Shown here: positions 1-64,000 of the stretch, piece after piece
Layout: each line of letters begins with the position of its first letter
Numbering within the stretch: position 1 is the stretch's first letter
Origin: Rheinheimera texasensis DSM 17496
GTDB taxonomy: Bacteria > Pseudomonadota > Gammaproteobacteria > Enterobacterales > Alteromonadaceae
Direction: 5' to 3'
Assembly: GCF_000711985.1 (NCBI RefSeq)
Contig: NZ_KL544005.1
Coordinates: 323,970 to 387,969, forward strand
DNA: 64,000 bases
Position numbers and translations under genes: made by a program
The notes under the pieces: model-generated
Database searches by the model: none
Seen by the model: the letters and a program-made list of their open reading frames with translations, nothing else
Told to the model about the DNA's origin: nothing

Positions 1-157
1 ACCACAACATCATCATGTATGTCTGCGGCAATCCGGGTAAAGCCATGTGTTGGCCACGCTGCAGGAATGGCCTCAAATAAGTGGTCAGCTGCCACACGCT
101 GCCCCGCACCGCCAGACGCTCGACAATTAAGGCAATCAACATCGTTAACAAGGTCAT
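1..157 (-). CDS. ampE: AmpE-like membrane protein, N-terminal part (cut by window edge)
   Basis: The first 52 codons of a minus-strand gene are present, and the rest lies beyond base 1. The protein begins MTLLTMLIALIVERLAVRGS, which resembles the start of E. coli AmpE (a hydrophobic opening, then ERL, then a WQL motif). AmpE is an inner-membrane protein of unclear role that is usually encoded with AmpD. Its ATG (157-155) overlaps the ampD stop codon by 4 bp (ATGA), so the two are very likely translated from one message. The call rests on the short N-terminus plus linkage to ampD. Confidence 0.75.
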   Translation of the reverse strand, partial: MTLLTMLIALIVERLAVRGSVWQLTTYLRPFLQRGQHMALPGLPQTYMMMLW

Positions 158-765
158 GCGGGCTCTCCTGCTGCTGGTGGTGCTGACTGTTGCTCAGCCA
201 GTAATTGCCGAAAATAAGTCCAGTTAAACGCCGGACCGGGGTCAGTTTTACGGCCTGGGGCTATATCACTGTGACCGAGGATCCGTTCAGGTGCAAGTGT
301 CGGATACTGGCTGAGCAACCAGTGACACAGGCGGCTCAACGCCTGATATTGTGCTGCAGTAAAAGGCACATCGTCGGCGCCTTCAAGCTCAATGCCGATG
401 GAAAAATCATTACATTTATCCCGACCGTCAAACAAACTGAGGCCGGCGTGCCAGGCGCGTTTGGCAAAAGGCACATATTGCCAGATGCGGCCGTCACGGA
501 AGATCACGCAATGCGCAGACACCCGCACACCGGCTAAACGGGCGAAATAAGGATGCGCATTGCAATCGAGCCTGCCGCCAAAGAAGTCATCAATATAAGG
601 TGTATTAAAAGTGGCAGGTGGCAAACTGATGTTGTGGATCACCAGCAGACTGATGTCTGCCGGATCTGGCCTGTCATCATAATGAGTACAAGGCCTGGTA
701 ATCATTTTAAATGGTGGCAATGGCGCAGAAAAGTCTGTCGCTTCGGTTCGGGCCGCACTTGGCAA
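154..765 (-). CDS. ampD: 1,6-anhydro-N-acetylmuramyl-L-alanine amidase AmpD
   Basis: This cytoplasmic zinc amidase of peptidoglycan recycling cleaves the peptide from anhydro-MurNAc peptides. By removing AmpR inducers it holds down chromosomal beta-lactamase where that system exists. Family motifs are clear: SLLVIHNISLPP with the first zinc His, RVSAHCVI, KRAWHAG, CNDFSIGIELEG, and GHSDIAPGRKTDPGPAF with the second His and the zinc Asp. There is no signal peptide, as expected for AmpD and unlike periplasmic AmiD. The start is ambiguous. A TTG at 765 lies 6 nt after a GAGGA, another TTG at 771 touches that site, and an ATG at 705 has no clear ribosome site. The gene runs into ampE and diverges from the retropepsin gene. 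Confidence 0.93.
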   Translation of the reverse strand: MPSAARTEATDFSAPLPPFKMITRPCTHYDDRPDPADISLLVIHNISLPPATFNTPYIDDFFGGRLDCNAHPYFARLAGVRVSAHCVIFRDGRIWQYVPFAKRAWHAGLSLFDGRDKCNDFSIGIELEGADDVPFTAAQYQALSRLCHWLLSQYPTLAPERILGHSDIAPGRKTDPGPAFNWTYFRQLLAEQQSAPPAAGEPA

Positions 766-819
766 AGCCAATCCTCACTGGTTATGCTGTGGCATTATTC
801 TCTGCGTCATGGCTGTCGA

Positions 820-2263
<1,444 letters not shown>

Positions 2264-2286
2264 TGGCAACACCGGGTCATATGATA

Positions 2287-2315
2287 AAAAGTCAGCATTT
2301 GCTGGCTTTTTTTTA
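2287..2315 (+). terminator. intrinsic terminator after nadC
   Basis: An 8-bp stem AGTCAGCA / TGCTGGCT (one G-T pair) with a 2-base loop is followed by eight T residues. It begins about 27 bp after the nadC stop codon. Confidence 0.85.
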
Positions 2316-2655
2316 TCCGCTTGAACCAAAAAAAGTTGCGCTGTCAAGTTTTGCCACTGCCAGCCGGAAAGACACAATACAGCCTCATTTAATTAACAAA
2401 AACTTATTCTTTATATATTTCAATGACTAAAAAACAACGGCCTAAAAATTGCATTTTATTCAAAAGTTAAACCAACCTGCCAAAATCACCATTCCCAAAA
2501 CGGAAAAACACATAAAAATAAATATATTTTTCATGACGTTACGATGAAAAAAAATAAATAATTACAAAATCGAATTTTTTTCTTGCGTAACATTTAAATT
2601 TGTCCAGAATAGAAAACAGCCCCCCGGGTTAACTACACACAAACGGAGATGTACT
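2316..2655 (+). promoter_or_regulatory. AT-rich pilA leader with a candidate sigma-54 promoter
   Basis: This 340-bp gap has no gene. It is strikingly A/T-rich, with many A and T tracts. At 2439-2452 the sequence GG-CCTAAAAATT-GC has the GG-N10-GC spacing of a sigma-54 -24/-12 element and is followed by an A/T-rich stretch. Major pilin genes in many gammaproteobacteria are driven by sigma-54 with PilR, so this is a plausible pilA promoter. It would give a long leader of roughly 190 nt. The upstream A/T tracts could hold the activator sites. The regulators PilS and PilR are not in the window. The pilA ribosome site is the GGAG at about 2645. Confidence 0.45.
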
Positions 2656-3072
2656 ATGAAACGTAATCAAGGTTTCACCTTAATTGAATTAATGATCGTT
2701 GTTGCAATCATCGGTATCCTGGCGGCGGTCGCCCTGCCGGCGTATCAAGGCTACACCAAAAAGTCTAAATTCGTTGAAGTGGTCAATGCGACTTCTGGTA
2801 TCAAAGGCCAAGTTGAGATTTGTGCCATTAGCCTCAACGTTTCCCCAATTGCTGCTTGTGGTAACGGCGCTACAGGTCCAGGTTACAGCGTTGCAAACTT
2901 AGCTGCTCCTTATGGCAGCGTAGCGACAGTTACAGTTGCAGCAACAGGTGCTATCACAGCGACAGGTACAGCGGCAGTAGATGGGTCTACCTACATTCTT
3001 ACCCCTACATTGGTGAACGGACAAGTTACGTGGGCTAAAACTGGTACATGCGTAGCAAACGGTCTTTGCTAA
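2656..3072 (+). CDS. pilA: type IV major pilin PilA
   Basis: This is the structural subunit of the type IV pilus. The leader MKRNQG ends in Gly6 and is followed by the classic [20 protein letters not shown] helix, with Phe as residue 1 and Glu5 of the mature protein. PilD should cleave and N-methylate it there. The 138-residue length is typical of group IVa pilins. Two Cys pairs are visible: one in the middle (EICAIS, AACGNG) and one at the C-terminus ([10 protein letters not shown]), the latter framing a small D-loop. The middle of the protein is rich in Ala, Thr, Val and Gly, as expected for the variable surface-exposed part. It has its own terminator and is followed by pilBCD on the same strand. 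Confidence 0.96.
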
Positions 3073-3093
3073 TCTGAAATACGCTTGGAAATT

Positions 3094-3120
3094 AGAGCCG
3101 CTAAATGCGGCTCTTTTTTT
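3094..3120 (+). terminator. intrinsic terminator after pilA
   Basis: A perfect 8-bp stem AGAGCCGC / GCGGCTCT with a 5-base loop runs directly into a T-run, 21 bp after the pilA stop. It separates the highly expressed pilin from pilBCD. Confidence 0.93.
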
Positions 3121-3189
3121 GCTTTTCGAGTACCCGCTCCTGAACAAGTGTAAATATGAACTCTATCCAGCCAATCACCGTAATTAAAC

Positions 3190-3217
3190 TTGAATCAGCT
3201 ATTTTTGTTGGCATAAT
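3190..3217 (+). promoter_or_regulatory. candidate sigma-70 promoter for pilBCD
   Basis: TTGAAT (3190-3195) and CATAAT (3212-3217) are separated by 16 bp and lie about 40 bp before the pilB start, downstream of the pilA terminator. Both hexamers are near consensus, but the spacing is one short of ideal. Confidence 0.4.
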
Positions 3218-3259
3218 CAGAGATATACTGATTTTTTGCTGTTTTGCAGGACCGCTTTT

Positions 3260-4954
3260 ATGGCACTGAACCCACAATCCATACTGCTGCGTCGACTGAG
3301 CCAGGCAGGTTTAGTGGAGACTGGGTTGGCCCAACGCCTTATCCAGGAAAAAGCACATCAATATCAAAGCGTTGCCGAACTTCTCATCACCGAAAAACTC
3401 ATTAGCGCCAAAGCTTTAGCCGAAAGCGTCGCCGCCTTTACCATGCACAGTCTGATAGATCTGGATTTTTATGATCTGGATTTTGTGCCGGAACAAGAAC
3501 GCAACGAAAAACTGGTGCGCAAACATCTGGTGTTGCCGCTCGGTAAAAGAGGCCGCACTTTATTCCTCGGCGTAGTAGACCCCACCGATATGCAGCCGGT
3601 GGAAGACTTTGAATTCAGTACCGGCCTGCATGCCGAACTGATCGTCGTTGAATACGACAAACTGCTGAAGCTGATTGACCGGGTATTTGACAGTAAGAAT
3701 GCCGACAACTTCACCGGCTCAGACTGGGATTTGTCATCGCTGGGGGTTGGCGACAGTGACGAGCTGGATGAAAAACCCGGCAGCGAAGCTGAAGACCAGC
3801 CGATCATCACTTTTATCAACAAAATGCTGCATGATGCTGTACGCAAAGGTGCATCGGATTTGCACTTTGAGCCCTATGAGAAAAGCTACCGCATCCGTTT
3901 TCGCATAGACGGCATTTTGCACGAAGTAGCCTCGCCGCCTGTCGCGCTCGCCGGTCGTTTATCGGCGCGGTTAAAGGTCATGTCCAAACTGGACATCGCC
4001 GAAAAACGTGTACCACAGGATGGCCGGATCAAACTAAAACTGTCACAAAAGAAATCCATCGATTTTCGTGTCAGTAGTCTGCCCACGCTGTGGGGCGAAA
4101 AGATTGTTATGCGGATCCTCGATTCCGACAGCGCGATGCTCGGGATCGACATCCTGGGTTACGAGGAAGTACAGAAAAAACTCTACCTGAGCGCGCTGGA
4201 ACAGCCCCAAGGCATGATTCTGGTCACGGGTCCAACAGGCAGCGGTAAAACCGTATCGCTCTATACCGGTCTGAATATTCTGAATACCGAAGAGACCAAC
4301 ATCTCTACCGCTGAAGATCCGGTTGAAATTAACTTGCCCGGTATTAACCAGGTGCAAATGAACACCAAAGCTGGCCTCACCTTCCCTATCGCCTTAAAGG
4401 CGTTTTTACGGCAGGACCCGGATGTGATCATGGTCGGTGAGATCCGCGACCTCGAAACAGCCGAGATTGCGATTAAAGCGGCCCAGACCGGCCACCTGGT
4501 ACTCAGTACCCTGCACACCAACTCCGCACCGGAAACACTGACCCGTTTGCTGAACATGGGCGTGCCGGCTTATAACGTGGCAAGTTCGGTGTCGCTGATT
4601 ATTGCGCAGCGGCTGGCGCGGCGTTTATGCAACCATTGCAAAGCGCCTGAGCATTTGCCTGAACAGGAATTGCTGAAACAGGGCTTTACCGCGGAACAAT
4701 TACCAACGATGAAATTGTTTAAGCCAGTTGGCTGTGAATATTGCACCGGCGGGTACAAGGGCCGGGTCGGTATTTATGAAGTCATGCCAATTTCGGGCGT
4801 CATCGCAGAAAAAATCATGGCGGGTGCCAATTCACTGGAAATCGCCCAACAGGCGCAGCGTGAAGGCGTCAATAACCTGCGGCAATCAGGCTTGCTGAAA
4901 GCCGCGGCTGGCCTCACCAGTCTGGCCGAGATCAATCGGGTGACCAACGTCTGA
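3260..4954 (+). CDS. pilB: type IV pilus extension ATPase PilB
   Basis: PilB is the cytoplasmic hexameric motor that powers pilus polymerisation. The ATG at 3260 is preferred because AGGA lies 8 nt upstream and it gives 564 residues, the usual length. An in-frame TTG at 3236 lacks this support. An N-terminal MshEN-type domain (about 1-150) is followed by the secretion ATPase core. The core has Walker A GPTGSGKT (324-331), Walker [11 protein letters not shown] (388-397), a His box in [11 protein letters not shown], and a tetracysteine zinc site C457/C460 and C492/C495. It is followed 25 bp later by pilC. Confidence 0.96.
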
Positions 4955-4979
4955 CAAGACGTAGCAGGAAGGAAACTTT

Positions 4980-6206
4980 ATGGCGGCGGCTCCAAAAATC
5001 AAAGAGTTAGATGGCTACGACTGGAAAGGTATCAACAGACGCGGCAAAAAAACTCAGGGCGAAATCAAAGCCAGCTCGGTGATGGAAGCGAAAGCCCTGT
5101 TGCGCCAGCAAGGCATCACACCTTCGCTGGTGCGTAAACAGGCCAAGCCATTGTTTGGTGGCGACCCTAAAATTGTGCCGGTCGATATCGCTATCGTCAC
5201 CCGGCAGATCGCGACCATGCTGGCGGCCGGTGTGCCGCTGGTGCAGTCGATTGATCTGATTGCATCGGGCTCAGAAAAAAAGAATCTGCGCGTGCTGATG
5301 CAAAAAATCTCGCTAAAAGTTCAGGGCGGTTTGCCCTTGTCTGAGGTGCTGCGCGAACAGCCCAAATATTTCGACGACCTCTACTGCGACCTGGTGAAAT
5401 CCGGTGAGCAATCCGGGGCGCTCGACCGCATTTTTGACCGTATCGCGATTTACAAAGAGAAAGCCGAAGCGCTGAAGTCAAAAATCAAAAAAGCGATGTT
5501 TTACCCGGTGGCGGTGATTATCGTTGCGTTAATTGTGACCTCAATTTTGCTGATTTTTGTGGTACCGCAGTTTGCTGAGATCTTTGCAGGCTTTGGCGCC
5601 GAGTTGCCGGCCTTTACTTTATTTGTGGTGAAGTTGTCCGAGCTAATGCAGGCTTATTGGTGGGTGGTACTCGGCGCTATTGTCATCGCCTTTAAAGTCA
5701 TCAGCAAAATGTACAAAACCAGCCTGAATTTTCGCACCGCTGCGGACGCAATGATCCTCAAAGCACCGGTGGTTGGCGACATCCTGAATAAAGCCGCAGT
5801 GGCGCGTTACGCGCGCACTCTATCCACCACTTTTGCCGCCGGCGTGCCGTTGATTGAAGCGCTGGAATCCGCGGCGGGCGCCGCTGGCAATGAAATCTAC
5901 AAAAACGCCATTATGGAAGTGCGCGCTGACGTTTCAGCTGGTGGCCAGATGTTCAGCTCGATGAAAACGACCAACCGATTCCCGGAAATGGTCATTCAGA
6001 TGGTGTCAATTGGTGAAGAATCCGGCTCACTCGATGACATGCTGGCGCGGGTCGCCAATATTTACGAGCAGGAAGTCGACGATGCAGTCGACGGTCTGAC
6101 CGCGCTGCTGGAGCCGCTGATTATGGCGGTGCTTGGTGTATTGATCGGTGGTCTGATCATTGCGATGTATTTACCAATTTTCCAAATGGGTGCGGTGATC
6201 AAATAA
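4980..6206 (+). CDS. pilC: type IV pilus inner-membrane platform protein PilC
   Basis: PilC is the polytopic platform protein that couples the PilB and PilT ATPases to the growing pilus. At 408 residues it has the family's usual size. It contains two repeated GspF-type cytoplasmic domains, each with a GVPL motif (AAGVPLVQSIDLIASGS and AAGVPLIEALESAAGAA), and hydrophobic segments near residues 170-195, 225-240 and the C-terminus (LEPLIMAVLGVLIGGLIIAM). The E-x-SG motif (GEQSGALD, GEESGSLDDML) occurs in both halves. Its stop codon overlaps the pilD start by one base (TAATG). Confidence 0.96.
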   Translation: MAAAPKIKELDGYDWKGINRRGKKTQGEIKASSVMEAKALLRQQGITPSLVRKQAKPLFGGDPKIVPVDIAIVTRQIATMLAAGVPLVQSIDLIASGSEKKNLRVLMQKISLKVQGGLPLSEVLREQPKYFDDLYCDLVKSGEQSGALDRIFDRIAIYKEKAEALKSKIKKAMFYPVAVIIVALIVTSILLIFVVPQFAEIFAGFGAELPAFTLFVVKLSELMQAYWWVVLGAIVIAFKVISKMYKTSLNFRTAADAMILKAPVVGDILNKAAVARYARTLSTTFAAGVPLIEALESAAGAAGNEIYKNAIMEVRADVSAGGQMFSSMKTTNRFPEMVIQMVSIGEESGSLDDMLARVANIYEQEVDDAVDGLTALLEPLIMAVLGVLIGGLIIAMYLPIFQMGAVIK

Positions 6207-7099
6207 TGTCTATGCCGGAACAACTCTCGCTAATCGTCAGTTTTTTACAACAAAATCCGGCCTGGCTGATCAGCGCTGTCGTGTTATTCAGTTTGTGCGT
6301 TGGTAGTTTTCTCAATGTCGTGATCTACCGTTTACCGCTGATGATGGAAAAAAGCTGGCAGCAGGAATATCGCGAATACTTTCAGCCGGATGACCCGCAG
6401 CCAGCAGTTGAAACTTTTAATCTGGCAACGCCGCGTTCGCGTTGCCCGCATTGTCAGACGCAGTTAAGCGCTTTGGACAATATTCCGCTGCTGAGCTGGC
6501 TCAGCCTTGGCGGTAAATGCCGTTATTGTAAGGCAACGATCAGTAGCCGTTACCCGGCAGTAGAACTGCTGACAGCGCTGCTGTCCGGGTTGGTGATCTG
6601 GCAAACCGGCGCGACCGCCTATGGCTTGCTGCTGCTGGTGTTGACCTGGTGTCTGGTCGCATTAACCTTTATTGATATCGACAAAATGCTGCTGCCGGAT
6701 CAAATCACCTTGCCGTTGCTGTGGCTGGTGCTCGCGGCCTCTGCCTCCGGAATAGGCATCGCACCGCAGCAAGCCATTATTGGTGCCGCCTGTGGTTATT
6801 TGTCCCTGTGGTCAGTGTATTGGGGTTTTAAGTTGCTGACCGGTAAAGAAGGCATGGGCTACGGTGATTTTAAACTCATGGCGATTTTTGGTGCGCTGTT
6901 AGGATGGCAGCAATTGCCGCTGATTATTCTGCTGTCTTCGGTGGTCGGCGCGGTGATTGGCAGTGTGATGCTCGCTGTGCAGAAAAAAGAGCAAAGCACC
7001 GCCATTCCGTTTGGACCTTATATCGCTGCAGCTGGCTGGATTGCGATGTTATGGGGCAGCCAAATCAGCGACGCCTATTTGCACAGTATCGGGCTTTAA
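6206..7099 (+). CDS. pilD: prepilin leader peptidase / N-methyltransferase PilD
   Basis: PilD is the inner-membrane aspartic protease that removes the PilA leader and methylates the new N-terminus. It also serves pseudopilins of a type II secretion system if one is present. The cytoplasmic loop carries two CxxC pairs (C80/C83 and C105/C108) typical of the bifunctional zinc-binding form. The catalytic aspartates lie in the FIDIDK segment (about 157) and the GYGDFK motif (D221). Several transmembrane helices follow. It overlaps pilC by one base and abuts coaE (TAAATG), so pilB-pilC-pilD-coaE should be one transcript. Confidence 0.96.
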   Translation: MSMPEQLSLIVSFLQQNPAWLISAVVLFSLCVGSFLNVVIYRLPLMMEKSWQQEYREYFQPDDPQPAVETFNLATPRSRCPHCQTQLSALDNIPLLSWLSLGGKCRYCKATISSRYPAVELLTALLSGLVIWQTGATAYGLLLLVLTWCLVALTFIDIDKMLLPDQITLPLLWLVLAASASGIGIAPQQAIIGAACGYLSLWSVYWGFKLLTGKEGMGYGDFKLMAIFGALLGWQQLPLIILLSSVVGAVIGSVMLAVQKKEQSTAIPFGPYIAAAGWIAMLWGSQISDAYLHSIGL

Positions 7100-7741
7100 A
7101 TGCACGCAACACAGACCGCCCGCCATTTTCGCGTTGGCCTCACCGGCGGTATAGGCAGCGGTAAATCGACAGTGGCAACGGCTTTTTCCGAGCTTGGTAT
7201 CGCAATAGTAGATGCCGACATTGTCGCCAGAGCTGTGGTCGCGCCTGGCTCTGATGCGCTGGCACAAATCAGCGGCCATTTCGGCGAGCATGTGCTGAGT
7301 GCAGACGGCCAGCTGGACCGAGCCCGGTTAAGAGAAATTGTCTTTGCCGATAGCACAGCAAAAAACTGGCTGAATCAGCTGTTGCATCCGCGTATTCGTC
7401 AGCAAATGCTGGCACAACTCGACAGTGCAGCCTCGCCATACAGTATCTTAGTGGCGCCGCTGCTGCTGGAGAATCAGTTAAATCTGCTGGTTGATGTTGT
7501 GTTAGTGGTCGACGTGTCGCCGGAAACACAGTTAAGCCGTACGATGCAGCGCGACAACAACAGCGCCGGACTGGTGCAGTCTATTATGGCCGCACAGTGC
7601 AGCCGTGCCGAACGCCTCGCGGCAGCGGACTATGTCATCGACAATGAAGCACCACCAGCCATGCTGGCTGGCGAGGTAGCAAAACTGCATCGGGTCTTTC
7701 TGCAGTTAGCTGAAGAAAAACTAGCCAAATCGCTGACTTAG
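7100..7741 (+). CDS. coaE: dephospho-CoA kinase CoaE
   Basis: CoaE catalyses the last step of coenzyme A synthesis, phosphorylating the ribose 3'-OH of dephospho-CoA. The P-loop GLTGGIGSGKST is near the N-terminus, followed by the DADIVARAVV motif, the HPRIR motif, and a LID-like RxxxR region. At 213 residues it is of normal length. The ATG follows the pilD stop directly, so translation may be coupled. Linkage to pilD and zapD is conserved in gammaproteobacteria. Confidence 0.95.
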   Translation: MHATQTARHFRVGLTGGIGSGKSTVATAFSELGIAIVDADIVARAVVAPGSDALAQISGHFGEHVLSADGQLDRARLREIVFADSTAKNWLNQLLHPRIRQQMLAQLDSAASPYSILVAPLLLENQLNLLVDVVLVVDVSPETQLSRTMQRDNNSAGLVQSIMAAQCSRAERLAAADYVIDNEAPPAMLAGEVAKLHRVFLQLAEEKLAKSLT

Positions 7742-7757
7742 GTTTATTTTAAACCTA
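7739..7757 (+). other. small perfect hairpin between coaE and zapD
   Basis: TAGGTTTA and TAAACCTA flank a 3-base loop and overlap the coaE stop codon. There is no following T-run, so it is not a clear terminator. It may act as an attenuator or RNA-stability element (inference). Confidence 0.4.
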
Positions 7758-7777
7758 TTATCTGCATAAAACGGAGT

Positions 7778-8539
7778 ATGGAACTTTTGACTGACAGCTG
7801 CCTGGTCTACGAACATCCGCTGAACGAAAAAGTCCGTACTTATCTGCGCGTCGAATACCTGTTCCAACAAGTCCATCATCAGTTGGCACTCGCCAATGAA
7901 TCACAGCAGCTGGGCTTTTTTACGTCGTTATTTGCTTTAATTGAAGTGCTGGACCGCAATGATATCCGGCCAGACCTGATTAAAGACGTCGAGCGTTGTG
8001 AAGGGGCTTTGGTCAACTGGTCGCGCCATCCGCATATTTCCGATGACTTGCTCAGCAATATGTTGCAAAAATCTGTCCGGTTGCAAAGCGAACTGCTGCG
8101 TGGCGCTAAATTTGCCAATGTGCTCAAAGACGATAAATTTTTAGGCCCGCTGCGACAGCGTTTTTTTATCCCCGGCGGCACTTGTTATTTTGACTTACCG
8201 CAATTGCAGTATTGGTACACACTGGAACTTTCCGCACGACAGAAACAGGCACAGGATTGGCTCGCACAACTCACGCTGGTCGAACAGGCCATTAGCTTTG
8301 TGCTGACTTTTATTCGCGAACGTGGTCAGTTTCAATCCGTCAGCGCCGAAAATGGTTTTTTCCAGAGCAATACTGAACAGTTTGAATTATTGCGCCTGCG
8401 TTACCCGTTGAGTTACGGCTGTTACCCGACGATCAGCGGCAACAAATACCGCTATGCCATCCGTTTTATGCAGCTGTGCGACACACAAGGCCGCGCCACG
8501 ACAGATCAACACATTGGCTTTGAGCTGGCCTGCTGTTAA
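7778..8539 (+). CDS. zapD: cell division protein ZapD (YacF)
   Basis: ZapD is a cytoplasmic FtsZ-binding protein that cross-links FtsZ filaments. At 253 residues it matches the family. Shared features include YEHPLNEKVRTYLRVE near the N-terminus, LLRGAKFANVLKDDKFLGPLRQR, IPGGTCYFDLPQLQYW, and the conserved end YAIRFMQ...IGFELACC. The GGAG upstream sits only 1 nt from the ATG, so a TTG three codons downstream (7787) is an alternative start. Its partner FtsZ is encoded in the dcw cluster of this same window. Confidence 0.94.
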   Translation: MELLTDSCLVYEHPLNEKVRTYLRVEYLFQQVHHQLALANESQQLGFFTSLFALIEVLDRNDIRPDLIKDVERCEGALVNWSRHPHISDDLLSNMLQKSVRLQSELLRGAKFANVLKDDKFLGPLRQRFFIPGGTCYFDLPQLQYWYTLELSARQKQAQDWLAQLTLVEQAISFVLTFIRERGQFQSVSAENGFFQSNTEQFELLRLRYPLSYGCYPTISGNKYRYAIRFMQLCDTQGRATTDQHIGFELACC

Positions 8540-8580
8540 GCCTTATAATACCGCCAGTTTTTTCCTGTTGAGTAACCCTG

Positions 8581-8817
8581 ATGTCTCCGACTATTGTCAA
8601 ATGCCCGACCTGTCAAACCGATGTGATTTGGCAGCCTGAATCGCGTTTCCGGCCTTTTTGCAGCGACCGCTGTCGCTTGATTGATTTAGGCGAATGGGCC
8701 AGTGAAAGCCGCCGTATCGCCGATAAAAGCCCGATTGAAGCTGGGATTGGCGATGCGGATTTACTGGCGCTGGAAGATGAACTGATGCAGCAGGACAACC
8801 AGTTTTTTAAAGACTAG
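8581..8817 (+). CDS. yacG: DNA gyrase inhibitor YacG
   Basis: This 78-residue zinc protein inhibits gyrase by binding GyrB. The zinc site is Cys-x2-Cys (CPTC) near the N-terminus plus Cys-x3-Cys (CSDRC), followed by the signature [11 protein letters not shown]. An acidic tail follows. Its stop codon shares bases with the stop codon of the convergent mutT gene (CTAG, 8814-8817). It follows zapD by 41 bp, the standard zapD-yacG order. Confidence 0.94.
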
Positions 8818-9218
8818 CTGGCCACAGACGGAAACAAGGTTGCGACTGCGCTCAGGATCGGCGCATTCGCATCCGGAAACTGATAGCCGGCCAATTCACT
8901 GTGATGTACCCAGCCCACTTGTTGGCCTTCCCGCCCTTCGCCCTCGCCCTGTGGATTGACCACATGCCAGACATCCAGCAATACCCGTTTTTCAGGGTAG
9001 TCATATTCGAGCTGTAATAACGGCTCTGCATCTGTTACCGTCAGCCCGACTTCTTCCCAGAGCTCCCGATGCAAGGCCTGTAACACGCTTTCGCCGGGCT
9101 CGACTTTACCACCGGGAAACTCCCAGCGGCCCCCCTGATGGAGCTGATCTAGTCTTTTACTGATAAAGACTTGTTCGCCACGAGTGATCACACCAACGGC
9201 GACATGGATAGATTTCAT
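8814..9218 (-). CDS. mutT: 8-oxo-dGTP diphosphatase MutT (Nudix)
   Basis: MutT removes oxidised dGTP from the nucleotide pool. The Nudix box GX5EX7REUXEEXGU is complete ([14 protein letters not shown] then [10 protein letters not shown]). The N-terminus IHVAVGVI and the WEFPGGK motif are typical, and the length of 134 residues is normal. A GAGG lies about 8 nt before the ATG. It is downstream of secA but separated from it by a strong terminator, so it probably has its own promoter. It converges on yacG with shared stop-codon bases. Confidence 0.94.
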
Positions 9219-9291
9219 TGCTTTTCCTCGTTTGGCTTAAATTGATTCAGATACGCGCCAACATATCGTTTTGCTTCCGGCACGCAAAAAG

Positions 9292-9319
9292 AAAAAAGCA
9301 GAGCGAGCTCTGCTTTTTT
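9292..9319 (-). terminator. bidirectional terminator after secA
   Basis: The stem GCAGAG / CTCTGC with a CGAG loop is flanked by A6 on one side and T6 on the other, so it can work on either strand. It lies about 20 bp after the secA stop and upstream of mutT. Confidence 0.9.
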
Positions 9320-9338
9320 GGTCACTCTGATGGCTTAA

Positions 9339-12050
9339 TCAGCTCAGCTTACCATGACATTGTTTGTACTTTTTACCGGAGCCGCAAGGGCAAGGGTCAT
9401 TCCGGCCGATTTTCTCGGCATCGCGGAATACCGGTCCAGGTGGCGTTGCCGGGACTTCACCGCCGATATGTTCAGCTTCTTCATGCTGATAGGCCATTTC
9501 GACCTGTTCTGCTTTGCGGCGCTGTTCTTCGACGGCTTCAACATCTTCCGGCGCGCGGATCTGTACGCGACTCAGCACGCCAATCACGTCCAGCTTCAGC
9601 TGGTCCAGCATATTGGAGAACAACTCAAAGGCTTCGCGCTTGTATTCCTGTTTCGGGTTCTTCTGTGCATAACCGCGCAGGTTGATGCCCTGACGCAGGT
9701 GGTCCATCGCTGCCAGATGCTCTTTCCAGTGCGTATCGAGGCTTTGCAGCATCACGGCTTTTTCAAACTGACGTAACACTGGCGCACCGACCATCTCTTC
9801 TTTGAGCTGGTAAGTTTTCTCTACGACGTCCTGAATACGCTCACGCAGTTTTTCTTCGAACAGTTTGTTATCGTCAGCCAGCCACTTGGCGATTGGCATA
9901 TCAATGGCAAAATCTGCACGGAAACGAGCTTCGAGGCCTGGAATATCCCACATTTCGTCCAGCGACTGCGGCGGAATATATTGGCTCATCACCGACTCAA
10001 CCACGTCGTGGCGCACAGCAGCAATAGTCTCAGTGATATCATCTGCAGCCAGCAGCTCGTTACGTTGTTCGTAAACCACTTTACGCTGGTCGTTGGCGAC
10101 GTCGTCAAATTCAAGTAACTGCTTACGGATATCAAAGTTACGCGCTTCCACTTTACGCTGCGCGTTTTCAATCGCACGACTAACCAGCGGATGCTCGATG
10201 GCTTCGCCCGGCTCCATACCCAGTTTACGCATCATGCCCGCCATGCGGTCTGAGGCGAAAATACGCATTAAGGCGTCATCCAGTGCCAGATAAAAACGGC
10301 TGGAACCAGCGTCACCCTGACGACCGGCACGACCACGCAGCTGGTTGTCAATCCGACGGGATTCATGACGTTCAGTACCGATAATATGTAAGCCACCGGC
10401 TGCGATGACAGCATCATGCCGCTGTTGCCATTCAGCTTTTAATGCGGCGATTTGTTGTTCAGTCGGGTTGTCGAGCTTGGCAACATCAGCCTGCCAGTTA
10501 CCGCCTAACACGATATCAGTACCACGACCTGCCATATTGGTGGCGATTGTCACAGTGCCCGGACGGCCTGCTTCTGCGATGATCTGCGCTTCGTTGGCGT
10601 GGAACTTGGCGTTTAATACCTGATGCGGGATTTTGGCTTTATGCAGCAGCGACGACAAATATTCTGAGCTTTCAATCGATGCGGTACCAACCAGAATGGG
10701 CCGCTGCAATGCGCGGGTCGCTTCGATGTCTTTAATAATGGCCTGATACTTTTCTTCAGCGGTCAGATACACCAGGTCTGGCATATCTTTACGTACCATA
10801 GGTCTGTTGGTTGGAACGACGATAGTTTCCAGACCATAAATAGTTTGGAATTCAAAAGCTTCGGTATCTGCAGTACCGGTCATGCCGGCCAGTTTGTCGT
10901 ACAAACGGAAGTAGTTCTGGAATGTAATAGAGGCCAAAGTCTGGTTTTCATTCTGAATGCGCACAGCTTCTTTGGCTTCAATCGCCTGGTGCAGGCCTTC
11001 AGACCAGCGACGGCCTTCCATAGTCCGGCCGGTGTGCTCATCAACGATGACAATCTGATTATCTTTGACGACATAATCCACGTCTTTCTTAAACAGATTG
11101 TGTGCGCGCAATCCGGCGTAGACATGATGTAACAGCGTAATGTTAGTGGCTGAATACAGCGAATCACCTTGCTGCATCAACCCACGTTCCACCAGAATTT
11201 CTTCGACGCGGATTTGGCCGCGCTCGGTCAGATAAATCTGCTTGGCTTTTTCGTCGATGGTGTAATGGCCATCACCCATTTCACCTTCTTCGTCTTCTTT
11301 TTCCTGGCGTTGCAACATTGGCACCACCTGGTCAATCTGACGGTACAGCTCAGAGCTGTCTTCGGCCTGACCGGAGATAATCAGTGGGGTACGGGCTTCG
11401 TCAATCAGAATAGAGTCGACTTCATCGATAATAGCAAAGGCTAAGTCGCGCTGAACACGGTCCGGCATGCTGAATGCCATGTTGTCGCGCAAATAATCAA
11501 AGCCGAATTCATTGTTGGTACCATAAGTGATATCAGCGTTGTAAGCCTGCTGCTTTTCCAGGTGTTGCATACCCGGCACGTTGACACCGACCGTCAGTCC
11601 GAGGAAGTTAAACAGCGGTTCGTTGGTTGCCGCATCACGCTTGGCGAGATAATCGTTCACCGTGATGACGTGCACAGCGCGGCCGCTTAACGCGTTCAGG
11701 TACGCCGGCAAAGTCGCGGTCAGCGTTTTACCTTCACCGGTGCGCATCTCAGAGATTTTGCCCTGATGCAGCACCATGCCGCCAATCAGCTGCACATCAA
11801 AATGGCGCATGCCAAAAATACGTTTACTGGCCTCACGGACTGTTGCAAAAGCCTCAGGCAGCAGGTCATCCAGCGAGGTACCAGCGGCATAGCGTTGCTT
11901 GAATTCGGCTGTTTTTTGCTGCAGTTCCGCATCTGACAGCGCCGCATACTGGCTTTCCATCGCGTTGATCTGGTCGACCGTTTTGCGCAGTTTTTTCAGA
12001 TAACGGTCGTTCCGGCTACCAATTAATTTGGTAAAAAGCTTTCCTAACAT
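9339..12050 (-). CDS. secA: preprotein translocase ATPase SecA
   Basis: SecA is the motor that drives unfolded preproteins through SecYEG. At 903 residues it has the usual length. Walker A MRTGEGKT (Lys108) and the DEAD-like motif [18 protein letters not shown] are present, along with the preprotein-binding domain, the helicase motif [10 protein letters not shown], the [11 protein letters not shown] motif, and a C-terminal zinc domain [14 protein letters not shown] that binds SecB and phospholipid. It lies 18 bp after the M23 peptidase gene and is probably cotranscribed with it. No secM-like arrest peptide is found upstream, unlike in E. coli. Confidence 0.98.
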
Positions 12051-12068
12051 TGTCCTGGTACCACTATT

Positions 12069-13022
12069 TTAATGTTGAGACCGCTGGGCGGTCCTGGCAG
12101 AGCCATATAATCTGTTATTGAGCGGGCCGATAAAAGCCTGCGGGTTTATTTGTTTGCCGTTTTTCAGTACTTCGTAATGCACATGCGGCCCGGTCGAACG
12201 GCCGGTATTACCGAGTGTGGCGACTTGCTGGCCCTTATCAACTAGCTGTCCGATCTGTACATTGACGGCTTTAGCGTGCGCATAGCGGGTGCGATAACCG
12301 CCCGCATGTTCAACTTCTACCATCCGGCCATAACCAAAACGCTCTCCGGCCCAGGTCACGATGCCACCGGCAGTCGCTATCACAGCACTGCCTTCTTCGG
12401 CGGCAAAATCAACGCCCTGATGGATCGCAGGTTCGCCGGTAAAAGGGTCGGTCCGCACACCAAAAGCAGAAGACAGATAACCGGTAAGCACAGGCCGGCC
12501 GGACAACTGACTGTTTAAACCGATATGGTGATTCAAATCGAGAGATTCAAGCAGGCTAAAGCGGGATTGTTCATGTTGCAGATCTTGTTCGAGCTCCGAC
12601 ATCCGGGTGAGGACTTCAGATACAGCAAACAAACTGTCATCAACTGAAGTCTGGGCCGGACCACCCATTGGCGGAGCCTGGCGCAGATTAAACTGGTCTG
12701 CCGGCAAATCTGCGGCGTCAATCAACCGCTCGCCAACCATATTCAGCCGGTTGACCTGAGCCTGCAGAGAGGCAACTTTAGCAGTTAATGCCGCGATTTG
12801 ATGTTCCGCCTGTAAACGGATAGCGTCAATCTCGGCGGTCTCAGTACTCTGAGGCAGCGGATTCAACGGGTAGGATTGCGGATTGGTCCAGATGCGGCCT
12901 AGTGCCACGCCGGCGCCAACTGCGATACAGAACAGCAATGCCGCACTGACTAACCGCTGACTGGCGGTTGTCCCAAAACGACCGTGCTGATGTCGGTCAT
13001 CCGGAAAAACTGTTAGACTCAT
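12069..13022 (-). CDS. membrane-anchored M23 (LytM-type) peptidase
   Basis: The protein is 317 residues. A short cytoplasmic head and one transmembrane segment (about 25-43) are followed by a coiled-coil region (about 60-165) and an M23 domain (about 185-300). All zinc and catalytic residues are present: H201 and D205 (HQGVDF), H249 (RYAHA) and the HVH pair H280/H282. It is therefore likely an active endopeptidase, not an EnvC/NlpD-type activator that has lost zinc ligands. The domain should face the periplasm. It sits between dciA (divergent) and secA (18 bp downstream), close to the dcw cluster. The exact peptidoglycan bond is unknown. Confidence 0.92.
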   Translation of the reverse strand: MSLTVFPDDRHQHGRFGTTASQRLVSAALLFCIAVGAGVALGRIWTNPQSYPLNPLPQSTETAEIDAIRLQAEHQIAALTAKVASLQAQVNRLNMVGERLIDAADLPADQFNLRQAPPMGGPAQTSVDDSLFAVSEVLTRMSELEQDLQHEQSRFSLLESLDLNHHIGLNSQLSGRPVLTGYLSSAFGVRTDPFTGEPAIHQGVDFAAEEGSAVIATAGGIVTWAGERFGYGRMVEVEHAGGYRTRYAHAKAVNVQIGQLVDKGQQVATLGNTGRSTGPHVHYEVLKNGKQINPQAFIGPLNNRLYGSARTAQRSQH

Positions 13023-13048
13023 GGGACCTCAGTTTCTGTGTTTTTGTT

Positions 13049-13528
13049 ATGGCCCGCTACTCGCGCAAACCGGTCGACCTGATGACGCTGTTGCAACAAA
13101 ACCCTGTGTATCAGGGGCAACAGCAAGCAGACATAGTGCGACATCTTAATACCGAATTAATGCAGATCTTGCAACTGGAAAAGCTGACTTTCTGTAAGGT
13201 CAACCGGGTTCAGGCCGGCCGGGTACAAATAATGTGCAGCTCCGCCAGCTGGGCAACGCGGCTGAAAATGCAGAACGCCGACATTCTAACGAAATTCCGC
13301 CAGAATGTCCTGCCCGAATGTATGGGTATTGATATTGAGGTCAATCCAAATCTCGATTTACGTTATCAGACACAAGAACCGGTAGGCGCAGCACAGCCGC
13401 AGGCCCGACAAATCAGCGAACAGGCCGCAACTTATTTACTGGCCAGCGCAGAAAATGCAGATCCGGTGCTGGCTGAAAAACTCCGCAAGCTGGCCAAGCT
13501 GGCGCAACAACGCAAAAAAGCTGAATAA
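13049..13528 (+). CDS. dciA: DUF721 protein, DciA-like replicative helicase loader/regulator
   Basis: A protein of about 159 residues belonging to the DUF721 family. DciA recruits the DnaB helicase in bacteria that lack DnaC. The N-terminal domain carries the family pattern, from LMTLLQQNP through LQLEKLTFCKVNRVQAGRV to SSASWATRLKMQNADIL. The C-terminal tail is low complexity and Lys-rich (KLAKLAQQRKKAE). ATG 13049 is chosen because the family begins close to the RYSRKP segment. The gene is commonly found between lpxC and secA. Its start lies only 26 bp from the divergent M23 peptidase start. Confidence 0.85.
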   Translation: MARYSRKPVDLMTLLQQNPVYQGQQQADIVRHLNTELMQILQLEKLTFCKVNRVQAGRVQIMCSSASWATRLKMQNADILTKFRQNVLPECMGIDIEVNPNLDLRYQTQEPVGAAQPQARQISEQAATYLLASAENADPVLAEKLRKLAKLAQQRKKAE

Positions 13529-13548
13529 GTAAAAGCACATGCCGAAAA

Positions 13549-13578
13549 TGAAAAAGGTGGCCTAAGCCACCTTTTTCA
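13549..13578. terminator. bidirectional terminator between dciA and lpxC
   Basis: The perfect palindrome AAAAAGGTGGC / GCCACCTTTTT with a 4-base loop lies 20 bp after the dciA stop and 15 bp after the lpxC stop on the other strand. It serves both convergent genes. Confidence 0.95.
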
Positions 13579-13593
13579 TTCAGGTCTGTTCAA

Positions 13594-14508
13594 TCAGGCC
13601 AGTTGCGGCGCCAGATAAGAAATCGGTAACTGTGCCGGTTTGTCGAAAGTGACAAACTCCCAGTTTTCCTGGTTCGCCAGCACGGCACATAACAACTGAT
13701 TATTCAGTGCGTGACCGGTTTTATAGGCTTTGAACTCACCGAGGATGCTGTAACCGGCCATATATAAATCACCGATGGCATCCAGAATTTTGTGTTTGAT
13801 AAATTCGTCGTCGTAGCGCAGACCATCCTGGTTCAACACGCGGAACTCATCAAGAACTACAGCATTATCAAAACTGCCACCTAACGCCAGGTTATTGGCC
13901 CGCAGATATTCAATATCCTGCAGGAAACCAAAAGTACGGGCGCGGCTGATGTCTTTGATAAAACCGGCGGCAGAGAAATCAACTTTCATATGCTGACGGG
14001 TCTCGGCAATGACCGGATGATCAAAGTCGATGGCGAAGTCGATGCGGAAACCGTGGTGAGGCTTAAACTCGGCCCATTTGTCGCCGTCTTCGACCCGCAC
14101 TGTCTTTTTGATGCGAATGAATTTTTTCGCCAGTTTCTGCTCTGAGACACCAGCTTCCAGTAACAAATAAACAAATGGATTGGCGCTGCCGTCCATGATT
14201 GGAATTTCGGCGGAATCAACTTCAACAATCAGATTGTCGATGCCGAGGCCGGCGACAGCCGCCATCAGGTGTTCAGTGGTCGATAACCGGACGCCCTGAG
14301 GATTAATCAGACAGGTACACATCACTGTGTCACCCACCAGTTCTGGTGCGACTTTAAAGTCAACAACCGGATTCAGATCTACACGACGGAACACAATACC
14401 TGTGTTGTCGGGCGCAGGCCGGAGAGTAAGCGTAACCTTTTCGCCTTTGTGTAAACCCACTCCGATGGAGCTGATGGTCTTCGTGATAGTACGTTGTTTA
14501 ATCATCAT
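13594..14508 (-). CDS. lpxC: UDP-3-O-acyl-N-acetylglucosamine deacetylase LpxC
   Basis: LpxC is the zinc deacetylase that commits UDP-GlcNAc precursors to lipid A. It is about 304 residues and begins [20 protein letters not shown], with AGGA just before the two tandem ATGs (14508 and 14505). Zinc ligands are visible in [12 protein letters not shown] and [13 protein letters not shown] (His and Asp), and the catalytic His in [11 protein letters not shown]. It is the last gene of the dcw region and has its own promoter upstream (14550-14578). Confidence 0.97.
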
Positions 14509-14549
14509 TTTTTCCTGTTCAAAAACTGAACAATCCCAAACGGCGGCGC

Positions 14550-14578
14550 AGCATAGCATATGTTAACAACAATGCCAA
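14550..14578 (-). promoter_or_regulatory. sigma-70 promoter for lpxC
   Basis: On the minus strand, TTGGCA (14578-14573) and TATGCT (14555-14550) are separated by exactly 17 bp in the 139-bp gap between ftsZ and lpxC. Transcription should start near 14543. E. coli also has a separate lpxC promoter here. Confidence 0.65.
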
Positions 14579-14647
14579 TGCTACAGGTCCGACTTCAGAC
14601 TGGCGTTATGGCTGAAAAATTCAGCTTAAATCCAGCTATTTTTTCGA

Positions 14648-15859
14648 TTAATCGGCTTGCTTACGCAGGAATGCCGGGATGTCGAAAATATCAATATTGG
14701 CTTTGTTATCGGCCTGTGGCTTGCTTTGTGGCGCTTCGACTGCTGCCATTGCTGGCTGGGCTTCACGCATTTCACGCGCAGTGTTGCCGGCATGACCGTA
14801 CACGCTGCCGCCGTGACCAAAGGCTGCCGGTGCAGTGTGGTAACCACCCCGCACAGGCTCTGCACGGTGATGACCGTGGACCAGACTGATGTCCGGACGA
14901 CGTTCTGCGCCAATACCAGTCGCAACCACTGTGACACGCAGCTCGTCTGACATTTCCGGATCAATGACCGCACCAACAACCACAGTGGCATTTTCTGAGG
15001 CAAAAGCTTTCACTGCATTACCAACGATTTCAAATTCTTCGATGGTGAGGTCCAAACCAGCCGTGATATTGACCAGAATGCCTTTAGCACCAGACAAATC
15101 GATATCTTCCAGCAGTGGGCTGGAGATCGCCTGTTCGGCCGCTTCTTCAGCGCGGTCCGGGCCAGTGGCACGGCCGGTACCCATCATCGCAGTGCCCATT
15201 TCTGACATCACGGTGCGCACGTCGGCGAAGTCGACGTTAATCAGACCCGGACGGGTAATGAGTTCAGCAATACCCTGCACAGCGCCCAGCAGCACGTTAT
15301 TGGCGGCTTTAAACGCATCGAGCAGGCTGGTGCCTTTACCTAATACTTTTAATAACTTGTCGTTTGGAATGGTGATCAGTGAATCGACGTGTTTTGCCAG
15401 TTCATTGATGCCTTCGTCGGCATAATTAGAACGTTTTTTGCCTTCAAACGGGAAAGGCTTAGTCACGACAGCAACAGTCAGAATACCCAGCTCTTTGGCA
15501 ACCTGCGCCACAATTGGTGCTGCGCCAGTACCAGTACCACCGCCCATGCCGGCAGCGATAAACACCATATCAGCGCCCATAATGGTCTTTTTAATGGTGT
15601 CGCGATCTTCTTCAGCTGAACGACGGCCGACATCAGGGTTCGCGCCAGCGCCTAAACCCTTAGTGACATTGGCACCCAATTGCAGCGTGACGTTGGCCGA
15701 TGAATTACGCAGTGCCTGCGCATCGGTGTTGGCGGCAATAAATTCCACCCCTTCAATGTTGCTGGCGACCATGTATTCGACAGCGTTACCGCCACCGCCA
15801 CCGACGCCAACCACTTTGATGACAGCTTCTTCGCTGTGGTTTTCCATTAACTCAAACAT
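14648..15859 (-). CDS. ftsZ: cell division tubulin homologue FtsZ
   Basis: FtsZ is the GTPase that forms the cytokinetic ring. The tubulin signature GGGTGTG is at residues 106-112 and the T7-loop region includes [15 protein letters not shown]. The C-terminal conserved peptide at about 388-403 ([16 protein letters not shown]) binds FtsA, ZipA and ZapD. At 403 residues it is slightly longer than in E. coli, with a Gln/Ala/His-rich linker. It lies 25 bp downstream of ftsA. Confidence 0.98.
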
Positions 15860-15884
15860 GTTGCTCTCTCCGTTTTACGCTTAC

Positions 15885-17120
15885 TCAAAACTCGCCTTTA
15901 AACCAGCTGGTCAGTTTTTTGACAAAACCACCAACCGACTCCCGTGCCGCCACTGCTTTTTTCTGCTGGGCACGCGCATCTTTGCCATACAATAACAGAC
16001 CGACCACGCTGGCATAAGCCGGGTCGTTTACATATTCGGTTAAGCCGGTAATATGGGCCGGATAGCCCAGCCGCACCGGCATCTGGAAGATATCTTCAGC
16101 AAACTCAACAGCACCTTCCATCTTGGCGGTGCCACCGGTTAACACCACGCCGGCGGCGATTTGCTCTTCCAGACCACTGGCGCGAATTTCTTCCACCACC
16201 AGTTCAAACAATTCCTGATAACGTGGTTCAACCACTTCAGCCAATGTATGCCGTGACATGCTGCGGGCCGGACGACCACCGACGCTTGGCACTTCAATAC
16301 TTTCTTCTTTGCCGACCATGCTGCGTAGCGCACAGGCGTACTGAATTTTAATCTCTTCGGCATGGCCAATCGGCGTGCGGAAGATTTTGGCGATGTCGCT
16401 GGTGACCTGATTGCCGGCCACCGGGATCACCGCGGTATGGCGCAGCGCGCCATTGGTATAAATCGAGATATCGATAGTACCGCCGCCCATATCAACCACA
16501 CAGACGCCTAACTCTTTTTCATCTTCCGTCAGGATGGCAAAGCTTGACGCCAGCGAGCTGAATATCAGCTGATCAACATGTAAGCTGCAGCGCTCGACAC
16601 ATTTCTCAATGTTCTTCGCCATGTCGTTGGCGCAAGTGATGATGTGCGCTTTGGCTTCCATCCGCACACCGGACATGCCAATCGGGCTTTTGATGCCTTC
16701 CTGCATGTCGACGGAAAATTCTTGCGGTAACACATGTAATAACCGGCGTTCAGCGGAGATCGGCACCGATTTCGCTGCGTGGATCACGTTGGCGACATCA
16801 TCAGCGGTCACTTCCGTATCGTTAATCGGTACCATGCCGCTTTCGTTCTGGCAGCGGATATGTTTGCCGGTAATGCCTAAATACACTGAAGACACGCGGC
16901 AATCCGCCATCAATTCGGCCTCATCAATGGCGCGTTGCACTGACTGCACCACCAGATTCAGATCGTTCACACCACCTTTATCCATACCGCGGGCAATATG
17001 GGTACCGACGCCGACAATCGCCAGCTGGTTATCTGCGGTGATCTCACCGACCACGGCTTTAATTTGCGAGGTGCCGATATCTAACCCGACGATCAGATCC
17101 CGATCTAACGACTTGGTCAT
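15885..17120 (-). CDS. ftsA: cell division actin homologue FtsA
   Basis: FtsA tethers FtsZ to the membrane and recruits later division proteins. The actin/Hsp70 fold signatures are visible: LIVGLDIGTSQIKAVVGE (phosphate 1), VVDMGGGTIDISIYTNG (phosphate 2), and GVVLTGGTAKMEG (adenosine). The C-terminal amphipathic membrane-targeting helix is GGFVKKLTSWFKGEF. It has 411 residues, close to the family length. Its start overlaps the ftsQ stop by 4 bp. Confidence 0.98.
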   Translation of the reverse strand: MTKSLDRDLIVGLDIGTSQIKAVVGEITADNQLAIVGVGTHIARGMDKGGVNDLNLVVQSVQRAIDEAELMADCRVSSVYLGITGKHIRCQNESGMVPINDTEVTADDVANVIHAAKSVPISAERRLLHVLPQEFSVDMQEGIKSPIGMSGVRMEAKAHIITCANDMAKNIEKCVERCSLHVDQLIFSSLASSFAILTEDEKELGVCVVDMGGGTIDISIYTNGALRHTAVIPVAGNQVTSDIAKIFRTPIGHAEEIKIQYACALRSMVGKEESIEVPSVGGRPARSMSRHTLAEVVEPRYQELFELVVEEIRASGLEEQIAAGVVLTGGTAKMEGAVEFAEDIFQMPVRLGYPAHITGLTEYVNDPAYASVVGLLLYGKDARAQQKKAVAARESVGGFVKKLTSWFKGEF

Positions 17121-17878
17121 GCTTTTCTCTTTTCCGTTATCACCGGCGGCGCATATTGCACCGCTAATCCTGTGTCATACCGTAAATCGACTTGTACTAT
17201 CGCTTCCGGTTTATGTTTCACCACCACCGGGTACAGGTCGATAAATCGCTGCACCCGCTTTAACGTATCTTCCCGCCCAAGCTTCAGCGCAATACCGTTG
17301 CTGAGCTGCACTTCCCAGGCGAAACGTTCGGTGACCGACAAACCGGCCGCCTCGAACTGATGTAATGCCAACAGTGCCTGCACTTTGCCGTACATGCTGA
17401 GTGCGTCCTGCTCAGCGCCTTCCGGACCATTCAGTTTTGGCAAAGTTGCCTGCAGTTGCTCCAGTGGTGCGCGGAACACTTCGCCGCGTTTATTCAGCAA
17501 ATACTCTTTATTCCAGATGGCGACCGGGCTGTGCTCTGTCACGACCACCACTAAAGTGCCGGGCCACTGTTTACGCACGGCCACCTGATGTACCCAGGGT
17601 TGCTGTTGTAAAAAAGCGGCAACTTCGTCGACATCCAGCTTGAAATAATTGCCCACCAGATGCTGCTGCAGTTTGCTGTGTAATGTCTGCGGCTTGATAT
17701 GGCCAAAATCGCCATATAATTTCACCTGTTTAATCGGCGCTGTTTGTTGATGTGCCGCCCATTGGCTGACCTTGACACCAAACCAAATCACCAGGGCTAC
17801 TGCGCAGAGGAAAAACACCACACCACCGACAAAAGCCGGGGTGAAAGGTGTTTTTTGGCTCTGACGCAATGAACTCAT
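17117..17878 (-). CDS. ftsQ: division protein FtsQ (POTRA domain)
   Basis: FtsQ is a bitopic divisome protein that links FtsL and FtsB to the early ring. At 253 residues it has a short cytoplasmic head, one transmembrane segment at about 17-38 (GGVVFFLCAVALVIWFGVKV), a POTRA domain (about 48-120), and the beta domain with ...VWNKEYLLNKRGEVF-like strands. It overlaps ddlB and ftsA by 4 bp each, within the dcw operon. Confidence 0.95.
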   Translation of the reverse strand: MSSLRQSQKTPFTPAFVGGVVFFLCAVALVIWFGVKVSQWAAHQQTAPIKQVKLYGDFGHIKPQTLHSKLQQHLVGNYFKLDVDEVAAFLQQQPWVHQVAVRKQWPGTLVVVVTEHSPVAIWNKEYLLNKRGEVFRAPLEQLQATLPKLNGPEGAEQDALSMYGKVQALLALHQFEAAGLSVTERFAWEVQLSNGIALKLGREDTLKRVQRFIDLYPVVVKHKPEAIVQVDLRYDTGLAVQYAPPVITEKRKA

Positions 17879-18789
17879 AACGCCTGCTCTAATATTTTTG
17901 CCACCAGCTGTTCAAAGCTGTAACCCGCCGCCCGCGCCGCCATCGGTACCAGTGACTTTTCGGTCATGCCAGGCACTGTGTTCACTTCCAGCAGACGGAA
18001 CTCACAATCGCTGTCGAGCATCGCATCAACACGGCCCCAGCCTTTGGCGCCCACAGCTTTAAACGCTGCCATCGCCGCTTGCTGTAAACTGGCCGTCTGC
18101 TCTGCAGTAATTGGCGCCGGACATAAATATTCAGTGCTGTTGGACTGGTATTTGGCTTCGTAATCATAAAAAGCGCGAGGCGTACGCATTTCGATGACCG
18201 GCAAAGCCTGACCATCTAACATCGACACAGTGAATTCGCGACCGTTGATCCACTGCTCCACCAGCACCGCATCGTCATAGTCAAAAGCAAGGGCTAATGC
18301 CTGCTCCAGTTCTGCCGGCGTGGTCGCTGCCGACATGCCGATACTGGAACCTTCGTTGGCAGGCTTGACCATCACTTTGCCATTGAGCTGTGCCAGCATC
18401 GCGGCGTAATCAATGGTTTCACCTTTTTGTGCCACCCGAAACGGTGCTGTTGGTAAACCATGGGCACTGAACAGAAACTTACAGCGGATTTTATCCATCG
18501 CCAGTGCAGAGCCGAGCACGCCGGAGCCGGTATAAGGAATACCATGCAATTGCAATGCGCCTTGCATAGTGCCGTCTTCGCCGCCACGACCGTGTAACAC
18601 GATAAAAACCCGGTCAAAGGCCTGGGTTTCCAGGTCGCTCAGCGGCTGCTCTTTTGGGTCAAAGGCATGGGCGTCAATGCCTTGCGCCTGCAATGCCTTT
18701 AATACTGCAGCGCCTGATTTTAACGACACCTCACGCTCGGCGGAGGTGCCACCTAACATCACGGCCACTTTGCCAAATTTACTGCTCAT
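17875..18789 (-). CDS. ddlB: D-alanine--D-alanine ligase DdlB
   Basis: Ddl makes the D-Ala-D-Ala dipeptide that MurF adds to the peptidoglycan precursor. It has 304 residues with an ATP-grasp fold. Visible motifs are [17 protein letters not shown] at the N-terminus, [41 protein letters not shown], and the end [15 protein letters not shown]. It overlaps murC and ftsQ by 4 bp each. Confidence 0.97.
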
Positions 18790-20243
18790 GACTGGCTCCC
18801 TGTGGATTGTTTCATCGTTTCGATATGTAGTTTTTGTGCGGCCAGTTGTTTGGCCAAGGCACCGATATTACCGGCGCCCTGTGTCATCAGCACGTCGCCG
18901 TCCTGTAACACGTCCGCTAAAGCTGCCGGTAAATCCGCCGGAGTTGCGACATAAATCGGGTCGAGCTGACCGCGGGCACGAATGCTGCGGCAAAGGCTGC
19001 GGCTATCCGCTCCGGCAATTGGCGCTTCACCGGCGCTGTAAACTTCCAGCAGCAACAGGCTGTCGACAGTCGATAGCACTTTGGCAAAATCTTCGTACAA
19101 ATCGCGAGTGCGGGTGTAACGGTGTGGCTGATACGCCATCACCAGCCGGCGCTCTGGCCAGGCATTGCGAGCTGCTGCAACAGTGGCCGCGACTTCGCTG
19201 GGGTGATGACCATAGTCGTCGACTAACAACACTTTGCCACGGCCGGTGTCGAATTCGCCATATTGCTGGAAGCGCCGGCCAATGCCTTCAAATTTACTGA
19301 AGGCCGCGAGGATTGCCGCTTCAGGCACACCTTCGTCCTGCGCCATGGCAAAAGCTGCTGTGGCATTTAAAGCGTTGTGGCGACCCGCCAGATTTAATTC
19401 AATAGTGCGGCTGTGGCCGCTTGGGTCTGTCACGATAAACTGTGTTCTGGTGCCGGACTGACTGAAGTCACTGATACGATAGTCCGCATCGGCGCTAAAA
19501 CCATAAGTAATGATGGTGCGGCCAATGCGTGGCATCAGTTCCCGTAACACCGGGTCGTCGATACATAGCACCACAGCGCCGTAAAATGGCAGGTTATGGC
19601 AAAACTCCAGATAAGTTGATTTCATTTTTTCGAAATCACCCTGGTAGGTTTCCATATGGTCTGGTTCGATATTAGTAATGATGGCGGCCATCGGCTGCAA
19701 ATGCAGGAAGGACGCATCACTTTCATCGGCTTCGGCTATCAGATAACGGCCTGCGCCTAAACGCGCGTTGGTACCGGCTGAATTGAGTAAACCACCGATG
19801 ACAAAAGTCGGGTCTGCACCGGCTTCGGCGAAAATCGACGACACCAGGCTGGTCGTCGTGGTTTTGCCGTGAGTGCCGGCGATAGCGATTCCGTGGCGAA
19901 AGCGCATCAGCTCAGCGAGCATCTGGGCGCGGCGCACCACCGGAATGCGTTGTTCGAGCGCAGCGTTCACTTCCGGGTTATCGGTTTTAATGGCGCTGGA
20001 GACCACCACAACGCTGGCGCCCTGAATATTCTCTGCTTTGTGGCCGAACTGTATGTCAGCACCTAATGCCGTCAGGCGTTCAACCACCGGATTTGGGCCC
20101 AGATCTGAGCCGGAAATTTTATAGCCTTCATTGAGCAGGACTTCGGCGATACCGCCCATGCCTGCACCACCAATCCCGACAAAATGAATGCGTTCAACAC
20201 GACGCATTGCTGTTTTTTCCGGGTGCATGGTTTTTGTTATCAT
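18786..20243 (-). CDS. murC: UDP-N-acetylmuramate--L-alanine ligase MurC
   Basis: MurC adds L-Ala to UDP-MurNAc, the first peptide step of the cytoplasmic pathway. At 485 residues it is of normal length. It has a Rossmann-like N-terminus ([18 protein letters not shown]), the Mur ligase ATP loop GTHGKTTTT, and the central [14 protein letters not shown] and [10 protein letters not shown] motifs. The ATG at 20243 lies just after the murG stop codon, with AGGTG 9 nt upstream. A second in-frame ATG at 20228 is possible. Confidence 0.97.
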
Positions 20244-20244
20244 C

Positions 20245-21354
20245 TTAATTTACACCTGTAATACGTCGACAAACTGCTGCCACCTGTTCGGCGGCATCGT
20301 CGATGGCACAAGATCGTGCCTGTTGTGCCATGTGTACCAGCGGCGTCTTGTCAGACAACCAGCCCTGCAACAGCGGCACTAAATGTTCGGGATTTAATTT
20401 TGCCTGTGGCAATAACAATGCGGCCTGCCTGCTGACCAGCACATTGGCATTTGCGGTCTGGTGATCATCGATCGCTGTTGGCAAAGGCACAAACAAGGCA
20501 GCTACACCAACACACGCCACTTCACTGACTGTCAGTGCACCGGCACGACAAATCACCAAATCGGCCCAGCGGTAAGCCTCAGCCATATCATCAATAAAAG
20601 CAGTGACTTGCACATCGAGATTTTCCGGCTTATCCGCATAAGCCAATTCGGTTTGTGCCAGCTCATGTTGCCCGGTCTGATGACGCACCCGGATCTGGCC
20701 GCAGGCCGCGGCCTGCTTCAGGATCGGTGGCAGCGCCTGATTAAAAATCCTGGCTCCTAAACTACCACCGACGATCAAAATATTTAAGCTTTTCTGCAAA
20801 TAATTCTGCGGATTTTGCCCAATCAGCTCGCTGCGTACCGGATTTCCCAACACCAGCCGGTTTTTCTGAGCAGAAAAGGCCTGCGGAAAGGCGACCAGCA
20901 CCTGATCAGCAATACGCGCCAGCAGCTTGTTGGTCGTGCCCGCGACAGCATTTTGCTCGTGAATAACCAACGGCACACCATCAGTCCAGGCCGCAAGACC
21001 ACCCGGACCACTGGCGTAACCGCCAAAGCCAAGGACCAGATCTGGCTTTAACTGCTTCACCAGCACCCGCGCCTGCAATAAAGAACGCAGCAGCATCACA
21101 GGTGCTTTGAGCATGGAGCGCCAGCCTTTACCGCGCAGCCCCGCAACACCGATGGTATGCAGCGGATAACCGAACTGCGGCACTAAACGCGCTTCCATCC
21201 GATCTGCGGTACCAAGCCAATGCACTTGCCAGCCTTCTGCCGCCAGAACATCAGCGACGGCGCGGGCCGGGAAAATATGTCCACCGGTGCCGCCGGCCAT
21301 AATCAGCACAGTCGGCCGCGGAGCTCCCAGCGCGCGTTCAGTCATGTCAGGCAT
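20245..21354 (-). CDS. murG: UDP-GlcNAc:lipid I GlcNAc transferase MurG
   Basis: MurG converts lipid I to lipid II on the cytoplasmic face of the inner membrane. ATG 21354 is chosen because GGAGG lies 5 nt upstream, giving 369 residues. Longer and shorter in-frame starts lack that spacing. Motifs are the N-terminal G-loop [31 protein letters not shown], the [13 protein letters not shown] loop, HQTGQ, and the UDP-GlcNAc binding [10 protein letters not shown]. The start overlaps the end of ftsW by 8 bp. Confidence 0.96.
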
Positions 21355-22546
21355 GGGCGCCTCCGCTAATCGCGTGGCGGCCTTTGAGCCGGACTTCAAA
21401 ATCAATGCGCAACACTATGGCGGCGGCCACCAGCATAATGATGAGACTACTGCCACCGGAGCTGACAAAAGGCAAGGTCAGACCTTTAGTCGGCAAAGCG
21501 CCTGTCGCCACACCGATATTCACAAAGGTCTGGCAGCCAATCCAAATCGCGATGGAATAGGCCAGAAAGCCGTGGAAACTAAGGCCTTTTTGCACAGCTC
21601 TTTTGCCAATCCACAAGGCGCGCACCATCATCAGAAACAGCAAACTCGCCACTGCCAGCACACCAAGCAAACCGGTTTCTTCGGCAATAATCGCCAAAAT
21701 AAAATCCGTATGCGCCTCAGGTAGATACTCGAGCTTTTGCACTGAGTTCCCCAGGCCCTGGCCGGATAAACCGCCACGACCAAAAGCCATCAGAGATTGT
21801 GTCAGCTGATAACCACTGCCAAAAGGGTCGGCCCAGGGGTCAAGAAAAGCCGTAACCCGCCGCCAGCGATACTCGCTGTAGACAATTAACACTGACATCG
21901 ACGCCAGGCCTGTCAGGATCAGACCAAAAAACTGCCAGAGCTTGGCGCCGGCTAAAAATAACAACACCACGCTGGTGCCAAACATCACGATCACAGTACC
22001 GAGGTCAGGCTGCATCAGCAGCAAGACGGCAAACACAAACAACACCAGCAGTGGTTTTAAAAAGCCTTTAAAATTTTCAATAACTTCTTCGTGCCGGCGC
22101 ACCAGATAACTGGATAAATAGATAAAAAAGAACAATTTAGCAGGTTCCGCCGCCTGAATACCAATAGGGCCGACATAGAGCCAGCGCGTACTGCCGTTGA
22201 CGTTGCGGCCAAACGCCAGCACCGCAATCAAACCGAAAATGCCTAACACCAGCAGCACCATACTGCCCTGCAGCCAGCGGTCAATCGGCACGTTCAGCGC
22301 CAGATAGGCAAAACCGAGTCCAATCAGAATATAAACCAGATGCCGGATACTGTAATGCAGCGGCGCGCCGAACAGACGTTCTGCCACCGGCACTGAGGCA
22401 CTGGTCACCATGATAAAACCAACGCCGAGCAGCAACACCATCAGCGTAAAGAAAAACCGGTCATAACTGACTCCGTCTTCAGCCCGCCACCAGTCGACCC
22501 AATGTTCGACGAACTGCTCGGATTGCTGCGCCAGCCATGCTTTCAT
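21347..22546 (-). CDS. ftsW: septal peptidoglycan polymerase FtsW (SEDS family)
   Basis: FtsW is the SEDS glycosyltransferase that polymerises lipid II at the septum together with FtsI. At 399 residues it has about ten hydrophobic segments. SEDS motifs include GSTRWLYVGPIGIQAAEPAKL, LLLMQPDLGTVIVM, GSGYQLTQSLMAFGRGG, the EAHTDFILAIIAEETGLLG loop with the catalytic Asp, and LPTKGLTLPFVSSGGSS. It overlaps murD by 4 bp. Confidence 0.97.
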   Translation of the reverse strand: MKAWLAQQSEQFVEHWVDWWRAEDGVSYDRFFFTLMVLLLGVGFIMVTSASVPVAERLFGAPLHYSIRHLVYILIGLGFAYLALNVPIDRWLQGSMVLLVLGIFGLIAVLAFGRNVNGSTRWLYVGPIGIQAAEPAKLFFFIYLSSYLVRRHEEVIENFKGFLKPLLVLFVFAVLLLMQPDLGTVIVMFGTSVVLLFLAGAKLWQFFGLILTGLASMSVLIVYSEYRWRRVTAFLDPWADPFGSGYQLTQSLMAFGRGGLSGQGLGNSVQKLEYLPEAHTDFILAIIAEETGLLGVLAVASLLFLMMVRALWIGKRAVQKGLSFHGFLAYSIAIWIGCQTFVNIGVATGALPTKGLTLPFVSSGGSSLIIMLVAAAIVLRIDFEVRLKGRHAISGGAHA

Positions 22547-23877
22547 TTCAGCACCTGCAACACAGCTTCGGCGAACAGACGGCCGCGTTCTTCGTAGTTT
22601 TTAAACATATCGAGGCTGGCACAGGCCGGTGATAACAACACCATGTCGCCGGATTTAGCGATGGCCGCGGCTTGTTTCACCGCCGCAGTTAAATCCGCCA
22701 CTTGAATCGCGCCGGGCACCAAAGCCGCAATCGCCGGACCGTCGCGGCCTAAAGTAATGACCTGATCGACCTGCTGCTTCAGCACAGCCGCCAATTCATG
22801 AAAATCCACGCCTTTACCATCGCCACCGGCGATCAGAATCAGCTTGCCCGGTACATCTGCACGCAAACCGGCGATTGCCGCCAGCGTTGCGCCAACATTA
22901 GTGGCTTTGGAATCATTGACCCAGCGAATACCCTGATGATCAGCGACTAAAGTGCAGCGATGCGGCAGTGGCTGATAAGTTTGTAACGCCTGCACTAATG
23001 CTTCGCGACTGCAACCCACGGCCAATGCCAGGGCACAGGACGCCAGCGCGTTAAACTGATTATGCCGGCCGACCATCGACATCTGACGGACCGGCATTAA
23101 AGGCTCACCAGCCACCAGCAACCAGCTTTCGCCCTGATGTTGCACCAGACCATAACCATCCTGCGGTTGCTGCAGGTTCAGGCCAATTTGTGGTGCGGCA
23201 CAGCCCAGTGGCCGGGTAAGGCTGTCCTCAGCGTTAAACACCGCGAGGTCAGTATGCAGATAAATGCGTTGTTTGGCCGCAGCATAAGCCGCCATAGTAC
23301 CGTGCCGGTCCAGATGATCTTCAGTGACATTTAAATTGGCGGCAGCGCGTAATTTCAGGCTATGCGTGGTTTCAAGCTGAAAACTCGATAACTCCAGTAC
23401 ATAAACCCTGGCGTCGTTGCGCTCCAGCGCATCCAGCACCGCCAGGCCAATATTGCCGGCCGCTAACGCCGGAATACCGCTGCAGTTCAGCATAAATTCG
23501 ACAAGCGTTGTCACAGTCGATTTGCCGTTAGAACCGGTGACAGCCACCACAGGCTTTTCATTGCAAAGCGCAAACAGCTCGACGTCCCCCATCAGCTGTG
23601 CACCTTGCGCCGTGGCAAAACGAATGGCCGGATGACTGGTATCAAGGCCTGGGCTGACCAACAGCACGTCCATCCGGGCCAGCCGGTTGGCATCAAGCTC
23701 ACCGAGGTAAATACCATCGACTTTTTCTGCCGGAATTGCATCAAGGCCGGCGACTTTCAGCCGGGTATCCATCAGCACCGGCTTCACGCCTTGTTTCAGC
23801 AAAAAACGCACAGTGGCAAGCCCGGTTACCCCGAGGCCAATCACTGCCACTCTTTTACCCTGAAACAGCTTTGTCAT
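22543..23877 (-). CDS. murD: UDP-MurNAc-L-alanine--D-glutamate ligase MurD
   Basis: MurD adds D-Glu to UDP-MurNAc-L-Ala. At 444 residues the N-terminal Rossmann fold has VIGLGVTGLATVRFL, the ATP loop is VAVTGSNGKSTVTTL, and the central domain has ELSSFQLETTHSL and NVTEDHLDRH. The C-terminal domain has WVNDSKATNVGATLAAI, ILIAGGDGKGVDF, and LLSPACASLDMFKNYEERG. It starts 19 bp after the mraY stop. Confidence 0.97.
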   Translation of the reverse strand: MTKLFQGKRVAVIGLGVTGLATVRFLLKQGVKPVLMDTRLKVAGLDAIPAEKVDGIYLGELDANRLARMDVLLVSPGLDTSHPAIRFATAQGAQLMGDVELFALCNEKPVVAVTGSNGKSTVTTLVEFMLNCSGIPALAAGNIGLAVLDALERNDARVYVLELSSFQLETTHSLKLRAAANLNVTEDHLDRHGTMAAYAAAKQRIYLHTDLAVFNAEDSLTRPLGCAAPQIGLNLQQPQDGYGLVQHQGESWLLVAGEPLMPVRQMSMVGRHNQFNALASCALALAVGCSREALVQALQTYQPLPHRCTLVADHQGIRWVNDSKATNVGATLAAIAGLRADVPGKLILIAGGDGKGVDFHELAAVLKQQVDQVITLGRDGPAIAALVPGAIQVADLTAAVKQAAAIAKSGDMVLLSPACASLDMFKNYEERGRLFAEAVLQVLK

Positions 23878-23896
23878 GCCTTTATTTCCTTTCAGA

Positions 23897-24979
23897 TCAA
23901 CGCAGTTTCAGCGTCGCCAGACCAATCAACACAAAAATAATCGACAGGATCCAAAACCGCACAATCACGCGTGGCTCCGGCCAGCCTTTTAACTCATAGT
24001 GGTGATGAATGGGTGCCATGCGGAAAATACGCTGGCCACGCAGTTTGTATGAACCAACCTGTAAAATGACCGACATGGTTTCGATAACAAAAATACCGCC
24101 CATCACAATCAACACAATTTCCTGACGCACCAGCACAGCGATCACACCTAGTAACGCACCTAAAGCGAGTGAACCAACGTCACCCATAAATACCTGCGCC
24201 GGGTAGGTGTTGAACCACAAAAAACCCAGGCCGGCGCCGACGATACTGGTACAAACCACTACCAGTTCGGAAGTCAGCGGTAAATGCGGGATATGCAGAT
24301 AATTGGCAAATACAGCGTTGCCGCTGACATAAGCGATAATGGCAAAAGCGGCGGCTACCATCACAGTCGGTACTATCGCCAGACCATCCAAGCCATCCGT
24401 CAGATTGACCGCATTAGAAAAACCGACCATGACAAAATAAGTGGTGACCAAAAAGAACAACCCGAGCTGTGGCAGCACGTCTTTTAAAAATGGTACCACC
24501 AGACTGGTTTCGGCCGGCCGCTCGGCGGTGGCATACAGGAAAAACGCCGTGGCAATAGCAAACACCGACTGCCAGAAGTATTTCCAGCGCGCAATCAGGC
24601 CCTTAGGATCTTTGCGAATGACTTTGCGGTAATCGTCGATGAAACCAATCCAGCCGTAAGCCAGCAGTACAAACAGCACCACCCAGACATATTTGTTGGT
24701 CAGGTCCGCCCACAGCAGAGTGCTGATGGCGATAGAACCCAATATCAACAAACCGCCCATAGTCGGAGTGCCTTTTTTCGAGAAATGACTCTCAGGGCCG
24801 TCATTGCGTACTGTCTGGCCGATTTGCAGGCGCTGCAGCGCGGCAATCAGTTTCGGACCAAAATACAGACTCAGTAATAAGGCGGTCAACACGCCAAGAA
24901 TGGCGCGGAACGTCAGGTAGCTAAAGACGTTAAAAGCATTGATATATTGAGTCAGAAACTCAGCCAACCAGACTAACAT
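23897..24979 (-). CDS. mraY: phospho-MurNAc-pentapeptide translocase MraY
   Basis: MraY makes lipid I by moving phospho-MurNAc-pentapeptide onto undecaprenyl phosphate. ATG 24979 is preferred: AGGAG lies 8 nt upstream, and MLVWLAE matches the known N-terminus, giving 360 residues. Ten transmembrane segments are expected. Motifs are [16 protein letters not shown], the Asp pair [39 protein letters not shown], and the His cluster [15 protein letters not shown]. It overlaps the murF end by 7 bp. Confidence 0.97.
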
Positions 24980-26349
24980 GCGCTTTTCTCCTGCTGACAT
25001 CTTTCTAGCAAGTCTTGTACTACTAATTCCATCCGGGCACTGCGCGAGCCTTTCACCAGAATGGATACATCTTCTTTGCTCTGTAACAAGCCATGCAATC
25101 TAGGCAGCAAATGGTCACGCGAACTGAAATGCGCGCCGTGCTGATGGAACTGTTCGCTGGCATTCTGAGATAACACGCCTAAAGTGAACAGACCGTTAAT
25201 CCCTGCCTGTTTAGCGTAAATACCCACTTCTTCGTGGTAAATGCGCGCATCTGGCCCTAATTCACCCATATCGCCCAACACTAGATATCGCTGACCACCG
25301 TAAGCAGCCAGTAAATCGATGGCCGCTTTGGCAGATTCCACGTTAGCGTTATAGGTGTCATCGATAATGCGCACACCAGGTGTTGGCTGATAGACATTAA
25401 TGCGGCCTTTGACCGGTTGCATCGCGGCAAGTCCCAGCTGCACGTCAGTCAAGCTGGCGCCGAGCGCCAGTGCGCCGGCAGTGGCGGCTAAGGCGTTATG
25501 CACATTATGTTTGCCCGGAATGGTCAGCTGCACAAAGCAATGACCTTTTGGCGTGTGCAGTTCAAAACCGGCACAGCCTTCAGCGTCCAGTTCAATGTTG
25601 TCGGCGTAGATATCAGCATGTTGGGTGGCACTGAAACTTTGTACCTGCAGGTGCTGCACGCGAGGGAGCCAATAGCTGTGGTATTCAGAATCCAGCGGCA
25701 GAATGGCAGTACCACCGGCGGATAAACCGCTATAAATCTCGCCTTTCGCACGGGCCACACCAAAAATGTCGCCAAAGCCTTCAATATGCGCCGGCGCCAC
25801 TATGGTGATCATTGCCACGTCCGGTTTGACCAACGAGCTGGTGTAGGCAATTTCGCCTAAGTGATTAGCACCAAGCTCCATCACGGCAAAATTGTGGCTT
25901 TCGTTCAACCGTAATAAGGTCAGCGGCACGCCAATTTCGTTATTAAAATTGCCGGCTGTGGCTAATACATTGCCAATTCGCGATAAAATCGCCGCCATCA
26001 TTTCTTTGACAGTGGTTTTGCCGACGCTGCCGGTCACGGCCACAGTTTTGACTTTCAGCCGGTTTTTGACCAGTGCGCCGAGCTGCCCGAGCGCCAAACG
26101 AGTGTCCGCTACTATTAATTGTGGGACCGGCACATCCAGGTGCCGGGTCACCACCAGCGCACAGGCTCCTTTATTCACGACTTCTTCGGCAAACTTATGG
26201 CCGTCAAAATTTGGACCTTGCAGGGCAATAAACAAATCGCCGGCCTGAATATTCCGGCTGTCGGTACTGACACTGTTTACCTCGATATCGGGGCCAATCA
26301 GCTGGGCCGATAATGCTTTGGCAATGTCACTGGTCATTAAAGTGATCAT
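24973..26349 (-). CDS. murF: UDP-MurNAc-tripeptide D-alanyl-D-alanine ligase MurF
   Basis: MurF attaches the D-Ala-D-Ala made by Ddl to the precursor. At 458 residues it has the N-terminal domain with [17 protein letters not shown], the ATP loop [14 protein letters not shown], the [13 protein letters not shown] and [10 protein letters not shown] motifs, and the C-terminal [17 protein letters not shown] and [10 protein letters not shown]. Its start overlaps the murE stop (TGATG). Confidence 0.97.
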
Positions 26350-27860
26350 CAGCTCATCTCCGCCAATAAATCATTGATATATTTACGTTCGTCATAGTCC
26401 CGCACTACATTTCCCAATATCTGATAAGTCTCGTGGCCTTTACCGGCCACCAGAATCATGTCGTGCGCGTGGGCTTCGATCAGGGCCAGTTTAATGGCAG
26501 ATTCCCGATCAGGTTCGATCTGGCAGTTGGCGCCGGTTTGCATTCCGGCAGCAATGTCTTTACAGATATCGAGTACAGCTTCAGTGCGGGGGTTGTCGGC
26601 GGTAATGATAACATGATCTGCGTGTTGTTCGGCGATTTGTCCCATTAAAGGCCGTTTGCCTTTATCGCGGTCGCCGCCACAACCAAACACACACCAGATC
26701 CGGCCCCGGCATTGCTGCCGCAGCGCCTGCAAGCTTTGCATCAGTGCATCCGGCGTGTGCGCATAATCAACCACCAGCGCGACATCATCCGGGAACTGCC
26801 ACATTTCCATCCGACCCGCCACAGCTTTCAGTTTTTTCACAGCGTCCAGAATCGCGGATAACTTGTGGCCGCACTGCACTAAGGCGCCAATGGCGGCCAG
26901 TACATTCTGCACGTTGAATTCAGCCAAAAGCGGAATATGCACATCGTAATCACCCAGATGGCTATGCAGACGCAGTTGAAAACCTTTGCCGTCGGAGCGC
27001 AGCTGGTCGTAGCTTAAGTATTGGCTGTAACCGGCACAGTCACTGCTGCGGCCGTACACCAATAGCGGCACCTTGCATTGCTGCGCCAGTGTTTTACCAA
27101 ACTCATCAGACACGTTAATTACGGCGGTCTGGCAAAGCTCAGGGCTGAACAGCAGCGCTTTAGCGGCGCCATAAGCTTCCATAGTGCCATGATAATCCAG
27201 GTGATCGCGGCTTAAGTTGGTAAAGACCGCCACTTTAAACTGCAGCCCGGCAACGCGTTGCTGCACCAGCGCATGCGATGACACTTCCATCGCGGTGCGC
27301 AGTTGGCCTTGTTCGCAGGCGCGATAAAAAATCCGGTGTAAATCAGCCAGGTGCGGCGTGGTATTTTGTAAAGGAGTCAGGTTGCGGTACGAGCCATAAC
27401 CCAAAGTACCGATCACGCTGGCCGGTTTACCTAGCAAATCTGATAATTGGTTGACGAAAATCGCCGTGCTGGATTTGCCGTTAGTCCCGGTAATGCCTAT
27501 CAGCTCCTGCCGTTTGGCGGCGTCCTGATAAAAGCTGCTTAGCAGTTGTGGCAGCACACTAAGCATATCTGGCCAGACACACAGCTGCGGCTCCAGCGCC
27601 AGGTGCGCTTCGGTGTCTGGCAAACTGTCGGTCAGGATAAAGGCTGCGCCCTGCGCCAGTGCCTGACGGATGAAACGGTTGCCATGACCGCCTACACCGG
27701 GCAAAGCCAGAAAAATATCACCAGCTTTCAATTGTTTAGTGTTGTACTGCAATTCGGCAGTATTGCTTATTTCTGGCAGCTTCTCTAACGCACAAAGCGA
27801 CTGCCCTGCGGCAGTCGCTTTGAACGGAGTCAACCAGCGCTGAAGTCGGTTAACCTGCAT
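26349..27860 (-). CDS. murE: UDP-MurNAc-dipeptide--meso-diaminopimelate ligase MurE
   Basis: MurE adds the third residue of the stem peptide. The ATP loop is ITGTNGKSSTAIFV, followed by TTPHLADLHR, TNLSRDHLDYHGTMEAY, and the C-terminal VDYAHTPDALMQSLQAL and VFGCGGDRDKGKRPLMG. The segment ITADNPRTE carries the D-N-P-R motif that marks specificity for meso-diaminopimelate instead of L-lysine, as expected for a Gram-negative. At 503 residues it is normal. The start overlaps the ftsI end by 11 bp. Confidence 0.97.
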   Translation of the reverse strand: MQVNRLQRWLTPFKATAAGQSLCALEKLPEISNTAELQYNTKQLKAGDIFLALPGVGGHGNRFIRQALAQGAAFILTDSLPDTEAHLALEPQLCVWPDMLSVLPQLLSSFYQDAAKRQELIGITGTNGKSSTAIFVNQLSDLLGKPASVIGTLGYGSYRNLTPLQNTTPHLADLHRIFYRACEQGQLRTAMEVSSHALVQQRVAGLQFKVAVFTNLSRDHLDYHGTMEAYGAAKALLFSPELCQTAVINVSDEFGKTLAQQCKVPLLVYGRSSDCAGYSQYLSYDQLRSDGKGFQLRLHSHLGDYDVHIPLLAEFNVQNVLAAIGALVQCGHKLSAILDAVKKLKAVAGRMEMWQFPDDVALVVDYAHTPDALMQSLQALRQQCRGRIWCVFGCGGDRDKGKRPLMGQIAEQHADHVIITADNPRTEAVLDICKDIAAGMQTGANCQIEPDRESAIKLALIEAHAHDMILVAGKGHETYQILGNVVRDYDERKYINDLLAEMS

Positions 27861-29595
27861 CGGGACCTCCGGTCACCTTAGTAATACGGCTGTCATTGCC
27901 ATCCGGTGGTAGATTCAGCAACTGCATTGCAGCGCCCATCACGGTGCTGAATACAGGCGCAGCCACTTCACCGCCATAATAATAATCGCCACTGGGCTCG
28001 TTAATGATCACCACACAAGCCAGGCGCGGACTTGAAATCGGGCCTATGCCGGCAAAAGAGCCGATATAATCGTTGCCATAACCACCGGCCACGGCTTTTT
28101 TCGCAGTACCTGTTTTACCACCAACGCGATAACCAGGCACACGGGCTTTGGTCGCAGTACCACCTTTTTCGGTGACTTGCTCCAGCATTTCGACCATGGC
28201 ATCAGCATATTGCTCTGACACTACTTGTTTGCCAGCCGGCGGTTGTTCTGTTTTTAATAAAGTCAGCGGCCGGACCACACCGCCGTTGGCAATAGCGGAA
28301 TACATTTTTGCCAACTGGACTGCGGTCACAGACAAACCATAACCAAAGGATAAAGTGGCGCGCTCATGATCTGACCAGCGCGAGCGCTCACGCAACATGC
28401 CGTCACTTTCACCAATCAAACCCAGACCGGTTTCTGAGCCAATGCCCATCTCGTAATACATATCCAGCAAGTCTTCATGCGGCATGCCCAGGGCCAGCTT
28501 AGTCACACCGATATTGGATGATTTGCGCATGATGCCGGTCAGGTCCAGGTCGCCGTAGCCATTAGTGTCCTGCACACGACGGCCACCAACCATGATCGCG
28601 CCGTAGCCAGTGGAAATCACTGTATTCATATTGGCAGTGCCGTTTTCCAGCGCAGCCAAAACCGGTAATGGCTTGATGGTTGAGCCTGGCTCAAAAGTGT
28701 CGGTAATAGCGCGGTTACGGAACCGGTGCACTGCCGTATTCTTGCGGTTATTCGGGTTATATGACGGGCTATTGACCATAGCCAACACTTCCCCCGTATG
28801 CACGTCAACCAGCACTAAAGAACCTGATGCTGCGCCAAAAGTCAGCACCGCTTTTTTCAGCTCACGATACGCCACCGCCTGTATGCGCTGGTCAATCGAT
28901 AACTGCAGATTGCGGGAAGCTGTTGACTGCTCTTCTTCCAGCACTTCAATTTCACGGCCTTTGGCGTCTTTACGTACCAGTTTACGCCCTGGCGTGCCTT
29001 TTAAAATGCTGTCGTACTGGCGTTCAACACCTTCGACCCCGTGGTCATCGACGTTGGTAAAACCAAGAATATGCGCTGTCACTTCACCCGATGGGTAATA
29101 GCGTTTGGATTCCTGTTTGAAATACAGTCCCGGCACTTTCAACTTACGGATGTAGTCCACAGTGGCCGGACTGGCCTGACGTTGCAGATAGACATAACGT
29201 TTTTTCTTGTCAGTGGCGATTTTTTTCGTCAGTTCTTCCGGCGTGATTTGCAGCATTTCAGCTAAGGCATGCCAACGGCGCTGGTCTTTGTTCGCACCGG
29301 ATTCAATCACCATTTTGGAATCCGCATAAATAGATTCAACCGGCACACTGACTGCCAGCTCTTCGCCATGACGGTCGGTGATCATACCGCGCAGCACTTC
29401 GTCGGATTTAACACGCAGCGAGCGTAAATCGCCTTGTTCGATTAATTTATCCGGTTCAATAACCTGTAAATAAGCAGCACGGGCAATCAAGCCAACAAAA
29501 ATAGTGGACAACGACAACACAACAAAGGCAAAACGCCAGCTGATTAACGTTGGTTGTTTACGGGCCTTAGCCTGACGAGCAGTGCCTTTTCTCAT
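27850..29595 (-). CDS. ftsI: septal transpeptidase FtsI (PBP3)
   Basis: FtsI is the division-specific class B penicillin-binding protein that cross-links septal peptidoglycan with FtsW. At 581 residues it has a basic cytoplasmic head, one transmembrane segment at about 21-42, a pedestal domain (about 60-230) and a transpeptidase domain. The catalytic motifs are intact: STIK (S305, K308), SSN (359-361) and KTG (494-496). It overlaps ftsL by 4 bp. Confidence 0.97.
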   Translation of the reverse strand: MRKGTARQAKARKQPTLISWRFAFVVLSLSTIFVGLIARAAYLQVIEPDKLIEQGDLRSLRVKSDEVLRGMITDRHGEELAVSVPVESIYADSKMVIESGANKDQRRWHALAEMLQITPEELTKKIATDKKKRYVYLQRQASPATVDYIRKLKVPGLYFKQESKRYYPSGEVTAHILGFTNVDDHGVEGVERQYDSILKGTPGRKLVRKDAKGREIEVLEEEQSTASRNLQLSIDQRIQAVAYRELKKAVLTFGAASGSLVLVDVHTGEVLAMVNSPSYNPNNRKNTAVHRFRNRAITDTFEPGSTIKPLPVLAALENGTANMNTVISTGYGAIMVGGRRVQDTNGYGDLDLTGIMRKSSNIGVTKLALGMPHEDLLDMYYEMGIGSETGLGLIGESDGMLRERSRWSDHERATLSFGYGLSVTAVQLAKMYSAIANGGVVRPLTLLKTEQPPAGKQVVSEQYADAMVEMLEQVTEKGGTATKARVPGYRVGGKTGTAKKAVAGGYGNDYIGSFAGIGPISSPRLACVVIINEPSGDYYYGGEVAAPVFSTVMGAAMQLLNLPPDGNDSRITKVTGGPDAG

Positions 29596-29900
29596 GGTTC
29601 ATCCACCACTATATCTTGCTGTCCCAGCGGACGAACCATCAGCAGCTGTTTCTTTGCCAGCTCTTCAACGCGGCTATGTTCAGACAAAGCTCGCTGTTCG
29701 ACCAATAAATTGCGCCATTCCATATCCAGCGCATCTCTTTGTTGAAATAATTTGTCCTGACTAATCGTCAGCTGCCGGTTCATATGGGTCAGTTCGATCA
29801 CCGCCAGCGCAGATCCAATTGCCGCTGCCAGTAATAAAATCACCAGCTTATGCTGGCCTAAATCCTGCAAAATCAGCTGGTTCAGCCGGATAGCGCTCAT
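29592..29900 (-). CDS. ftsL: division protein FtsL
   Basis: FtsL is a small bitopic divisome protein that pairs with FtsB and activates FtsWI. It has 102 residues, one transmembrane helix at about 18-36 ([19 protein letters not shown]), then a leucine/glutamine-rich periplasmic coiled coil ending in [11 protein letters not shown]. Sequence identity in this family is low, so the call also rests on its position between rsmH and ftsI with 4-bp overlaps on both sides. Confidence 0.93.
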
Positions 29901-30853
29901 GCCTTGGGACTCCCCATCCGCTCGGCGACGCGCAGCACTGCACTGCGGGAACGCGGATTGGCCGCAAGCTCAGCATCGGAAGGCATCATGGCCTTGCCAA
30001 TCAGTTTCAGCGCCAGGTCCTGGCGCATTTGCGCTTCAGTCAGCACAATGCCTTTGGGCAGTTGTGCCGGCTTACTGTGTTTGCGCATAAACTGCTTTAC
30101 CAGCCGGTCTTCCAACGAATGGAAGCTAATCACCGCGAGACGGCCGCCCGGTTTTAATACCGTCAATGCCGCTTCCAGCGCCTGATTCACTTGTTCCAGT
30201 TCGCTGTTGATATAAATGCGGATGCCCTGAAAACTGCGGGTGGCAGGATGTTTTTTCTCTTTGAAACTCTTTGGCACCACGCGGGCTATCAGTGCCGCAA
30301 GCTGTGCTGTGCGGGTAAAAGGCTCAGTGCCACGGGCTTCAACGATGGCATTGGCAATTTTCCAGGCGAATTTCTCTTCACCGTATTCGCGCAGCACAAA
30401 GGTGATGTCTTCAACGTCAGCTTTGGCCAGCCAGGCGGCCGCTGAAATGCCGGACGTTGGGTCCATCCGCATATCCAGTGGGCCGTCACGCATAAAACTA
30501 AAACCGCGTTCAGCATCATCTAATTGCGGCGACGACACGCCTAAATCCAGTAAAATACCGTCAACCTGACCAGTGATTTGCTGGTCTGCCGCCACAGTGG
30601 CAAGCTCAGCAAATGCGCAATGGCTGATATGAAAACGAGCGTCTTTGGCAAATTCATCAGCAGCAGCCGCAGCGATAGCTGACGGGTCGCGGTCAATGGC
30701 AAACAAGCGGCCTTGTGGACCGAGCTGGCTTAACACGACACGGCTATGCCCTCCCCTGCCAAATGTACCGTCGATATAAACTCCGCCCGGCCGAATGGCG
30801 AGGCCTTCGATGGTCTCGCTTAACAAGACTGAAATGTGTGCGGGCTGGCTCAT
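29897..30853 (-). CDS. rsmH: 16S rRNA (cytosine-1402-N4) methyltransferase RsmH
   Basis: RsmH methylates C1402 of 16S rRNA at N4. Its partner RsmI (46898-47755, this window) methylates the 2'-O of the same nucleotide. At 318 residues it has the SAM-binding motif [33 protein letters not shown], the GPLDMRMD motif and the [15 protein letters not shown] motif. It overlaps mraZ and ftsL by 4 bp. Confidence 0.97.
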
Positions 30854-31320
30854 AGCGATAAGTCCATTAAGCGCTCAGACAGCTCGGCATCGCCGGCCTG
30901 GGCCAGTTCCTGTTCAGCGGCCATATCTTCAGCCACGCGTTGATGCCAGGTCTCTTCGTCCCAGATCTCAAATTTGTTCAGTTGCCCGACCAAGCGGAGG
31001 CCTTTGCTTAAATGCGCGTGGGAGCGCAGCGTGGCGGGTAACAGAATGCGGCCGTTTTTGTCCATTTCACAATCGGTGGCATGGCCCAGTAACAGCCGTT
31101 TTAAGCGTTGTTCCTGCGGGTTAAAGCTCGACAGCCGTTTCAGCTTCTCTTCGATTTCTTCCCATTCAGACAACGGATACAGCAGCAAGCAGGGATCTTT
31201 ATGGTCGATGGTGCAGATCAATTGGCCGCTGGCTTCAGACAACAGCAGGTCACGGTAACGCGTTGGCAGCGTTAACCGTCCCTTGTCGTCCAGGCTCAGA
31301 GCAAATGACCCACGAAACAT
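30850..31320 (-). CDS. mraZ: transcriptional regulator MraZ
   Basis: MraZ is a ring-forming DNA-binding protein of the AbrB/SpoVT fold that represses its own dcw operon in E. coli. The ATG at 31320 gives 156 residues beginning [20 protein letters not shown], matching the family. Two MraZ half-domains are visible, each with a DxxGR motif ([13 protein letters not shown] and [14 protein letters not shown]). The conserved end is [10 protein letters not shown]. It is the first gene of the dcw cluster and lies just downstream of its own promoter and boxes. Confidence 0.97.
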
Positions 31321-31359
31321 GAATTGATCCCACTTGGTTATTATTTGATCCGTGAAAGA

Positions 31360-31384
31360 TCCACATTGACCCACAATCTTCCAC
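31360..31384 (-). promoter_or_regulatory. three MraZ-type boxes in the mraZ leader
   Basis: On the minus strand, GTGGA, GTGGG and GTGGA occur at an exact 10-bp pitch (5-bp boxes, 5-bp spacers). This matches the E. coli MraZ operator layout of TGGGN repeats separated by 5 bp. The boxes cover about +2 to +26 relative to the predicted start site, well placed for repression. Confidence 0.75.
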
Positions 31385-31392
31385 AATGTCAC

Positions 31393-31422
31393 AGTTTAGG
31401 GCTGAAAATTCGGCATTGTCAA
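31393..31422 (-). promoter_or_regulatory. sigma-70 promoter of the dcw operon
   Basis: On the minus strand, a perfect TTGACA (31422-31417) and TAAACT (31398-31393) are separated by 18 bp. Transcription should begin near 31386, directly before the MraZ boxes. Confidence 0.8.
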
Positions 31423-31806
31423 GGCGAAACCCCAACGGATCGATCGAATAAGATCCAATAAAAATGCGGCTTGCGGCTGAGGTGGGAAAAAAGGGGGAAA
31501 AAGTGGGAGAAAAATCCACTGATCGGTAGATCAATACTTAAAAAGTGCCGCGTAACCTAAAGCAAAAGTCTGTCGCCGCGGCTAATTGCAATTAGCTATC
31601 CAGCCATCTATGACCATTAGTGAGAGGTGTGGGATGAGCTGACAGGATTGGTTCGTTTCTTAGAACGTGATAGGCAAAAGTGGCACCTGGTGATGTACGC
31701 CAGATGGTGGCCAGCACCTGATGGCCAGCAGGCTTCGCTTGCTGCTACCTACGATTTGTTTTAAAGGGGGGGCTGATCTGACCCCCATCTATGATCTCAT
31801 TTGATG
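31423..31806. other. intergenic region between dcw promoter and RND operon
   Basis: No gene is seen. It contains a G-rich/A-tract cluster at 31482-31507 (GTGGG, GGGGG, GTGGG on the plus strand, about 10-11 bp apart). At 31731-31755 there is a diverged half-copy of the palindromic repeat found at 60201-60279. The rest shows no structure I can name. Confidence 0.6.
31763..31786 (-). terminator. possible terminator after the RND operon
   Basis: On the minus strand, GGGGGTCAGATCAGCCCCCC can fold with a 5-bp or longer G/C stem and is followed by CTTTAAAAC. The T-run is short, so this is a modest candidate. It lies about 20 bp after the adaptor stop codon. Confidence 0.45.
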
Positions 31807-32913
31807 TTATTGCACGCCGGCACGGCTGCCGGTCAGTTTAAATTCATCAGCGCTCAGCACCCGCACTGCGGCGCCATCGGTCAGGGTATCAGCGCCGCGC
31901 ACCACCAGCTGGTCACCATTATTAAGTTCAGCTTCCACCTGCAACCATTCGCCCTGGCCCTGGCCCAAAGCCACTTTTACTTGCTGCGCTTTATTGGCAG
32001 CCACCCGGAACACTGAATGCTGTTGTTGCGCCAGCACCAGCGCATCGCGGTGGATCACCAGACTTTCTTTTGCCACAGCCGTCGGAATACCAACACTGAC
32101 CAGCTGGCCGACCTGAAAACCATTGTCTTTCGCCTGCAGCCGCACTTCAAAGGTCTGCGAGCGGCTGTCAGACACCGGAATAATCGACACGACCTTCAGC
32201 GAACGTTGACCTTGCTGATCAAACACCGCCACCTGTTGGCCCGGCTGTACAAATGGCGCATATTGCAGTGGCGCGTAGATCCGCACTTCCAGTTGTTCCA
32301 GATTGACCAGTTGCAGCAAAGGCGCACTGCGGCTGATCTCTTCACCCAGCTGATGAAAGCGCTGACTGACCACACCGGCAAAAGGCGCTTTTAACTCAGC
32401 GCGGCTCAGCTGATCCTGCAACTGTGCTAATGATGCCTGGCTCAATTCGATATCGGCGCGCGCCAGATCAGCCTCAGCCTGAGTTTGATCGACCAAAGTC
32501 TGCGACACCAGCGCTTTGCTGAGCAAACTGCGCTGGCGCACCAGTTCTTTGTCCAGTCGCAACGACTGAATTTGCGCCCGTTTCAGCTGCGCCTGCAGTT
32601 CTGCGGCGCGCAGCTGTAAGGGTTTCAGATCAAGCCGCGCCAGCACTTCACCGGCCTGCACTTGCTGGCCGGGTTCGGCTATCCAATCCAGCCGGCCGTC
32701 GACCCCAGTGCTTAAATTTGACTGATATTTACTCTGCACCTGGCCGGACACCATCATGGTCGGCGCGATCGACATAATACGTACCGGCGCTGTACTGACT
32801 ACCCGCGCCGGGGTTTGCTTCTGGGCGTGCGCACCGAAGGTGACAAGGCCTGGCGTTGTCAGCACAGCACCAAACAGCAGGCTTAGCAGGAGTTTTTTCT
32901 CAGGCAATTTCAT
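31807..32913 (-). CDS. RND efflux periplasmic adaptor (membrane fusion protein)
   Basis: The protein is about 368 residues. ATG 32913 is chosen because GAGG lies 6 nt upstream. It has an N-terminal signal or anchor segment (LLLSLLFGAVLTTPGLVTFGAHA). This is followed by a lipoyl/barrel-sandwich domain (GRLDWIAEPGQQVQAGEVLARLD), a long alpha-helical hairpin rich in Gln, Leu and Arg (about 95-165), the second lipoyl half (ELKAPFAGVVSQR) and beta-barrel domains. It bridges the RND permease to an outer-membrane channel. It overlaps the permease gene by 14 bp. No outer-membrane factor gene is adjacent, so a TolC-type channel must come from elsewhere. The substrate is unknown. Confidence 0.92.
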   Translation of the reverse strand: MKLPEKKLLLSLLFGAVLTTPGLVTFGAHAQKQTPARVVSTAPVRIMSIAPTMMVSGQVQSKYQSNLSTGVDGRLDWIAEPGQQVQAGEVLARLDLKPLQLRAAELQAQLKRAQIQSLRLDKELVRQRSLLSKALVSQTLVDQTQAEADLARADIELSQASLAQLQDQLSRAELKAPFAGVVSQRFHQLGEEISRSAPLLQLVNLEQLEVRIYAPLQYAPFVQPGQQVAVFDQQGQRSLKVVSIIPVSDSRSQTFEVRLQAKDNGFQVGQLVSVGIPTAVAKESLVIHRDALVLAQQQHSVFRVAANKAQQVKVALGQGQGEWLQVEAELNNGDQLVVRGADTLTDGAAVRVLSADEFKLTGSRAGVQ

Positions 32914-35900
32914 GGGATACCTCGGCAACATAGACTGGTTTTTCCCGGCGTTTGGCCGGTAACGCCTGCAGCATCGCAGGCACTAAAATCAAGCTGAACA
33001 ACATACTAAACGTCATACCACCGACAATAACGATGGCAAGACCCCGATAAATCTCAGTACCGACGCCTGGGATCAACGCCAGCGGCAACATGCCAAAAAT
33101 ACTGGTTAAGGTACTCATCAAAATCGGCCGGGCGCGGATTTGTACTGCAAACTCAATGGCTTCCAGCTGCGCCATCCCAAGAGCCAACGACTGGCGATAT
33201 TGCTCGACCAGCAAAATGGCATTGTTGACGACAAGACCCAGCAAAATGATAAAACCAATCATGGTGAGTAAATCCAGCGACTGGAACACAAACAGATTCA
33301 GCAATTTCAGCCCAACCACACCGCCAGCCAGTGCCACGGGCATCGTCAGCAACACCAGCAGACTGTCCCGTGCGGACTTAAACAAAGCTGCCATCAGTAA
33401 AAACAGAATGAGCACGGCAACGATAAAATTCACCAGCATTGAATTCATCGCTTTTTCCAACCGGTCGGCGCTGCCACGAAATTGCACCGTCATGTCGTTG
33501 CCGTGTTTGTTACGCAGCGGCTGCACTATGTCCTGTTGCAGCACATTAACCACATCTTCCAGCGCCATAGTCGCCGGTGGTGAAACCTGCAGGCTGACGG
33601 TACGCAGGCCGTTGACGCGTAGTAAAGTGGTGGGGCCCACAGTGCGCTGCATCTGTGTCAGCTGGCCCAGCGTCTGCACACCAGCCTGTTGGGTGAAAAT
33701 CGGCGTGGCCTGCAACTGCTCCGGATTGTCCCAGGCGGGTGCGCGCAGAATAATGTCCATCCGCTCGTTGCCATCGAACTGCTCACCGACATAAATGCCG
33801 TCGGTAACAGCCCGGATGGCAGTCGCCACCGAAAAGCGGTCCACGCCGGCCTGGGCAATATTGTGTTCATCCGGCAGGATACGCAGCTCCGGCTGGTTCT
33901 GTTGCAGCCCGGGTTCCGCCTGCACATTGGCGCCCGGCAGCTTTTGCTCGATGATGGTTTTGGCCGCAGCGGCCTGCGTCATCAGGAAATCAGTGTCAGG
34001 CCCCTGAAAATCGACAAACATTTCCCGGCCGGAGTTAAAGCCAAAATTGAGTAAACTGGCGCGGAAACTAAAAGATTCAGTATCGGGCAGGTCTTTTAAA
34101 ATTTCGGTACGCAGCAAGGTCAACATATCATTGACCGAACGCGGGTCTTCCGGATATACAAACAGCACATTAAAAGCTGAGAACATCGACAGGTTGTAGC
34201 CTTTGATCGCCGGATACTTTTTGTCCTCGTAATAAGGCTTTAAGCGCTTTACCAGTAACTGGCCTATTTCCTGCTCCATCACTTTGATATTGCCCCCAGG
34301 CGGCAGGGTAAAACCAGTGAAAATGCCGTCGCCGTTGGCCTGTGGCAAAAAGTCCGCTTTAGGTAATAACAGCGACATCAGCAGCATAGCGCCCGGTACT
34401 AACGCCAAAGACCAGCCGATAGCACGGGTTTTGCCTTTGGTCAGGCGCATCACACCACGACTCAACAGCGCCCAGCGTGCTGCCAGCGGGTCTGGTTTGA
34501 TGTCAGCCGGTTTAAACCACAGCATGGTGCAAACCGGTAACAAAGTCAGCGCCACCAGCATTGAAGCCGAAATTGACACCGCCAGCGTCAGCGCTAAATC
34601 GTAAAACAGCTGCCCTTCGACACCCTGCATATAAAGCACCGGCAGGAAAATCGCGACAGTAGTCGCAGTGGAAGCTAACAAAGCACCACCGACCTGCCGG
34701 CAGCCGAGCTTTATCGCCGCCCCGAGCGCCAGCCCCTGCTGCATCAGCCGGACTATGTTTTCCTGCACCACAATGGCCGCATCCAGCACCATGCCGACAG
34801 CAAAAGCCAGCCCCGCCAGCGAAATTACATTGAGGCTGCGGCCAAAGGCCTGCAGCACGACAAACGCAATCAATAAACAAACCGGAATGGTCAGGCCAAT
34901 CAAGGCCGTAGCTTTCCAGCCGCGCAAGAACAGATACAAAATGCCGAGACTGAGCGCGACGCCAAGCCACAAATTGGAATTGACCAGCGCGATGGCGCGG
35001 CGGATATGGATTGAAGCATCGAAACTCAGTTCCATTTCCAGCTGTTTAGGGGCCAGAATGTCGCGGTTCAGCTCCACTATGGCTTTATTCACTTCATCCA
35101 GAATGGCCACTGTATTGGAGTTTTCACCGCGTTCCAGCGTCAGATAATAGGCCGGCAAGCCGTTGCGTTTGGTAAAGCCGTTGATTTCCGGATAACCGAG
35201 TTCGACTTCAGCAATTTCCTGCAGGTAAACCGGCCGGCCCTGGTTATAAGACACTATCATCCGGGCATAATCGGCCGGCTCAAACTGGCCTTCAAAGCGC
35301 ACTGTGTACTGACGGCGGCCGACTTCAGCAAAACCGCCGGACATATTGACTGAGCGGCTGATACTACTTTGCAGCTGCTCAATACCAATGCCAAGTGCGG
35401 CCATTTTGTAAGGGTCAAAAGTGATATGCAGTTCACGCGGTAAATCAGACGCCAGCTGTACATTGCTGACGCCGGCAATGGCGCGCAGCCGCGGCCCAAC
35501 GTTGTCACGGATCAGTTTCAGATAAGGGCCAAAATCATCACCGGCCGCAGGGTTCATTTGTTTAATCAGAATAGACGCGACGTTACCACGGCCGCTGCCG
35601 ACATTAATCTGTGGCTCGGCCGCTTCGCGTGGCCGGGGCGGCGCCTGATTCAGCGCATTAATCACGTCCAGCATGGCACGTTGCATGTCCTGACCCACTT
35701 CAAAGGTCAGCGAAATAGAACCAAAGCCCTGACCGACATTACTCTGAATTTCGACAACTCCGGGCACATTGCGCAGCGTGTTCTCCTGCGGCTCAATGAT
35801 GGTTGCTTCCATCTCCTGCGGCGCAGCAGCCCGCCAGCCGTTATTGATAAAAATCTGCGGCCGGTCTAAATCCGGCAGTAATTGGATCGGTAATTTATAT

Positions 35901-35986
35901 AACGCCAGCAGGCCAAATAATAAAATCAGGCACACCAGCACAAAGGTCGCTGCAGGGTTTTTGCAGGCCGCTCGGGTCAGATTCAT
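32900..35986 (-). CDS. RND family efflux permease (AcrB/HAE1-like)
   Basis: An inner-membrane proton-driven exporter of 1028 residues, the usual size. It has one transmembrane helix at the N-terminus (FVLVCLILLFGLLALYKL), a large periplasmic domain, helices 2-6, a second periplasmic domain and helices 7-12. The helix-4 proton-relay motif reads GMVLDAAIVVQEN, so the usual Asp-Asp pair of AcrB is here a single Asp followed by Ala, as in some RND subfamilies. Helix 10 has LGLVVNNAILLVEQ and helix 11 begins after RARPILMSTLTSIFGMLPLAL. It is transcribed before the adaptor, the reverse of the acrAB order. Confidence 0.93.
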   Translation of the reverse strand: MNLTRAACKNPAATFVLVCLILLFGLLALYKLPIQLLPDLDRPQIFINNGWRAAAPQEMEATIIEPQENTLRNVPGVVEIQSNVGQGFGSISLTFEVGQDMQRAMLDVINALNQAPPRPREAAEPQINVGSGRGNVASILIKQMNPAAGDDFGPYLKLIRDNVGPRLRAIAGVSNVQLASDLPRELHITFDPYKMAALGIGIEQLQSSISRSVNMSGGFAEVGRRQYTVRFEGQFEPADYARMIVSYNQGRPVYLQEIAEVELGYPEINGFTKRNGLPAYYLTLERGENSNTVAILDEVNKAIVELNRDILAPKQLEMELSFDASIHIRRAIALVNSNLWLGVALSLGILYLFLRGWKATALIGLTIPVCLLIAFVVLQAFGRSLNVISLAGLAFAVGMVLDAAIVVQENIVRLMQQGLALGAAIKLGCRQVGGALLASTATTVAIFLPVLYMQGVEGQLFYDLALTLAVSISASMLVALTLLPVCTMLWFKPADIKPDPLAARWALLSRGVMRLTKGKTRAIGWSLALVPGAMLLMSLLLPKADFLPQANGDGIFTGFTLPPGGNIKVMEQEIGQLLVKRLKPYYEDKKYPAIKGYNLSMFSAFNVLFVYPEDPRSVNDMLTLLRTEILKDLPDTESFSFRASLLNFGFNSGREMFVDFQGPDTDFLMTQAAAAKTIIEQKLPGANVQAEPGLQQNQPELRILPDEHNIAQAGVDRFSVATAIRAVTDGIYVGEQFDGNERMDIILRAPAWDNPEQLQATPIFTQQAGVQTLGQLTQMQRTVGPTTLLRVNGLRTVSLQVSPPATMALEDVVNVLQQDIVQPLRNKHGNDMTVQFRGSADRLEKAMNSMLVNFIVAVLILFLLMAALFKSARDSLLVLLTMPVALAGGVVGLKLLNLFVFQSLDLLTMIGFIILLGLVVNNAILLVEQYRQSLALGMAQLEAIEFAVQIRARPILMSTLTSIFGMLPLALIPGVGTEIYRGLAIVIVGGMTFSMLFSLILVPAMLQALPAKRREKPVYVAEVSHEIA

Positions 35987-36288
35987 GGCATCAATTCCAC
36001 AGCGATTTCCACAAGGTTGATGCGCCGAGTATATGAGGCAAGGCTGAAATTCCCAGTCAAATCTGGGACGGATAAGGGATTAAATGCAACAAAATATTTA
36101 GTTGGGTGACTGGTCGTGAACGGGCAGCATTTGGTCGCAAATAAGCGCGGTTCCGTGGATAAAACAGTAGCGACTATCTGGCAGAGATCAGACGCGACAG
36201 TGCTGTTAAATTTTCCTCTACAATACAAATTACATTTCATTTACCATAGGTGAATCTGCTGACACAATTTAACCATTAAGGAAAAAAA
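35987..36288. other. divergent intergenic region between RND permease and subtilase
   Basis: About 300 bp between divergent genes must contain both promoters, but no hexamer pair stands out. TACAAT near 36220 is a possible -10 for the subtilase. No repeats or RNA genes are visible. Confidence 0.4.
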
Positions 36289-39200
36289 TTGTACCCAAGG
36301 ATTGATGTTTCTTCCGCGAAATTGCTTGGACTATGTCTGATTCCTGCAGCTCTATTCAATGTGCCGCTCTCTGCCATGGCAGAACCAACCTCCGGCGATA
36401 CTGCAACCGCATACCGGATTATTGCAAAACCTGATGGCAGCAAGGTCCGTGAACCAATCAGGGAGCTCCCGAATGGCCAGCAACGCTATTTGATTGAACT
36501 GCAGCAATCTGCGGTGTTACCTGAAATGATAGCGAGTGCCTCAACACAGTCTTTGACGGTCAACAACATACCGGTTCCGCAATTAATGCAGGCCACTTAT
36601 CAGGTGCTACAGCAACAAACTGAACTCAGCAGTGTGCTGCAGAATCAGGGGCTGATTAGTGAAGTGCTCGACAGCACACAATTGCTGCTGAACGGTCTTG
36701 TGGTCACTGCAGATCCCGCCAATGTGGCATTATTACGTTCCTACCCAGGCATCAAAAGCATCACACCAGACCGAGAGATCCAATTACATCGCCGCGAATC
36801 CATTCCGTTGATCCGGGTCGATCAGGTGTGGAAATTAACTAACAACACGGAAAAAAATCTGACAGGCCAGGGGATGCGGATTGGCGTCCTGGACAGTGGT
36901 ATCGACTATACCCATCCGGAATTGGGCGGCTGCTTTGGTGAAGGCTGTAAAGTCGCCGGCGGCTACGATTATTACGATAACGACGCCGATCCACAGGATA
37001 AGGACGGTCACGGCACACACGTCGCCGGGATCATCGCCGGCAAAAGCGATAGTCAGCCGGGTGTAGCACCAGATGCCACTTTATATGCTTACCGGGTCTG
37101 TAGCTACTATTGTTCAACCATAGGTGTCATTCAGGCTTTGGAAAGGGCGGCCAACCCGGACCAGAACCCGTTGACCCAAGATGCGCTGGATGTGGTGAAC
37201 TTAAGTTTGGGCGGCCCAGGCACACAAGATGACCCGATGACTATCGCGGCTAACAATGCCGTCAAAGCCGGTATTGTGGTGGTGGCTTCGGCAGGAAATG
37301 ACGGTAGGGCCTACGGCGCTTTGGGTGCTCCGGCTAATGCTGAGCTTGCCATTACTGTGGCAGCGACGACAAAAACCGATCAGATGACAAGTTACAGCTC
37401 ATATGGCCCCGCCGATACTGACCTGTTTATCAAACCGGATTTAGCAGCCCCAGGTGACGAGATTTTGTCTACCACCCCTGGCAATCAGGTTCAGTACAAA
37501 AGCGGTACATCGATGGCAGCGCCTCATGTCGCAGGCGCGGCAGCTTTGCTAAAACAACAACAACCCACTCGCACCCCTGCGATGATCAAGTCTTTGTTAA
37601 TGAGTCAGGCCAAAGACATAGGTGCAACCGTCGCCGAACAAGGCAGTGGCAGGCTCGATGTACTCACAGCGACACAAGCTGCACTGACAATTGCGCCGCA
37701 ATCGTTGTCCTTTGGCAAACTGGACAGAAGTCAGAGCCTATGGCAGGCCGAACGCAAATTCACGCTGTTTAATCACGCTAACAGCAGCAAAAAATTAAAA
37801 CTGACGCTACCGCCCCTGCCGGCTGGTATCAGCCTGCAAACATCACTGGCAGCTGACGCAGAGATTGCTGCCGGCGCCACGCTCGAAGTGAGCTTGCAGA
37901 TACAGGTGAATACCAGTCAGTATCAGTCGCAATCCAATAGCCTGATGCAAGGCCTGGTCCTGCAGTTATCAGACGGCAGCAATCAGTACCGTATGCCGCT
38001 GGCGTTGATGGATTATCACAATCAAACTATCAATACCGCGGGCCAGCATCTGAATAACCTGGTTATTTTCAATGATTCCGGCGAACGGATTTACAACGGC
38101 TATGCGTTTAATAGTCAAAACATTCGTTTGACGGCCGGCACATACGACTATATCGCCGAGTATCTGGATTATGACCGGCTGAAACTGGTGGTATTGGAAA
38201 AGCAGTCTGTGAACAGTGCCAACACTGTTAATCTGGACCCGGCTTTGGCCAGACACAAATTTGCAATGAGCCAAATAAACGATGAGCAAGGCAACGCTGT
38301 TAATTTAACGAGTATTACTGGCGGATTAGAAGCTGTTGAATTGCGCCATAAGACTAAATCGATTTATTACAATCGTTTATATCCACAAAAAAATTGGCTG
38401 GGTCTATCGGTTAGCATGCTGGGAGATAAAGCCCTGTATCTGTCTGACTTGTCTGCTGATTATCAAATAGCAATTTCCGGCAGCTGGTATCCGCCAGTCG
38501 TAGTCAAAAATCAAGTGAGTATTTATTCGACGGTTCGGCGTCTGTCCGGAGTGACATCAGGTGAGAACCTGCAGCTTGATGCCCGTAACATGAATAAACA
38601 ACAATCTGAATTACCTGTTGCCAGCACAGTTTCCAGTCTCACTATTGGATATTTTGTAGACACACAATTAAATACTATTGAATACCCATGGATGAAAGGC
38701 AGCCTTCGGGTTGGCGGATATGGCTTTCGGGCTGCCGAAACAAATCCAGGAGAAACTGCAAATTTAACCTGGTACGGCGACGGAATTACGCTGGCCCCCT
38801 TTTTTGGGGTCGGTAAATATCATATTGATTATGCTGACAATCAAATCGTTTCAGATTATTTCCGCTTCATACCCGGAGGCGGAACAGGCTATATCGATGA
38901 TTACTATACGTTTGTTAATGATACATACAGCCGAGGACATAGATATCGTGATGTAAATATGGTCGGACACCAGCTGTTGAGTACAGATCTGGGCTGGCAG
39001 CGGCATATGCAATTTGGTGCAGCCGATGAACCAAAAATCGAAATCACGACGAGAGAATATAACTTTGCAGGACACGAAATCAGGTTAACCGAATTGCAAA
39101 ACAAACCCGCTGCATCCTCTTATTTGCGCTGCGACTTTGCCGCGGAACAGGAAGTAAAAAAGGGGGGAATATTTAACAGCTACGAATTTGATAAAAAATG

Positions 39201-40392
39201 CCAACACCTCAGTGCACGTCTTAGCTTCACTACCCAATTATGGGGCGAAGCAAACGAAGGCATGGCCAGAATCAACTGGACAGATGTTAAACAGGGTTAT
39301 TTCAGTGGTATACGCGGCCTGACCATTGGCAGCGGCAAGAAAAATAGCCGGGAGCTGCAGAACGGCAATGGTTGGGTGCAAATCAGTGCCACAAACACCA
39401 CAATTCCGGCAGCGGCGATTTATCACAGTGGCCAATGGCATCCGCTGAATCTGCAGCAACAGTCTGCCAATCCTGACAGCCTATCGATTTGGCGGGCAGA
39501 ATTCAGTGTCACGGATAAGGCACTGCTGATCCCGCTTCAGATCATGACAACCAATGACACTGGCACTAACTACAGCATGATTATTCCAAATGCCTTCGTG
39601 GCCGGCGATCCGACAGCAGCCAAACTGCTAGATCAGGATAAAGACGGGCTGGCCGATTATAAAGATGCTGACGATGACAATGATGGCATTAGCGATATCC
39701 TGGAGCTGAGTTATCAGATGGATCCGACCCAAAATGATTTAACGGGTGATGTCGATAAAGACGGCTTAACCAACCAGCAGGAAATCACGCTGGGCACTCT
39801 GCCGCACCAACCGGACACTGATCTGGATAAGATGCCGGACGGCTGGGAAGTGAAAAATGCATTGAATCCGCTGCTGACCGCTGATGGTTCATTGGATGGT
39901 GACAAAGACGAGTTAATCAACTCGGCAGAATATAAAGCCGGCACAGATCCGGCTAAAGCGGATTCAGATACCGACGGTCTGCCGGACGGCTGGGAAGCGA
40001 AATATGCGCTTAATCCACTCAGCGCAGCAGATGCCGGGACTGATACTGACAAAGACGAGTTAATCAACAGCGCTGAATTCAAAGCACAAACGGATCCGAC
40101 AAAAGCAGACACCGACAATGACGGAATGCCAGATGGATGGGAAACCAAATACAGCCTGAACCCACTCAGCGCGGCAGACGCAGCTTCAGATACCGACAAC
40201 GATGGTAAAACCGCGCTGCAGGAATATCAGGGCAATACCAACCCGACAGTAGCAGACAAACCGGCAACGAGTGGCAATACCGGCACGGATACCTCAGGTA
40301 ATAGCGGCAGTTCAGGCGGTGGCAGTCTCGATTGGTGGTGGCTGGGATTGCTATTGCTTGGCGTCCGGCGATTTCCACACCGTCTGGTGTAA
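36289..40392 (+). CDS. secreted subtilisin-like (S8) serine protease with GlyGly-CTERM-type tail
   Basis: The protein is 1367 residues from a TTG start, supported by AAGGA 6-7 nt upstream. A signal peptide (cleavage likely after SAMA, residue 31) is followed by an I9-like propeptide (about 60-165) and an S8 catalytic domain. The triad is D202 (LDSGIDYTHP), H241 (GHGTHVAG) and S408 (GTSMAAPHVAG), with oxyanion Asn337. A long beta-rich region (about 480-1110) follows that I cannot assign. Then come calcium-binding type-3-like Asp repeats from about 1115, including three 49-residue tandem copies. The C-terminus is a Gly/Ser linker, a GGGS motif, a hydrophobic stretch (DWWWLGLLLLG) and Arg residues. 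This resembles a GlyGly-CTERM signal, which is linked to type II secretion and rhombosortase processing. Confidence 0.92.
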   Translation: MYPRIDVSSAKLLGLCLIPAALFNVPLSAMAEPTSGDTATAYRIIAKPDGSKVREPIRELPNGQQRYLIELQQSAVLPEMIASASTQSLTVNNIPVPQLMQATYQVLQQQTELSSVLQNQGLISEVLDSTQLLLNGLVVTADPANVALLRSYPGIKSITPDREIQLHRRESIPLIRVDQVWKLTNNTEKNLTGQGMRIGVLDSGIDYTHPELGGCFGEGCKVAGGYDYYDNDADPQDKDGHGTHVAGIIAGKSDSQPGVAPDATLYAYRVCSYYCSTIGVIQALERAANPDQNPLTQDALDVVNLSLGGPGTQDDPMTIAANNAVKAGIVVVASAGNDGRAYGALGAPANAELAITVAATTKTDQMTSYSSYGPADTDLFIKPDLAAPGDEILSTTPGNQVQYKSGTSMAAPHVAGAAALLKQQQPTRTPAMIKSLLMSQAKDIGATVAEQGSGRLDVLTATQAALTIAPQSLSFGKLDRSQSLWQAERKFTLFNHANSSKKLKLTLPPLPAGISLQTSLAADAEIAAGATLEVSLQIQVNTSQYQSQSNSLMQGLVLQLSDGSNQYRMPLALMDYHNQTINTAGQHLNNLVIFNDSGERIYNGYAFNSQNIRLTAGTYDYIAEYLDYDRLKLVVLEKQSVNSANTVNLDPALARHKFAMSQINDEQGNAVNLTSITGGLEAVELRHKTKSIYYNRLYPQKNWLGLSVSMLGDKALYLSDLSADYQIAISGSWYPPVVVKNQVSIYSTVRRLSGVTSGENLQLDARNMNKQQSELPVASTVSSLTIGYFVDTQLNTIEYPWMKGSLRVGGYGFRAAETNPGETANLTWYGDGITLAPFFGVGKYHIDYADNQIVSDYFRFIPGGGTGYIDDYYTFVNDTYSRGHRYRDVNMVGHQLLSTDLGWQRHMQFGAADEPKIEITTREYNFAGHEIRLTELQNKPAASSYLRCDFAAEQEVKKGGIFNSYEFDKKCQHLSARLSFTTQLWGEANEGMARINWTDVKQGYFSGIRGLTIGSGKKNSRELQNGNGWVQISATNTTIPAAAIYHSGQWHPLNLQQQSANPDSLSIWRAEFSVTDKALLIPLQIMTTNDTGTNYSMIIPNAFVAGDPTAAKLLDQDKDGLADYKDADDDNDGISDILELSYQMDPTQNDLTGDVDKDGLTNQQEITLGTLPHQPDTDLDKMPDGWEVKNALNPLLTADGSLDGDKDELINSAEYKAGTDPAKADSDTDGLPDGWEAKYALNPLSAADAGTDTDKDELINSAEFKAQTDPTKADTDNDGMPDGWETKYSLNPLSAADAASDTDNDGKTALQEYQGNTNPTVADKPATSGNTGTDTSGNSGSSGGGSLDWWWLGLLLLGVRRFPHRLV
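39814..40254 (+). repeat. three tandem 147-bp repeats in the subtilase gene
   Basis: Units begin at 39814, 39961 and 40108, an exact 147-bp (49-codon) pitch that keeps the reading frame. Each encodes an Asp-rich calcium-type loop, a PDGWE motif, a LNPL segment and a DTDKDE-type loop. The third unit is more diverged at its end. Such repeats can expand or contract by recombination. Confidence 0.88.
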
Positions 40393-40439
40393 CTCTGGCT
40401 AAGTGAGCCTGTGTCGGTCGAAACTGATCGATACGGGCA

Positions 40440-40482
40440 TAAAAAACGGCGCGGCAGAGAAAATCTGCCGCGCCGTTTTTTT
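40440..40482. terminator. strong bidirectional terminator between subtilase and rnpB
   Basis: A GC-rich inverted repeat (CGGCGCGGCAGA / TCTGCCGCGCCG, 5-base loop) is flanked by A6 and T7. It can end transcription of both rnpB (minus strand) and the subtilase (plus strand, 48 bp after its stop). Confidence 0.95.
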
Positions 40483-40488
40483 GGAATG

Positions 40489-40856
<368 letters not shown>

Positions 40857-40862
40857 GCGCGG

Positions 40863-40868
40863 ATTATA
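40863..40868 (-). promoter_or_regulatory. -10 box of the rnpB promoter
   Basis: A perfect TATAAT on the minus strand lies 7 bp upstream of the predicted rnpB 5' end, followed by a GC-rich discriminator (CCGCGCC), typical of stable RNA promoters. No strong -35 hexamer is seen at 16-18 bp. Confidence 0.7.
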
Positions 40869-41014
40869 CGCAGATCTTCAGCAGAACGCAGCAAGCTTTC
40901 GGTGCTTATTCTCCGGTTCAAGCCGTTTCAGCCGCGAACAAAGATAAATACTTTCGTCAAATACACTCATTGTGTAATATGGCGCGCTTTTATTTTTATA
41001 AGGATATATAAAAG

Positions 41015-41587
41015 ATGTTAAATAAATCTGTTTTAGGTTTTTTGCTGCTGGCAGCGAGTGCAGTTCAGGCTGAATCGGCAAATCCGTTGTACGCAGGTCT
41101 GGTCCTGCAATCCAATACGCTGAAAATCAATACAGTCAGCGGCAATGCCAAATTCGAACCAGCTATGACTGGTGTGGCACTGGGTTATGAATTCGCCGAC
41201 TACTTTGCTCTGGAAGGCCGCGCGCTGAAAGACAGCAACTCGGATGAACTGGGCCCGGTCAAAGTGAAAGTTAACAGCCAGTTCCAGGTTCAGTTGCGGG
41301 CACACTACCCGGTACTGGAACAAGTACGCGTTTATGCCACCCTGAGCCACGTGCGTTCAAACTACGAAATGCGTGTGACGCCAAACGGCAGCGGCGGTTA
41401 TGCAGTTCGTTTTGATCAAAGTGGCGCCGGTTATGCGGCAGGTGTTGAATATCTGCTGACACCACAATGGAAAGTCGCAGTAGAACAACAATGGTTACCG
41501 GAAGAAGATTTAAATGACCGCCTGACCGGTACCGGCATAAACGCAGACGCTAAAGCGCTGACTTTTACTGCCAGCTACGCGTTCTGA
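41015..41587 (+). CDS. small outer-membrane beta-barrel protein (OmpA/OmpW-like porin family)
   Basis: A 190-residue protein with a signal peptide (MLNKSVLGFLLLAASAVQA, cleavage after Ala19). Alternating hydrophobic/polar strands follow (LYAGLVLQSNTLKI, TGVALGYEFADYFALEGRA, FQVQLRAHYPV, YAAGVEYLLTPQWKVAVEQQW), ending in TFTASYAF. The C-terminal Phe preceded by alternating aromatics is the usual signal for outer-membrane insertion. About eight strands fit the length. The ATG follows a stretch with AAGGA about 9 nt upstream. The specific role is not evident. It has its own terminator. Confidence 0.88.
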   Translation: MLNKSVLGFLLLAASAVQAESANPLYAGLVLQSNTLKINTVSGNAKFEPAMTGVALGYEFADYFALEGRALKDSNSDELGPVKVKVNSQFQVQLRAHYPVLEQVRVYATLSHVRSNYEMRVTPNGSGGYAVRFDQSGAGYAAGVEYLLTPQWKVAVEQQWLPEEDLNDRLTGTGINADAKALTFTASYAF

Positions 41588-41606
41588 TAACCTTGCTCTG
41601 GATACT

Positions 41607-41631
41607 AAAAAGCGCCTTGCGGCGCTTTTTT
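41607..41631 (+). terminator. intrinsic terminator after the beta-barrel gene
   Basis: The stem AAAAAGCGCC / GGCGCTTTTT with a TTGC loop ends in T6, about 20 bp after the stop codon. The A-run on the other side makes it potentially bidirectional. Confidence 0.9.
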
Positions 41632-41775
41632 ACATCTTATATGACGCGTAAGAGAAGCTAAGCCGAGTCAGCAGCCTGTCTATTAGAGAAATTTAGATTA
41701 CTTAAGCCAACTCGTGACGCGCATTGTGGGCAAAGTCCCGCACACGATCAGTCCGAAAACAACCAAAGATTTTAG

Positions 41776-44700
41776 TCATAATCGAGCAAACAAGACTGCA
41801 AGTTGAATTCTCGACCACCAGTCATGACCTAAACCATTCACTCTCTGTGACAAAAGCACCTTTCTTAACCATGCAAGATGTAGATAACTCGCTGATGGTG
41901 GTCTATTTCGGCGCCATTGGCTGACTCTTACTAATGCCGCTTTGCCAACGAGTTGTTGCTGCTGAATATCATGCAAATGCACCAACAATTGACATACCCA
42001 TTGCTCAATCTCTGTCAATTCGGCCGGATTTAATTGCGTAGCTAAATCAAAGTCGGTTGGAGCTATTGAGCCTTGCAGCGCCAAATCCCACAACAAAATA
42101 TTGTGAAAAAAGTCATCACGCTCCTGCTCAGCTGCATGAGCGGCAAGCTGCCTGGCTTGATCGATACGCCCTAAAGCAAGACATGCCATCAACTGTTTAT
42201 AATTCAGCTGCATGCTTTGCTTCTCAGCAGGCACAGCTTGCAATAGTTGTAATGTCGTCCACCAATGTGCATGGGCATTACAAATTTCCGCCGCGACCAG
42301 CAAAATATCCGGCCAGAATTGCCAGGCATTAAACTGCTGCTCAAACATGCTGTGTACCGGGCGTTTTTCAATAGCGTGGAAATGCCACAAATAACCAATC
42401 CAGGCACCAGCGACCCCCGCCGAGAGAGGTGCTGATAACAAAAATTGCTCCAGCATCACTTGCTGTGAAGATAGCATATGCTCGGCGTAGACCCGCCCCA
42501 TCGCATCCGAGCCTTGCACTAAATATTGCTGCAACAAGTCCAACATTGCCGCTTTCGCTTGCCCCGCAGCATTGAGCGGGGTGTTGTACACCCAGTGGTT
42601 ATCAAGATTGAACTGTAGCAATTGCTGCCACAACTCTAACAAACTTGCATGCTGTTGAGCTGCAGCGCTGATTACCCGGCGCGATAGTACCCAACCATCC
42701 TGGGAATATTGCCATAATTGCGTCAGCGCTTCTTCCGCCGCAGTCCAATCTTTTTGCTGATGCAGCCAATCAATCAGCGTTAAACCTATATATTGATCGG
42801 CAGGCCTTAACGCAAACGCACGTTGATAACTATCAGTGATTTGACGCTGATACTGGACTAGTTTGAGACCCTCGAGCGCTTCGCCTGCGCGGCACAACGC
42901 GGCAGCATCATGAGGCTCCCGCTCGATCAACAACAATGCAAATTCAGCCAACTGCTTTTTGTCGTCAAGTTGCTGTAACAACCCAAATAGTTTGCCGTAA
43001 TACCAAACATCGTCGTGAGCATGGCGAAGATAATTGGCCAACAGATCTGCGGCGGCCTGCCCCTGCCCAATTTCGACATGTGCGCGCGCCTGCAACTCCA
43101 AAATCAGTAGTGGCCGCTCGGTTGGGTAATAGTGCGCTAAATGTGCGAATACCTCGCTATAGTGTGCGAGTGTTAACTGCTGCATCAGGAACTCATGATG
43201 CACACTGTCGTTCTGCGGTTGACGTGCGATCGCCTTCTTTAAAAAATCCAATGCTTGCTCAGGGTCATCTACACACTCCGCTAAGATGCGCAAAGGCCCC
43301 ACAGCAAAGGGATGAGACTCTACCGCAGTAGAGGCTGCGTTCTGTAGCGATTGCAGAGATTCCGCATCCTGTTTGACTAGCTCAAACCAAAAACGCCAGG
43401 CCCAGATATAATCAGGGTCAAGCGCTACCGCGCGTTGGAGGCACAAAACTGCCAGCTCTGGTTGCTGATTGTGCTTATGGGCATCGGCCAGAAAGCCATG
43501 CAAAACAGCGTCAGCGCTGTCATGCCGCAACGCCTGCTGCAAAACCTCGACTTCCTCAGCATAACGGCCTTGAGCTGCCAAACATTCTGCTAATAAACGC
43601 GAGGCAAAGAACCAGGATGGATTTAACGTCAGCGCGGTTTCAAACGCCGAAATAGCCTCATCCACTTGCTGGTTAAGACGATATAGTTGGGCCAGCTCAA
43701 CAAATGGACGCGGCATTAAAGGGAAATCCCGACAGCTTTGTTCCAACTGAGCGATAGCGGCTGGCAAATCAGTGGCTTGCAGTGACCAAGCCCACACCAG
43801 CCGACTTTGCCACAAATGCACATTGGGTTTGACCACTTGGTTAATCAAACGAGCTCGCTGGGCCGGTGTCATCACTTGTTGCCCTTCGAACCAACAATCA
43901 AATATGCCGTTGCCATAGAGCGTGTGACTGATGAGTTGATCCAGCAAAAAGTCGATCTGCTGCTGTTTCCACGCTGTGCTCACGCGCAAACGCAACAGTA
44001 ATGTACTGGCGTCATCGTGATCGGGATCCTCAGCCAATACTTGCCGCAGCAACACTTCAGCTTGCTCCAGACGCTGCATAGCTTTGAGCACCCGGGCCAA
44101 GAGTACTTTGAATTCAATATGATCCGGCTGATGCGCAACCAGCTGCTCAGCGCGCATCAACGCATCGTCTAGCCGCAATTCATCTAAACAACAACGGATG
44201 TACTCTCGTTGACGACCAACATGATAAGGATACAACGCAGCCAAGGTCGCAACAGCCTGGTTACGCACTGCAGGCTCCGGATGGAAATTTGCCTGATAAT
44301 CCAGCACCACCGGATAATGCTCGGCCTGCAGCGCCAGACTTCCCAATTGTGCTAATAAGGTGTCTTGCATCCCTGCGGCTTTCAACGTGCGAAGATACGG
44401 GGATGCCAACTGGTAGTTAAGGGGGCTTTGCGCAAAAAGCAACTGATAATGCTCAGCGGCCTGGCTCAAATCGCCATGCCACTCAGCACGCCGACCATAC
44501 CAGTAATGCATTCGACTAGCAGGCAATAATGCTGACGCCGCATCGCCCCATTGGTCAAAGGTTTCCACTTGTGCTTGATTCAACAACTCGCCTAAAGCAA
44601 ATTCGTACACTGCGGGATCGCCAGGTCGTAATTGTTTTGCCTGCTCCAGTATTTGCAGGGCTTGTCGGTATTGTTTTTGTTGAGCATACAGTTGATACAA

Positions 44701-46713
44701 CAACTTAGCAGGCTGCACTGAACGTATTGCGTATTTATTGAACTGGCCCTGTGCTAGCGCAAGCCCAACATCTGGACGATTTAAAAAACGACAGGCTTTA
44801 AAATACGACTCAAAATAGTCGATATAAGTATCGTCCAGGCAACAGGCGAAATAATAGTGGCGTGTCGCATCTTCATAGTTTTTTTGTTGCCATGCATAGT
44901 CCGCTAAAGCGTCGTAGACCCGCGCGTTGTAGCTACCAAAACGTTCCAGTTGTTGCCGTATTTTTAACGTTAACCATTGATATGGCTGCAAACTATAAAT
45001 CATGCGGAACAGGCGTAAACGCAAATCAGTATGGGGGCGAACAGCAAGTTCGTTTTGTAAATAATCGATCGCTTGCGTATTGTGCCCTTGCGTAAGGAGA
45101 CTCTGCACATAAGACAATCGCCATGGCACCGAGTCCGGGAAGATTGCCAGCAGTTGCAAGGTTAACTCAGAAATCGCACGTTCATCTTCAAGTTCAATCG
45201 CTAATGAGCGTCGCGCCATGGTGGTCAGCAAATGGGTTGGGAACTGCGCTTCCATGTTGGCTATGCTGTGCTTCATCAGCACTATATCCTGCACCGTAGC
45301 TGCTTGCTGATATTCCGCATACAACGCAAACAGCTGCACCTCATCGCAATAAAAGGGTGACAAACGATTGGCTTGCTCTTGTGGCACGAAAATTAAAGCG
45401 CGAGCACCTGCCGCTTGTTCATCCGCCAAACCCTCTGCCAATAGATATTCCACTGGTGTATCAACCCCAGGGTCCATCAACAGCGCCACACCAAGCGCTT
45501 TGTGATAGCCAATAACAGCTTGTAAATGCGAGGTGCTACCGCTGGTGGTGACAAAAGCAAAAGGCAGCTGCGCATCAATCAACTGATAACACAGCTCAGG
45601 AGTGAGCGAACGTTCGATAAAACAAAAACCATGCTGAGTTAACCAGCGCCGCTCCAGAACATCCGGTGTACCGTCATAACAAATGGCTTGGATAATATCC
45701 TGTTGTGAAACGGGATAACCAAAATAGCGACATAACGCTGTCATAGTCGCAGGCGCGCAAGTCAGATGTCCCTGTTGCTCATGCGGTACCGGCAAGACCA
45801 CAGGATAGATATCGTCAGCAGTCGCCGCTTGAAGGTGGTGATGCAATAACTGGTAATGGCTGCCCTGAGTTTGAGCCATCTGCTCGCGCGCCAGCAGTAA
45901 ATCCCCCTGATGCAACGCAAGCCTGGCTTTTGCGGCCGCCAGAATAGTGGTTTCGTCGCGGTCAGGATGCCGCAACAGGGCTTGATAACAGTCAAGCGCT
46001 TTTGCCATTCCGGCAAAATCGTTTAGCTTTTGGCAAAGGGTAATGAGTTGGCGATATGGGCGAACTGATTGAAACCGCGATGCGTGCGCCCAAAGCAATT
46101 CACACGCCTGCTCTAACTGCTGATTTTTTCGCAGCGCCGATACCCACATGTTCAGTGTTGAGAGCACCGGCCGCTCTGCAAACAAGGCCTCGGCAGCAGC
46201 TAAATATGCAGCTCGATCTTCGCGGGTATCAAACAAACTCACCTTAAGACGACGTGCCCACAGATAATCCGGTTGCCGCTGTAACACTTCATCTATCAGC
46301 AATTCGGCGCCATCGACATCCTTTCGTTCCAACAGCAAAAGGGCGTCAGCCAGAATATTGTCTAACTCTCCTTTCTCGCCTTGACCATGCAAGAGGCGAT
46401 AACGCTGTAGTTGTCGCTCCATCACTATGGGACCATGAGAACTCAGCAGATGAAACAGATAGTGCTGGCAGAAGTCTGGGTCTTGTGGAAAACGTCGCCA
46501 GCCTTTTAGCTGCAGCGCAGTACTCGCGCGATCGTTCCCCAAATGGCTTAAAACACGAATAGCAATTTTAATCTGCTCAGATCCAAGCCACTGTTGCCAA
46601 GGGCCAAAGTGCAACTCTGCCAGTTCCAAAGCGCTGAGATATTGGTCTTTTTTGATGAGTGCTTTGATGTCGATTAAAAGATCAACATGCGGGGTCGAAA
46701 GCGTCAAATCCAT
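41776..46713 (-). CDS. giant TPR protein with embedded C39-like cysteine peptidase domain
   Basis: A 1645-residue protein with no signal peptide and no clear transmembrane segment, so probably cytoplasmic. Residues 15-300 are TPR-like helical repeats. Residues 303-445 form a papain-fold, C39-like domain with Gln313 (oxyanion), Cys319 in HLTCAPATMTALCRYFG, His396 in GSTSHLQAVIGYHKALG and Asp414 in LLMDPG. The triad order and spacing fit the C39 family. From about 450 to the end there are dozens of degenerate TPRs, with canonical examples such as DEAISAFETALTLNPSW and EVLLRQVLAEDPDHDDAST. AGGAAA lies 5 nt before the ATG. No transporter, leader peptide or other partner is adjacent. I do not recognise a characterised homologue. 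The function is unknown, and a peptide- or protein-processing scaffold is only an inference. Confidence 0.85.
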   Translation of the reverse strand: MDLTLSTPHVDLLIDIKALIKKDQYLSALELAELHFGPWQQWLGSEQIKIAIRVLSHLGNDRASTALQLKGWRRFPQDPDFCQHYLFHLLSSHGPIVMERQLQRYRLLHGQGEKGELDNILADALLLLERKDVDGAELLIDEVLQRQPDYLWARRLKVSLFDTREDRAAYLAAAEALFAERPVLSTLNMWVSALRKNQQLEQACELLWAHASRFQSVRPYRQLITLCQKLNDFAGMAKALDCYQALLRHPDRDETTILAAAKARLALHQGDLLLAREQMAQTQGSHYQLLHHHLQAATADDIYPVVLPVPHEQQGHLTCAPATMTALCRYFGYPVSQQDIIQAICYDGTPDVLERRWLTQHGFCFIERSLTPELCYQLIDAQLPFAFVTTSGSTSHLQAVIGYHKALGVALLMDPGVDTPVEYLLAEGLADEQAAGARALIFVPQEQANRLSPFYCDEVQLFALYAEYQQAATVQDIVLMKHSIANMEAQFPTHLLTTMARRSLAIELEDERAISELTLQLLAIFPDSVPWRLSYVQSLLTQGHNTQAIDYLQNELAVRPHTDLRLRLFRMIYSLQPYQWLTLKIRQQLERFGSYNARVYDALADYAWQQKNYEDATRHYYFACCLDDTYIDYFESYFKACRFLNRPDVGLALAQGQFNKYAIRSVQPAKLLYQLYAQQKQYRQALQILEQAKQLRPGDPAVYEFALGELLNQAQVETFDQWGDAASALLPASRMHYWYGRRAEWHGDLSQAAEHYQLLFAQSPLNYQLASPYLRTLKAAGMQDTLLAQLGSLALQAEHYPVVLDYQANFHPEPAVRNQAVATLAALYPYHVGRQREYIRCCLDELRLDDALMRAEQLVAHQPDHIEFKVLLARVLKAMQRLEQAEVLLRQVLAEDPDHDDASTLLLRLRVSTAWKQQQIDFLLDQLISHTLYGNGIFDCWFEGQQVMTPAQRARLINQVVKPNVHLWQSRLVWAWSLQATDLPAAIAQLEQSCRDFPLMPRPFVELAQLYRLNQQVDEAISAFETALTLNPSWFFASRLLAECLAAQGRYAEEVEVLQQALRHDSADAVLHGFLADAHKHNQQPELAVLCLQRAVALDPDYIWAWRFWFELVKQDAESLQSLQNAASTAVESHPFAVGPLRILAECVDDPEQALDFLKKAIARQPQNDSVHHEFLMQQLTLAHYSEVFAHLAHYYPTERPLLILELQARAHVEIGQGQAAADLLANYLRHAHDDVWYYGKLFGLLQQLDDKKQLAEFALLLIEREPHDAAALCRAGEALEGLKLVQYQRQITDSYQRAFALRPADQYIGLTLIDWLHQQKDWTAAEEALTQLWQYSQDGWVLSRRVISAAAQQHASLLELWQQLLQFNLDNHWVYNTPLNAAGQAKAAMLDLLQQYLVQGSDAMGRVYAEHMLSSQQVMLEQFLLSAPLSAGVAGAWIGYLWHFHAIEKRPVHSMFEQQFNAWQFWPDILLVAAEICNAHAHWWTTLQLLQAVPAEKQSMQLNYKQLMACLALGRIDQARQLAAHAAEQERDDFFHNILLWDLALQGSIAPTDFDLATQLNPAELTEIEQWVCQLLVHLHDIQQQQLVGKAALVRVSQWRRNRPPSASYLHLAWLRKVLLSQRVNGLGHDWWSRIQLAVLFARL

Positions 46714-46897
46714 GACAATTTCCTGCTTTTCATGATTTTTTGTTGTAGTGCTTGTCGAACACTAACAGAGGAGTCTTAACCGAACAACGTCAATATAACC
46801 CACAAAAAACACATTGGTTAACCATTATTAAACAATTGCTGATTGAAATTATATTTTGTATTCAAGCTAGCGATTTCGACTACTCTGTTAAACCGCT

Positions 46898-47755
46898 TTA
46901 GTCAGAAGTATGTCCACTCCAGCTCAGCCCCAACTTATATAAGGCATTTTTCTTTTCGCCATGAATTTCTGCTGTCAGCGCCGCGGCTTTTTTCAGTGGC
47001 AATTCCGCCATCAGTAGCCGCAGTGTCTGCTGCGCGACCGGATTGATATCATCGGCGGCTTTTTCGGCGGGCGGCGCTATCATCAGCACCATTTCGCCCT
47101 GACAGCGCTGCGGGTCTTCTTCCAGCCAGGCGATAATTTGTGCCGCTGTGCCGTGTTCAAAATGCTCAAAGGTTTTGGTCAGCTCTTTCGCCAGCACCAG
47201 CTCGCGCTCAGCGCCGTACACAGCAATCACATCCTGCAGCGTATCAATAACCCGGCGTGCCGCTTCGTAACAAATGACCGTACCGACGCCTGACGGAATG
47301 TCTTTCAGCACCTGCTGACGCTGGCCGGATTTGGCCGGTAAAAAGCCGATAAAATGAAACTTATCTGTCGGTAAACCGGCACAACATAAAGCGGCAATCA
47401 GCGCGCAAGGGCCGGGGATGGGTACCACTCTGACGCCGGCGTCGCGGCACAAGCGGACCAGGCTATAACCCGGATCTGAAATCAGCGGGGTGCCGGCGTC
47501 ACTAATGAGTGCGACGTTCTCCCCTGCTTTGATTTTTTCCACCAGACTGGCAGCGCGTTGTTTTTCATTGTGGTCGTGTAAAGATAAAAACCGAGCCGAA
47601 ATTCCTAGATGACTCAGCAACTTACCGCTGTGACGGGTATCTTCAGCGGCGACCCAGGCAACTTCACGTAGCACGGCTACCGCGCGCTGACTGATATCAT
47701 CCAGATGGCCTATAGGCGTGGCAACAATGTATAAAACGGCTTCAGAGGCAGACAT
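46898..47755 (-). CDS. rsmI: 16S rRNA (cytidine-1402-2'-O) methyltransferase RsmI
   Basis: RsmI methylates the 2'-O of C1402 in 16S rRNA and complements RsmH, which is encoded at 29897-30853. At 285 residues it is a tetrapyrrole-methylase-fold enzyme. Motifs are LYIVATPIGHLDDIS, the AAEDTRHSGKLL segment, LISDAGTPLISDPGY and VPIPGPCALIAAL. It diverges from lpoA with a 140-bp gap, a highly conserved arrangement. Confidence 0.97.
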   Translation of the reverse strand: MSASEAVLYIVATPIGHLDDISQRAVAVLREVAWVAAEDTRHSGKLLSHLGISARFLSLHDHNEKQRAASLVEKIKAGENVALISDAGTPLISDPGYSLVRLCRDAGVRVVPIPGPCALIAALCCAGLPTDKFHFIGFLPAKSGQRQQVLKDIPSGVGTVICYEAARRVIDTLQDVIAVYGAERELVLAKELTKTFEHFEHGTAAQIIAWLEEDPQRCQGEMVLMIAPPAEKAADDINPVAQQTLRLLMAELPLKKAAALTAEIHGEKKNALYKLGLSWSGHTSD

Positions 47756-47895
47756 CAGGCATTCCCGGTAATCAACAGTTAATAGCTCAGCAGCCGGTCA
47801 AATGATGCATTCATCGTGGCACGCTCTTGGGATGACCGGTCCGGACAAATGGTATAAACTAACGGCCATTCAATCAGCTATTGTACCTGCGCATT

Positions 47896-49779
47896 GTGAA
47901 ATCCAGCAAATTCCCGCTTCGTTTAACATCCTTGCTGCTCGGCCTTGGTCTGTTGTCCGGCTGTGGCAGCACGCCGGCGCCGGTACAAACGGTCGCTACA
48001 GCCCCAGTGCAACCGGTGCAAACCGCACCGCAGGAACCCGAAGCGGTTGCTGAACCGCTGTCGACTGAACAAGCGGAAGTCAGCTATCAGCAGGTCGACA
48101 CTGACCCCTTACCGGTGGCGCAGGACCAGGACGAACAGCTGCAACGCGAACTGCTGGCGCAGGCCAAAGCCGCGCTCGCCACCGACCCCAAACGCACGCT
48201 GGCGATTTGTTATCAGTTACAACAATCGCTGTATAGCCAAATCCGCGCGCAGAACCTTTTACCTTTGCTACAGTCTGCAATCGCTGACAAACAGCTGGCG
48301 CTGACCGAGCAGCTGGCCAACCAAATCAGCCTGACCGACGTGCCGGAAGCCGACCGCCAGGCCTTTGCCCTTGTATTGGCCGGCCATTATCGCCAGCAGG
48401 ATGATAACGTGCGCGCCACTCAAACTTTGCTGGCGCTGGACGCCTGGCTTGGCAACAGCGCCGACAGCACAGCGCAGGATTTACTCTGGCAGCAGCTGGT
48501 GAAATTATCCGGCGCTGAACTGCAGGAATTAGGCACACAACAACATCCACGGGCGCAGGCCTGGCTGGAATTACTGCAGTTAACCCAGGGTTTTGCCGGT
48601 GATCAGCTCGCCATTCAACAGGCGCTGACTGACTGGCAACAACGCCATCCGATGTTACCGGAGCTGGATAAACTGCCCAAAGACGTGCAGTTACTCAGTC
48701 AAACCCCAGCCTATAACCCGGAACGAATTGCAGTGTTATTGCCATTATCCGGCCCGCTGAAAAGCCTCGGTGATGCCGTGCAATACGGTCTGGCTGCAGC
48801 GGCCGCCAAACAAAAACGCACTTTAGTTTTTATTGATTCAGCCAAGCCGGCCGCCGAACTGCAGGCTGAAGTGGCGGCTGCGCAGGTGCAATTTGTGATT
48901 GGCCCGCTGCTTCGCGAGGACATCGACAAAATCCAGCAACTGCCGGACTGGCAATGGCCCACGCTGTTTTTAAACGGTAAAGGCGATTTGCCGGCAAAAG
49001 CAGAGCAATATTTCTTTGCGCTGGCCTGGGAGGATGAAGCCGCGCAGATGGTGCAGGTGTTCCGTCAGCGCCAGTATCAGCACCCGGTGCTGATTTATGC
49101 GGTCAATCCGATTGGCCAGCGCATGGCGCAGCATTTCCAGAGCCGCTGGAGTGAAAGCGGCGGCAGCGCGGTTGAAACTTACAGTTACGGCTCGCAGGAA
49201 CAACTGCAGGCTCTGATTAATAAATTCCTCGAAGCCGAAGCCAGCGAAGAAAGAGCCAAGGAAATCAACCGTTTAATCGGCCAGTCGATCAAAGCCGAAT
49301 TACATAGCCGCCAGGACATCGACGCAATTTATCTGATTGCCGACCCGGTGCAGACGCGCTTTTTTAAACCTTTTATTGACGTCACCGTTAGCCCGACCGC
49401 ACGCCGGCTGCCAATTTTTACCAGTTCGCGCAGCCACAGTCTGAAAGTCGACAAAACCGACCAACGCGATTTGGCCGGCCTGACCATGACCGAAATGCCG
49501 TGGTTATTACCACAAGCGGCAACAGCCACGCCGCTGCGGCAGGAATTTGACAACTTGTTTGCCGAACAGGAAGAACAACTGCAACGCTTGTTTGCGATGG
49601 GCCACGATGCGCTGATGCTGGTGGGTCACCTGAAGCAACAACAACAGTTCCCGGCCATGGCCTATCATGGCCTGACCGGCAGTTTACGCCTGGCGGATGG
49701 CCACAGTATTCAGCGGCAGTTAACACTGGCACAGTACCGTCAGGGCAAGCTGCAGCTGGTGGATAAAAAAGCGCCGTGA
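47896..49779 (+). CDS. lpoA: outer-membrane lipoprotein LpoA, activator of PBP1A
   Basis: LpoA is anchored in the outer membrane and reaches through the periplasm to stimulate PBP1A transpeptidation. A GTG at 47896 gives a proper lipoprotein signal (MKSSKFPLRLTSLLLGLGLL) with lipobox LSGC at Cys23, and 627 residues. A TTG five codons earlier is the alternative start. A TPR-like N-domain (about 70-260) is followed by a periplasmic-binding-protein-like C-domain beginning IAVLLPLSGPLKSLGDAVQ. The rsmI-lpoA-yraN-diaA-dolP order supports the call. Its stop overlaps yraN by 4 bp. Confidence 0.95.
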   Translation: MKSSKFPLRLTSLLLGLGLLSGCGSTPAPVQTVATAPVQPVQTAPQEPEAVAEPLSTEQAEVSYQQVDTDPLPVAQDQDEQLQRELLAQAKAALATDPKRTLAICYQLQQSLYSQIRAQNLLPLLQSAIADKQLALTEQLANQISLTDVPEADRQAFALVLAGHYRQQDDNVRATQTLLALDAWLGNSADSTAQDLLWQQLVKLSGAELQELGTQQHPRAQAWLELLQLTQGFAGDQLAIQQALTDWQQRHPMLPELDKLPKDVQLLSQTPAYNPERIAVLLPLSGPLKSLGDAVQYGLAAAAAKQKRTLVFIDSAKPAAELQAEVAAAQVQFVIGPLLREDIDKIQQLPDWQWPTLFLNGKGDLPAKAEQYFFALAWEDEAAQMVQVFRQRQYQHPVLIYAVNPIGQRMAQHFQSRWSESGGSAVETYSYGSQEQLQALINKFLEAEASEERAKEINRLIGQSIKAELHSRQDIDAIYLIADPVQTRFFKPFIDVTVSPTARRLPIFTSSRSHSLKVDKTDQRDLAGLTMTEMPWLLPQAATATPLRQEFDNLFAEQEEQLQRLFAMGHDALMLVGHLKQQQQFPAMAYHGLTGSLRLADGHSIQRQLTLAQYRQGKLQLVDKKAP

Positions 49780-50117
49780 GCCGCGAGCGTGGTCAGCAAT
49801 TTGAAACCCTTGCCGCGCAGTATATGCAACAGCAAGGCTTACAGTTGCTGGCCCGCAATGTCAGCTGTCGCTTTGGCGAGCTGGATTTAATTTGTAAAGA
49901 CCGCGACTGCCTGGTGTTTGTTGAAGTGAAATATCGCCAATCCAGTGCTTTTGGCAGCGCCGCAGCAATGGTGACCACGGCGAAGCAACAGAAGTTGCGC
50001 CTGAGCGCCAGTTGGTATCTGCAACAAAAGCAGTGGCGTGGCGCTGCAAGATTTGATGTGCTGGCGATTGAAGGCGATGCGCCTTATCAGTTCAGCTGGC
50101 TGAAAAATGCATTTTAA
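49776..50117 (+). CDS. yraN: UPF0102 endonuclease-like protein YraN
   Basis: A 113-residue protein of the UPF0102 family with a restriction-endonuclease-like fold. Motifs are RGQQFETLAAQYMQQQGLQ, the core strand ELDLICKDRDCLVFVEVKYR (Asp and E-x-K catalytic-type residues) and the FGSAAAMVTTAKQQKL helix. It starts at a GTG that overlaps the lpoA stop by 4 bp. The exact cellular role is not established. Confidence 0.93.
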   Translation: MSRERGQQFETLAAQYMQQQGLQLLARNVSCRFGELDLICKDRDCLVFVEVKYRQSSAFGSAAAMVTTAKQQKLRLSASWYLQQKQWRGAARFDVLAIEGDAPYQFSWLKNAF

Positions 50118-50129
50118 GGATCCGTATCG

Positions 50130-50720
50130 ATGCAGGAACATATCCGGCAGCTGTTCTCCGAAAATATTCAAACCATGATCGCCACCGGCGAAGCGCTGGC
50201 TGGCCCGATTGAAAGCGCAGCACTGACCATAGTGCAGGCGCTGATCAACGACCGCAAAGTGTTGTGTGCCGGCGAAGGCGCAGCCACGGCATTGTCTGGC
50301 CATTTCGCCCGCTTGTTACTCGACCAGTTTGAAACTGAAAGGCCTTGTTTGCCGGCCTGTGCGCTGAATAACGACAATTCCGGCCTGGTGCAGGCATCGC
50401 AGCAACAGGATTATCTGGCCCGGCAAGTACGCGCGCTGGGTCAGGAAGGCGATATTTTGCTGGTACTGTCATTAAGCGGCGACGAAACCAGTCTGATACG
50501 TGCCGTTGAAGCCGCGCTGACCAAAGATATGACTGTCATTGCGCTCACCGTCGATAACAACGGCGAGCTGTCCGGCCTGCTTGGCAATACCGACGTTGAG
50601 CTGCGGGTGCCAGCCCACCGGCCGGCACGTGTCTATGAATGTTATGCGTTTTTATTACACTGTGTGGTCGAACTCATCGATAACACATTGTTCCCACAAC
50701 AAGATGTTGACCTCATCTAA
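50130..50720 (+). CDS. diaA: DnaA initiator-associating protein DiaA (SIS domain)
   Basis: DiaA is a tetrameric SIS-domain protein that binds DnaA and promotes initiation at oriC. At 196 residues it shows the SIS fold, with VLCAGEGAATALSGHFARLLL, the VLSLSGDETSLIRAVEAAL phosphosugar-type motif, and VIALTVDNNGELSGLLGNTD. GmhA-type sedoheptulose isomerases are related, but the gene neighbourhood (yraN before, dolP after) points to DiaA. Confidence 0.92.
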   Translation: MQEHIRQLFSENIQTMIATGEALAGPIESAALTIVQALINDRKVLCAGEGAATALSGHFARLLLDQFETERPCLPACALNNDNSGLVQASQQQDYLARQVRALGQEGDILLVLSLSGDETSLIRAVEAALTKDMTVIALTVDNNGELSGLLGNTDVELRVPAHRPARVYECYAFLLHCVVELIDNTLFPQQDVDLI

Positions 50721-50731
50721 AGGAGAATCTG

Positions 50732-51280
50732 ATGTTTAAGCTGCGTGATCTGCTGCAACTGGCCGCTATCGCCACAGTCGCTGTGATGTTAAATGGCTGC
50801 GCCGCCAAAGACCGCCGGACGCTGGGCTCACAAATCGATGACAACAGCATCGTGATCAAAGCCGGCAATGCCATCGAAGCGAACAAAACGCTGGACGAAA
50901 AAGCCAATATTAATGTTTACAGTTACAACGGTATTATTCTGCTGACTGGCCAGGCGCCAAATCAGAGCATGGTGGACGAAGCCGGTGAACTGGTACGGCC
51001 GGTACAAGGCGCGAAGGATGTGCAAAACCAAATCCGCGTCGGCAACCCAACCTCATTTACCACCCGCAGCCGCGACAGCTGGATCACCACCCGCGTCAAA
51101 TCGCTGCTACTGGCTGATAAAGAGATCAGCGCGCTGAATATCCGCGTCATCACCGAAAACGGCGAAGTGTTTCTGATGGGCATAGTGACAGAACAGGAAG
51201 GCGACAAAGCAGTCGAGATTGCCCGCCACGTCAACGGCGTATCGCGGGTGATTAAGGCGTTTGAGACGCAATATAACTAA
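50732..51280 (+). CDS. dolP: outer-membrane BON-domain lipoprotein DolP (YraP)
   Basis: DolP is an outer-membrane lipoprotein with two BON domains that supports envelope integrity and regulates NlpD/AmiC-dependent division. It has 182 residues with signal MFKLRDLLQLAAIATVAVML and lipobox LNGC at Cys23. BON domain 1 spans about 50-105 (INVYSYNGIILLTGQAP) and BON domain 2 about 125-180 (IRVITENGEVFLMGIVTEQEGDKAVEIARHV). Eleven bp separate it from diaA. Confidence 0.95.
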   Translation: MFKLRDLLQLAAIATVAVMLNGCAAKDRRTLGSQIDDNSIVIKAGNAIEANKTLDEKANINVYSYNGIILLTGQAPNQSMVDEAGELVRPVQGAKDVQNQIRVGNPTSFTTRSRDSWITTRVKSLLLADKEISALNIRVITENGEVFLMGIVTEQEGDKAVEIARHVNGVSRVIKAFETQYN

Positions 51281-51287
51281 GTTTACA

Positions 51288-51318
51288 ACAGGGTCAGGCG
51301 GTTACCGCCCGGCCCTGT
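51288..51318. terminator. hairpin between convergent dolP and DUF599 gene
   Basis: ACAGGG and GGCGG pair with CCCTGT and CCGCC around a TTA loop, with a small internal bulge. It sits in the 45-bp convergent gap but lacks a T-run on either strand, so it is a weak terminator candidate. Confidence 0.45.
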
Positions 51319-51325
51319 CCTCACC

Positions 51326-52015
51326 TCAGACATCCTGCAGCGCTTTCAGCGCCTTAGAGTGAAACTCCCGGTGTTTCATCACCAGCAATACCACCACAGT
51401 TGCTGCCATAAATAACCAGACATTGATAAACCAGGCGAGTGTCGCCAGCGAAAAATAAATGGCGCGCAGGCCGTAGTTAAACGAATGCGCCGCCTGATCT
51501 ATCACTTTGGCGGCCTTATTGGCGTATTGGCTACGCTCTGCCTGTGGCAGTTCGCGGCCGTCCGGTGCGGCGCCAATCAACACACCACCAAAGCCATATT
51601 GACGCAGCGACCAGGTGAACTGAAAAAAGCTAAAGACATAAATCAGCACCAAACACAGAATTTTAAACTGCAGCAGCCCGTCGACATGGTCGAGCCATGG
51701 CATCACCTGCATCAGCACTGTGGCGATTTTGTCGCTCGACGCCAGCGCCGTCAGTAAACCGGCCAGGATCAGCATCGAACTAGAAGCAAAAAAACTCACA
51801 TTGCGTTCCAGCGTGGAAATCAGTGCCACATCCGCCATTTTGTTTTCGCGAATGATCATTTGTTCCATCCAGGCGGTGCGTTTGCGCCGCAATTCGTAGG
51901 ATAGACAACTGACCTCCCGCGCCCGGCGTTTGGCAAATAGCGTATAACCGACCCAGACCCCGACAAACCAACTTACGGCGATTAAATCCAGCCACGGAAA
52001 CTGCTGCCAGCTCAC
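51326..52015 (-). CDS. DUF599 family membrane protein
   Basis: A 229-residue integral membrane protein. Hydrophobic helices are at about 8-26 (WLDLIAVSWFVGVWVGYTLF), 75-92, 112-130 and 190-215. The DUF599 pattern is visible: a short N-terminal helix, a basic Arg-rich loop (RRKRTAWMEQMI with ENKMADVALISTLERN), and the AHSFNYGLRAIYFSLATLAWF motif. The family has no assigned function. Its ATG overlaps the stop of the upstream histidine kinase gene by 4 bp (ATGA), so the two are probably cotranslated. Confidence 0.88.
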   Translation of the reverse strand: MSWQQFPWLDLIAVSWFVGVWVGYTLFAKRRAREVSCLSYELRRKRTAWMEQMIIRENKMADVALISTLERNVSFFASSSMLILAGLLTALASSDKIATVLMQVMPWLDHVDGLLQFKILCLVLIYVFSFFQFTWSLRQYGFGGVLIGAAPDGRELPQAERSQYANKAAKVIDQAAHSFNYGLRAIYFSLATLAWFINVWLFMAATVVVLLVMKHREFHSKALKALQDV

Positions 52016-53928
52016 ATTCTCTCCTGTTGTGTTGCTGCAACGCCTTGCAGCGGAATTTCACAATAAAAACAAGCGCCACCCTGCGCCGCCTGCTGATAAT
52101 AAATCTGGCCGCCCATCCGTTCCAGCAGCTCTTTGCAGATCGCAAGGCCAAGCCCGCTGCCGCTTTGTTGCCGGCTGTCCGAACTGTCGGCCTGCGAGAA
52201 TTTATCAAACAGATGCGGCACAAAGTCCGGCGGTACACCAGGCCCCTGATCGCTGACCATAAGCTGCAGCATGTCGCCGCTCAGTACAGCACGCAGCTCT
52301 ACAGTGCTTTGCGCCGGTGAAAAACGAATGGCGTTGCTCAGCAGATTGCCGAGCACCTGCAGCAAACGCCCACCATCGAGCGTCAGCTGTAAATCCGGTG
52401 GGATAGCCGCAGACAACTGCAGTTGCACCTGACAGGACAACGCCAGCGCGCTGTGGCGCTGCACAGCCTGCTGCAGCAATGGCAGTACCGGCTGCAACTC
52501 CAGCTGCAGTGACAATTTACCGGCCTGCAGTTTTTCCATATCCAGAATGTCGCTGACCAGCCGCATCAGCTGATCGGCATTGCTGCGGGCAATATCGAGC
52601 ATTTGCTGTTGGGCCGGTAACAAAGACCCGACAGCACCGGCAGTGACCAAGGTCAGCGCACCGTTAATCGCCGTCAGCGGTGTACGTAACTCGTGGCTGA
52701 CGGTCGAAATAAACTCTGATTTCAGCCGGTCCATGCGCTTACGTGCCGTGATATCTCGGAATAACAGCACCTGCAGCGACTGATCCTGCAGCTCGATACG
52801 GGTGTGCAGCAGCTCGACCTGCAGCGTCTCGCCGTGCAAGCGCTGTGCTGTTAATTCCTGTGGCCCTTGCCCCGGTTCCAGCGCCGGCGGCTGCGGAAAT
52901 AAAATCTGAAACGGCAAGCCACGCAGCTGCCGGGCCTGATATCCAAACATCTGTTCAGCGGCGTGATTAAAAGTGTGAATTTGGCCGGCTGGATTCAGCA
53001 CGACAATAGCGTCAGCCACATTGTCGAGCACGGTGCGGTAATATTGTTCGCTTTGCTCAAAGGCCAGGCTGGTCTGCTGCCAGCGCCGGTTAGCCCGAAA
53101 CACACTGGCAAGCAGCAACACCAACAGCAGCGCAGTACACCAGCCGACTAAGCGGAACCAGACCGCCAGGCTCACTGCCGGCTGCAGGGACCAGACTGCC
53201 AGCTGCCAGTCGGAGCCGGCGACATTTAATGCCAACAGCGCGGCGGGTGGTTGAAACTGCTGCAATTCACCCAACAGGATCTCCCCGCCTTGCCCGCCAT
53301 TGAGATGGCGAACCGCGACGCCGACCTGCAGCGCTTGCGCTTTTTGTTTCAGCAACCGCCAGATATCATCGACATTTAATACGGTGCTAACGATGCCCCA
53401 ATACTTACCGTCTGTCAGGTAGACCGGGATACGGTAGACAAAACCACGACCGCCCTGTGCCAGCTGCAGCGGACCGCTGAGTTTGGCTTTACGGCTACGG
53501 ATTGTCAGTTCGATATCGGGCCACTGGCCAGTCAGATCGGGATAATACAAGCCTACTGCGGCTTCATTGCCGGCCAGCGGATAGAGATAAGTCAGGCGGT
53601 TACCGGGCGCGACGCCCATGTTACGGATGTGTTTGCCCTGGCGTACCAGGTTCGGCAGCAACATCTGAAAATCCTGCGCGCTGGTGTTGCCTTCCAGCGC
53701 CTGCACATGCGCCACCAGGCCTTGGCTGAGCTGCAGCGGTGCATTTAATTCCATTTCCAGCAGCGCACGCAGTTGGGCGGCACTTTCAACAGTATCACGC
53801 ACTTGCTGTGCATCAGTACGGCGTTGTTCCTGCAGCGCCAGATATTCAGCGACGGCACCAAATAACAGGATAAGCAGCACTAATAATGCGCTTTGCAGCC
53901 GCGCTAAACTGAAAACCCCTGCCCGCAA
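52012..53928 (-). CDS. CHASE-PAS sensor histidine kinase
   Basis: The protein is 638 residues from a TTG start, with no in-frame ATG nearby. Transmembrane helix 1 (about 12-32) is followed by a periplasmic CHASE sensor domain (about 60-195, including FVYRIPVYLTDGKYWGIVS). Transmembrane helix 2 (about 255-277), a PAS domain (about 291-395), HisKA and HATPase_c follow. The phospho-acceptor is H412 in STVSHELRTPLTAING. The ATPase motifs are LGNLLSNAIRFSPA, SDQGPGVPPDF, LFDKFSQAD and GSGLGLAICKELL. No receiver domain or adjacent response regulator is present. The gene is coupled to the DUF599 gene. Confidence 0.92.
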   Translation of the reverse strand: MRAGVFSLARLQSALLVLLILLFGAVAEYLALQEQRRTDAQQVRDTVESAAQLRALLEMELNAPLQLSQGLVAHVQALEGNTSAQDFQMLLPNLVRQGKHIRNMGVAPGNRLTYLYPLAGNEAAVGLYYPDLTGQWPDIELTIRSRKAKLSGPLQLAQGGRGFVYRIPVYLTDGKYWGIVSTVLNVDDIWRLLKQKAQALQVGVAVRHLNGGQGGEILLGELQQFQPPAALLALNVAGSDWQLAVWSLQPAVSLAVWFRLVGWCTALLLVLLLASVFRANRRWQQTSLAFEQSEQYYRTVLDNVADAIVVLNPAGQIHTFNHAAEQMFGYQARQLRGLPFQILFPQPPALEPGQGPQELTAQRLHGETLQVELLHTRIELQDQSLQVLLFRDITARKRMDRLKSEFISTVSHELRTPLTAINGALTLVTAGAVGSLLPAQQQMLDIARSNADQLMRLVSDILDMEKLQAGKLSLQLELQPVLPLLQQAVQRHSALALSCQVQLQLSAAIPPDLQLTLDGGRLLQVLGNLLSNAIRFSPAQSTVELRAVLSGDMLQLMVSDQGPGVPPDFVPHLFDKFSQADSSDSRQQSGSGLGLAICKELLERMGGQIYYQQAAQGGACFYCEIPLQGVAATQQERM

Positions 53929-54049
53929 ATTGCACCCGTAGCGTTAGATTTCGTTAAATCAGGCGACCTGAGCGCTGCCTGAAAACCATGGTTAATGATA
54001 CACTCGGTCATCTTTTCCGACAGTTAATTTTTCGCCTCAGGAGAGCCCC

Positions 54050-55084
54050 GTGACCGTATTACAGCTGACCACCCCAGATGACTGGCATTTACATTTCCGT
54101 GACGGCGATATGCTGCAGGAAACTGTCCCGGCGACCGCCCGTTGTTTCCGCCGAGCGGTGGTGATGCCCAACCTGGTGCCACCGGTCACCACCGGCGCTT
54201 TAGCCAGCGCCTACCGCGAGCGTATTCTGGCCGCCCGCCCAGCCGGCAGCAGCTTTGAACCTGTGATGACGATTTATCTGACCGACACCACCACAGCGCA
54301 GGATATTGCCGACGCCAAAGCGGCCGGCGTCTTAGCCGCCAAACTGTATCCGGCCGGCGCTACTACCAATTCGCACTCCGGCGTGTCGAGCTTGAGCAAG
54401 CTGTATCCGGTGCTCGAAGCCATGGTCGAACACGACATGTTGTTTCTGGTGCACGGTGAAGTCACCGACAACCACGTCGATATCTTTGACCGCGAAGCAG
54501 TGTTTATTGAGCAGCACTTACGCCAAATCGTCGACCGCTTCCCGAATTTGCGCATTGTACTGGAACATATCACCACCGCTGATGCCGTCGAATTTGTTAA
54601 AAACGCCGGGCCGAATGTCGCAGCGACTATCACGCCACAGCATTTGCTGTTAAACCGCAATGACATGCTGGTCGGTGGTATCCGCCCGCACAACTATTGC
54701 CTGCCCGTGCTGAAGCGCCGTACCCATCAGGAAGCGCTGCGCGCCATTGTCGCCAGCGGCAACCCGAAGTTTTTCTTAGGCACAGATTCGGCGCCACACG
54801 CCAAACACCGCAAAGAAACCGCCTGCGGCTGCGCCGGCTGTTACAGCGCCTGGAGTGCGATTGAACTCTATGCCCAGGTTTTTGAAGAGCTTGGTGTGAT
54901 TGAAAAATTAGAAGGTTTTGCCAGTCACTATGGCGCTGACTTCTACCGCCTGCCGCGCAACAGCGGCCAGATCACGCTGGTCAAGCAGAGCTGGACTGTG
55001 CCGGAAGAAATTACCCTGCCCGACGGCAGCCCGATAGTGCCGTTTTACGCTGGCCAAACCCTGCACTGGAAACTGCAAGACTAA
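54050..55084 (+). CDS. pyrC: dihydroorotase PyrC (class II)
   Basis: PyrC cyclises N-carbamoyl-aspartate to dihydroorotate in pyrimidine synthesis. It has 344 residues from a GTG with GGAGAG 5-6 nt upstream. The two-zinc site is visible: [11 protein letters not shown] (HxH), AAKLYPAG with the carboxylated Lys, FLVHGEVTD (His), RIVLEHITT (His), and FLGTDSAPH (Asp). The C-terminus has the class [14 protein letters not shown] loop. It diverges from the CHASE kinase gene. Confidence 0.97.
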
Positions 55085-55163
55085 ACCTCCGGCGGTTTTA
55101 GCCGGTATGGCGCTCTGTCACCAGATCGCTATACTGGCAAAAACACCTGACTGAAGTCACCGG

Positions 55164-57146
55164 ATGAAATATTGCTGCTACGGATTGCTGGCATTGCTGA
55201 GCCTGTCCGTCACAGCAATGCCAGAAGCCGATTTTGAAAAACTGCGCGGCCCTTTGCTCAAAGGTGCCGCCATCAATTACAGCCAGGCGGTGCGCGACAC
55301 TGACCAGCTGCTGCAACAGCACCAACTCAACCTGACGCTTGAACAACAAATCCGGCTGAACTACCACAAAGCGATCTTTCAGGAGCGCAGTAATCAGACC
55401 GAAGCGGCGCTCAAAACACTGGCCTGGTGTAAAAGCATGAGTCTGGAATCAAAAGATCGCTCTATTTTATACAGTTACCACAATATTCTTGCCGGAATTT
55501 TCCGCGAACAGGGTTTGTATCAGCAAGCTATCACGCATTATCAGCAAGCCTTATCACTGGCAACTTTGCTGGCTAAACCGTTTTTTATCAGCCAGACCGA
55601 AAATAATCTGGCGCTGGCGCTGTTAAGACTCGGCCAGACCCACGAAGCGACACAATATTTTCAGCGTTTTTATCAGCAAGCTCTGCGTGACAACAGTCCA
55701 AGCGCCCAGGCGGTAGCGCTGAATAATCTCGGTGAAGCCGCATTACAAAGTGGCGCTGTCAGTGCAGCAGAGCAATATCATCAACAGGCGCTGGCTATCC
55801 GCGGTTTACACCAGCTGGAGGCGTCCTGGTCTTTTTTTAATCTGGCCCGGGTAGCGCTGGCACAGCAGGATGGCCCACGAGCAGTGCTGCTGGCCCGGCA
55901 TAGCCTGCAGCTACGCCAAAGCCGGCATGCACGCGAACAAGCCGAGGCAGGCTTGTTATTAGTGCAAGCACTGCTGTTAACCGGTGACAGCATCAGTGCC
56001 GATCGGCAACTGCAGCAAAGCCTGCAGCTCGCCACTGAGCTTCGCGCGCACGATCAGTTACTGCAGGGCTGGCAATTACAGGCCGACCTGGCACTGCGCC
56101 AGCAAAAATATGCGCAGGCCGTGGTGGCAATGCAGCAGGCGCTAAAAGCGCAGCAACAGCTTGCCGATCAACGTTTTAGCTTAACAGTGGCGCAGCAAAG
56201 TGCAGAAGTCGGCATCAGCACCCGCGAAATTGAAATTCAGCGGCTGCAGCAGCAACAACAAATCAGTCAGTCCCGCCAGCAACAGTTATATGGCGGGATC
56301 GCTGCCGTCTTACTAATATTGCTGGTCAGTCTGGGTTTTAGCTGGCAAATCCGCCGGAAAAACCGCGCCTTAGCACACAGTCTGGAGACTCTGGAGCGTA
56401 CCCGGCAGCAGCTGGTCGAGCAGCGCAAACTGGCGGCGCTGACCCAGCTGGTCAGTGGCATGGCACATCAGCTGAATACGCCGCTGGGCACTATTCTGAC
56501 TGCAGTGTCCTGCAGCCGGGAGCAGCTGCAGCTGTTGCTGCAAAAACTGACCGACAAAAAACTCAACCTGCAGGAACTACAGCAGTTTATCGACGAACAA
56601 CAACAGCTGATGGCACTGACTGAACAGAGCGCCGAGCGCACCGCCGGTCTGGTCGAACGTTTTAAACTGATCTCTGCCACATCGCCGCAATCCGGCGTTG
56701 ATACTCAGCTGGTACTGCAGTTTGCCGGCCAGTGGCTGCACAGCCATCTGGCGTTACAGCCGCGTGAGGTGACCCTTGAACTCGAAGGTGCTGACTTACA
56801 GTGGCGCTTTGATACCAATGTGCTGGGCAAGGTGCTATCGGCGCTGCTGGACAACGCACTGCAACACGCCGAACCAACTGCAGGTGCGCTGCAAATCCGC
56901 CTGCAGCTGGCCACAGAACCTGACGGCACTCAGTTGCTGCTGTATTTTTCTGACAATGGCCAGGGCATCAGGCCTGAACTTCTGGATAAAATTTTTGACC
57001 CGTTTTTTACCACTAAACTGGGTCAGGGCAATCTGGGACTGGGCCTGAACATTGCCTATAACCAGCTGCAGGCGATTGGTGGTTGCCTCGAGCATTTGCC
57101 ACAGCCAAGTAGCTGTTGTTTCCTGGTCCGTTTACCGGCGCTTTAG
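55164..57146 (+). CDS. periplasmic TPR sensor histidine kinase
   Basis: The protein is 660 residues. A signal peptide (MKYCCYGLLALLSLSVTA) is followed by a periplasmic TPR domain (about 30-335) and a coiled coil (about 340-372, Gln-rich). One transmembrane segment (about 375-395) leads to a second coiled coil, HisKA with H435 in LVSGMAHQLNTPLGTIL, and HATPase_c with LSALLDNALQHAE, FSDNGQGI, IFDPFFTTKLGQGNLGLGL. The Q-L-N-T-P form of the H-box and the N-box place it in the HPK4-like group. No response regulator lies nearby. The periplasmic TPR suggests sensing of a protein or peptide (inference). Confidence 0.9.
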   Translation: MKYCCYGLLALLSLSVTAMPEADFEKLRGPLLKGAAINYSQAVRDTDQLLQQHQLNLTLEQQIRLNYHKAIFQERSNQTEAALKTLAWCKSMSLESKDRSILYSYHNILAGIFREQGLYQQAITHYQQALSLATLLAKPFFISQTENNLALALLRLGQTHEATQYFQRFYQQALRDNSPSAQAVALNNLGEAALQSGAVSAAEQYHQQALAIRGLHQLEASWSFFNLARVALAQQDGPRAVLLARHSLQLRQSRHAREQAEAGLLLVQALLLTGDSISADRQLQQSLQLATELRAHDQLLQGWQLQADLALRQQKYAQAVVAMQQALKAQQQLADQRFSLTVAQQSAEVGISTREIEIQRLQQQQQISQSRQQQLYGGIAAVLLILLVSLGFSWQIRRKNRALAHSLETLERTRQQLVEQRKLAALTQLVSGMAHQLNTPLGTILTAVSCSREQLQLLLQKLTDKKLNLQELQQFIDEQQQLMALTEQSAERTAGLVERFKLISATSPQSGVDTQLVLQFAGQWLHSHLALQPREVTLELEGADLQWRFDTNVLGKVLSALLDNALQHAEPTAGALQIRLQLATEPDGTQLLLYFSDNGQGIRPELLDKIFDPFFTTKLGQGNLGLGLNIAYNQLQAIGGCLEHLPQPSSCCFLVRLPAL

Positions 57147-57160
57147 TCATCACTGTTGCT

Positions 57161-58075
57161 TCACAACTTGAGCGTGGCCAGTTCAGCCGCCACCCACGCC
57201 CGCAGTTCATCGCGCAGTACCAGCACCGCCGGCGTGACCTGATGCCGGCTGGCACAAACTAAATGCAGCTGTAATTTCGGCGCCGGATAATCTGACAGCA
57301 ACGACACCACATGGCCGGCGCGTAAATCCGCTGCCATATCGAGCGCCGATTTCAGCGCAATACCATGCCCTGCCACCGCCCAGCGCCGCACCAGTTCGGC
57401 GTCATTGCTGCTACGGTTGCCCTGCACATTAACCTGCAACAGCCCTTGCGGCCCGCTAAAACGCCAGCGGTCAAAAGTGCGTTCTTCAATCATGTACAGC
57501 AAACAATTATGTTGCTGCAGCTGCAACGGCTGTGTCGGAGTACCAGCGCGCGCCAGATAGTCTGGCGCGGCACAGACAATACGCGGCACTTCGGCGATAA
57601 AAAATGCCACCAAGGCCGGGTCTGTTAAAGCGCCATACCGCAGCGCCACATCGACCGGTTCGCGCTGTAACCCAGCCACCCGGTCTCCCAGTTCCAGCCG
57701 TAGTTTCAGCTGTGGAAAGCGTGCCAACAACGTATCGAGCTTGGGCAATAACCAGTTGCGGCCCAAATCACTGGGCGCCGCCAGTCGCAGCTCGCCACCG
57801 ATATCCACCGCCAGATTTTTCAGCGCCTGCTCGCCCTGCTCCAACGCTTCCAACGCGTTCTGACAATGTTGCAGAAACAATTCACCGGCTGGCGTCAGCT
57901 TTAAACTTCGGGTACTGCGCAGCAATAGCGCTGCGCCAAGGTGTTGTTCCAGCCGTTTCAGCGCCGCCGAAGCCGCCGCCGGCGTGAAGTCAAACTGCCG
58001 CGCCGCCGCACTGATATTGCCGCTACGGACAATCTGCTGAAATAACCGGAGATCCTGAATTTGCAGCATTTTCAA
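57161..58075 (-). CDS. LysR-family transcriptional regulator
   Basis: A 304-residue regulator with an N-terminal winged helix-turn-helix (SGNISAAARQFDFTPAAASA, then LKRLEQHLGAALLLRSTRSL) and a C-terminal periplasmic-binding-like effector domain (from about 90). The RYGALTDPALVAFFI segment is typical of the CrgA/DsdC-like subgroup. It diverges from the dehydrogenase gene across a 138-bp gap and very likely controls it. Confidence 0.93.
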   Translation of the reverse strand: MKMLQIQDLRLFQQIVRSGNISAAARQFDFTPAAASAALKRLEQHLGAALLLRSTRSLKLTPAGELFLQHCQNALEALEQGEQALKNLAVDIGGELRLAAPSDLGRNWLLPKLDTLLARFPQLKLRLELGDRVAGLQREPVDVALRYGALTDPALVAFFIAEVPRIVCAAPDYLARAGTPTQPLQLQQHNCLLYMIEERTFDRWRFSGPQGLLQVNVQGNRSSNDAELVRRWAVAGHGIALKSALDMAADLRAGHVVSLLSDYPAPKLQLHLVCASRHQVTPAVLVLRDELRAWVAAELATLKL

Positions 58076-58213
58076 ATTTCATTTGATAAAGAATGCTTAA
58101 TTATGCGGTTTTTCAATCAATGTCAATCCGGCACAATGCGCAGCATCTGTTGAACGTTACGCTGAATCGCGATTGCGAAGCGCCCTTTTCGATTGAAATA
58201 TCAGGAGTTTATT

Positions 58214-59284
58214 ATGTCTGCCTCTCATTCCATTCCAGCCATGATGCCAGCCGTTGGTTATCTGCAATCGCTGCCTGTCAGCAATGAGCAGGCGCTGGTT
58301 GATTTAGCTTTACCGGTACCAACACCTGGGCCTTATGACTTGCTGGTGAAAGTCGAAGCCATCGCTGCTAACCCGGTGGACTATAAAATCCGCCAGCGCC
58401 GCGCGCCACAAAGCAAAGATGGCATCGTCAGCGCTGAAGTATTGGGCTGGGACGCCGCTGGTGTGGTGGCCGCGACCGGTGCTGCTGTGCAGCATTACCA
58501 AGTTGGTGATGCGGTGTTTTATGCCGGCGCTTTGAACCGCCCCGGCGCCAACAGTGCTTATCATGTTGTAGACGAACGTTTGGTCGGCCCGAAACCACAA
58601 AGCCTGTCTTTTGCTGACGCCGCCGCTTTACCTTTGACCGCCATCACCGCCTGGGAATTGTTATTTGACCGGCTGCAGCTGGATAAGCCAGCGCCGCAAT
58701 TTAGCCGCAAAGTGCTGCTGGTCAGCGGCGCTGCCGGCGGTGTCGGTTCTGTGCTGGTGCAACTGGCGAAATTAAAAACCGATGCTTTTGTCATCGCGAC
58801 CGCGTCGCGGCCAGAATCGCAGGCCTGGGTCAGTGCTTTAGGTGCCGATGCGGTGATTAATCACCAGTTACCGCTGGCCGATGAGCTAAAACGCATTGGT
58901 ATTGATGCCGTCAGCCATGTCGTTAGTCTGGTGGATACCGCGGCTTATTATCAGCAGTTTATCGACGCCTTAGCGCCGCAAGGTAAACTGGCGCTGATTG
59001 ATGACCCGGCAGAAGCGCTGGATATCCGCCCGCTGAAAGTAAAAAGTTTAAGCCTGCACTGGGAGTTGATGTTCACCCGCTCTTTGTTTCAGACTCCAGA
59101 CCAGATTGCCCAGCAAAAACTGCTGCGCGAAGTGGCGGCGCTGGTCGACGCCGGTTTATTAAAAAGCACCGCTGGTCAGCATCTGGGGCTGATTAACGCT
59201 GCAAATTTACGTCAGGCGCATGCCATGCTGGAGCAAGGCAAAGTGATTGGTAAGCTGGTACTGGCTGGTTTTGCTCAAAACTAA
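58214..59284 (+). CDS. zinc-type alcohol dehydrogenase-like / quinone oxidoreductase
   Basis: A 356-residue medium-chain dehydrogenase/reductase. The start is set by AGGAG 6 nt before ATG 58214. The N-terminal GroES-like domain has VKVEAIAANPVDYKIRQ and GWDAAGVVAATG. The nucleotide-binding domain has VLLVSGAAGGVGSVLVQLAK and a GADAVINH motif. The structural-zinc Cys cluster is absent, so it is probably a zinc-free NAD(P)H-dependent quinone or enone reductase. It is controlled by the divergent LysR gene (inference). Confidence 0.9.
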   Translation: MSASHSIPAMMPAVGYLQSLPVSNEQALVDLALPVPTPGPYDLLVKVEAIAANPVDYKIRQRRAPQSKDGIVSAEVLGWDAAGVVAATGAAVQHYQVGDAVFYAGALNRPGANSAYHVVDERLVGPKPQSLSFADAAALPLTAITAWELLFDRLQLDKPAPQFSRKVLLVSGAAGGVGSVLVQLAKLKTDAFVIATASRPESQAWVSALGADAVINHQLPLADELKRIGIDAVSHVVSLVDTAAYYQQFIDALAPQGKLALIDDPAEALDIRPLKVKSLSLHWELMFTRSLFQTPDQIAQQKLLREVAALVDAGLLKSTAGQHLGLINAANLRQAHAMLEQGKVIGKLVLAGFAQN

Positions 59285-60054
59285 ATACAAGTCAGCTGTG
59301 TACTAGTCAGCGAAGTTGCTGGCAGTGTTGGCGGCCACTGTGGTTCTCTTTTAATAACAAACAGTGGCCTGGTGTCGCGCCTTCCATTGTAGAGGCCGCC
59401 GCATCAGCTGGTAAACACTGTTGCAGCCGCCACAACGCCGCCACGCGCAATGGCCAGACAGACCGCAGCGCTAACCAGCGCGCAGCCGCAATACCGGTCA
59501 AAGAACCGGCCAGGGCCGGTAACGCAAAAAACTTGTTCATAAATTCCGCCAACCCGCTGGGGCTGCGCCAAAGCCCAAAGGCCGGTTTCAATCCGGCACT
59601 AAGGCTGAGGCCAAGGCTCAGCAAGCACTAATTCAGCAATGTTCAGTCGGGAAAATCAGGGAAAATCAGACAGCGCCGGCCCCGCAGCGCGGAACCGGCT
59701 TAAGAAAGGCAGGCAGTAAACACAGATAACAGCATCAGCGCGATAAACAGTGACACTAAAACCTCTGAATAAAATGGGAAAAGGATACTGGCCAGCAACC
59801 CGCGGTTCAGCCCGCAATGCCCCAAAACCAGATGAAATCGCACCATACGCCATTTCGCAGGAAAAGCAACCGTGGATACGATGGGTGGCGGCATGGCAGC
59901 GTGAGCCGAAGCCACGGCAAGCGACTTAGCAGATTAGGTTACAGACTGGGCGTCACTTTGTGTCAACAGCGAAAATGAACTCGCGGCTCGCAACTGCAGC
60001 AAATGACACGGACGATTACACAGCAGACACGCCGTAGATACGTCCCTGTAGGCT

Positions 60055-60081
60055 CGTCAGCCGCTATCCCTGCGGCTGACG
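60055..60081. repeat. REP-like hairpin
   Basis: CGTCAGCCGC and GCGGCTGACG form a perfect 10-bp stem around a 7-base loop (TATCCCT). The upstream flank reads CGCCGTAGATACGTCCCTGT, the type of conserved sequence seen in dispersed extragenic palindromes of gammaproteobacteria. Confidence 0.75.
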
Positions 60082-60200
60082 ATCTGCTTTAGTAATCATC
60101 CGGCCGTTTTGAGAGTTCATTTGAATCGTCGCTTTGTGCCAAAAGCGGTCATTTGCGATAAGGAAAAGGCAATGTCCGCTAAGAGTTAATTGCAGTCATC

Positions 60201-60279
60201 GTACGGCGAGGCTATCGCTTGCCGGTACCTACGATCTCAATTAGCTAGTAGGTACCGGCAAGCGATAGCGCCGCCGTAC
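60201..60279. repeat. 32-bp near-perfect inverted repeat (79-bp palindromic unit)
   Basis: The left arm 60201-60232 and right arm 60248-60279 match over 32 bp with two mismatches, around a 15-base AT-rich loop. The arms start with GTACGGCG and end with TACCTAC at the loop. A diverged half-copy lies at 31731-31755 near the RND operon. This fits a dispersed palindromic repeat (BIME/MITE-like) that could also act as a bidirectional transcript-end structure. Confidence 0.88.
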
Positions 60280-60577
60280 AGAACGTTTCACCAATGCCCA
60301 CAACAACAGCAAAGCGGTCATTTAGTTTTTTCGAAAATCAGGCATTATTAGATCTGCTTTTCGCTCAAAGCTGCTGTTCCCAAACCCCAACAAAGCCAGC
60401 GCTGGCAGCCGCGGAGTGAGCGAGCAAGAGTGAGCGCGGGAGGCGCGAACGGGCGAACGCTGTGGTGGCGATGTTGGCTTTGCCACGATACGCAGATTCC
60501 CGGCAATCCGCGCACAACTATCGCTCAAATCAGCTATCAACCCCTAAGAATTTAAGAAAGATCTGAGTCGCCGCGGC

Positions 60578-61474
60578 TTATAACTCCAGCTCGGCCCACA
60601 GAGCTAAATGGTCGGAAAGCTGTGTCGGTGGGCCGTCGGCGAGGATGCCGGCGGCTGGTACTTTAAATTGGTCTGCGCGCAGCAGCATAAAGTCGAGCCG
60701 CACCGCGTCGGCTTCGTTGCCGCGCCACGGGATAAAGCTGTAGTTGGGGCCTTGGGGTGTTTTGGTTTGTGCAAGCGCGTCTTGATATTGTGGCAATGAC
60801 ATTTGGATTTGCGCCAGCAGGCCGTCGCCGGAGGCGGGATTAAAATCGCCCATCACCACCACAGGCGCGTGGGATGTTCGTTGCCAGTGCTGGATTTTTG
60901 CGGCGATCAGCTTGACCGATTCGCGTCTGGCTTCTGCGCCCTGATGGTCCAGATGCAGGTTTAACACCCGAAGCTGCTTGCCGCTGTGTTTATCCTTTAG
61001 CAAAGCCCAGCTGCAAATGCGTGGTAAGGCGGCGTCCCAGCCTGGTTTGCCGATTAATTCAAAGCCGATAATTTCAGTGCCTGATTGTGTCGGATCCCAA
61101 CTCGGATGAAACCAAAAGGTGCCGCTGTCCAGAATGACAAACCGGTCGCGGCGAATTAGCAACGGGCTGAATTCACCGGCGTTTTTGCCATCGTCACGAC
61201 CAACGCCAATCCGTTGATAACCCGGTAGCGCACTTTCCAGCCGCACCAGCTGGTGCACCATCACTTCCTGCAGGCCAATAATATCGGGCGCTTGCTGCTG
61301 CAGTTGGCTGATCACCTTACCGGCGCGATGCGGCCAGGCGAGCTCGGCGTCGTTGGGTGTGTCGAGGCGGATATTCCAGCTCAGCGCTTTAAAAGTATCA
61401 GCCAGCGCAGCGCTGCTGGTAAACAGCAACAACGCCAGCACCGCACACCAACTCCCTGAACGTCCTTGCTGCAT
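60578..61474 (-). CDS. secreted endonuclease/exonuclease/phosphatase-fold hydrolase
   Basis: A 298-residue protein with a signal peptide (ending SSAALA, residue 25). Motifs of the EEP superfamily are in order: SWNIRLD (Asn), IIGLQEV (Glu), VLNLHLDHQ, VVVMGDFNPASG and the final LSDHLALWAELEL (Asp-His). It has GAGG 6 nt before the ATG and lies 27 bp after the GH92 gene on the same strand. Substrates in this superfamily range from nucleic acids to phosphoesters. Operon context suggests dephosphorylation of glycan-linked phosphate (inference). Confidence 0.9.
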   Translation of the reverse strand: MQQGRSGSWCAVLALLLFTSSAALADTFKALSWNIRLDTPNDAELAWPHRAGKVISQLQQQAPDIIGLQEVMVHQLVRLESALPGYQRIGVGRDDGKNAGEFSPLLIRRDRFVILDSGTFWFHPSWDPTQSGTEIIGFELIGKPGWDAALPRICSWALLKDKHSGKQLRVLNLHLDHQGAEARRESVKLIAAKIQHWQRTSHAPVVVMGDFNPASGDGLLAQIQMSLPQYQDALAQTKTPQGPNYSFIPWRGNEADAVRLDFMLLRADQFKVPAAGILADGPPTQLSDHLALWAELEL

Positions 61475-61501
61475 CCTTCACCTCGATGTTAAAACCCTGA
61501 A

Positions 61502-63721
61502 TTAAAACTCAAATACGAGCTCACCACCTTGCATCAGCTGACGATAATCGACACTGATTGGTAGTTCAACCCCGTTTAAAGTCCAATGTTTGACTGGCTT
61601 CTGCCGGTCACCTTTGGCCAAAATGCGCAGCTGCTTGCCATTATCCAGCTGCAAAGTGACAGTCTGAAATTGTGGTGTGCCGCGCACATAACCGGCATCC
61701 ACTGGATTCACCGGATAAAAACCGAGGCTACTCAGCACATACCAGGCCGACATCTGGCCCAAATCGTCGTTGCCGGCGAGGCCGTCCGGTTTGGCGTGGT
61801 ACATAGTGTCGCGGATATGGCGGATGCGTGCTTCACCTTTGGCCGGCGCGCCGGCTAAGGCGTACAGATAAGGCACATGATGCACAGGTTCGTTGCCGTG
61901 CGCGTATTGGCCGATTAAGCCGGTGATATCCGGTGACACATCGCCGTCCATGTGCGAACTCATCTCAAACATCTGGTCCAGCCGCGCGACAAAAGCCTCG
62001 GCACCGCCGTAGCTCTTGATCATCGCATCGACTTGATGCGGCACAAAAAAGCTGTATTGCCAGGCGTTGGCTTCGGTGTAATCGGTGGTGCGGTGCGCGA
62101 CATAAATCGGGTTAAACGGGCTGACCCAAGCGCCTTTGGCGGTTTTGCCGCGCATAAAACCGGTGGATTTATCAAAGAGTTGCTGCCAGGCGGCGGCTCT
62201 TTGGCTGAACTCTGCCGCAGTTGTTGTATCACCCGCGGCGCTGGCTAAACGCGCAATGGCATGGTCGTCAAAAGCGTATTCCAGCGTTTTTGACACTGCT
62301 TCGACGTCCAAATCGGATGGCACATAACCATATTTGCCAAACAAATCGATACCAAAGCGTGATTGGCGCGCTGAGGCCAAAGATGCGTCCAGTAGCTGTT
62401 GGGCGCTTAACGTGGTCAGGCCTTTAAAATAGGCGTCGGCCAGCACCGGCACGGCGTGATGACCAATCATCACGTCGGTTTCATTCGACATTAAATCCCA
62501 GGTCGGCAGCAGGCCTTGTTCCTGATAAAACCCATACAGCGAATGCATCATGCCATCGACACGGCCCGGATCTGTGAGGGTCAAAAGCGGATGCAGACCA
62601 CGGAAAGTATCCCACAGCGAAAACAGCGTATAACGCGGCGATTGGTGTTGGCCGGCATGAACTGCACCGTCAGCGCCAAAATACCGACCATCAACGTCAC
62701 TGAATAACTGCGGTGCTAAATAGCTGTGATAAAGCGCGGTATAAAACTTGGTTTTATTGGTGGCACCTTGTGCGTCGGTGCCGGCATCGACCTGAAAACG
62801 GCCGAGCTGCGCCTGCCATTTAGCGGCGGCTTGTAGTTTCACTGTGGCAAAATCCAGCACCGGCAGTTCCGCGGCGAGGTTTTTCTGCGCGCCTGCGATA
62901 CTGACGTACGACAGCGCCACCGCCACTTCCAGCGGCTTTTGCCGCAAGTCGCCAAAATTAAGCACAGCGGCAGCTTTTTCGGTTTGCAGCAAAGTGCCTT
63001 TTACCGCAGCGCCGTCCTGATATAACTGCGCCTGAAACGGCTGGTTAAAACGCGCGACAAAATACAGCGGCTGTAATTTGGCCCAGCCGGTTGAGACACG
63101 ATAACCAACCAGCGTCTGGGCATCGAGCTGCCGGATAAAACCGACCACAGCTTTGTCATAATTCTGCGCATAACCTAAATCGAGCAGCAGCTGGGCGTCT
63201 TTGGCCTGACTGAATTGATAACGATGCACACCGACCCGCTCGGTGGCGGTGAGTTCAGCGCTGATGCCTTGATCTTTCAGCTGGACCGCATAATAACCGG
63301 GCCGCGCCTGTTCATCGGCATGGCTATAAGTTGCGACCGGGCGGCCGGCCGGGCTTTTTAAGCTGGCAGCATAATCACCGTGAAACGGCAGCACCAAAAT
63401 ATCCAGCAAGTCACCGACGCCGGTGCCGGACAAATGCGTATGGCTAAAACCCAGCAGTTCGTTGTCGGAATAGTGATAACCCGAGGTCCAGTCCCAGCCT
63501 TTGGATTTATTGTCCGGGCTTAACTGCACCATGCCAAAAGGCACCACAGCGCCTGGAAAAGCATGGCCATGGCCGCCGGTGGCGATAAAAGGGTCGACAT
63601 ATTGCAGCACGTCTGCACTGGCTGCCACTGCAGTCTGAGCAGGCGTTTCGGCCGGCGATGAGCAAGCCCCGAGCGTCAGCGCTGCGGCAAAGCCGAGCGC
63701 TGTTGATGATAGTTTTAACAT
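61502..63721 (-). CDS. GH92 family lipoprotein glycosidase (alpha-mannosidase-like)
   Basis: A 739-residue lipoprotein with signal MLKLSSTALGFAAALTLGAC and lipobox Cys20. The family opening VDPFIATGGHGHAFPGAVVPFGMVQLSPD is clear (split here: VDPFIATGGHGHAFPGA). It is followed by GYHYSDNELLGFSHTHLSGTG, ALYHSYLAPQLFSD, SLWDTFRGLHPL, and the C-terminal GNDDLGQMSAWYVLSSLGFYPV with the catalytic acid region. GH92 enzymes are mostly calcium-dependent exo-alpha-mannosidases. The start follows AAGGA by 9 nt, 5 bp after the symporter stop codon. Confidence 0.93.
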   Translation of the reverse strand: MLKLSSTALGFAAALTLGACSSPAETPAQTAVAASADVLQYVDPFIATGGHGHAFPGAVVPFGMVQLSPDNKSKGWDWTSGYHYSDNELLGFSHTHLSGTGVGDLLDILVLPFHGDYAASLKSPAGRPVATYSHADEQARPGYYAVQLKDQGISAELTATERVGVHRYQFSQAKDAQLLLDLGYAQNYDKAVVGFIRQLDAQTLVGYRVSTGWAKLQPLYFVARFNQPFQAQLYQDGAAVKGTLLQTEKAAAVLNFGDLRQKPLEVAVALSYVSIAGAQKNLAAELPVLDFATVKLQAAAKWQAQLGRFQVDAGTDAQGATNKTKFYTALYHSYLAPQLFSDVDGRYFGADGAVHAGQHQSPRYTLFSLWDTFRGLHPLLTLTDPGRVDGMMHSLYGFYQEQGLLPTWDLMSNETDVMIGHHAVPVLADAYFKGLTTLSAQQLLDASLASARQSRFGIDLFGKYGYVPSDLDVEAVSKTLEYAFDDHAIARLASAAGDTTTAAEFSQRAAAWQQLFDKSTGFMRGKTAKGAWVSPFNPIYVAHRTTDYTEANAWQYSFFVPHQVDAMIKSYGGAEAFVARLDQMFEMSSHMDGDVSPDITGLIGQYAHGNEPVHHVPYLYALAGAPAKGEARIRHIRDTMYHAKPDGLAGNDDLGQMSAWYVLSSLGFYPVNPVDAGYVRGTPQFQTVTLQLDNGKQLRILAKGDRQKPVKHWTLNGVELPISVDYRQLMQGGELVFEF

Positions 63722-63726
63722 GTTGA

Positions 63727-64000
63727 TTAGTCCTTCAGGGTTTTATACCAGAAGCGGTACAGCCACAGGCTGGTCAGTACAAAGAGTGCGGTCGCGGCCC
63801 AAAAGCCGGACCACTGGCGGATCACCAGGCAAATCGGCCATACCACCAGGCAAAGCTGCCAGGCCATGCCGACCAGAATATTCAGCGCATCGCGCCCCGG
63901 CGTCTGGTCCGGAACAAAGGTCGGATCGGCGGCCTGCACTTTGGCGGCAATAGGCCCCCACACACCCCAGGGCCGCACTTGTCTGTAGAACTGGCAAAGC
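63727..64000 (-). CDS. C-terminal part of a membrane transporter, probably sodium:solute symporter (cut by window edge)
   Basis: The final 90 codons of a minus-strand gene that continues past base 64000. The visible part reads FYRQVRPWGVWGPIAA, a linker, then hydrophobic segments (ILVGMAWQLCLVVWPICLVI and WAATALFVLTSLWLYRFW) and a short basic tail. The YRxVRPWGxWGP segment resembles the C-terminus of SSS-family symporters encoded near glycosidases. It lies 5 bp upstream of the GH92 gene. The family call is moderate because most of the protein is missing. Confidence 0.6.
   Translation of the reverse strand, partial: LCQFYRQVRPWGVWGPIAAKVQAADPTFVPDQTPGRDALNILVGMAWQLCLVVWPICLVIRQWSGFWAATALFVLTSLWLYRFWYKTLKD

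Follow-up and report, generated by a model that had tools for sequence, protein, structure and literature searches.

A conserved C39-like cysteine peptidase domain predicted within a giant TPR protein of Rheinheimera texasensis and its relatives

The DNA analyzed here, referred to as the window, is a stretch of 64,000 nucleotides from Rheinheimera texasensis DSM 17496 (NZ_KL544005.1, positions 323,970 to 387,969). It carries a gene for a giant protein that combines a C39-like peptidase domain with TPRs (Table 1); the gene lies on the minus strand, a point on which the preliminary description of this DNA was silent. Its neighbors are rsmI (46898-47755) and a gene for an OmpA-like protein (41015-41587), and a division/cell-wall cluster is close by, the gene names having been assigned by eye. 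The locus also adjoins rnpB (40490-40854, minus strand), recognized as RNase P RNA (RF00010, 326.6 bits). The copies of the giant gene in two other genomes, G006 and G020, likewise adjoin rnpB, that of G006 being placed between rsmI and rnpB. Three copies have a conserved 'ORF' next to them, at 40623-41021 in the window; it overlaps rnpB and is probably spurious. The plus strand at 36289-40392 encodes a 1367-aa subtilase of the S8 family, which contains TSP3 repeats and has a GlyGly-CTERM-like C-terminus (13.3 bits, cut-off 15.5); the corresponding stretch of the near relatives G009 and G018 gave no match to it, and a 140-aa ORF occupies its place in G009.

Table 1. Features of the C39-TPR gene and its surroundings (window coordinates)
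Feature	Position	Strand	Basis
C39-TPR giant protein gene	41776..46713	-	ORF call and Pfam; 1645 aa
N-terminal TPR-like helical array, residues 7-295	45829..46695	-	AlphaFold helices
C39-like (papain-type) peptidase domain, predicted, residues 305-454	45352..45801	-	Pfam, AlphaFold, Foldseek, VIA-align 2
Codon of proposed oxyanion Gln314	45772..45774	-	kept in 81/81 members
Codon of proposed nucleophile Cys319	45757..45759	-	81/81 members; aligns with a ComA Cys
Codon of His396	45526..45528	-	81/81 members; aligns with a ComA His
Codon of Asp414	45472..45474	-	79/81 members (Glu in 2); aligns with a ComA Asp
Main TPR array, residues 457-1194 (modelled part)	43132..45345	-	Pfam, AlphaFold, Foldseek
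C-terminal tail (last 40 residues), cationic with net +4 and containing Trp; proposed membrane tether	41779..41898	-	charge counts
Segment without counterpart in near relatives G009 and G018, from rsmI end to ompA-like terminator; only gene is the C39-TPR gene	41633..46910	.	locus comparison

Several TPR families exceeded their Pfam cut-offs in the window protein (TPR_19 with 88.6 bits against a cut-off of 25), the best stretches lying between residues 847 and 1109. An AlphaFold model of residues 1-1195 (46 members; pLDDT 91.7, pTM 0.88) consists of helical repeats at 7-295, an alpha/beta domain at about 305-454 and helical repeats again at 457-1194, so that the paired-helix solenoid typical of TPRs accompanies the profile matches. 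Since helix pairs both precede and follow the alpha/beta domain, the peptidase is predicted to lie between two TPR arrays. Both this model and that of the isolated domain described below end before residues 1196-1645, which include the tail. In a Foldseek comparison with the PDB, the 1-1195 model retrieved helical-repeat proteins such as IFT-A subunits, Ski3, Ctr9 and OGT (E down to 3e-15), with TM-scores by model length of 0.13-0.23 among the matches listed; because these scores are low, only the repeat type, a long TPR or TPR-like solenoid, is shared with them. None of the PDB matches listed combines a solenoid with a C39 domain. Searches of NCBIfam gave one generic TPR domain model above its cut-off and otherwise matches below the cut-offs, mostly to TPR families, including TIGR02917 (XrtA/PEP-CTERM TPR protein PrsT) with 65.1 bits against a cut-off of 312. 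The only PADLOC match of the protein, PDC-M71B (E 8e-4, residues 980-1041), falls inside the TPR part. Apart from TPRs, Peptidase_C39_2 (PF13529) is the only domain family above its Pfam cut-off, and because hydropathy over 19 residues reaches at most 1.44, the protein has no membrane-type segment. The preliminary description, which spoke of a TPR protein with an embedded C39-like domain and without transmembrane or ABC parts, was correct on both points.

The PF13529 match covers residues 308-406 with 26.1 bits in the whole protein (cut-off 24) and reaches 33.1 bits when the window domain is scanned alone; of the family domains scanned, 55/55 match it at E <= 0.1. At the same threshold Peptidase_C70 (PF12385, AvrRpt2 type) is matched by 44/55 (best 2e-7), and the C70 structure 6hqz is among the Foldseek matches of the domain model, but the window domain itself has no PF12385 match at E <= 0.1 and PF13529 matches better. 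The exporter family PF03412 is matched by 16/55 domains at E <= 0.1 (best 9e-6), and the window protein shows no match to it at E <= 1. An AlphaFold model of residues 291-467 (55 family members) has a mean pLDDT of 92.6, and among solved structures Foldseek ranks the PCAT1 and ComA peptidase domains highest (E about 5e-6). With VIA-align 2 this model superimposes on the endoisopeptidase PeiR (Z 16.1, rmsd 2.3, 137 aligned), ComA (Z 15.5, rmsd 2.4, 131 aligned), the PCAT-type protease 6mpz (Z 15.4, rmsd 2.5, 133 aligned), PCAT1 (Z up to 14.8), staphopain (Z 14.2, rmsd 3.2, 143 aligned) and the C39-like protein 3erv, an example of PF13529 (Z 13.9, rmsd 2.5, 144 aligned). Residues 305-454 are therefore predicted to be a C39/papain-type cysteine peptidase fold, as had been proposed for residues 303-445.

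In order to describe the active site we counted residues in the window protein and 80 related loci. Gln314, Cys319 and His396 are present in 81/81 members and Asp414 in 79/81, the other two having Glu. In a profile alignment with ComA, which is weak on its own (E 0.025), the family Cys, His and Asp fall on the Cys, His and Asp that we take to be the catalytic residues of ComA. The domain agrees with PF13529 in its predicted papain-type fold, in its Cys/His/Asp set and in its oxyanion Gln. The set named in the preliminary description was Gln313/Cys319/His396/Asp414; the numbering of Cys, His and Asp stands, and the oxyanion Gln has to be moved to 314, because position 313 is Arg in 70/81 members. 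That description had also made its reading depend on Cys319 being conserved in homologues, which is what the counts give. Two short motifs served to find the loci, the first spanning the Cys and the second the His; 42 of the 80 loci contain the His motif only, 19 the Cys motif only and 19 both. Since each residue was assessed on loci not picked for it, the conservation is not merely the result of selection by the scan.

A domain alignment of nine rows was used to scan 84,980 species genomes for relatives; an earlier scan with the window protein alone had found none, and the domain alignment was needed. The scan gave 94 relatives, a minimum because it is motif-based, and the best 80 of the 94 were analyzed. 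Among these 80 loci, 54 entered the domain alignment A4, 45 the alignment A5, and 65, or 66 rows once the window is added, the tree and the statistics on the tail. One locus from a bin labelled Bordetella parapertussis (L084) was excluded from A4, A5 and A6 and included in the residue, length, phylum and tail counts. The architecture is fixed: 63 of the 73 frames complete on both sides are 1640-1800 aa long, usually with the peptidase near residues 300-470. The other 10 comprise five frameshifted frames (L061, L077, L121, L122, L132), one that stops early near a contig end (L101), one with a late start (L081), two with an upstream start (L088, L094) and one that is longer within (L071). The copies split by an apparent frameshift are mostly from metagenome bins and may reflect either sequencing error or pseudogenes. 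By record title, full-length copies occur in seven phyla (Pseudomonadota, Planctomycetota, Verrucomicrobiota, Myxococcota, Acidobacteriota, Armatimonadota and Cyanobacteriota), many members being metagenome bins; Armatimonadota and Cyanobacteriota are each represented by a single bin. One more record (L107), titled Nitrospira, has a copy cut by the contig end. Six taxon searches gave matches in two groups, one above 150 bits with frames of 1654-1702 aa and one below 40 bits with frames of <500 aa. The long form is rare, being present in 6/394 genomes of the order, 6/295 of the family, 3/369 of the class and 3/398 of the phylum, and in 2/40 and 6/79 genomes of two other families; these six samples overlap, and those of order, family, class and phylum include the window's own genome.

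Of all parts of the protein, the peptidase domain is under the tightest constraint. Among nine members the mean pairwise identity is 0.47 in the domain compared with 0.26 elsewhere, and 26/147 positions are invariant in the domain compared with 49/1498 elsewhere; this nine-member set is not independent of the 81, because seven genomes are common to both (L056, L058, L060, L062, L065, L073, L074). In 46 members, 13/13 invariant columns of residues 1-1195 are inside the C39 domain. dN is lowest in the domain in 9/9 pairs of relatives (one tie), and dN/dS is <0.5 in every computable segment and lowest in the domain in 4/6 close pairs. The protein is under purifying selection, which is strongest in the peptidase domain; positive selection on the TPRs was not seen in the dN/dS of nine pairs. 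In the FastTree phylogeny the window protein joins the copies from the rest of its genus on a long branch, to which the usual warning about long branches applies.

The C-terminal tail is cationic. The mean net charge of the last 40 residues is +5.2 across 66 full-length members, and the charge is positive in 65/66 (56/57 when near-duplicates are removed), compared with a mean of -1.0 and 27% positive for internal 40-mers of the same members. For 117 neighbor proteins (mechanically called frames, selected as described below) the last 40 residues average +0.4 and are positive in 53/117. At least one Trp is found among the final 35 residues in 63/66 members, compared with 60% of internal 35-mers and 39/117 neighbors. 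The last 70 residues contain a membrane-type helix (hydropathy >= 1.6) in 6/66 members, five from Verrucomicrobiota and one cyanobacterial (Acaryochloris) (L078, L083, L091, L092, L093, L127), and lack one in 60/66; 5/6 of the carriers are among the 11 members with a net tail charge under +3. This distribution suggests that charge and helix are two ways to one end, tethering to the membrane. A cationic tail would also fit binding to RNA, ribosomes, other nucleic acid or acidic proteins.

C39 peptidases are the front door of ABC exporters: they sit at the cytoplasmic face, and the domains normally remove double-glycine leaders. The giant family resembles the exporter C39 domains (PF03412) of PCAT1 and ComA in its predicted papain-type fold and in the aligned places of Cys, His and Asp. 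It differs from them in having neither an ABC nor a transmembrane domain, in the insertion of the peptidase in a TPR array and in the spacing from Gln to Cys, which is 4 residues as opposed to 5 in exporter C39. We infer, tentatively and at slightly less than an even chance, a stand-alone, membrane-apposed C39-like cysteine peptidase housed in a TPR superhelix, with its client chosen by the TPRs. In a superhelix of ~1650 residues the peptidase would be an insertion behind the initial repeats (residues 7-295), and the TPR arrays would bind a client and place it for cleavage by the C39 domain, with Cys319/His396/Asp414 as the triad and Gln314 as oxyanion residue. The protein would be cytoplasmic and held on the inner face of the membrane by its cationic aromatic tail or, in some lineages, by the membrane-type helix. 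The site of work would be that of exporter-linked C39 peptidases, with a TPR scaffold instead of an ABC transporter.

The fold and the triad are no proof that peptides are hydrolyzed, because several related folds, among them those of phytochelatin synthase and BtrH-type acyltransferases, do not belong to peptidases. The strongest rival is other acyl-enzyme chemistry, in which the C39-like domain is active and Cys319 forms an acyl-enzyme, the acyl group being transferred onto a TPR-held client by a ligase, transglutaminase, deamidase or phytochelatin-synthase-like reaction. Structures of phytochelatin synthase (Alr0975), some of them acyl-enzymes, superimpose on the domain model with Z about 13 (13.2, rmsd 2.9, 145 aligned), and at E <= 0.1 the phytochelatin synthase family PF05023 is matched by 1/55 family domains and PF09778, a papain-type family of unsure activity, by 5/55. 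PMC10318531 groups C39 in one cluster with phytochelatin synthase and the BtrH acyltransferase. However, the strongest matches in both sequence and structure are peptidases, and we consider acyl transfer unlikely, if the most serious of the alternatives.

Leader processing in trans is a second alternative: the protein might cut double-glycine-type leaders from precursors that are encoded elsewhere and exported by another transporter. In its favor is the structural likeness to PCAT1 and ComA, whose peptidase domains remove leaders, and the genome does have one PF03412 match, on another contig, in a frame of 711 aa together with an ABC ATPase. That exporter, however, already has a C39 domain of its own, and the TPR scaffold is far larger than such peptidases need. 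Nor do the surroundings of the genes point to precursors, since small ORFs of 25-100 aa up to 2 kb away recur only among close kin, and motifs resembling a GG leader are not enriched in such ORFs (49/2589 compared with a shuffled mean of 65). A crude test for an exporter nearby (Walker-A plus LSGG[QE]), which can miss ABC proteins, was positive in 1/80 loci, and none of the genome's 58 ABC_tran matches (E <= 0.001) is inside the window. The earlier claim that no exporter or precursor gene lies nearby is upheld by these searches, and we regard leader processing in trans as improbable.

No conserved operon was found: when 688 neighbor ORFs of >= 90 aa from the 80 loci were clustered, no family occurred in >5 loci, and the largest cluster came from close Planctomycetota. 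In a Pfam tally of the 117 neighbor proteins at most 3 shared one family among the families listed (25 of 178). These proteins are the first 132 of 221 candidates (up to L097) minus 15 dropped by eye, namely the L061 frameshift fragment, the frames from L079, L084 and L094, and frames suspected to be spurious. Proteins of >1000 aa and ten near-duplicate loci had been removed from the candidates beforehand. As judged from gene neighborhoods, the C39-TPR gene seems to act as a single gene, with no neighbor family accompanying it across phyla. The S8 subtilase was considered as a partner and rejected: when its catalytic part served as a tblastn query (E <= 1e-5), subtilases turned up in L033, L034 and L073 alone, which amounts to 1/80 named loci (L034 and L073 are one genome), although remoter subtilases could be missed. 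Four Myxococcota loci (L114, L128, L129, L133) have a homologous protein, kinase-like by eye, 0.4-3 kb upstream. Three Acidobacteriota loci (L109, L117, L123) have homologous short proteins, which we take to be WbuC-like, 14-74 bases upstream.

A single gene of patchy distribution could also be a defence or conflict protein, its TPRs sensing an invader and its peptidase acting on a host or phage target. Within the genus 3/22 genomes have the long gene. It is missing from G018 and from G009, a genome with rsmI and ftsI products 98.6% identical to those of the window; in both, the gap between rsmI and the OmpA-like gene is about 110-120 bases, and the extra segment of the window holds this gene alone. 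By this comparison the gene would have been either gained in the window lineage or lost in G009. Divergence at a shared locus is also fast: between the window and G006 the flanking proteins are 57-91% identical, as against 34% for the C39-TPR protein and 59% for its domain. On the other hand, no defence family recurs among the 117 neighbors; 46 PADLOC families match at E <= 1e-5, and each of those listed (25 of 46) is matched by one protein, e.g. PDC-S73, PD-T4-6, mad6 and QatD, counts for which there is no background set. Relatives are encoded in 0/71 motif-bearing viral stretches and, with three queries, in no plasmid, and a mobile element was rejected on these grounds. There is no sign of an arms race, because no dN/dS is near 1. 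A role in defence therefore appears improbable as well. Least credible of all is a pure scaffold, in which the C39 domain would be a dead structural or peptide-binding module: TPRs do dominate the length, but the catalytic Cys and His are invariant, the Asp nearly so, and no part of the protein is more constrained.

We return to the stand-alone peptidase with a TPR-chosen client. A bolder form of it, which we find doubtful, is an exporter-free C39 system: the giant membrane-tethered TPR superhelix would replace the ABC transporter and feed a chosen chromosomal client, during its synthesis or before export, into the C39 site in the coil. If this is true, the family is a widespread single-gene regulatory or maturation protease, seemingly undescribed, in at least seven phyla. 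What calls for attention is that a C39-related domain has been kept with its catalytic residues in a fixed TPR protein across many phyla with no recurring exporter or precursor beside it. Identification of the client would open a seemingly undescribed protease pathway, and the family offers a clean test of a repeat scaffold turned into a substrate-selecting protease.

The domain type and the repeat type are each already known; the fixed giant architecture seems to be undescribed. The preliminary description knew of no characterised system with this layout. Our search of the open-licence literature, with most subscription journals outside its scope, agrees in that it found no paper describing a giant C39-TPR family, but a family combining C39 and TPRs has already been named (PA2778, NF033920). 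PMC10318531 presents PF13529 members as single-domain peptidases, which the window domain, inside a protein of 1645 aa, is not. The PA2778 family is alike in joining a C39-like domain to TPRs, and 46/55 family domains match NF033920 at E <= 0.1; the window protein, however, scores 13.3 bits against its cut-off of 150, with the best stretch in TPR residues 1004-1099. Eight short C39-TPR proteins of 321-365 aa with lipoprotein-like starts (L042, L043, L044, L139, L024, L145, L148, L143) are probably of the PA2778 type, and they differ from the giant family in size, in these starts and in having the TPR after the domain, as judged by eye. Several of them have, also by eye, His-Ser-Gly or His-Thr-Gly in place of the giant family's Asp-Pro, and their third catalytic residue may be a different one.
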